Source: Halovenus sp.
GTDB lineage: Archaea; Halobacteriota; Halobacteria; Halobacteriales; Haloarculaceae
Assembly: GCA_028275025.1 (NCBI GenBank)
Contig: JAQCNM010000086.1
Coordinates: 1 to 34,668 of the forward strand
Reading direction: 5' to 3'
DNA length: 34,668 nt
Each line of letters begins with the position of its first letter. The stretch's first letter is position 1. Below, piece by piece: positions 1 through 34,668 of the stretch. A model generated the notes under the pieces. The model was not told the origin of the DNA, searched no databases, and worked only from the letters and a program-made list of their open reading frames with translations. The translations under genes were made by a program, and so were the position numbers.

Positions 1-50
1 CCGCCCCCGCTCCGACGCGTTTAATCACCCGAATCCCCTACCGATGGTAG

Positions 51-2888
51 ATGAGTGACAGCGGACTCGCCGAGGGAGCGGCGGCGTTCACCGCGCTCGG
101 CACAGAGCTACGGGGGGCGCTCTCGAAACGGGGGTTCGAGACACCGACAGAGCCACAGCGCCGCGCGCTCCCGGCGCTTGCAGACGGTGAGAACGTCGTC
201 GTGGTCGCACCGACCGGGAGCGGCAAGACCGAGACGGCGATGCTCCCGGTGTTCGACTCGCTCGTGGGAGCCGACCGTCACGGTATCGGTGCGCTGTACA
301 TCACACCGCTGCGTGCGCTCAACCGGGATATGCGCGAGCGCCTGGAGTGGTGGGGTCAGACCCTGGACCTCGAGGTCGACGTCCGGCACGGCGACACGAC
401 CGACTACCAGCGCCAGAAGCAGGCAGAGGACCCACCGGACGTGCTCGTGACCACACCGGAGACCTTGCAGGCGATGTTCACCGGCAAGAAACTGCGGCGT
501 GCACTGGCGGATGTCGAGCACCTCGTCGTCGACGAGATTCACGAACTCGCGGTCTCCAAGCGAGGCGCACAGCTCGCGATCGGGATGGAGCGGTTGCGTG
601 CGCTCGCGGGACCGTTCCAGCGGGTCGGGCTGTCGGCGACGGTCGACGACCCCGGGGAGATCGGTGCACTCCTGACCGGTGACAGGCGGTGTTCGGTCGC
701 CGAGGTGTCGGTCGGGGCGGCCCTCGACATCGACGTGCGCTGTCCGGACGTCACCGACGAGGACGAGCGCCTCGGCCGGGAGCTGGTCACCGACAGCGAG
801 GTGGCGAGTCACGTCCGGGCTATCGACGAGGTGGTCGGGGCGAACGAGGCGACGCTCGTGTTCGTCAACACGCGCCAGACAGCAGAGGCACTCGGCTCCC
901 GGCTAAAGGAGTACGGCACCGACGTGGGTATCCACCACGGCTCACTGGCCAGGGACTCCCGGGTCGACGTGGAGTCACGGTTCAAACAGGGTGAACTCGA
1001 CGCCCTGTTGTGTACCTCCTCGATGGAACTGGGGATCGACGTCGGTCACGTCGACCACGTCGTCCAGTACAACAGTCCCCGGCAGGTCGCCCGTCTCCTC
1101 CAGCGGGTCGGGCGGGCGGGTCACCGCGAGGGTGACACCTCCTCGGGGACAATCGTCACGAGTCACCCCGACGACGTGCTCGAGTCACTCGTGGTCGCCC
1201 GACGGGCCCGCCGCGGGGCCGTCGAGCCGGCGACCATCCACCACGGGAGTCTCGACACCGTCGCAAACCAGATCGCCGGCCTGGTGATGGAGCGTGACGA
1301 GATTCAGGCCGCCCGGGCCTACGAACTCGTCACCCGGGCGTACCCGTTCCAGGACCTCGACGCCGAGACGTTCAAGCGAGTGGTCCAGGTGCTCGCCGAG
1401 AACCGCATCGTCTGGCTCGACGAGGAGGCAGACCGGCTGGAGAAGCGGGGCGGCACCTGGCAGTACTACTACCGCAATCTCTCGATGATCCCCGACGAGT
1501 CGACATACACCGTCGAGGACGTCGCGAGTGGGAGTCGGGTTGGGACCCTCGACGAACGGTTCGTGGTCAACTTCGCGGCCCCGGGTGAGGTGTTCGTCCA
1601 GCGCGGTGAGATGTGGCGTATCACCGAGATCGACGAGGAAGAGGAGACGGTGACAGTCTCGCCGATCGAGGACCCTGCCGGTGAGGTTCCCTCCTGGACC
1701 GGTCAGGAGATACCGGTCGCCCGCGAGGTGGCGGCCGGTGTGGGACAGTTACGCGAGGTCGCGGGTGCACAGCTCGAAACCGGCGCCACGCCGGACGCGG
1801 TTGCGCGTGACTGCTGTGGCCGGTACGGGGTCGACCCGGAGACGGTACTCTCGGGGCTCGAACAGCTCGACGAGCAGGTCGCGGGTGACCACCGCGTCCC
1901 GACCGACGAGACGATAACTGTCGAGTCCGGTGGCGGGTCGGTCGTCGTCAACGCCTGTCTGGGTCACAAGACAAACGAGACGCTCGGACGGCTACTCTCT
2001 GCGTTGCTCGGCCAGCGGGTCGGCGCGACCGTCGGCCTCGACGTCGACCCGTACCGCATCGAACTCGACGTGCCACGTGGCCTCCGGGCGAGTGATGCCG
2101 TTACCGTGCTGGAGGAGACCGACCCGGCACACGTCTGGGGGCTGGTCGAGCGCAGTCTGCGCAACGCAGACGCCCTGAAGTTCAAGCTCGCGCAGGTCGC
2201 GACCACGTTCGGCGCACTCAAGCCGTGGCGTGGCTCCAACCGGTTCGGCCGGAACCGCCTGCTCGACGCACTCGAGGGGACCCCAATCTACGACGAGGCG
2301 CTCCGGGAGCTCCGCCACGAGGAGCTAGCGGTCGAGAGTGCGGGCGACGTGCTCGCGGCGATTCAATCCGGGGAGCTGGCGGTCGAGGTGGTCCCGGAGC
2401 ACACGCCGATCGGAACCGGCGGGCGCAGCGCCGGTCAGGAGCTACTCACGCCCGAGAACGCCGACGCGAGTGTCATCAGCACCGTGAAAGACCGGCTCCA
2501 GAACGACCGCGTTATCCTGTTTTGCCTGCACTGTCAGGACTGGGAGCGAACGACGACAGTCAAACGGGTATCCGACCAGCCGGGGTGTCCGGAGTGTGAC
2601 TCGACTCGCGTCGCCGCGCTCAACCCCTGGGACGAGGAGACGGTCGCGGCCGTCCGGTCTCCAGAAAAGGACGAGGAACAGGAGCGTCGCACACGACGGG
2701 CCTACCGGGCGGCGAGTCTGGTCCAGAGCCACGGCAAACAGGCCGTCATCGCACTCGCCGCCCGCGGGGTCGGCCCACAGAACGCCGCCCGCATCATCAA
2801 CAAGCTCCGCGAGGACGAGACCGAGTTCTACCGCGACATCCTCACCCGCGAGCGGGAGTACGCCCGCACCCGCTCGTTCTGGGACTGA
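51..2888 (+). CDS. Lhr-like ATP-dependent helicase (DEAD/DEAH superfamily 2)
   Basis: 945-aa ORF; Walker A APTGSGKTE, DEIHEL (DExH), motif III SAT, RVGRAGHR motif VI, long C-terminal domain with a Cys-rich HCQDW...CPEC segment. Confidence 0.93.
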   Translation: MSDSGLAEGAAAFTALGTELRGALSKRGFETPTEPQRRALPALADGENVVVVAPTGSGKTETAMLPVFDSLVGADRHGIGALYITPLRALNRDMRERLEWWGQTLDLEVDVRHGDTTDYQRQKQAEDPPDVLVTTPETLQAMFTGKKLRRALADVEHLVVDEIHELAVSKRGAQLAIGMERLRALAGPFQRVGLSATVDDPGEIGALLTGDRRCSVAEVSVGAALDIDVRCPDVTDEDERLGRELVTDSEVASHVRAIDEVVGANEATLVFVNTRQTAEALGSRLKEYGTDVGIHHGSLARDSRVDVESRFKQGELDALLCTSSMELGIDVGHVDHVVQYNSPRQVARLLQRVGRAGHREGDTSSGTIVTSHPDDVLESLVVARRARRGAVEPATIHHGSLDTVANQIAGLVMERDEIQAARAYELVTRAYPFQDLDAETFKRVVQVLAENRIVWLDEEADRLEKRGGTWQYYYRNLSMIPDESTYTVEDVASGSRVGTLDERFVVNFAAPGEVFVQRGEMWRITEIDEEEETVTVSPIEDPAGEVPSWTGQEIPVAREVAAGVGQLREVAGAQLETGATPDAVARDCCGRYGVDPETVLSGLEQLDEQVAGDHRVPTDETITVESGGGSVVVNACLGHKTNETLGRLLSALLGQRVGATVGLDVDPYRIELDVPRGLRASDAVTVLEETDPAHVWGLVERSLRNADALKFKLAQVATTFGALKPWRGSNRFGRNRLLDALEGTPIYDEALRELRHEELAVESAGDVLAAIQSGELAVEVVPEHTPIGTGGRSAGQELLTPENADASVISTVKDRLQNDRVILFCLHCQDWERTTTVKRVSDQPGCPECDSTRVAALNPWDEETVAAVRSPEKDEEQERRTRRAYRAASLVQSHGKQAVIALAARGVGPQNAARIINKLREDETEFYRDILTREREYARTRSFWD

Positions 2889-2930
2889 CCACCACAACCC
2901 TCATGTCCGGACCCCGCGTGACCTGTTGGC

Positions 2931-3602
2931 ATGCCGTCCACTATCGTTCACCTGGCGCTCGCGGGACTGCTCGCCGCGGCACTGCTCGGTCGCGCCCTCG
3001 ACAAGCGGTCACTGGGGGTCGTTCTGGGGGCCGTACTCGTTATCGACCTCGACTCGTTTATCGACCTCGTCGCCCCGTACGGACACCGGGTGGTGTTTCA
3101 CAATCTCGTGCTCCCGGCTGCCGCTGGTGGGCTCGTGCTCGCCGACGTCTACCTCCGCGAGCACTCATACATCCTCGACCGCTGGGGCTCGTGGGGGTAC
3201 CGGGTCGCCTGGGTGACGGTTCTGTGCTACGTTGTCGCCGGTGTGTTGCTCGACCTGACCGACGGTGTCCTCAATCTCTTCTGGCCGCTCCACGACCAGT
3301 TCTACGCACTCGAGGGCTCCATCGAACTCTCGGACCAGCGTGGTCTCGTCCAGACGTTCGTCGACCTGAGCGGTGGCGGTGGAGCGCCGACGCCGGAGGC
3401 TGTCGGCACGACCGAGGATGTCGATATTACGACGGGTGTCGACCCCGGTCAACCCGACACACCCGAGGAGGACCCCGAGCGGGTGTTCCCCGTTATCGGC
3501 TCCACGTGGGAGCTTCTCCTCTTTCTCACCGGGACTGCCGTGACAGTCACACGCCTCTCACTCCCCACACTGCCGGATGACAGTGCAGACAGCCGCGAGT
3601 GA
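2931..3602 (+). CDS. Membrane-bound metal-dependent hydrolase-like protein (YdjM/DUF457-like)
   Basis: MPSTIVHLALAGLLAAALLG start with conserved His/Asp (DLDSFIDL, HRVVFHN) and TM segments. Confidence 0.7.
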   Translation: MPSTIVHLALAGLLAAALLGRALDKRSLGVVLGAVLVIDLDSFIDLVAPYGHRVVFHNLVLPAAAGGLVLADVYLREHSYILDRWGSWGYRVAWVTVLCYVVAGVLLDLTDGVLNLFWPLHDQFYALEGSIELSDQRGLVQTFVDLSGGGGAPTPEAVGTTEDVDITTGVDPGQPDTPEEDPERVFPVIGSTWELLLFLTGTAVTVTRLSLPTLPDDSADSRE

Positions 3603-3691
3603 CTGTGCCGACTCCTTTCGGGAGCAGGGCCGGCTACACCGTCGACATCCTCCCCGCCCCGAACGGCGAGGAGTCCCACGGCACCGCACCG

Positions 3692-4306
3692 CTAGAGTAA
3701 CTCCGCAAGAAAAAACGGTTTCTCGCTGTCCTCGGTGGTCGGGTCGTGGACGTTCCAGACCCCTCGGAGGTCGAACCCACAGCCCCGCAGTGTCTGACGT
3801 GTCGCCTCGGAACCCGCCATCGACCAGCGCATCTCCGTGCCGCTGCCCAGCCAGTCCGGGTTCGAACCGCACCAGGCCTCCTCGCCTTCGGTGACCAGCA
3901 GCGTGCCCCCGGGCCGGAGCACCCGCGCGAACTCCGCGAGCACGGTCCGGTGGTCGGACAACGGAACGTGGATCAGCGAGTACAGCGCGGCCACGGCGTC
4001 GAAGCTATCGGCTCCGAACGGGAGGCTGGTCATGTCACCCCTGACGAGTGCCCCCGCGACACGGCCTCGGGCCAGCCCGAGCTGTTCCCGGGAGAAGTCC
4101 AGCCCGACACCGGCCGCTCCCGCGGCGACCAGCGGGGCGTCACCCGCCCCACAGCCGGCCGACAGCAGGCGACCGTCCCCGAGTTCATCGCAGAACCGTT
4201 CAACCGGCTCCGGCACCCGCCCGTCGTGGGCGTCGTCGGCATACTGTTCGACGTACGTCTCGGCCATCTCGTCGTACGCACGCTGCACGGCACGGCGGTC
4301 GTCCAT
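3692..4306 (-). CDS. Class I SAM-dependent methyltransferase
   Basis: ORF 3692-4618 trimmed to ATG at 4306 (MDDRRAVQRAYDEMAETYVEQYADD); motif I LLSAGCGAGDAPLV, post-motif FDAVAALYSLIHVP, LRPGGTLLV. Confidence 0.85.
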   Translation of the reverse strand: MDDRRAVQRAYDEMAETYVEQYADDAHDGRVPEPVERFCDELGDGRLLSAGCGAGDAPLVAAGAAGVGLDFSREQLGLARGRVAGALVRGDMTSLPFGADSFDAVAALYSLIHVPLSDHRTVLAEFARVLRPGGTLLVTEGEEAWCGSNPDWLGSGTEMRWSMAGSEATRQTLRGCGFDLRGVWNVHDPTTEDSEKPFFLAELL

Positions 4307-4331
4307 GGAATCGGTTGCCCGGGCAGACAGA

Positions 4332-5570
4332 TTAATCCTGTTGCCCGGGGCGACGTAGGGGCTGTTTCTCCCCGTAGGTGAGTGTCCGCCAGAGCCACTC
4401 CACTGGGCCGAAAGAAAAGACCCGGAGCCACAGCACCGACAGGAGCACCTGCACCACCCAGAACACGACGACCATCCCCAGAGCCGTCGCCCGGTCGACC
4501 GACCCGAACAGGCCGAACCCGTGGCCGTAGAACACCGTCGTCGCGACGACCGTCTGGAGCAGGTAGTTGCTGAAGGCGGTGCGACCAACAGCCGCGAGCG
4601 CACGCGAGAGCGGCCCACGAGGTCGCCACCGGGCGTACAGCGAGACGAGGCCGACGTAGCCGCCGGCGACTAAGAAGCTCCCCCAGTAGTTGAACTGCTG
4701 CCAGTAAAGCGCCGCCCCGGCGCTCCAGTTCCGGGACTCGATGTACAGGACCCCGAGCAGGACAACGGCGACACCGAGGAGCCCACCGGCGACGAGGCGG
4801 TAGTAGAACCCGGTCGACCGCTCGCCGGTCAGCACACCCCACCGGTACAGCGCCATCCCGAGCAACACTGTGCCGCCGATCCGCCAGAACGAGCCCCCGA
4901 TGAAGCCGACTGTTTGCCGTCGGACCGCGGCCGGCAGGCGGTGGTCGAACTGCTCCAGCCAGCCGCTGCGGTAGGTGGCTACCTCGCTCTGGAGTGTCGC
5001 GGCCGCTGGCTCCCACTGGTCGGCAACTGCCTCACCCCCCATCGTCACACCCGCGAGTAGTTCGAGCGCCGACGGCACGGCAAGGAAGAGTAGACCGAGC
5101 TTTGCCTGTGTCAGCGGCTCCCGGTTTCTGAGCCCGACCAGGACGAGTCCACAGAGCGCGTACGGGACGAGGATATCGCCGTACCAGAACAGGTAGGCGT
5201 GTGCCAGCCCGATGACCAGTAGCCATCCGGTCCGGCGGTAGTGTAGACGGACACCGGTCTCGTCGGTCTCTTTTTTCTCGATGAACAACACGATACCGAG
5301 ACCGAACAGCGCCGAGAAGAGCGTGATGAACTTCAGTTCGGCAAACAGGTGACCGGCGAGCCAACTCCAGTAGTTCAATCCGGTGAACTCACCGTACACG
5401 TTCGGGTTTGTCAGTGTCAACTCGGGCATCGAGAACACCCGGACGTTGATGACCAGGATTCCGAGAACGGCGACACCCCGGAGCACGTCGAGACTCACGA
5501 TCCGCTCCGAGGGTGGTGTCGGACCCGTGTCGTCAGTCACACAGTCTCTATTGAGGGACGGACAGCGCAA
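4332..5570 (-). CDS. DUF418 domain-containing multi-pass membrane protein
   Basis: SERIVSLDVLRGVAVLGILVINVRVFSMP N-terminus and C-terminal GRTAFSNYLLQTVV...FSFGPVEWLWRTLTYG typical of DUF418. Confidence 0.9.
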   Translation of the reverse strand: MRCPSLNRDCVTDDTGPTPPSERIVSLDVLRGVAVLGILVINVRVFSMPELTLTNPNVYGEFTGLNYWSWLAGHLFAELKFITLFSALFGLGIVLFIEKKETDETGVRLHYRRTGWLLVIGLAHAYLFWYGDILVPYALCGLVLVGLRNREPLTQAKLGLLFLAVPSALELLAGVTMGGEAVADQWEPAAATLQSEVATYRSGWLEQFDHRLPAAVRRQTVGFIGGSFWRIGGTVLLGMALYRWGVLTGERSTGFYYRLVAGGLLGVAVVLLGVLYIESRNWSAGAALYWQQFNYWGSFLVAGGYVGLVSLYARWRPRGPLSRALAAVGRTAFSNYLLQTVVATTVFYGHGFGLFGSVDRATALGMVVVFWVVQVLLSVLWLRVFSFGPVEWLWRTLTYGEKQPLRRPGQQD

Positions 5571-5637
5571 TAGCGTTGTGGTTCGACCGGCCCAGGTCGT
5601 GCAGACACCTCCGGTCCCGGTGTGTTCCCCACGGCCA

Positions 5638-6111
5638 CTACCCCCTGACGACCACCACCTCCGGGTTGCCCCGCTCGTCGACCAGCTCCCCGCCGGAGGG
5701 TGGTATCAGTTCGATATCGAGCGTGCCACGGGTCTGGCCGTCACGAAAGTCTGTTCTCGCGGTGGCATCGGCCCCGGCGGTGTCGATACCGAGTGTCACC
5801 GCCGCGGTGTCGCCGGTCTGGAGATCGACCGGCCCGTTCGCCAGCGGGAGCGACCCGCCGGTCACCAGCAGTTGTGCGTTCTCGACCGGTTGCCCCTCCT
5901 CCGTGACGACGGTCAGTGTCACCGTGTCCGTCTCCCCGAGAACGATCAGTTCGTCGCTCACCTCGAGGGTCAGCTCTGTCGTCCCGACGTCGTCGAACTC
6001 GGCGAGCATCCCCATCATCACTCCGAGTGCGGTGACACCGACGGCGACAGCCACGACGAGTCGGACGGGCAACCCCTCGATACCGCGCTCGTCCGTCCAC
6101 AGACCGGTCAT
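5638..6111 (-). CDS. Membrane-anchored Ig/carboxypeptidase-regulatory-like domain protein
   Basis: 157-aa ORF with N-terminal DERGIEGLPVRLVVAVAVGVTALGVMMGML TM anchor and beta-rich exported domain. Confidence 0.65.
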   Translation of the reverse strand: MTGLWTDERGIEGLPVRLVVAVAVGVTALGVMMGMLAEFDDVGTTELTLEVSDELIVLGETDTVTLTVVTEEGQPVENAQLLVTGGSLPLANGPVDLQTGDTAAVTLGIDTAGADATARTDFRDGQTRGTLDIELIPPSGGELVDERGNPEVVVVRG

Positions 6112-6185
6112 ACGCCGGGTGGTCCGGCGCTCGTAGATAAATCCTCGTACCAGGGTTCAAACCGTGTGCCGCGACCACGGTCCGT

Positions 6186-6647
6186 GTGCTCCGGTACGTT
6201 CTCGCGGTTCTGCTGACGGTGGCGGTGCTCGGGGTCGCGGTGGTGGCTGTCGACCACGGGACGGCGGTCCGTGGGGAGCGACAGGCTGTCGCCGCTGTCG
6301 CGGCTCTCGACACCGCCGCCGTCGACCTCTACGAGAACGAGGCGCTCGCTCTCGCCGGCGGCCACCCGCCCCGGCGCGCTGTCGAGGTGACACTCCCCGG
6401 GGCGGGCTACACCAGTGCCCCGGCCGAGCACATCAGCTTCGAGCGCGTGCCGGAACAGCCCCACACGCGGGTCACCTACCGGATCTCCGGACGGGCCAAA
6501 CGGAGGCGTGTCGTGGACGCACCGCTCGTCCGGGCCGGTGAGAGCCGGTTCCGACTCGACGGGGTTACCGGGCCGGTGACGCTAGTCCTCAGGCTCGTCC
6601 CCGACGACGACGGTCGGCCGGTGGTCTCGGTCACGGTCGACCGCTGA
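6186..6647 (+). CDS. Conserved haloarchaeal membrane-anchored protein of unknown function
   Basis: GTG-start 153-aa ORF, N-terminal TM helix, good haloarchaeal codon bias. Confidence 0.6.
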   Translation: MLRYVLAVLLTVAVLGVAVVAVDHGTAVRGERQAVAAVAALDTAAVDLYENEALALAGGHPPRRAVEVTLPGAGYTSAPAEHISFERVPEQPHTRVTYRISGRAKRRRVVDAPLVRAGESRFRLDGVTGPVTLVLRLVPDDDGRPVVSVTVDR

Positions 6648-6729
6648 CACGGTGTCGGCCCGGGTTTCGTGGCAAGTAGCGCACCGACCGAAACCTAAAA
6701 CAGTCGCTCCACCGACGTTCTGGGTGTAG

Positions 6730-8034
6730 ATGAGTATCGACGAGCGCACACACGACAGAACGTTTGTCCGGACGTTTTTCACCTCGCCGACGGCGGTGGA
6801 AGGCGAGACCGACTCGGCGACGATGCTCCGGAGTGCCGCACAGCTACGCGGGATGCAGGCTCCGGACGTGTGGGTCCCCGACAACGAGGACGCGACGGCC
6901 CCCTCGATGCGCGACGAGGGGGTAGAGAACGTCGTCTCGGTCGTTGCCGAGCACGGCGCCGGGTTCCCCGGCGAGATTCACCCGCGTGTCGTCTGGCACC
7001 GTGACCACCCCGGCACCCGGTACCGCGGGTTCGAACACATGCGCCGGATAACCGACCCCGAGCGAGGCGCTGTCGAACACATCGACGGGTTCGTTATCCC
7101 AGAGGTCGGCGGAATCGACGACTGGAAGAAAGCTGACGAGTTTCTCACCATCGTCGAACACGAGCACGGACTCGAACCTGGGGGTATCGCGATGTCGGTG
7201 ATCGTCGAGAGCGCGGCGGCCGAACTGGCGATGGGGCGGCTCCGCGAGGCGATGGGCAACCCGTCGAACAACCTCGAACGGCTGTTCTTGCTCGTCGACG
7301 GCGAGGTGGACTACACGAAAGACATGCGAGCGATCACACCGACGGGGGAGCTTCCGTCGTGGCCGGAGCTCCGGCACAACACCGCCCGGGCGGCCAGTGC
7401 TGCCGGTCTCATCGCGGTCGACGGCCCGTACGACGACATCCGTGACGTCGACGGCTACCGGACCCGGATGACCGACAACCAGGCAAAGGGGATGCTCGGA
7501 ATCTGGGCGCTCACACCCGGTCAGGTCGTCGAGGCGAACCGGGGGCCGCTCCCGCCGGCGGAGGGCTCCTGGCTGCTCTCGACCGGCGACGACGAGACGA
7601 CGCTCGAAACTGTCGACGGCACACAGGTCTACACCGGCGACCGCGTCTCGCTCGCGGAGCAGGCCGACGGCTACCGGCTGACGGTCGCCGGCAACAGCCA
7701 GACCCTCGACGAGGCGGCGCTCCGCGAGGAACTGCTCGATCTCGTTGCATACGTTCCGAGTCTGGGTGACATCGTCGACTCGATGGAGGAGTTCGAGGCC
7801 GCAAAGGCGGCCGGAAAGGGTGCCATCGCGATGACCCGGTCGGCGACGCTTTGCATCGACGGTGTCGAGATCGATATCAGCGCAGACCGGATGTGGGACG
7901 AGGCGACCTACCAGGCGCTACAGACGCCGATTACCCTGTTTCAAGACGTCTACGAGCACCGCCCCGACCAGCACGACGACCTCGCAGAGCTGTACGGGGA
8001 GCGGGTTCTCGAGCGGGCGACAAACGTCGGGTGA
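6730..8034 (+). CDS. aceB: Malate synthase, class H (HpcH/HpaI aldolase/citrate lyase family)
   Basis: DRTFVRTFFTSPTAVEGE, LRGMQAPDVWVPDNEDATAPSMRDEG, FPGEIHPRVVWHRD, DDWKKADEF strongly recalls the halophilic malate synthase of Haloferax volcanii. Confidence 0.88.
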   Translation: MSIDERTHDRTFVRTFFTSPTAVEGETDSATMLRSAAQLRGMQAPDVWVPDNEDATAPSMRDEGVENVVSVVAEHGAGFPGEIHPRVVWHRDHPGTRYRGFEHMRRITDPERGAVEHIDGFVIPEVGGIDDWKKADEFLTIVEHEHGLEPGGIAMSVIVESAAAELAMGRLREAMGNPSNNLERLFLLVDGEVDYTKDMRAITPTGELPSWPELRHNTARAASAAGLIAVDGPYDDIRDVDGYRTRMTDNQAKGMLGIWALTPGQVVEANRGPLPPAEGSWLLSTGDDETTLETVDGTQVYTGDRVSLAEQADGYRLTVAGNSQTLDEAALREELLDLVAYVPSLGDIVDSMEEFEAAKAAGKGAIAMTRSATLCIDGVEIDISADRMWDEATYQALQTPITLFQDVYEHRPDQHDDLAELYGERVLERATNVG

Positions 8035-8093
8035 CCCGGGCGACGGGCAGGCCAGACCGTGAGCCGTAAGCCCCGGGACGCCGAAACCAGGGT

Positions 8094-8537
8094 ATGGGAG
8101 CGAACACACTAGATGCAGACCTGCGTCGCCGGACGTGGAAGCTCCTCCAACCCGGGCAGATCACGCTCGACGGGCTGGTCGTCCACACCGACCTCGGGCG
8201 GAGCCACGAGACCGAGATGCACCAGGTCAGTGTCGAGGTGGGTGACATCATCGCCGACCACGCCGGCCACGACCCCCGCGAGACGTTCGTCTACTCGGGC
8301 ACCGACGACCCCGAGTTCGCCTCGAACCAGCACCAGGGGCTGACACTCGACGGGGAGTCGTTTGTCTGGGAGTGCCAGCAACTGCTCCGCGACGGAACGT
8401 TCGACGTGGTGTTCTACTTCGAGGCCGACGCCGGGGTTGGGGGGATTCTCGACGACGTTCGCGATGCGGGACACGCGGCGACCGGCGTGCGCGGCGACGC
8501 GGAGACACCTGCGGGCGCTGCAATCGACGGCGACTGA
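8094..8537 (+). CDS. Conserved haloarchaeal protein (DUF5778-like)
   Basis: 147-aa ORF LRRRTWKLLQPGQITLDGLVVHTDLGRSHETEMHQVSVEVGDIIADHAG. Confidence 0.7.
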   Translation: MGANTLDADLRRRTWKLLQPGQITLDGLVVHTDLGRSHETEMHQVSVEVGDIIADHAGHDPRETFVYSGTDDPEFASNQHQGLTLDGESFVWECQQLLRDGTFDVVFYFEADAGVGGILDDVRDAGHAATGVRGDAETPAGAAIDGD

Positions 8538-8600
8538 CCCCGAGACGGCGGCCGTATCGACCCCGAAACGCTTGTATGCAGGCGGTGACAACCCGGAACG

Positions 8601-10205
8601 ATGACAGACGACGGGCCGGCGGACGCGGCCGACAGCGAGCCGCAGGCCCACAGGCCAACCGACTCGACACCGCTGGTCGACGCCGAGGAATCCGCCGGGG
8701 CGGCCGGCGAGGGGTCGGTCACGGTCGTCGGAACGGCACACGTCTCCCAGGAGAGTGTCGACGAGGTTCGCGAGACGATCGACCGCGAGCGGCCGGACGT
8801 GGTCGCGGTCGAACTCGACGAGACACGGTACCGCCGGCTAAAGGGTGAGACACCCGACGACATCGACCCCGGTGACGTTATCTCCGGCAAGACGGTCTAC
8901 CAGTTTCTCGCCTACTGGCTGCTGTCGTACGTACAGGCCCGCCTGGGTGACCAGTTCGACGTCGAACCCGGCGCAGACATGATGGCGGCCGTCGAGGCCG
9001 CAGAGACACGTGGCAGCGGCGTTGCACTCGTCGACCGGGACATCCAGACGACCGTCCAGCGGCTCTGGACTCGCATCCGTCTGCGCGAGAAACTCTCGAT
9101 TCTGGCCGCGTTGCTCGTCGAACTGAGCGGCCCGTGGGGTGCCGGGGTCACGCTCGGCTACATCGTCGGGCTTCCGGTCGCGATACTCACCACGGCGTTT
9201 TCGGGGCAGCTGTTTCTGCCGGCCGCGCCCGACAGTTCCCTTCCGCTCTTGGGCGGGTTGGCCGGAACACTCGTCTCCGCGCTCGACTGGCTACTGGTCG
9301 CGACGGTCGTCGCGCTGGCGGTCGGACTCCCGCTCGGTGCGTTGCTCGCACGCGCCACAGGTAGCGTCTCGGAGGCAGAGCTCGACCTGGACAGGCTGAC
9401 CGACGCGGACGTGGTGACCGCGATGATCGAGGAGTTCCGTCGGTTCTCACCCGGCGGTGCCGAGGCGCTCATCGACGAGCGTGACGCGTTTATCGCTCAC
9501 CGGCTGCTCGCACTTCGGGAGGCCGGCTACGACGTCGTCGCCGTCGTCGGTGCGGGCCACCGGGCGGGTATCGAACGGTATCTCGCCACCCCCGAGGAGC
9601 TCCCCCCACCGGAGTCACTCGTCGGTGAGGTGTCCTCCAGCCGCCTCGCATCGACCCTGTACAAGGGGGTCGGCTACGCCTTTACACTCGGGTTCGTGGT
9701 GTTTTTCGTTCTCCTGGCGGTGGCCGGTGTCCAGGGTGAGTTTCTCCTCCGTGTGTTCGTAGCGTGGGTGCTGGTAAACGGTGTCGTCGCCGCGGCACTG
9801 GCCCTCGTGGCCGGTGCCCACTGGACTAGCGCCGGTGTCGGCGGTGCGGTCGCCTGGCTCACGAGCATCAACCCCCTGCTCGCGCCGGGCTGGTTCGCCG
9901 GCTACGTCGAACTGCGCCACACTCCGGTCAACGTCTCCGATATCAGCCGACTCAACGAGATGCTCAAGAACGACGAGACACCGCTTTTACGACTGCTCCG
10001 CCGGATGCGCAACGAGGTCCCCCTGTTCCGGCTCATCCTCATCGTCGGCATGACCAACATCGGGAGTTTCCTCGCGAGTGTCTTCTTCGCGACGGTGCTT
10101 TTGCCCTGGCTGGCGGCCGACATCGGGGGGGTGAGCGGGCTCGGTGAGGAGATGCTCGCCGGTGCACAGGAGAGTGCCGAACTCATCTGGGAGACGCTGA
10201 CGTGA
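8601..10205 (+). CDS. TraB/GumN-family protein (pheromone-shutdown-like) with C-terminal TM region
   Basis: VTVVGTAHVSQESVDEVRETIDRERPDVVAVELDETRYRRL; VVAVVGAGHRAGIERYL; multiple TMs. Confidence 0.9.
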   Translation: MTDDGPADAADSEPQAHRPTDSTPLVDAEESAGAAGEGSVTVVGTAHVSQESVDEVRETIDRERPDVVAVELDETRYRRLKGETPDDIDPGDVISGKTVYQFLAYWLLSYVQARLGDQFDVEPGADMMAAVEAAETRGSGVALVDRDIQTTVQRLWTRIRLREKLSILAALLVELSGPWGAGVTLGYIVGLPVAILTTAFSGQLFLPAAPDSSLPLLGGLAGTLVSALDWLLVATVVALAVGLPLGALLARATGSVSEAELDLDRLTDADVVTAMIEEFRRFSPGGAEALIDERDAFIAHRLLALREAGYDVVAVVGAGHRAGIERYLATPEELPPPESLVGEVSSSRLASTLYKGVGYAFTLGFVVFFVLLAVAGVQGEFLLRVFVAWVLVNGVVAAALALVAGAHWTSAGVGGAVAWLTSINPLLAPGWFAGYVELRHTPVNVSDISRLNEMLKNDETPLLRLLRRMRNEVPLFRLILIVGMTNIGSFLASVFFATVLLPWLAADIGGVSGLGEEMLAGAQESAELIWETLT

Positions 10206-10849
10206 CCGCACGCACGTACGCACTCCGCGGGGTACAGTTCGACCGGCGGGAGCTCCGTGACCTGTCTGTTGCCTGGCTCGCACTCGGTCTGGCGTTCACC
10301 TTCTTTCTGGCACCACAGGAGGCTCTCCAGCCTACACCGGCGGCGCTCTCCGGGCTCACGGACCTGTTCGCCGCGAGTATGCTCACCGCCGGAACGGCGT
10401 TTCTACTCCACGAACTCGCCCACAAGGTCGTCGCCGTTCGGTTCGGACAGACCGCGGCGTTTCGTGCCGACTACGGGCTGCTGGCGCTCGCGGTGGCCTC
10501 CGGACTGGCCGGGTTCCTGTTTGCCGCGCCCGGTGCTGTCTACCACCGCGGGCGCATCACCGACCGACAGAACGGGCTCGTCGCCGTTGCCGGCCCGGTG
10601 ACGAATCTCGCGCTCGCGGTCGGGTTTCTGGTGCCGTTGTTTCTGACCGGTGGGCTCGTCGCCGAGGTTGCACGACTCGGTGTGCTCGTAAACGTCTTTC
10701 TCGCGGCGTTCAACATGCTGCCTGTCGGCCCGCTGGACGGTCGGACGGTGCTCGACTGGCACCCCGTTCCGTTTGCCGGTGTGTTGCTCGTCGCGGTCGG
10801 TTTCGGTGTGGTGTTTGCGCTGACCGTGGGTCTGTCGATCGGGCTGTGA
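10202..10849 (+). CDS. Site-2 protease family (M50) membrane metalloprotease
   Basis: LLHELAHKVVAVRFGQ (HExxH) and NMLPVGPLDGR (LDG motif); GTG start overlaps the previous stop by 4 nt. Confidence 0.88.
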   Translation: MTARTYALRGVQFDRRELRDLSVAWLALGLAFTFFLAPQEALQPTPAALSGLTDLFAASMLTAGTAFLLHELAHKVVAVRFGQTAAFRADYGLLALAVASGLAGFLFAAPGAVYHRGRITDRQNGLVAVAGPVTNLALAVGFLVPLFLTGGLVAEVARLGVLVNVFLAAFNMLPVGPLDGRTVLDWHPVPFAGVLLVAVGFGVVFALTVGLSIGL

Positions 10850-10928
10850 TCCCCGTCTCGAACGGGGTTTCTCGACCCTGTCGCCCGCGAGCGACGGGCT
10901 TTTGTCCGGGCCCGCCGGCCACCCGACA

Positions 10929-11927
10929 GTGACAACGGGAACCGATCAAGACACCGAGACCGACGACGAGGGGCTCACCTACGCGGCGGCGGGTGTCGAC
11001 ATCGACGCGAGCGAGGCGGCGACGGCGGCGCTGGTCGGGGCAGCCGGCGAGTTCGAGGGTGACTACGCCGGGCTGGTCGACCTCGGCGAGTCGTATCTCG
11101 CGCTCGCAACCGACGGTGTCGGAACAAAGCTGCTGGTCGCCGAGGCTGTCGACGACTACTCCACGGTCGGTATCGACTGTCTGGCGATGAACGTCAACGA
11201 CCTCGTCGCGCAGGGGGTCGAGCCGGTTGCCTTCGTCGACTACCTCGCCGTCGAGGAGCCCGACGACCGGACTGCCGAACAGCTCGGCGAGGGGTTGCGT
11301 CGCGGGGCCGAGGCGGCCGGTGTCGCGCTCGTCGGTGGCGAGACGGCGGTGTTGCCGGACATCGTCTCCGGGCTGGACGTTGCGGGTGCGTGTGCCGGGC
11401 TCGCGCCGAAGACGGCGCTGTTTCCCGGTGTGGCCGAGGTCGGGGACGCGGTCGTCGGCTGGCCCTCTAGCGGTATCCACTCGAACGGGCTGACACTGGC
11501 CCGGGAGGCGGTCACCCGCGAGTACGAGTACACCGACCCGTTTCCGCCCGACCCCGCCCGACGCATCGGCGACGTTCTGCTCGAACCGACGCGGCTGTAC
11601 ACAGACCTGCTCGACCCGCTCCGGGAACACGGTGTACACGCGGCCGCCCACATCACCGGCGGCGGCTGGACGAACCTCTCCCGGATGGGACCCAACCGCT
11701 ACGAGATCACCGACCCGTTCGACCCACAGCCCGTGTTCGAGTTCGTCCAGCAGACGGGTGTGGTCGACGACGCGGAGATGCACCGGACGTTCAACATGGG
11801 AACGGGGTTCGTCGCTGCGCTCCCGCCCGCCGACGCGGAGGCGCTCGCGGCGGCGACAGACGGCCGACTCGTCGGGACTGTCACCGACGGTGAGGCGGTC
11901 GCGGTTCGGGGGCTGTCACTGTCCTGA
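10929..11927 (+). CDS. purM: Phosphoribosylformylglycinamidine cyclo-ligase
   Basis: LTYAAAGVDIDA, ALATDGVGTKLLVA, DCLAMNVNDLVAQGVEPVAFVDYLAVE, ALVGGETAVLPDI, HITGGGWTNLSRM; GTG start at 10929 assumed (track ORF begins at TTG 10902). Confidence 0.93.
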   Translation: MTTGTDQDTETDDEGLTYAAAGVDIDASEAATAALVGAAGEFEGDYAGLVDLGESYLALATDGVGTKLLVAEAVDDYSTVGIDCLAMNVNDLVAQGVEPVAFVDYLAVEEPDDRTAEQLGEGLRRGAEAAGVALVGGETAVLPDIVSGLDVAGACAGLAPKTALFPGVAEVGDAVVGWPSSGIHSNGLTLAREAVTREYEYTDPFPPDPARRIGDVLLEPTRLYTDLLDPLREHGVHAAAHITGGGWTNLSRMGPNRYEITDPFDPQPVFEFVQQTGVVDDAEMHRTFNMGTGFVAALPPADAEALAAATDGRLVGTVTDGEAVAVRGLSLS

Positions 11928-11969
11928 GCCACGCGTCGGATCGGTTCCCGCGGTGGTACCCCGTCTCCG

Positions 11970-12518
11970 TCAGGAGATGTGTCGGGCGATGTCGGCCTCG
12001 GTGATGATGCCGACGACCCCGCCCCCTTCGACGACGAGCACGGCGTCGTCGTGGTCGAGTTTGGCGTCGACGGTGTCGATCGTGGCGTCGGGTTCGACGG
12101 TGCTTATCCCCTCGTCCATCACCGTCGCGACCGGCAGATCACCCACACTCTCCTCTGTATCCGAGCGCTCCCGGACCGCAGAGGTGGTTATCAGCCCCTC
12201 TGGCCTGTCGTCGCGCACCACCGGTAGCTGTGAGTAGCCCCGCTCGGCCATCAGTCGGGTCGTCTCGTGGACGCTCTCGTCGGGTTGGACACTGGCCACC
12301 GGCGAGTGCATCAGGTCCGACGCGCGGAGTAACCGCCCCTCTGCCTGCTGGAGTGCGTTGACGACGCGCCGGAGTGTCGACAGCCGCGGGTCCACGTCGC
12401 CGCCCTCGATACGTGCGATGAGCGGCTGGGAGACGTCGGCCCTGTCGGCCAGTTCACTCTGCGTGAGATCGAGTTCCGTCCGGCGCTCGCGCAGGTCTTC
12501 CGGCGTCGGTAGCTCCAT
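11970..12518 (-). CDS. XRE-type HTH plus paired CBS-domain transcriptional regulator
   Basis: ATG at 12518; MELPTPEDLRERRTELDLTQSELADRADVSQPLIARIEGGDVDPRLSTLRR HTH followed by two CBS repeats. Confidence 0.92.
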   Translation of the reverse strand: MELPTPEDLRERRTELDLTQSELADRADVSQPLIARIEGGDVDPRLSTLRRVVNALQQAEGRLLRASDLMHSPVASVQPDESVHETTRLMAERGYSQLPVVRDDRPEGLITTSAVRERSDTEESVGDLPVATVMDEGISTVEPDATIDTVDAKLDHDDAVLVVEGGGVVGIITEADIARHIS

Positions 12519-12573
12519 ACGACGACATAACTCGAAGTAATACAAAAAGCTATCGACGGCCCGCCGACGGCCG

Positions 12574-12924
12574 TTACTCCTCCTCGTCGAGTTCGGCAGT
12601 GTCGATGATCTCGAGCGGGATGTCCCGGAGTGCACCGCCGATATCACTCTTTGCGATGCGCTGGGCGTGCTCTACACTCTCTGCGTTGAACACGTCCAGT
12701 TCGAGTATCAACCCGACGAGAGCGGTATCGGCGGCGACAAACGCCGAGTCGAACGGTTCGCCACACGCCGGACAGTTGGTGAACCCGACCTCGACCTCGA
12801 CGTAGTCCATCTCCTCGCTGTTGAGACGCTTCCCGGCCTCGCTCACGGCGACCCCGATGGCGTCGTCGACGTTGTCGACATCACGAACCAGCCAGGCAGC
12901 CTCTAGCACAACACGGTAGTTCAT
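12574..12924 (-). CDS. UPF0212/DUF555 family protein
   Basis: ATG at 12924; [57 protein letters not shown]. Confidence 0.88.
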
Positions 12925-13054
12925 ACTCTCTCGTCGGGCCGACAGTACTCGTCCTTTTTGATTCGGGCCCGTCGGGGTTGGTGTTCTCACCCGGTCCACC
13001 CACCGGTTCACCCGAACAGGTAGCTTCTTACGTACAGGCCTACTACTACAGATA

Positions 13055-13771
13055 ATGCGTGATGGAATCTTCTCGGGCGACCGAGCACACCCCGCACAGC
13101 GGTTCGAGAACGACCCACACGAGCCGGAACTCGGAACTATCCCGGACGGCACGTCCGATGCGGATTCGGTGAAAAAGACCGGAACGACCACCATCGGTAT
13201 CTCCACCGAGGACGCTGCGGTCATCGCCACCGACATGCGTGCGAGTCTCGGCGGCCGCTTCGTCTCGAACAAGAACGTTCAGAAGGTCGAGCAGATCCAC
13301 CCGACGGCCGCGCTGACACTGGTCGGTAGTGTCGGCGGCGCACAGTCGTTTATCCGGAGCCTCCGTGCCGAGGCGAACCTCTACGAGACCCGCCGTGGCG
13401 GGCAGATGAGCATGACCGCGCTCTCGACGCTCGCTGGCAACTTCGCCCGCGGCGGTCCGTTTCTCGCGATCAACCCCATCCTGGGTGGCATCGACGACGA
13501 GGGTGCACACGTGTACAGTATCGACCCCGCCGGCGGCGTGATGGAGGACAACTACACCGTGACAGGCTCCGGTCTAACAGTCGCGTACGGTACTCTCGAG
13601 GACCGCTACGAGCAGGATATGTCGCTCGAGGCCGCACAGCAGGCCGCCGTCGCGAGCGTCGAGGCCGCCGCCGAGCGCGACACCGGTTCCGGTAACGGCG
13701 TCTACCTCGCGACAGTCACCGAGGAGGGTGTCGACATAGACGACTACGACCTCGACGAGTTCGACACCTGA
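13055..13771 (+). CDS. psmB: Archaeal 20S proteasome subunit beta
   Basis: Propeptide followed by [40 protein letters not shown], catalytic Thr context, [11 protein letters not shown]. Confidence 0.95.
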
Positions 13772-13778
13772 GTGGGCG

Positions 13779-14276
13779 ATGACCGACAGGTCACCTGTCG
13801 AGCGTGTCGGTGACCGGTTGCGCGAGACCGGTGTGATGGTCGCGGTGGCCGAATCGAGCACCGGCGGACTGGTGTGTTCTTGGCTAACAGACGTTCCCGG
13901 GTCGAGTGACTACTTCGACCGGGGGGTAGTCTCGTACTCGAACGCGGCAAAGGTCGAGGTGCTCGGCGTGAACTCGGCCACACTAAATGAACACGGTGCC
14001 GTCTCCGAGCAGACTGCCCGCGAGATGGCAGTCGGCGTCCGTGACCTGGCCGGGACCGCCTGGGGGGTCTCGACGACCGGTGTCGCCGGCCCCGGCGGTG
14101 GAACGGCCCGTACACCTGTCGGGACAGTCTACATCGGTGTCGCACGCCGGAACGGCGACGGGTCGGCCGTGTCGGCCGAGCGCTACGAGTTCGACGGCAC
14201 GCGAGACGCCTGCAAGCGACAGTTCACCAGACAGGCCCTCACCGACCTGCTCGACGCGGTCGAATCCGACCGCTGA
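13779..14276 (+). CDS. CinA-family nicotinamide-nucleotide amidohydrolase domain protein
   Basis: VAVAESSTGGLVCSWLTDVPGSSDYFDRGVVSYSNAAKVEVLGV; TGVAGPGGGT..PVGTVYIGVA. Confidence 0.93.
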   Translation: MTDRSPVERVGDRLRETGVMVAVAESSTGGLVCSWLTDVPGSSDYFDRGVVSYSNAAKVEVLGVNSATLNEHGAVSEQTAREMAVGVRDLAGTAWGVSTTGVAGPGGGTARTPVGTVYIGVARRNGDGSAVSAERYEFDGTRDACKRQFTRQALTDLLDAVESDR

Positions 14277-14347
14277 CAGCCGTCTCGACACACTGTCGGG
14301 ACAGCACGTGATCGAATCCCGAACCGACAGCAGTTCCTCCGCCCGGT

Positions 14348-14665
14348 TCACTCCTCGTGCCCGCTCGACGCCGGACGGCCCAGTTCCCGCTCGACGGCCT
14401 CAACCTTCGCCGCCGCCGCTTGGTCGACAGTCCGCTTGTCGTCTATCTTCAGGAACGTCCCGACACGGTCACCCTCGACGGCCTCGTGGGCGGCCTGTGC
14501 CGCGGCGAACACCTCGGCGGCCGTCTCGGCCTCGATAATCGTCCCCATCGGTGTGGTCTCGTACTCGACGTCGAACGCCTCGAGACGCTCGACCGCCGTC
14601 GCAACTGCCGGTGCCATACTCCCTTCCGTGTCGGGTGAGACACTCAGAAACGCGGTTGTCGTCAT
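14348..14665 (-). CDS. MTH1187-family thiamine-binding protein (DUF77)
   Basis: ATG at 14665; MTTTAFLSVSPDTEGSMAPAVATAVERLEAFDVEYETTPMGTIIEAE. Confidence 0.87.
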   Translation of the reverse strand: MTTTAFLSVSPDTEGSMAPAVATAVERLEAFDVEYETTPMGTIIEAETAAEVFAAAQAAHEAVEGDRVGTFLKIDDKRTVDQAAAAKVEAVERELGRPASSGHEE

Positions 14666-14848
14666 AGCTTCCCGTTCGGTCGGAGCGATAATGCACGTTC
14701 CGACATCGGAGGCTAGTTTGGCCCGTCGGCTACCGGCACGTCGTGGTTCTCCCGACCCCGACAACCAGACCGTGACCACTCCCGGGTCGACACTCGAACC
14801 CACGAGACGACCGGTTGCTGTTCCGTACCGTGTCACCGTGTTTCGATG

Positions 14849-14861
14849 CGATACTTTTATG
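14849..14861 (+). promoter_or_regulatory. Putative archaeal TATA-box promoter of the peptide ABC operon
   Basis: A/T-rich gatacttttatga about 26-38 nt upstream of the SBP start codon in otherwise GC-rich DNA. Confidence 0.5.
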
Positions 14862-14886
14862 AAGTTCTGCGGAGAATTGAGTCCGT

Positions 14887-16794
14887 ATGACTGGCCAACA
14901 ACCGGACGAGGTGGACAACACCCGTCGAAAACTTCTACTTGCCCTCGGTGGCTCCGCGTCGGTGGGGCTCGCAGGCTGTACGGGTGGCGACAGTGACAAC
15001 GAAGGAAACGGTGGCGAGAACGGTGGCACGAACGGCGGCGAGAACGGTGGCACGAACGGCGGCGAGAACGGTGGCACGAGTCCGTCCAGTCTTGAGGTCA
15101 GCCCACCACAGGCCGACAAAGCACAGGCTGCCTGGGAGAGGGTTATAAACAACCCGTCTCCCGACGCACAGGGCCTTCGTAACGAGGCTTACGTCGAGAT
15201 GGAGGAGGCCGTGCGTGACGATATGGTCCTGCTCCCGCTGTACCACGGACTGACCGAGCGGTTCTGGTACAACGATGTCGAGACTCCGAACACGGGAACG
15301 CTCGGCTCCCATCATCAAATCCACAACGACACGTCGGTAGAGGGCTCCGACACGCTCAGCCTCACCAACGCGACGTTCAACACTATCGACCCGATTCAGT
15401 CCGACGACACCGCCTCCGCGCGGGTCATCAACCAGATGTACGAGACGCTGACTCACTACCCCGCTGGTGTGCCGGAGCTTCAGAACCGGCTCATCGAAGG
15501 AGTCAGTGTGTCCGACGACCAGCTCACGTGGACGATTACCCTCCGCGACGATGTGACGTTCCACGACGGGTCATCGATGACCGCTGCCGACGTGAAATAC
15601 AGTCTTGAGCGGGTGGCGCTGTCGGATAACAGTGTCCGTGCGAGTTTCGCGCTGGACACCACTGGTGGTCTCGCTATCGAACACGAGACCGACGAGGAGA
15701 ACGGTGTCGGTCCGATGAGCGCTGTGCCGGACTCGCTCGGAATCGAGGCCGTCGACGAGCAGACCCTGGAGCTTCAGGTGTCGGCACCCAATCCTCCACT
15801 GCTCGATGTCATGACATACTCCGCCTTCGCACCGGTTCCAGAAGGGTACGTGGGTGATGTGCCTGGCTACGACGGTGAGGTAACTGTCGACGAGATCAGC
15901 CGTCAGGAAGCAAACGGTACCGGGCCGTTCCTGTTCGATAGCTTCACCGAGAACGAGGAGGCACGGGTTGTCCGTAACGACGAGTACTGGGGTGAGACTG
16001 CCAACGTCTCGGAAGTCCAGTGGGCTATCTTCTCGGACCCACAGGCCGAGTACGACTACTCGGTTCGCGAAGAGAACGCCGATATCTTCGAGATCCCGAC
16101 CCAGTTTTACAGTCAAGAGCAGATCTCCGCCGAGGAGGACGACCGCGGGCGTGACGTTGGAACGTATCAGCTCCAAGACGGTCCAGAGACCGAGGTCAAC
16201 TACCTCGGTGTGCCAGAGCTGAGTACGTTCTACTTCGCGTTCAATGTCTCACAGACGCCGAAGCCGGTTCGGATGGCGGTCGCACTGGTTGCGAATCACG
16301 AGCAACTCGTCCAGCAGATCTTCCAGGGGCGTGGTGTCGAGGCGTTTAGCTTCACTCCGCCGGGCATCTGGCCGACCGGTCAGGACGGCTACGACAGCTG
16401 GCTCGAAGCCTGGCCATACGGGCGTAACGAGTCGAACTTCGACGCGGCCGAGCGTATCCTGTCGAACAACGATTACACCTCCGACGACCCGTACGATCTG
16501 ACAGTGACGACCTACTCGAGTCAGGTGTTCCAACAGGCTGCCGGAAACCTCCGTGACAAACTGTCCGGCCTTGGCGTCTCGCTGGAACTCGAGCAGGCAC
16601 CGTTCTCGACACTCCAAGAGCGTGGTGAGAACGGTGACCTGCAGATGTACTCGCTTGGCTGGATCTGGAGCTGGGAGTCCGTCGCGTACGGGATGTTCTC
16701 GTTCGAGCCCAAAAACACCAACACGGACGAGATTCCGGGTGAGGCAAACGGTTACTACCTCGATTGGCAGACTGCACTCGAAGACGAGGCCTGA
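14887..16794 (+). CDS. ABC transporter substrate-binding protein, family 5 (peptide/nickel type), Tat lipoprotein; apparently circularly permuted
   Basis: Twin-arginine RRKLLLALGGSASVGLAGC lipobox; SBP_bac_5 features (TWTITLRDDVTFHDGSSMTAADVKYSLERV, NGTGPFLFDSF, NYLGVPELSTFYFAFNVSQTPKPVRMAVA); C-terminal-type SBP segment present near the N-terminus. Confidence 0.93.
   Translation: MTGQQPDEVDNTRRKLLLALGGSASVGLAGCTGGDSDNEGNGGENGGTNGGENGGTNGGENGGTSPSSLEVSPPQADKAQAAWERVINNPSPDAQGLRNEAYVEMEEAVRDDMVLLPLYHGLTERFWYNDVETPNTGTLGSHHQIHNDTSVEGSDTLSLTNATFNTIDPIQSDDTASARVINQMYETLTHYPAGVPELQNRLIEGVSVSDDQLTWTITLRDDVTFHDGSSMTAADVKYSLERVALSDNSVRASFALDTTGGLAIEHETDEENGVGPMSAVPDSLGIEAVDEQTLELQVSAPNPPLLDVMTYSAFAPVPEGYVGDVPGYDGEVTVDEISRQEANGTGPFLFDSFTENEEARVVRNDEYWGETANVSEVQWAIFSDPQAEYDYSVREENADIFEIPTQFYSQEQISAEEDDRGRDVGTYQLQDGPETEVNYLGVPELSTFYFAFNVSQTPKPVRMAVALVANHEQLVQQIFQGRGVEAFSFTPPGIWPTGQDGYDSWLEAWPYGRNESNFDAAERILSNNDYTSDDPYDLTVTTYSSQVFQQAAGNLRDKLSGLGVSLELEQAPFSTLQERGENGDLQMYSLGWIWSWESVAYGMFSFEPKNTNTDEIPGEANGYYLDWQTALEDEA
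15007..15078 (+). repeat. Three tandem 24-bp units (aacggYggcgagaacggtggcacg) encoding NGGENGGT
   Basis: Direct reading: units 15007-15030, 15031-15054, 15055-15078, one C/T difference in unit 1. Confidence 0.95.
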
Positions 16795-16917
16795 CCGACC
16801 CGTAGGAGAACACGCCCCCACCCGACCCGACCGATACTAAACTGATACGTACTGATGCTTTCAAACCCTCTGTCAAAAACTGTGCTGGCTGATCGACCGC
16901 GGAGAACTCCATAATCA

Positions 16918-17970
16918 ATGGGACGCTGGCGTTACTTCCTGCAGCGTGTGCTGCTCTCGATACCAGTGCTGTTTTTGGTCATCACGTTCCTGTTCGTGGT
17001 GCTGAGGCTGGGACCGGTCGACCCAGTCGCGGCGCGTCTCGGTCCACAAGCGTCTGGTGCCGATGTCGCCGCCGTCGAAGAGCGACTGGGTCTGAACGAC
17101 CCGCTGTGGGAACAGTACATCAGATTCGCCTCGGACTTGCTCCAGTTCGAGGGGCAGTCGTGGGTCGTCCAGGCCGATCGAGGTATCCCCGCCGTGTTGG
17201 CCGACACTGCGCCGCCGACACTCTGGCTGGGTTTCTGGGCGATACTGCTCCCGCTTTTTATTGGCCTGCCGCTCGGGTTCTACGCCGGGCTCAACCCAAA
17301 CAGCAGTCGCGACTACATCAGCTCGGGACTGGGCATCCTCTGGTTGGCGATGCCGAACTTCTGGTTGGCCTCGATGCTCGCGGCCTTTCTGGCGTCGACA
17401 GCAAGCGGCGGCCCACTGGGTTTCGAGTGGCACACGTTCGGCCCCAACATACAGTCTGTCCAGGGCACCCCGAGTCTCAATTTCGTCACGCTGAGCTCCA
17501 TCGGACCCGTTCCGTTCCCGACCGGACTCGACCTCGGCGGGTTCGCCCGTGACACAAAGAAGATTCTCCCGCCGGCGATCGTTTTAGGCTCCGCATCGAT
17601 GGCAGCCGAACAGCGTATCGGCCGGACGGCTGTCTTGGAGAACATCAACTCGAAGTACGTCGAAACCGCAAAGGCAAAAGGTGTCAAGGGTCGCAAGATA
17701 ATCACAAAGCACGTGTTCCGTAACGCCCTGATACCGCTGATTCCCGTTATAACGAACGAGGCATTTCTCCTCATCGGAGGGTCGGTTATCGTGGAAGAGC
17801 TGTTCACGATAAACGGTCTGGGCCGAACCTTCTTTCAGTCAATCATCCAAGGTGACCTGCCACTCGCCGGGTCGTTGCTGTTCGTGTTCACACTACTGTT
17901 GATCGTTCTGAACATCTTCCAGGACCTGTTGTACACGATAATCGACCCACGGGTGGGGTACGACCAATGA
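16918..17970 (+). CDS. ABC transporter permease (DppB-like)
   Basis: MGRWRYFLQRVLLSIPVLFLVITFLFVVLRLGPVDP; EAA-loop-like YVETAKAKGVKGRKIITKHVFRNALIPLIPV. Confidence 0.95.
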   Translation: MGRWRYFLQRVLLSIPVLFLVITFLFVVLRLGPVDPVAARLGPQASGADVAAVEERLGLNDPLWEQYIRFASDLLQFEGQSWVVQADRGIPAVLADTAPPTLWLGFWAILLPLFIGLPLGFYAGLNPNSSRDYISSGLGILWLAMPNFWLASMLAAFLASTASGGPLGFEWHTFGPNIQSVQGTPSLNFVTLSSIGPVPFPTGLDLGGFARDTKKILPPAIVLGSASMAAEQRIGRTAVLENINSKYVETAKAKGVKGRKIITKHVFRNALIPLIPVITNEAFLLIGGSVIVEELFTINGLGRTFFQSIIQGDLPLAGSLLFVFTLLLIVLNIFQDLLYTIIDPRVGYDQ

Positions 17971-19757
17971 GTGAAACGGTCACCCCGGAATCGGACGTTG
18001 CCCCACTCCGCAAGCGGTTTCTCGACAACCCCAGGCCGGCGCTCTTGTGGCTTGTCGGCGCACTCGCCTTACTGGTGCTTGAACTCGGTCGGATACTGGG
18101 GTGGGTAAAGGCGCTTGGAACCGGTGTGAAGTTCGCCGTCATGACCACCGCGGCACTCCCGAAGTGGGTCGGCGGTAACGTGGAGAGTGCCGTCGCAGAC
18201 ACCGGAGTCCTGCCGGGACGTCTCGAACCTGTCGGCGAGTTGCTCGGCTCTGGTGTCGTGACTGTGCTCGTCTTTGGGTTCGTGGTATCGGTGTTTCTCT
18301 CACTGTCGGAGCGGCGTGTCACGCGACTCCTCAGACCCAACATGCCGAGCTACCGTCGACTCACGGTCGAACGGGCTCTGCTGACGGGCATACTGACTGT
18401 TGTCAGTGCGCTCATGGTGTTGACGCCGATCGGTGGACTCGTCGAGAGTATGATCGGCTTTCTCACGGCGGTTCTTGACAACATTTCGAACCAGGCACCG
18501 ACGCTGACCTCTCGTGAAATTATTCCCAACCAGGGGTACCGGTCACCCGACGGTTCGGGTTGGGAGGGAACGTTCCTCGGTCTGTCACCGGGGCAGTCGT
18601 GGGGGGTCCGTGTGGCGGTGGTGTATGCATACGCGTTCGGGTGGTTGGTGTGGCTCTGGCGGGGGTACAACGTGTTCCGCGAACAGTACCGGGCGGCCGA
18701 CTGGACACCCCGTGACGACACACTCGACCGGTTCAGTGGGCACCTCTGGGGGTTGTTCGGGCTCGTCGTCGTGTTCAGCTTTGTGGTGCTAGCACTCTGG
18801 GCACCAGCGATCAGCACAGTTCCGCTCGAGGAGCGCTCGAACGAACCATACCGGTTCGAACATCAGTTTCTCGACGATGAGGACATCGAAGGGAACCCAC
18901 TTACAGACGGGTCTGGCGACCTCGAGACCGTTAGGCACGGTCAGGCCAACCTCTACTCGGTCTCGAAAGGAAAGGGTCAGAACGTGGGGTTGTTCAGCTA
19001 CGACGACTTCGACCGGTTCTCACCGCTCGGGACAACACCGAGCGGGGGTGATATGATGACACAACTGGCCCACGGTGCCAGAACGTCGCTCATCATCGCA
19101 CTCACCGGACTGGGTCTGGCGACGCTGATTGCGCTCGTGATGGCCCTTCTGACAGCTTACTACAAGGGTCTGGTCGACCTGCTCACTGTTGTCACCAGTG
19201 ACACGATCGTCTCGATACCACTTTTCTTGCTGGTCATGATGCTGTCTGTGATATTCAGTGGTTCGGACCACCCTCTCGTGACACCACTCGACGGCGGGCT
19301 ACTGCTCGCGATGGTGTTTGCCTTCGCGTTCTGGCCGGGACTGTGGCGCGCAATACGTGGACCGACGTTGCAGATCGCCGAGGAAGATTGGATAGACGCG
19401 GCAAAGAGCTACGGTCAGACACCTTCGAAGATTATGCGTAAACACATGGCCCCGTACGTGGTTTCGTACACGATGATATACGCCTCGCTGCTGGTCGGGA
19501 GCACGATTATCGTTACCGCCGCACTCTCGTTTCTGGGACTCGGCATCTCTGAGCCGACCCCCGAGTGGGGCCGGCTTATCAGCAGTGGCCAAGACTACAT
19601 CACCACGGACTCTTGGCACGTTTCGACCGTATCGGGTATCATGATCGTGTTCGTGGTGACAGGGTTCAACGCGTTGGGTGACGGTATCAGGGACGCAATC
19701 GACCCCGAGTCAGACATCGGCGATGGCGACGCAGCGGCCGCCGGAGGTGGTGGCTGA
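17967..19757 (+). CDS. ABC transporter permease (DppC-like) with long N-terminal membrane extension
   Basis: C-terminal permease core HGARTSLIIALTGLG... IAEEDWIDAAKSYGQTPSKIMRKHMAPYV ... ALSFLGLGISEPTPEWGRLI; start overlaps dppB stop (ATGA). Confidence 0.93.
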   Translation: MSETVTPESDVAPLRKRFLDNPRPALLWLVGALALLVLELGRILGWVKALGTGVKFAVMTTAALPKWVGGNVESAVADTGVLPGRLEPVGELLGSGVVTVLVFGFVVSVFLSLSERRVTRLLRPNMPSYRRLTVERALLTGILTVVSALMVLTPIGGLVESMIGFLTAVLDNISNQAPTLTSREIIPNQGYRSPDGSGWEGTFLGLSPGQSWGVRVAVVYAYAFGWLVWLWRGYNVFREQYRAADWTPRDDTLDRFSGHLWGLFGLVVVFSFVVLALWAPAISTVPLEERSNEPYRFEHQFLDDEDIEGNPLTDGSGDLETVRHGQANLYSVSKGKGQNVGLFSYDDFDRFSPLGTTPSGGDMMTQLAHGARTSLIIALTGLGLATLIALVMALLTAYYKGLVDLLTVVTSDTIVSIPLFLLVMMLSVIFSGSDHPLVTPLDGGLLLAMVFAFAFWPGLWRAIRGPTLQIAEEDWIDAAKSYGQTPSKIMRKHMAPYVVSYTMIYASLLVGSTIIVTAALSFLGLGISEPTPEWGRLISSGQDYITTDSWHVSTVSGIMIVFVVTGFNALGDGIRDAIDPESDIGDGDAAAAGGGG

Positions 19758-21106
19758 TGACCGCCGACCGAGTCCGTGACCGACCTGACCGCGAGGACCC
19801 AATTCTTCAGGTGCGAAACCTGCGGACGGTGTTCTACACCGACAGGGAGACAATCCGTGCCGCAGACGGTGTGTCGGCAGACATCTACCCCGGTGAAACC
19901 CTCGGGGTCGTCGGGGAGAGCGGGTCGGGAAAGAGCGTTACCGCCCGCTCGATCATGCGGCTCATCGACTCCCCCGGACAGATTCTTGCGGGGAGCAGTA
20001 TCCGTTACCGGCAGACAGAGACCGTCCGAGCGTACGCGGATTCGTTCTCGGGGCACACGGCCGAACTCTCCGATGTGGCTCACGAGGTCGACAAGAGTGC
20101 GGCATTCGACCAGATCGACCGTACGCCACAGCACTTTGGTCACGAGCGGCCAGAAGATGTTCCTGTTGCGGATCTCGTCGGTGGCGGCTACGGACCGGAA
20201 CTGGGGCTCTGTGACGAGGGAGACTTCGTGTTCGTGACCGACGGTGAGGCGACACGACCAGGGCAGATACAGCGTGGATTCGTCGAGATAACTGCTCTCG
20301 AAGGAGAAGCGAAGCGACTGATGCGCGGTGGTCGTATCGCGATGATCTTCCAGGACCCGCTCAGCAGCCTCAATCCGGTGTTCACGATCGGCAATCAGAT
20401 AAAGGAGTCGCTCAATCTCCACCGCGATATGCGGGGTAGTGAAGCCACTCGTGAGGCGGCGGACCTACTAGAAGCAGTCGGAATCCCCGACTCCCGGCGG
20501 CGGCTGAAGGAGTACCCTCACCAGTTCTCCGGTGGGATGCGTCAGCGTGCTGTTATTGCAATGGCACTGGCATGTGACCCGGACGTGCTCATCTGCGACG
20601 AACCAACAACGGCGCTGGATGTCACGATAGAGGCACAGATTCTCGACCTGTTCACACAGCTCCAGGCAGAGCGTGACCTGGCAATACTGTTTATCACCCA
20701 CGACATGGGTGTGATTGCGAACGTTGCGGACCGAGTGAACGTAATGTACGCCGGTGAGATGGTCGAGAGAGCCGACGTAGACCAACTGTTCGAACACCCT
20801 CGACACCCGTACACACAGGGACTCCTCGAATCTATCCCGGGGGCACAGTCGGGTGACAGTCTCTCAACAATCGAGGGGACCGTGCCGACGCCAAACGAGC
20901 CACCGACCTCGTGCCGGTTTGCCGACCGGTGTCCAAAGGCGTTCGAAGCCTGCCGAGAGGTCCATCCGGTCTCGGTGCCGGCAAACGAACAGAACGACGA
21001 CCACACGGCCGCGTGTCTGCTGTACCCGGAGAATATGTCCGAGCAGGAAGCCGCTATGATGCACGACCAGCGAAACCCACCTCGCGAGGAGAGCGATACG
21101 TCATGA
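19757..21106 (+). CDS. Dipeptide/oligopeptide ABC transporter ATP-binding protein (DppD-like)
   Basis: Walker A GESGSGKSVTAR, FQDPLSSLNPVFTIGNQI Q-loop, QFSGGMRQRAVIAMAL signature, VLICDEPTTALDVT Walker B, HDMG, C-terminal CRFADRCPKAFEAC oligo_HPY motif. Confidence 0.95.
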   Translation: MTADRVRDRPDREDPILQVRNLRTVFYTDRETIRAADGVSADIYPGETLGVVGESGSGKSVTARSIMRLIDSPGQILAGSSIRYRQTETVRAYADSFSGHTAELSDVAHEVDKSAAFDQIDRTPQHFGHERPEDVPVADLVGGGYGPELGLCDEGDFVFVTDGEATRPGQIQRGFVEITALEGEAKRLMRGGRIAMIFQDPLSSLNPVFTIGNQIKESLNLHRDMRGSEATREAADLLEAVGIPDSRRRLKEYPHQFSGGMRQRAVIAMALACDPDVLICDEPTTALDVTIEAQILDLFTQLQAERDLAILFITHDMGVIANVADRVNVMYAGEMVERADVDQLFEHPRHPYTQGLLESIPGAQSGDSLSTIEGTVPTPNEPPTSCRFADRCPKAFEACREVHPVSVPANEQNDDHTAACLLYPENMSEQEAAMMHDQRNPPREESDTS

Positions 21107-22467
21107 GCCAACAAATCGGTACCGAGAGAGGTAGTACAGACGCTTTGGTCCAAGTCAGAAACCTGAAGACGTACTACGACGAGGGCGGACTGTTTGGCGG
21201 TCAGCCGGTACGGGCCGTCGACGGTGTCACGTTCAATATTCAGGAGGGTGAGACCCTGGGGCTGGTCGGAGAGTCCGGCTGTGGCAAATCGACGCTCGGG
21301 CGAACACTGCTTCAGTTGGAAGATGCGACCGGCGGTGAAATTCTGTACGACGGCGAGGATATCACCAGCTACGAACAAGACGAGCTCCTTTCCTGGCGAC
21401 GAAACGCACAGATGGTGTTCCAGGACCCCGAGTCGAGCCTGAACGAGCGGATGACCGTCGGCGAGATCGTCCGCGAACCGCTCGACGTTCACGAGTGGAA
21501 GACCGACGGCGAGCGACGACAGCGGGTCCAGTCGCTTCTCGAAACCGTTGGACTCCAGCGCGAGCACTACTACCGGTATCCACACCAGTTCTCCGGTGGA
21601 CAGCGCCAGCGAATCAGCATCGCTCGGACGCTCACCCTGAACCCGGATTTCATGGTGCTCGACGAGCCAGTATCGGCGCTCGACGTGAGCGTTCAGGCCG
21701 AGATAATCAACCTTCTCGAGGAGCTCCAAGCGGAGTTCGGCCTGACATATCTGTTTATCGCTCACGACCTCTCTGTGGTCCGGCACATCTCCGACCGGGT
21801 CGCAGTGATGTATCTCGGGCACATCATGGAGATTGGGCCGACAGAAGAGCTGTTCGCCGACCCTTCGAACCCGTACACACACGCACTGCTGTCTGCAATC
21901 CCTCTCCCCGACCCGGGACAGGAGCGGGACCGAATCACGCTCCAGGGAACGCCGCCGAACCCGCGATACCCGCCGAACGGCTGTCCATTTAGCACCCGCT
22001 GCCCGGCCCGGATACGACCCTCGGGGTATCAAGATCTTGACGAGGGGGTCTGGTCACAGCTGAACACGGTCCGAGAGGTGCTTCGAGAGCGCCAGCGCGC
22101 CGACCGGACGATACGCGAACGCATCCGAGGAAGCTTGGGCTGGGAGACCCGCTTTGGCGACATGAACGACACGATAACAGAGCTGTTCGGCGAGTTCGAG
22201 GTGCCCGCAAACGTGCAGGAGATCCTCGACGAGGTCGCCCGAAGAGCAAACGAGAACGACGAGGAAGCGGCACTCACGCTGCTCAACGACGAGTTTGGTA
22301 GCGTCTGTGACGGTGTCGACGAAGACCCGGAGCAGTCCGATTCGGAGCTACAGTTCTACACGGTTGGCTCGACCGACCGGAAGAGCTACTGTCACCGACA
22401 CGACTCGGAGTATCGCGAACCAGGCCCGGTAATTGAGGATCGGTCGATAAAAGAACACGGCGAGTGA
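21103..22467 (+). CDS. Dipeptide/oligopeptide ABC transporter ATP-binding protein (DppF-like) with C-terminal extension
   Basis: GESGCGKSTLGRT, QFSGGQRQRISIARTL, MVLDEPVSALDVSVQ; ATG at 21103 overlaps the dppD stop (ATGA). Confidence 0.95.
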   Translation: MSQQIGTERGSTDALVQVRNLKTYYDEGGLFGGQPVRAVDGVTFNIQEGETLGLVGESGCGKSTLGRTLLQLEDATGGEILYDGEDITSYEQDELLSWRRNAQMVFQDPESSLNERMTVGEIVREPLDVHEWKTDGERRQRVQSLLETVGLQREHYYRYPHQFSGGQRQRISIARTLTLNPDFMVLDEPVSALDVSVQAEIINLLEELQAEFGLTYLFIAHDLSVVRHISDRVAVMYLGHIMEIGPTEELFADPSNPYTHALLSAIPLPDPGQERDRITLQGTPPNPRYPPNGCPFSTRCPARIRPSGYQDLDEGVWSQLNTVREVLRERQRADRTIRERIRGSLGWETRFGDMNDTITELFGEFEVPANVQEILDEVARRANENDEEAALTLLNDEFGSVCDGVDEDPEQSDSELQFYTVGSTDRKSYCHRHDSEYREPGPVIEDRSIKEHGE

Positions 22468-22907
22468 GAGCGATGTCTTCTTCCGGACGGCTCGCGGGGC
22501 TCCGAGTGTACGTGCTCGCGGTGCTCGACGCGGTCACGTTCTCGCTGGCCGTGACTGGGGTGACACTAACTGCCGCGGTGTTGCTAAGCGTCGGAAGCGG
22601 CGGGGGGGCCATCGGGGCGAAGGTGTTCATGTTCGCCATCGGCTGGCTGATGATGGCTTACGCTGTCGTCCAACTACGACCGTCGGGTCCGGACAACAGC
22701 CCCGAACAGTCCAACCGGAGAGGACCCTCGATTCCGGAGACACACGAGATAGAGCTCCAGCGGGTCACACGTGCGCTTCCACCGGTTCGGTGGGTCACCC
22801 TTCCACCGCCCGAACACCGGCTCCGGATTCCGGCGCAGTTGTTCCTCTCCAGTCTCTTTGTGCTGGGGACCTCTTTTTTTCTCGAGGTTGGTCTCGGTGT
22901 TCAGTAG
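22464..22907 (+). CDS. Small conserved haloarchaeal membrane protein
   Basis: GTG start overlaps the dppF stop (GTGA); three apparent hydrophobic helices; alternative ATG at 22473. Confidence 0.65.
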   Translation: MRAMSSSGRLAGLRVYVLAVLDAVTFSLAVTGVTLTAAVLLSVGSGGGAIGAKVFMFAIGWLMMAYAVVQLRPSGPDNSPEQSNRRGPSIPETHEIELQRVTRALPPVRWVTLPPPEHRLRIPAQLFLSSLFVLGTSFFLEVGLGVQ

Positions 22908-22937
22908 CCCGGTAAATAAAAGAAAACAGCGCGAGCA

Positions 22938-22959
22938 CCACGGGCCGCCGTGCCCGTGG
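22938..22959. repeat. Perfect 8-bp stem hairpin ccacgggc-cgccgt-gcccgtgg
   Basis: Direct reading; extendable by 2 bp with one bulged G. Confidence 0.9.
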
Positions 22960-22986
22960 GTGAAGCTACTCTACCAGTCGCGATAA

Positions 22987-23163
22987 ACCACGGCGAGGTA
23001 CCGCCTGTTCCCCGAAGACGACGGAACGGTCCGACCCCGTCTCACTGCCACGAGGGGCGTGCAGGTCAAAGGCGAACTTCGTGGCAGTCCCCGCTACTTC
23101 GGCGGAGTACAGACCGCGTTTACTGACGATGTCAACTCCGTTGTGTCAGCGATGCCGGACTGA
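22987..23163 (+). pseudogene. Start-less ORF fragment, possibly an internally deleted IS200/IS605 (TnpB-type) remnant
   Basis: Open frame TTARYRLFPEDDGTVRPRLTATRGVQVKGELRGSPRYFGGVQTAFTDDVNSVVSAMPD* between a TAA (22984) and TGA (23161), no ATG/GTG near its N-terminus; RYRLFP resembles TnpB N-termini. Confidence 0.3.
23044..23088. repeat. Perfect 10-bp inverted repeat ACTGCCACGA / TCGTGGCAGT separated by 25 nt
   Basis: Direct reading: arms 23044-23053 and 23079-23088. Confidence 0.9.
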
Positions 23164-23250
23164 ACATGGACCACACGCCACCGTGGGCGGGGTAGTTCAC
23201 CAGGCATCGACTCGAAAAGAACTATAGACGCGGCTGGGGTAGTACTGTAT

Positions 23251-23787
23251 ATGACACAGGAAGACGGTATGCCCGAACCACCTGACCCGATAGAGGAGCG
23301 GATAAAAGACCCCACAGGTGCAAAAACGGAGGCCTGGAAACAAACGCTCGACGATATGGAGGCGATTGCGGCTGACAGACGCTCGAACGGCTGGGACCCG
23401 CTCACAGTAACGTCCATCCACACCGACACCGTCAGCATAGATATGCTCGATGACGACGAGTTCGGGCTGAAGATGATCCTCCCGGACAACCACGCCGAGG
23501 CGTTCGAGCCGATGTACGACCCCGAGGCGTTCACCGAGTATCTCTCGTACGGCAGGGAGGTCGAGGGGCTGATGTATGCGGTACTCGAGTTTCTCGATAG
23601 CGACAGTAAGCGGTCGATTCTCGTCGCCTGTCGATACGATATGCGACTTGCCGATGCGATGGTCAGTTCAGCAAAAAAGGAGGGGGTTCTGTACAGCCAC
23701 CTGCGGACGATTGACGGAACAAAGGTAGGGGTGTTCGAACACGAGGAGTGGGAACCGCTCGTCTCCCCGCCTACCGGCTCGAACTAG
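23251..23787 (+). CDS. Conserved haloarchaeal hypothetical protein
   Basis: 178-aa acidic ORF MTQEDGMPEPPDPIEERIKDPTGAKTEAWKQTLDDMEAIAADRRSNGWDPLTV. Confidence 0.7.
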   Translation: MTQEDGMPEPPDPIEERIKDPTGAKTEAWKQTLDDMEAIAADRRSNGWDPLTVTSIHTDTVSIDMLDDDEFGLKMILPDNHAEAFEPMYDPEAFTEYLSYGREVEGLMYAVLEFLDSDSKRSILVACRYDMRLADAMVSSAKKEGVLYSHLRTIDGTKVGVFEHEEWEPLVSPPTGSN

Positions 23788-23862
23788 CCAGCTAAAAACA
23801 CGTCCCGGTTGTGCCCGGACGAGACACCCGGCTGCCCAGCCCACAGGCCAGCCCCGTGTGAG

Positions 23863-24375
23863 TTAGCTGTGGACCGTGACCGATTCGAGTGCGACCCGGT
23901 CGGTCGGCTTGTCCTCGCCGTCCGTCGACACCGACCCGATCGCCTCGACGACCCCCATCCCGTCGGTCACCTCGCCGAAGACGGCGTGTTTGTCGTCGAG
24001 GTGTGGCTGTGCGTCGAGCGTGATGAAAAACTGTGAGCCGTTCGTGTCGGGGCCGCGGTTGGCCATCGAGACGGTCCCCGCCCCGTCGTGACGCAGTTCG
24101 GGGTGGAACTCGTCGTCGAAGGTGTAGCCGGGGCCGCCGCGGCCGGTTCCGGTCGGGTCGCCGGTCTGTAGCATGAACCCGTCGATGACCCGGTGAAAGG
24201 GGATATCGTCGTACAGCGGGTCTGTGCGCCGCTCGCCCGTCTCGGGGTCCTCCCACTCGCGGTTCCCGGTTGCCAGCCCGACGAAGTTCTCGACCGTTCG
24301 CGGAGCCCGCTCGTCGAACAGTCGGATCTCGATGTCGCCCTCTGTCGTGTGTAGCGTCGCGGTCAGATCACTCAT
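23863..24375 (-). CDS. Cyclophilin-type peptidylprolyl isomerase
   Basis: ATG at 24375; TTEGDIEIRLFDERAPRTVENFVGLATG, IPFHRVIDGFMLQTGDPTGTGRGGPGYTFDDEF, NGSQFFITLDAQPHLDDKHAVFGEV. Confidence 0.95.
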   Translation of the reverse strand: MSDLTATLHTTEGDIEIRLFDERAPRTVENFVGLATGNREWEDPETGERRTDPLYDDIPFHRVIDGFMLQTGDPTGTGRGGPGYTFDDEFHPELRHDGAGTVSMANRGPDTNGSQFFITLDAQPHLDDKHAVFGEVTDGMGVVEAIGSVSTDGEDKPTDRVALESVTVHS

Positions 24376-24433
24376 ATCCGTCTCTTGGTGTGGCACGAGT
24401 AAACCACTGGCGGTGTCACGACCGAGACGCTGG

Positions 24434-25534
24434 TCACCACTCGGCCGCGGGGTCCTGTTCTTGCTGTTGCTCGCGTCGCCGGTCGTCCTGGCGCTGGTCA
24501 CGGGGCTGGTCGCCGCCGTCCCGGTTCTCCAGGTAGACCCGAGCGAGCGCTACGTGGTAGGCACCGAGAGCAACTGCGAGGATTGGGTCGATGGCGGCCG
24601 ACCCGGCCGTCTCCGCCCCGGGGATGTTGGCCGCCTCGAAGGCACCGGTCACCGGCAGTGCGACGAACACACCGCCGATAGCCGCCCCGATCAGGCCCAC
24701 GAAGAGGAGGCCAACGAGCCCGACGATCTTCAGGAGATTGCCCTGTGCGACCTCCCAACTCGTCGAGAGGCTCTCGATCACCCCTTGATCGTCGATCACG
24801 ACGGCCGGCAGCGCGAGCGAGAGCCGAGCGCCGATGTACACCCCCGGTATGACGAAGAAGAGCAGGCCGATGACTGTCGACACGACGTACAGGAGGAAGA
24901 CCCCGAGCAGGGCGAGAAACCGTCTCGCCACGCTCGTCACGACGCCGAAGAACTCGTCGAGACTCCCTGTCAGGTCCGCTCCGGTGACCCGCCGTTCGGC
25001 GTAGACGTACGCGGTTCCGGTGACGACCAGAAAGACAACAAACGCGAGAAGCGACAGCACAGAGCTGAGCGCGCTGTTAGTCGTCTGACCGGACTCGATG
25101 GCCTCGGCTGTTGGTGCGACCGCGGTACTCGCCGTGTTCAGCAGTCCGAGCAGGGTGAATGCCCCGACCAACACCGGCAGACCGAGTACCCAGCCCAGCC
25201 CCTGCCTGAACGTGGCGACGGCACCCTCGCGTGGGATACCGGGACCGCCTGCAGCCACACCGTCCCGACCCCGCCCCGCCCGAGAGCTGTCACCGGTCGG
25301 TTGTTCGTCCCACCCGCTCGTCGCTTGATCGCCCCAGCCACTCGTCCCCTGTTTACCGCCCCCGCTCGTCTCCTCGTTGCCGACTCGCCCGCCGGTCTCC
25401 TGTTGTCCCCAGTCGCTCTGGTGGCCGTGCTCGTCGGCCACGCCCGGGTCGGCGTCGAGTTCAGCCCCACACTCGCTGCAGAACGCGTCCACCCCGGCAA
25501 CTGGTTCACCACACTCCGGACAGTAGTTCACCAT
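24434..25534 (-). CDS. Zinc-ribbon plus DUF4013-like multi-pass membrane protein
   Basis: ATG at 25534; MVNYCPECGEPVAGVDAFCSECGAELDAD followed by low-complexity linker and TM domain (FVIPGVYIGARLSLALPAVVIDD). Confidence 0.82.
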   Translation of the reverse strand: MVNYCPECGEPVAGVDAFCSECGAELDADPGVADEHGHQSDWGQQETGGRVGNEETSGGGKQGTSGWGDQATSGWDEQPTGDSSRAGRGRDGVAAGGPGIPREGAVATFRQGLGWVLGLPVLVGAFTLLGLLNTASTAVAPTAEAIESGQTTNSALSSVLSLLAFVVFLVVTGTAYVYAERRVTGADLTGSLDEFFGVVTSVARRFLALLGVFLLYVVSTVIGLLFFVIPGVYIGARLSLALPAVVIDDQGVIESLSTSWEVAQGNLLKIVGLVGLLFVGLIGAAIGGVFVALPVTGAFEAANIPGAETAGSAAIDPILAVALGAYHVALARVYLENRDGGDQPRDQRQDDRRREQQQEQDPAAEW

Positions 25535-25671
25535 CTCTGTACGATTGTTTCGTGGGCGCACGCTTGAAACGTGTGGCTCCGTTTCTGACCCTGCAGGCCA
25601 CCCACGGCCAGCGGGACCACCCGGGATAGAGCCGGGGAAAGAGACAGGTGGCCGCCGTTCACACGTGCGGT

Positions 25672-26790
25672 ATGGAGTACGAGACGCCGCAGTTTTTTCG
25701 CGTAATGAGGTACGCGAGTCAGGCAGACCGCGACGTCGTCGACATGGTGAGCGGCAGTCCGGACTGGGAGCCACCCGAGTCGCTCCGCGAGGGGCTGGTT
25801 GAGTACGCCCAGGGTGACACCGAACGGTTCCAGTACCCGCCCAGTGTCGGGCTGACGGGGCTGCGCGAGGAGATTGCGGACCGCCGGGCTGTCGACCGCG
25901 AGCAGGTCGTCGTCACGAACGGGGCGGGCGAGGCCAACCACCTCGCCATGTCGGCCGGGTTCGAGCAGTTTCCGGGCTCCGAGATGCTGCTCGTCGACCC
26001 GACCTACCCCTACTACGCGGGTCGGGCGTCGTTACTCGGTGCCGACACGCGGTACGTTCCCGCCGGCCGGGGCGGGGTGCCCGATACGGCGACAGTCCGG
26101 GACTGCACCCGTGAGGAGACCAGTGTCATCGTCGTGAACACACCGAACAACCCGCTCGGTGCGACCTACGACCGGGAGACGATGGCGGCACTGGTGGATA
26201 TCGCGGCCGACTACGACGCTCTGCTGGTCAGCGACGAGGTGTACGACCACTTTGACTACTCCGGGCGGTTCAGTTCGGCACTTTCCTTCGACTCGCCACA
26301 CCGGGTCGTCACGAACAGTTTCTCGAAGTCACTCGCCATCACCGGCTGGCGGGTCGGGTACGCCGTGTTCCCGGACCGGGAGGGTCCGCGTGGTGACCTG
26401 TTCGACCACGCTCGCACCCGACACATGCTGACGAACGTGACCAGTTCCCGGCCGGCACAGGCGGCGGTTCTGCACGCCTTGCGGGAGACCGGCCCCGACT
26501 ACTACGAGAACGTCCGGGACCGCCTGCGCGGGCGCATCGACACGTTCACCGACGCACTCGACACGGCCGGCGCAACCTACACCGACCCCGACGGTGGGTT
26601 CTACGTGATGGCGCGGTTCCCGGGGTTTCCCGGCACGTTCGAGAACGTCGAACGGCTCGTCGACGAGGCGGGTGTCGCCGGGATGCCTGGCGAGGCGTTT
26701 GGCGACTCCCGGGCCGACTGGATACGGTTCGCGCTAGTCTCACCCCGCGTCGAGACTGCCGCCGACCGGTTGGCCGAGTTCTTCGGGTAG
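25672..26790 (+). CDS. PLP-dependent class I/II aminotransferase
   Basis: ATG at 25672; VTNGAGEANHLAMSAGFEQF, NTPNNPLGATYDRETM, VSDEVYDHFDYSG, SFSKSLAITGWRVGYAV. Confidence 0.93.
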   Translation: MEYETPQFFRVMRYASQADRDVVDMVSGSPDWEPPESLREGLVEYAQGDTERFQYPPSVGLTGLREEIADRRAVDREQVVVTNGAGEANHLAMSAGFEQFPGSEMLLVDPTYPYYAGRASLLGADTRYVPAGRGGVPDTATVRDCTREETSVIVVNTPNNPLGATYDRETMAALVDIAADYDALLVSDEVYDHFDYSGRFSSALSFDSPHRVVTNSFSKSLAITGWRVGYAVFPDREGPRGDLFDHARTRHMLTNVTSSRPAQAAVLHALRETGPDYYENVRDRLRGRIDTFTDALDTAGATYTDPDGGFYVMARFPGFPGTFENVERLVDEAGVAGMPGEAFGDSRADWIRFALVSPRVETAADRLAEFFG

Positions 26791-26820
26791 ATGTCCTGTC
26801 TGGGACCCTCTCGTCGGTCC

Positions 26821-26888
26821 GACCTGCGGTGTCCAGGGCCGCCCCGATCACTCTGACCTGCGGTGTCCAGGGCCGCCCCGATCACTCT
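26821..26888. repeat. Perfect 34-bp tandem duplication (gacctgcggtgtccagggccgccccgatcactct x2)
   Basis: Direct reading: 26821-26854 and 26855-26888. Confidence 0.97.
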
Positions 26889-27511
26889 GACCTGACCCGG
26901 TCGGTAGTCAGTGCCGCGAGCACCAGCAACGCGATGACCGTTCCGACACCTAGCGTGAACCGCCCGGAGAGGCTATCGTCGGCGTTGTTCTCGGCCACGA
27001 CGACCGTTGCGTTGTCGGTGAACGTGTGTTGGTGGTGACCGTCGACCGTCCGGACACTCGTGTCACCACAGGCGAGCGTGTAGCTGCCCGGTGTGGCAGT
27101 CTCCGAGACAGCGACTGTCACCGAGAGGACGGTTCCGTTTCCGGTGGCTCCCCCCCGGTCGCGCGTCTGTGTCACCCACACCGCGCCGGCCTCCCGTTCG
27201 GTCTCGACGCCGACACCGGCACCGTCGGCCAGCCACCCGCCAGGCTCCGTGGCTGTCACGTTCAGCGCCTCGGCGTCGTAGGTGAGTGTGGTGTTCACGC
27301 GGTCGACACCGACGTTTCGGGCCGATCCGCCGACGAACAGCGCCAGTTCGACCGTCTCCTCCTCGCCGGGTGCCAGTTCGACCGTCTCGGGGTCGTACTC
27401 GAGGATACCGACCGTGTCGCTCCCGGCCCCGACTGCCACAGCTCCCGGAACCGCGAGCAGGGCAACCACCGCCAGCACGACCGGCCGGTCGCCGTCGAGT
27501 GGACGCCTCAT
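26882..27511 (-). CDS. Exported cohesin-like domain protein with C-terminal TM anchor
   Basis: ATG at 27511; signal-like MRRPLDGDRPVVLAVVALLAVPGAVAVG; DPETVELAPGEEETVELALFVGG; GVGTVIALLVLAALTTDRVRSE tail. Confidence 0.72.
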   Translation of the reverse strand: MRRPLDGDRPVVLAVVALLAVPGAVAVGAGSDTVGILEYDPETVELAPGEEETVELALFVGGSARNVGVDRVNTTLTYDAEALNVTATEPGGWLADGAGVGVETEREAGAVWVTQTRDRGGATGNGTVLSVTVAVSETATPGSYTLACGDTSVRTVDGHHQHTFTDNATVVVAENNADDSLSGRFTLGVGTVIALLVLAALTTDRVRSE

Positions 27512-27668
27512 CTCAGACAGCCCCGATACCAGCAATCCAGAACCGGGCGCCGCTCCGGTCGGTGACGGCGACCGTCTGTCGTGTCTGCTGTTGTTCGAAG
27601 GTCGTGGGCTCCATGTTCAGGTGTCTGTTGTCGCCGATACTGTGACTGTGGGTCTCCGACCGGCGGTC

Positions 27669-28625
27669 TCAGGGCAACTGCGAGTGGGCACCGACGAGCG
27701 CACCCGAGAGCGCGAGGTCGCGCACGACGGCCTCGTGGTCGATTATCGTGTCGCGCAGGTCGGTCTCCTCGACGGTGGCGTCCGGAAAGACCAGTGAGCC
27801 CTCGACCGTGGAGTCACGGACTGTCGCCCCGGCCATCACGTGGACGTTCTCGCCGAGTGTCGAACCGTCGACGGTCGCACTGTCGGCCACGACCGTATCA
27901 CCGTCCAGCGCCCACCGAACCGCACGGAGGTAGTTCTCGGGGGTCCCGATGTCGAACCAGGCCTCGTCGAAACAGAAGGCGTGTACCGGTCGACGAGCCT
28001 GGAGCCACTGGAGAAACCAGCCCGGTTCGTCGGGGTTGTTGCCGCCGTCGAGATACTCCTCGAAGCGGATGTCGCCTGCTGTGAACCCGTAACAGGCGAT
28101 AGACGCGAGCGTACTCGGTGGCTCGTCGGGTTTCTCCTGGAAGTCGACGACCCGGTCACCGTCGAGTTCGACGATACCGTACGCGGTCGCACGTTCCGGT
28201 GAGCCAACGTCGTAAGCGGCGAGTGTGCTCCCCTCGTGAGCGGTGAAAAAATCCAGAAACGACGAGAGATCGAAGCTGATGAGATTGTCACCCGCCACCA
28301 CGAGCAGGTCGTCGTCGACGGACTCGCGCTCGACGAGCTGTGCCAGCGCCCCGACGACACCGAGTTTCTCACCCTCTTCGGTTGTCTCCTCGACGCTGAG
28401 CTCCGGTTTCTCGAACGCCGTTGTTTCGAGATGTGTCGCGAAGTCCTCGGCGAACCGCTCGTTCGTGCTGACGTACACCGTCTCGATACGGTCGTCAGCT
28501 TCGAGTGGCGCGAGAATACGGTCGACGACAGTCGCCTCCCCGACCGGGAGGAGCATCTTTGGACGATGACGGGTGAGCGGCCACAGCCGCGTCGCGTACC
28601 CACCTGCGAGCACAACAGCTTCCAT
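27669..28625 (-). CDS. Nucleotidyltransferase (glucose-1-phosphate thymidylyl/uridylyltransferase-like) with left-handed beta-helix C-terminus
   Basis: ATG at 28625; MEAVVLAGGYATRLWPLTRHRPKMLLPVGEATVVDRIL; VVAGDNLISFDLSSF; hexapeptide-like C-terminus. Confidence 0.93.
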   Translation of the reverse strand: MEAVVLAGGYATRLWPLTRHRPKMLLPVGEATVVDRILAPLEADDRIETVYVSTNERFAEDFATHLETTAFEKPELSVEETTEEGEKLGVVGALAQLVERESVDDDLLVVAGDNLISFDLSSFLDFFTAHEGSTLAAYDVGSPERATAYGIVELDGDRVVDFQEKPDEPPSTLASIACYGFTAGDIRFEEYLDGGNNPDEPGWFLQWLQARRPVHAFCFDEAWFDIGTPENYLRAVRWALDGDTVVADSATVDGSTLGENVHVMAGATVRDSTVEGSLVFPDATVEETDLRDTIIDHEAVVRDLALSGALVGAHSQLP

Positions 28626-28708
28626 ACGTGCCCTCTTTCCGGCGACAGATATATTCCTTTTCATACACTGCCCGAAACAGGTTTCGAGGTGGACTCCGTA
28701 CGGCCGGT

Positions 28709-28999
28709 ATGCGCGAGGCAGACCAGACGACGCGCGAGCGAATCGCCGACCGCCTGCGCGACGAGGCCCTGTCGGCGAGTGGACTCGCCCGGGCGTTCGG
28801 TATCCGGACGCCGGAGGCCCTCGACCACGTCCAGCATATCGCCCGCTCGCTTGCATCCACTGACGACGAGCTACAGGTCGCACCGCCGACCTGTCGTGAC
28901 TGTGGGTTCGACGGGTTCGACGACCCGGTGAACCGCCCCAGCCGGTGTCCGGAGTGCCGGAGCGAGACACTCACCGAGCCCGTGTTCCGCATCGACTGA
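28709..28999 (+). CDS. Small HTH plus zinc-ribbon protein, probable transcriptional regulator
   Basis: ATG at 28709; RERIADRLRDEALSASGLARAFGIRTPEALDHVQHI then CRDCGFDGFDDPVNRPSRCPECRSE. Confidence 0.78.
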   Translation: MREADQTTRERIADRLRDEALSASGLARAFGIRTPEALDHVQHIARSLASTDDELQVAPPTCRDCGFDGFDDPVNRPSRCPECRSETLTEPVFRID

Positions 29000-29138
29000 C
29001 ACCGCCGTCGTGTTGCTCTCGGTCCCTGTCTGCCCGGAACCGGCCGTCGGTGTCGACACGACTAAACCGGTAGTACTAACTTTGGGATTTTGGAAGTATA
29101 GGCGTGAACACGGGAGTCGCGTGCGAGCAGGTTCTGTC

Positions 29139-30380
29139 ATGGTAGCTCTCGACAGCCTGTTTCGAACCGGCGGGGGCTCGGGTGACAACAACAGCAGTGC
29201 TGCCACGGAAACGGACCGCCCGGCCGCGAGCAGGCTGACACGGTGGTACGAGGCCGCCACGAGCGGTGTCCGCTCACCCGGGTTCCCGCGCCGCCTCTCG
29301 CGACTCGGCCGCGGGGAGCCGTTCAGCTTCCTGTTTTACAACACGTGGCTTCTCGACGGGGTCGAACTGCCCACCCTCGAGTTTGGCCCCCTCGGGCGTG
29401 TCTCGCCGGGAACTGTCGGGCACATGCCCGACCTGGCGGGGCGCACACGTGATCTCTGTCGGGCACTCGACGGTAGTAGTTACGACGTCGTCGCGATGTG
29501 TGAGGTGTTCCGGGAGTCGACCCGGAACCGCCTCGCCGACGAGGTGGGCTGGGTCGCCGACAGCCACGCCGGCCCGGGGTCGGCACCGCTCGAACGTCTC
29601 GATATTCCGTCGAAACACAGCGGTCTCTGCACGCTCACCGGGCCGGACACACCCATCGTCGACACGACCGACAGGGGGTTCAGCCACCACGGTCACTCGC
29701 TTCGTGACGCCGACTTCTACGCCAACAAGGGTGCACAGCACGTCGAGGTCGATGTCGGTCCCGGCAGTCTCGACGTGTTCACGACACATCTCATCCACGG
29801 GGGCGATCTCAATCTCACCCCGAACGAGCTTCCGTTTGCCGACCCACCGTCCATCGAGGAGTACCGCGCCAGACAGCTCTCGGAGCTCGCCGAGTTCGTG
29901 CAGACGGCCGGCAGCGAGGAGAACATCACTGTCGTCACCGGTGATTTCAACATAAACGCTGCCGACCCCCGTCTCGTCTCCGAGCGCAACCGGGGCGAGG
30001 ACGAACTGTTCGAGCAGTTTCTCGCGGTCTGCTCGCTGTACGACGCCTGGGAGCGTCACGGCGGCTCCGTCGGAACGACATACATCGAGCACGGGCCGCC
30101 CGGTGGGATGGCCCGTGCGAAACCTGACCCGGCGGCCCCCGACTACCTCGAGGACCGCGGCCGGCGGTGTAACTACCCGGCGGTCCCCGACCGCCGTATC
30201 GACTACATCCTACTCGAGGAGCCACAGCCCGAGCACACGCTCGAACTCGATATCGACCAGATCAGGCGGCGCCACTTCTGGCGGGGCAAGACAGACACGA
30301 GCGAGTTCTGGGTCACCTCCGAGACCCCTAACTACATCTCCGACCACGTCGGACTCGAACTCGACGGCCGTGTCCGGTGA
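29139..30380 (+). CDS. Endonuclease/exonuclease/phosphatase family protein
   Basis: ATG at 29139; FLFYNTWLLDGVELP, YDVVAMCEVFRES, VVTGDFNINAADPR, RRIDYILLEE, YISDHVGLEL. Confidence 0.85.
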   Translation: MVALDSLFRTGGGSGDNNSSAATETDRPAASRLTRWYEAATSGVRSPGFPRRLSRLGRGEPFSFLFYNTWLLDGVELPTLEFGPLGRVSPGTVGHMPDLAGRTRDLCRALDGSSYDVVAMCEVFRESTRNRLADEVGWVADSHAGPGSAPLERLDIPSKHSGLCTLTGPDTPIVDTTDRGFSHHGHSLRDADFYANKGAQHVEVDVGPGSLDVFTTHLIHGGDLNLTPNELPFADPPSIEEYRARQLSELAEFVQTAGSEENITVVTGDFNINAADPRLVSERNRGEDELFEQFLAVCSLYDAWERHGGSVGTTYIEHGPPGGMARAKPDPAAPDYLEDRGRRCNYPAVPDRRIDYILLEEPQPEHTLELDIDQIRRRHFWRGKTDTSEFWVTSETPNYISDHVGLELDGRVR

Positions 30381-30440
30381 GTCGAACCCGACGGCCGTCT
30401 GAACCCTGGCTGTTCGTCGGCCGCCACCGTCAGAAACGAG

Positions 30441-30746
30441 CTACCGGAGACGGTCGGCGTCGATACCGACATCCGCAGGCGTGACGACGAGAAACCCCCT
30501 GAAGTGCATCAGCTCGCCGCCGCCGTCGCGTACATCGCGGGCGAACCCGGCCGCGAGCTCGTTCAGGTCTCCCTCGACGTGCAACACGAGAACCGCCCCC
30601 GAGGCGACGAGCTGTACCCACTCTGTCGGCGGCGTCGTTCCGTCCAGAACGTCGAGCACGACCCGGTCACCGACCGGCTGTCCGTCCGTCTCGGTGTCGA
30701 GTCTGTCCTCGACTGCCTGGAGATCGAGCCCCTCGAACTCCTCCAT
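30441..30746 (-). CDS. Conserved haloarchaeal protein (DUF5779-like)
   Basis: MEEFEGLDLQAVEDRLDTETDGQPVGDRVVLDVLDGTTPPTEWVQLVASGAVLVLHVEGDLNELA. Confidence 0.7.
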   Translation of the reverse strand: MEEFEGLDLQAVEDRLDTETDGQPVGDRVVLDVLDGTTPPTEWVQLVASGAVLVLHVEGDLNELAAGFARDVRDGGGELMHFRGFLVVTPADVGIDADRLR

Positions 30747-30856
30747 ACTCTCTCTTCAACCGGCCGGATAAAAAGCTTCCCGGCCCTCCCACCCGCTCCG
30801 ACCCGGTGCGACTCCTATCACAACTATTATGACTTTCGACAGTTTACTACCTGTCG

Positions 30857-31180
30857 ATGTCCGACCGCGAGCGATTCACTACCCGGTTTTTCGGTGACCT
30901 GTCCCGCCCACCGGACGGGCGACCACAGAACCTGGTCTGGCTCTGTGCTGCCACGCTGTTTTACCTGCTGACGGCGTACTATCTGGCAGTCGGGCGCGGT
31001 GTCACGCCGTTCACCCCGCTTTTCGGCACAGCGTTCGCCCTGAACGGCCTGGCAGAGTCACTGTCCGACGACCGTCGGCAGATAGCCTATCTCGTCCGGG
31101 TGCTGAGTATCGTGTTCATGCTCGCGCTGCTCGTGCTGTTGCTCGTCGGAACCCTCGGCGGCCCGGAGTTTCTCGTATAA
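30857..31180 (+). CDS. Small membrane protein of unknown function
   Basis: 107-aa ORF with about three hydrophobic segments. Confidence 0.6.
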   Translation: MSDRERFTTRFFGDLSRPPDGRPQNLVWLCAATLFYLLTAYYLAVGRGVTPFTPLFGTAFALNGLAESLSDDRRQIAYLVRVLSIVFMLALLVLLLVGTLGGPEFLV

Positions 31181-31399
31181 CCCGGGCTGTCCGGCACCAC
31201 GGAGGCCGCCTGACCTGCCGTCTCAGGTGACGGAGACGGGATACACACCACACGTGTCGGTCGCCGGTGTGAGTCCACCTGATGTGGCACTCGCGGGGCA
31301 CTCGGTAACAATCCACTAACAGCGTTGCGGGTCCGACTACGATGCCGAACAGTCCCGGGGCGGGGTGGCCGTCGCCGCCGGCCGGCGCTCGCTGTGAGG

Positions 31400-32098
31400 C
31401 TACCTCAACCGGTCACCGGCACGCGCGAGCGCCGTCTCGTCACCCTCGCACCAGTAGCGGCTCACGTCACGGACAGCCCGGACCAGTCGCTCGGCCGCGA
31501 CGGGATCGACATCGCCGTCGAGTGCCTCGATACGCTTCTGTCGTGGCCGTATCGCGGAGAGCACCCGGTCGAGTTCGGGCTCCCCGTTCCCGCGGACCTG
31601 CCGGAGATCCGAGAGGTACGTGTCGACACTCGCCGCGACCGCGAGGCCGCGCTCCGGGTGGAGTGTCTCGGGCACCTCCGCCGGTGTGGGTCGTTCGCCG
31701 CTGTCTGCCCCGCCCAACAGTCCGAGGAGGTAGAGCTCCTCGTCGTCTGTGACGTCCATCACCCGACCCAGCGTCGTGCCGACCCGGCGGAGTTCGGCCG
31801 CCGCGAGGTGTGTCCCGTCGAACGGCCGTAGCTCGCCTGCGTGAACGAACCCGGCGGTCTGGAGGTACTCCGCGGCCGTGTCGGCGGCCGTGTCTGCAAC
31901 AGCCCGCAGCGGCTCCTCCCCGACCTGTTCACGAACCGACGTGAGGTCGAACCGGCCTCCCCCGGCGGTGTGTGCCGCCGCCGCCTCGACACTGACACTC
32001 CGTGGGCTCCCGCAGTCGGGGCAGGTTATCTCGCCCGTCTCGTAGTACGACCAGCGCGCCCCACACGCCGTACACTCGCGCTCGCCGCGTAGCTCCAT
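31400..32098 (-). CDS. TFIIB-type zinc-ribbon-containing conserved haloarchaeal protein
   Basis: ATG at 32098; MELRGERECTACGARWSYYETGEITCPDCGSPRSVSVE. Confidence 0.75.
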   Translation of the reverse strand: MELRGERECTACGARWSYYETGEITCPDCGSPRSVSVEAAAAHTAGGGRFDLTSVREQVGEEPLRAVADTAADTAAEYLQTAGFVHAGELRPFDGTHLAAAELRRVGTTLGRVMDVTDDEELYLLGLLGGADSGERPTPAEVPETLHPERGLAVAASVDTYLSDLRQVRGNGEPELDRVLSAIRPRQKRIEALDGDVDPVAAERLVRAVRDVSRYWCEGDETALARAGDRLR

Positions 32099-32202
32099 GT
32101 CGGCGTGTACGACCCGGTGATTCAAAGATGCGGCGACTGGCTGTGACCCGCGCTCACCGTGGACCCGTCAGATTTACTCCCGGGGCCGACCCAGCCACGA
32201 AC

Positions 32203-33192
32203 GTGACAGCCGTTCCCTGCGTTCGTGTCGACCGCGAGGCGGGCGAGCAGACCCGGGCACGACTCGCCGAGACCGGCCTCCTCGACCGGGACCACGAGAT
32301 CAGTCACGACGACGGCCACCTCTACATCCCGGTGACCGACGCCGACGCCGCCGGTCACGAGGGCCACACGGTCGTCACCTACGACGCCCCCCGGCGGGAG
32401 ACACAGACCACACCCGCGGAGCTTCTCTCCTTCGAGCCGTCGTACGAGCGCATCGGCGAGACGGCCCTCGTCGACGAGGACGACCCGGAACGGGCACGCG
32501 CCCTCGCCGACGCGCTGGTGGCGTCGGATATCCCCGTCGAGACGGTGCTCGACCGTGCCTCGAAAGTAAAGGGCCGCGAGCGGGTCCGTGAGTGGACCCC
32601 CCTCGTCGGTGACGACACCGAGGTCGTCCACCGCGAGCACGGTTCCGAGTTCGTGCTCGACCTCGCCGCGGTGTACTTCTCGCCGCGGCTGGCGACCGAG
32701 CGTCACCGCGTCACCCGGCAGGTGTCGGCCGGGGACCGGGTGTTCGACATGTTCGCCGGTGTCGGCCCCTTCGCGGTGCCGTTCGCGCGCCGGGGCGCGA
32801 CGGTCGTCGCCACCGATATCAACGAGACTGCCATCGCGTACCTCCGAGAGAACGCAGACCGCAACGGCGTCGGCGACCGTATCACCGCTATCCAGGGCGA
32901 CGTGACAGCCGTCGCCCCAGAGTACGAGGGCTGGGCAGACCGCCTGGTGATGAACCTCCCACACACGGCCGAGGAGTTTCTGGACACTGCCGTCACGCTC
33001 GCCGGTGACGAGTGTCGGGTTCACTACTACGACATGGCACCCGAGGACGACCGCTTCGGGCCCGGGGAACGGGCGGTCCGCGCGGCCGCGGAGCCGACAT
33101 ACGACGTGACCGTCGAGACCACCCGGACGGTCCGGTCGTACTCCCCACACGAGTACAATGTTGTTCTCGACGTGCTACTACAACGGTGCTGA
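32203..33192 (+). CDS. trm5: Trm5-like tRNA (guanine37-N1)-methyltransferase, class I SAM
   Basis: GTG start assumed at 32203; LDRASKVKGRERVREWTPLVGDDTEVVHREHGSEFVLDLAAVYFSPRLATERHRVTRQVSAGDRVFDMFAGVGPFAVPFARRG; VMNLPHTAEEFLD. Confidence 0.9.
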   Translation: MTAVPCVRVDREAGEQTRARLAETGLLDRDHEISHDDGHLYIPVTDADAAGHEGHTVVTYDAPRRETQTTPAELLSFEPSYERIGETALVDEDDPERARALADALVASDIPVETVLDRASKVKGRERVREWTPLVGDDTEVVHREHGSEFVLDLAAVYFSPRLATERHRVTRQVSAGDRVFDMFAGVGPFAVPFARRGATVVATDINETAIAYLRENADRNGVGDRITAIQGDVTAVAPEYEGWADRLVMNLPHTAEEFLDTAVTLAGDECRVHYYDMAPEDDRFGPGERAVRAAAEPTYDVTVETTRTVRSYSPHEYNVVLDVLLQRC

Positions 33193-33421
33193 CCCCGGCT
33201 GTGCCAGGCAACGGCGCCGACCAACATCGGCGGAACAAGTTCCAACAGAGTTCCAACAGAGTTTGCAGGCAGTTTCTCTGGAGTTTGAGAAACCCTCAAC
33301 TGTCGTCTCGGTCTGTGAGAGAACACGAGCGGAGCCCACGGTAACCCCATCCGACGAGCACGGTGTCGTAACCAAACAGTAATATGAACCTACACACAAC
33401 ATCAGACGAACGGAGTTACGT

Positions 33422-33763
33422 ATGGCATTCTGGATGAGTTCGGCAGTCGGGCTGGCCGTGGTGAACCTGGCACTGCTTGGTGTCCTCATCGCGGTCTGGC
33501 TGCGCAACTACCGGACGTTCCGGTCACCGATGCTGCTCGGCCTCCTGTTGTTCGCGGGTGTGTTGTCGGTCGAGAACATCGTCGCCATCGGTGCGTATCT
33601 CTCGACGGAGATGATATACGCCGGCGGAACGACCGCGATGTACGCGCTGGTCGGCCTGCGCGGCCTGCAGTTCGTCGCGCTGGGGTTCCTGACCGTGGTG
33701 ACACTGTTCCCGTCCGGACGACTCCGCCGGTCGCCGACCGACCCGGGACAGGAGACAGGGTGA
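33422..33763 (+). CDS. Small haloarchaeal membrane protein (DUF7521-like)
   Basis: 113-aa ORF with three TM segments MAFWMSSAVGLAVVNLALLGVLIAVWLRNYRTFRSP. Confidence 0.6.
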   Translation: MAFWMSSAVGLAVVNLALLGVLIAVWLRNYRTFRSPMLLGLLLFAGVLSVENIVAIGAYLSTEMIYAGGTTAMYALVGLRGLQFVALGFLTVVTLFPSGRLRRSPTDPGQETG

Positions 33764-33793
33764 CGTCTCGCCGACCTGCCCGGTGACCTCACG

Positions 33794-33958
33794 TCACCGG
33801 CGACTCAGGTGCACGAACACGCCGACAGCCAGCAGTTGCAGTGCACGCTGGACGGCGACGAGTACTGGTCTCTCCGGTTCGTCGACATCGAAACTCACCA
33901 CCAGCAGGAGTCCGACGGTGAGTGCCGACGACGCGGCCGCGACGGTGAACCGGTTCAC
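33794..33958 (-). CDS. Small membrane protein coupled to upstream HTH regulator
   Basis: GTG at 33958: VNRFTVAAASSALTVGLLLVVSFDVDEPERPVLVAVQRALQLLAVGVFVHLSRR; 4-nt overlap with the HTH gene stop. Confidence 0.5.
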   Translation of the reverse strand: MNRFTVAAASSALTVGLLLVVSFDVDEPERPVLVAVQRALQLLAVGVFVHLSRR

Positions 33959-34239
33959 CGGTCGTCTCTCATCTGCTCGGTGATCTGTTCGAACGTCTCC
34001 CTGTACTGCTCGAACCTGTCGGTGAGAAAGTAAAGCTCCGCGTACTCGCTTCCCCCCGGCTCCACCACGTCGTGTTCGGCGAGCGTATCGAGATGGTGCC
34101 GGACCGTGTTGTACTCGACATCGAGTTTGTCGGCGAGGCGGTTGGCGTTTCGTGGCCGCTCGTCGAGAAGGCGGATGATGCGGGCGCGGTTCTCTCCACC
34201 CCTGGTACCGGCGATCAGGTACCACAACGCCTTCTCCAT
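33955..34239 (-). CDS. Winged-helix (ArsR-like) transcriptional regulator
   Basis: ATG at 34239; GGENRARIIRLLDERPRNANRLADKLDVEYNTVRHHLDTLAEHDVVEPGGSEYAELYFLTDRF. Confidence 0.88.
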   Translation of the reverse strand: MEKALWYLIAGTRGGENRARIIRLLDERPRNANRLADKLDVEYNTVRHHLDTLAEHDVVEPGGSEYAELYFLTDRFEQYRETFEQITEQMRDDR

Positions 34240-34386
34240 CGTGCCAACATATCTCGTGGGAGTGGGATAAACTGGTCGAAACAGTCCCGTGGCCGTCACC
34301 GGGTTCCGGTTTCGGTCGACCGAGGACGGCACGGTGGGTCGAGTCGCAACCCTTATGCGGCGTATCTGCAATAGATTCGTACTGGT

Positions 34387-34458
34387 GCCGGCGTAGCTCA
34401 GCGGTAGAGCGATTCCCTCGTAAGGAATAGGCCGAGGGTTCGAATCCCTCCGCCGGCT
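34387..34458 (+). tRNA. tRNA-Thr (anticodon CGT)
   Basis: GCCGGCG...CGCCGGC acceptor stem, D-arm GCTC-AGCGGTA-GAGC, anticodon stem ATTCC-CTCGTAA-GGAAT, T-arm GAGGG-TTCGAAT-CCCTC. Confidence 0.95.
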
Positions 34459-34533
34459 TGATACTTTTTGTTCAAAGCCCTTCGCGGTAACTGAGAATCG
34501 ATGTTCAACTACATCGTATAAGTTACGGTGTAA

Positions 34534-34668
34534 TTCGGGGCTCTGTCGTCGCCTATCGAGCAGTCGGGGGTGGTCGGCGTGAACCTCATCGAGACGGCCC
34601 CGCACGAGTTCAACGCGAACTTCAACTTCGATGGGGGACTCCAGCCGTACTTCGCGCTCGACCGGGCA
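34534..34668 (+). CDS. Partial ORF running off the window edge; function unknown
   Basis: Open frame after TAA at 34531: ...LSSPIEQSGVVGVNLIETAPHEFNANFNFDGGLQPYFALDRA...; good codon bias, no clear ATG. Confidence 0.35.

Follow-up and report, generated by a model that had tools for sequence, protein, structure and literature searches.

The gene at 14887–16794 of a Halovenus sp. contig (34,668 nucleotides, the whole of which is here called the window) encodes a family-5 solute-binding protein (SBP) that seems to begin with what is, in its relatives, the end of the chain. This raises the question of whether the order is real and, if so, how often and by which route the chain was re-cut in haloarchaea.

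Chain order of the window protein

A first-pass annotation had described an open reading frame starting with a Tat lipobox and a Gly/Asn/Glu linker, then about 75 residues that normally close the protein; the frame, the lipobox, the linker and the sequences quoted are all found as it described them (Table 1). The twin arginine and the LAGC lipobox (RRKLLLALGGSASVGLAGC) have a spacing inside the 12–21 residues given, with the LAGC lipobox rules, for haloarchaeal Tat lipoproteins (PMC2945643). Pfam SBP_bac_5 matches residues 198–607 (6e-61, 206.9 bits for a cutoff of 32.4). By blastp, residues 75–150 align with residues 567–638 of the canonical protein L019, i.e. its extreme C-terminus (56% identity, E=4e-23), and the body of the window protein aligns with residues 86–561 of the same L019 (52% identity; residues 151–635 reach 49–52% in such relatives, and the body 49–55% across L019, L021, L022 and L084–L092).

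Table 1. Features of the permuted gene and its operon in the window
Feature	Position	Strand	Basis or remark
Circularly permuted family-5 (cluster C) solute-binding protein, 635 aa, type CP1	14887..16794	+	ORF, Pfam, blastp, HMM
Tat signal peptide (RRKLLLALGGSASVGLAG), residues 1-30	14887..14976	+	sequence; Tat and LAGC lipobox rules for haloarchaea (PMC2945643)
Lipobox Cys31 and Gly/Asn/Glu-rich linker, residues 31-74	14977..15108	+	sequence; disordered in model
Moved segment, residues 75-150 = canonical C-terminus (HMM 474-553)	15109..15336	+	blastp, HMM, dN/dS
Old C-terminus/old N-terminus fusion, about one residue between HMM blocks	15313..15360	+	HMM; pLDDT ~90 across
Body, residues 151-635 = canonical N-terminus to ~470; new C-terminus ...YYLDWQTALEDEA	15337..16791	+	blastp, HMM, Pfam
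DppB-like permease	16918..17970	+	Pfam BPD_transp_1 5e-35; conserved downstream gene
DppC-like permease	17967..19757	+	Pfam BPD_transp_1 3e-20
DppD-like ATPase	19757..21106	+	Pfam ABC_tran + oligo_HPY
DppF-like ATPase	21103..22467	+	Pfam ABC_tran + oligo_HPY

On an HMM of 556 positions, built from 18 canonical haloarchaeal homologues, the window protein gives two complementary blocks, 474–553 then 5–470, swapped in order and together complete. The canonical chain order is therefore not that of the window protein, which is, judged by these blocks, a topological variant and a non-standard member of the SBP_bac_5 family; the reading as a circular permutation was correct. A colinear alignment with ordinary SBP N-termini was sought by blastp and with the HMM, and is absent. 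The moved segment exists in exactly one copy across the window, nothing being lost, and no second copy lies in the window downstream of the stop, where the DppB gene comes next; this rules out a frameshifted copy beyond 16794 and bears out the claim that the segment was moved, not duplicated.

The window sits in a fragmented MAG (190 contigs, 78.6% complete), a setting in which a misassembly, a frameshift or a pseudogene could be suspected. But the separately assembled halophilic archaeon J07HX64 (L039/L010), the only close named relative in the contig scan, shows the same order with 84% identity, and so do dozens of genomes; since many of these have single-contig chromosomes, a misassembly is excluded. 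A simple Nei-Gojobori count between the window gene and that of J07HX64 gives a dN/dS of 0.126 for the whole and of 0.045 for the moved segment: the gene is under strong purifying selection, which rules out a pseudogene, and no extra piece lies nearby. Neither is the HMM at fault, since control homologues from other subfamilies give one canonical block in 20 cases out of 20, so that the block test makes no false permutations. We thus regard an artefact or a decaying gene as scarcely credible.

Three cut sites and their spread

Three permuted types are found in the HMM set, all other proteins being canonical. CP1, the type of the window protein, comprises 40 proteins (HMM 470–554 then 4–470), CP2 comprises 22 (348–551 then 5–348) and CP3 only 3 (115–554 then 3–118, a cut at about 117); a duplicated block appears in none of them. 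Among 394 sampled haloarchaeal genomes, all of the taxonomic order to which the window belongs, CP1 is carried by about 42, as counted from the alignment span of window-protein matches (rows that begin before residue 100 and reach beyond 600). By full-length matches CP2 is present in 27 and CP3 in 3 of the 394, and any permuted type in about 72 at least. The CP3 match of G144 crosses one TAG; both blocks nonetheless lie within its ORF in L082. In plasmid records, only canonical-span matches were found, annotated as ordinary ABC substrate-binding proteins. This clade-wide sharing and the further cut points lie beyond what the first-pass annotation had in view. CP1 proteins pass as ordinary SBPs in annotation because the Pfam model spans the middle domain only; in the CP2 and CP3 proteins scanned, SBP_bac_5 is split into two stretches. 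One CP1 match (L078, G167:C2:639940-641751) crosses a TAA near its end, and its C-terminus falls a few residues short of those of its relatives.

As in natural permutants, the old termini are joined without a large insert: 0–8 residues separate the HMM blocks in nearly all permuted proteins (18 in L029), and mostly 0–5 in CP1. Besides, two of the three cut sites coincide with, or lie close to, loops of variable length (HMM 121 and 458). The short CP1 junctions and the position of the cuts both agree with a neutral drift, in which the export of folded proteins by Tat uncouples folding from threading, so that permutants arise and persist without advantage; the proposal includes that the ancestral ends can be joined by few residues and that repetitive linkers favour tandem duplication. 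The wide use of Tat together with lipid anchoring, special to haloarchaea (PMC2945643), points the same way. On the other hand, the related SBP copies of other subfamilies are all canonical, so that tolerance alone may not explain the clustering of permutations in one family. We consider the chances of such a drift to be evenly balanced.

Predicted fold

The AlphaFold model of the window protein, computed with 33 CP1 sequences, is a confident single fold (pLDDT 81, pTM 0.79). The moved segment and the junction have a pLDDT of about 80–96; residues 1–72 are below 50, and disorder concerns chiefly the signal and linker and the last residues. The best Foldseek matches are OppA, DppE and DppA (1ola, E 3e-26; DppE, TM(target) 0.71), so that a two-lobed OppA/DppA-like fold is predicted. 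The Foldseek alignment is sequential and leaves the moved segment unscored; the predicted closure of the fold is thus based on the confidence of the model and not on superposition. For CP2 the model is of low confidence (pLDDT 49.6, 19 sequences). Comparing the un-permuted window sequence or the canonical profile with PDB chains gave no informative full-length colinear match, because the C-terminal segment has diverged too far for a sequence alignment.

Operon context

The window gene heads an SBP-DppB-DppC-DppD-DppF operon. Upstream, at 13055–14836, lie genes judged by eye: one resembles a proteasome beta subunit, another a CinA-type protein and a third, encoded on the minus strand, a small thiamine-binding-like protein. 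DppB, C, D and F are found downstream of all permuted genes with enough flank, in the three types, except for one fusion gene (L043, described below). Most canonical relatives likewise adjoin DppB, C, D and F: L019, L021, L022 and L084–L092 have the same kind of operon where flank exists, with the ordinary chain order; for the canonical L129 and L136, no Dpp genes are present within the stretch read. The family and this context suggest an ordinary peptide-type importer with a moved lipid tether.

Number of independent events

An SBP tree was built from 95 re-ordered sequences and a second one from the DppB, C, D and F sequences only, clade constraints being submitted to AU tests. In the SBP tree CP2 forms one clade, with the CP3 protein L053 inside; the CP3 protein L081 is sister to the canonical L094, and the CP1 protein L029 to the canonical L035. 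Grouping all CP1 in one clade is rejected (p=0.00026), as is grouping all CP3 (p=5e-27); placing L081 and L082 together is unrejected (p=0.073). Since single clades are rejected for CP1 and CP3, and CP2 is distinct, at least five independent events are required: two for CP1, one for CP2 and two for CP3. The main placements recur in the permease tree, with the exception of the long-branched CP2 row L140, which stands apart from the other CP2.

Two canonical proteins, L083 (G106) and L086 (G327), are nested within CP1 in both trees. They might be reversions by a second permutation, the chain order flipping both ways, and the permease data, which reject a single CP1 clade holding the main CP1 (p=0.00026), argue in this direction. 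The SBP data however are compatible with such a clade (p=0.171), so that, if one considers only the SBP sequence, a single origin of the main CP1 clade is conceivable; several gains of CP1, or the exchange of SBP genes between operons, would moreover produce the same appearance. As the permease genes reject what the SBP sequence allows, reversion or gene exchange may explain some of the changes, but for L083 and L086 we judge reversion rather improbable.

A trace of the route

One CP3 protein (L053/L122, G035) carries a 15-residue Gly/Asp insert at HMM 349, which is the CP2 cut (stretch YQEHWQGYDGGDTGGSGFDGLSGYPYSPN, in the context ...YQEHWQG-YDGGDTGGSGFDGLSG-YPYSPN...). It connects a C-terminus of the CP2 type (SHWQG) with an N-terminal linker of that same type (FDGLDAYPYSPN). 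Inserts of at least 5 residues at this position are found in no canonical and no other CP3 row; the few others belong to CP2 rows, where they represent the protein's own chain end. The insert is what one would expect had two CP2 genes fused in tandem and in frame and then been re-cut elsewhere, and it supports such an event; the linker would then be the fossil of one permutation superposed on an earlier one, stepwise from CP2 to CP3. This lends support to permutation by duplication, as modelled in PMC3320104. Among the loci read, none encodes a protein with the segment at both ends, as a duplication intermediate would. Of the long ORFs considered as intermediates, L043 proves to be a fusion; the other four (L083, L096, L097 and L143) have the canonical order, lengthened by a long open frame or an extension. 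In L143 (G063:C3, 465–3104) the open frame continues for about 290 residues past the domain.

The mechanism first suggested, tandem duplication followed by new ends, is thus upheld in part: the duplication receives indirect support from the L053 linker, while the simple use of a new start codon does not fit, the signal, lipobox and linker still leading the protein. As permuted proteins begin with a Tat signal, a lipobox and an acidic/Gly linker, this cassette must have been kept, or re-joined before the new cut.

We propose, with a probability of about 0.88, that the window protein is a natural circular permutant of a cluster C SBP leading a DppBCDF importer, most likely capturing its ligand as an ordinary flytrap with the tether moved, in a family permuted at least five times at three sites. 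A few residues would connect the ancestral chain ends, and a loop elsewhere would have been opened to receive the Tat signal, the lipobox and the disordered acidic linker; fusion in tandem and in frame, followed by trimming, is probably how this recurred in haloarchaea. The permuted protein most likely takes on the ordinary two-lobed flytrap shape while still in the cytoplasm, exits folded by Tat and becomes lipid-anchored, and most likely passes peptide-like ligands to DppBC as usual, its tether being at a different point of the fold.

Comparison with known permutants and possible causes

Most of the natural circular permutations known come as single pairs. The present family combines at least five events, three cut sites, canonical sisters in like operons and a molecular fossil of the route; it lets one ask how permutants originate, whether Tat export loosens the constraint on the order of the chain and whether transport depends on where the tether sits. 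In the open-access papers searched, no naturally permuted binding protein is reported for cluster C or for haloarchaea. The window protein shares its Pfam family, predicted fold and DppBCDF operon with standard SBP_bac_5/cluster C members (OppA, DppA, DppE, MppA), and differs from them by having their C-terminal ~76 residues at the N-terminus, so that the tether enters elsewhere on the fold.

The closest parallel is Tp0684 (MglB-2), of the ‘Type Ic/cluster Bc’, a clade-wide natural permutant of a lipid-anchored SBP that retains binding and for which a role of the tether was also hypothesized (PMC4990184). It has however a cluster B fold and a single permutation type, whereas the haloarchaeal family has undergone at least five events at three sites; its moved part is 13% identical to its counterpart (PMC4990184), against 38–64% across haloarchaeal relatives. 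The window protein does not itself belong to cluster Bc: its sole Pfam match is SBP_bac_5 and the fold matches listed are of OppA/DppA type. The DNA methyltransferases, as cited in PMC3320104, are likewise one family with permuted members to which the permutation-by-duplication model applies; they are unrelated enzymes with documented intermediates there, where the haloarchaeal SBPs offer a linker fossil only.

The repeated re-cutting might also result from a selection on where the lipid anchor lies with respect to cleft and permease, for reasons such as S-layer spacing or docking geometry. In E. coli the scoop of DppB enters between the lobes of DppA (PMC12136057), and by analogy the position of the tether could matter. 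The recurrence of at least five events within a lipid-anchored family, the presence of the lipobox-linker before the new cut in each permuted type and the same idea put forward for the permuted, tethered cluster B proteins (PMC4990184) are in favour of this selection; but canonical and permuted forms share operon type and permease families, and canonical forms persist beside permuted ones, even nested in CP1. An advantage drawn from the tether shift therefore seems to us possible but somewhat doubtful. A broader scenario, in which the chain was re-cut repeatedly at three sites or more, stepwise and perhaps reversibly, the anchor shift being selected and Tat export making it cheap, is one we would hold as speculative.

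Finally, the fusion L043 (G040:C1:2519500-2532500, 894–3791; 965 aa) associates a kinase-like N-terminal domain, an RR/hydrophobic stretch and then a CP1 binding protein. No Dpp genes lie beside it, and its kinase-like domain is weak (Pkinase, 24.6 bits, under the cutoff of 31.7). A permuted binding protein has possibly been reused here to sense the outside for a membrane receptor.
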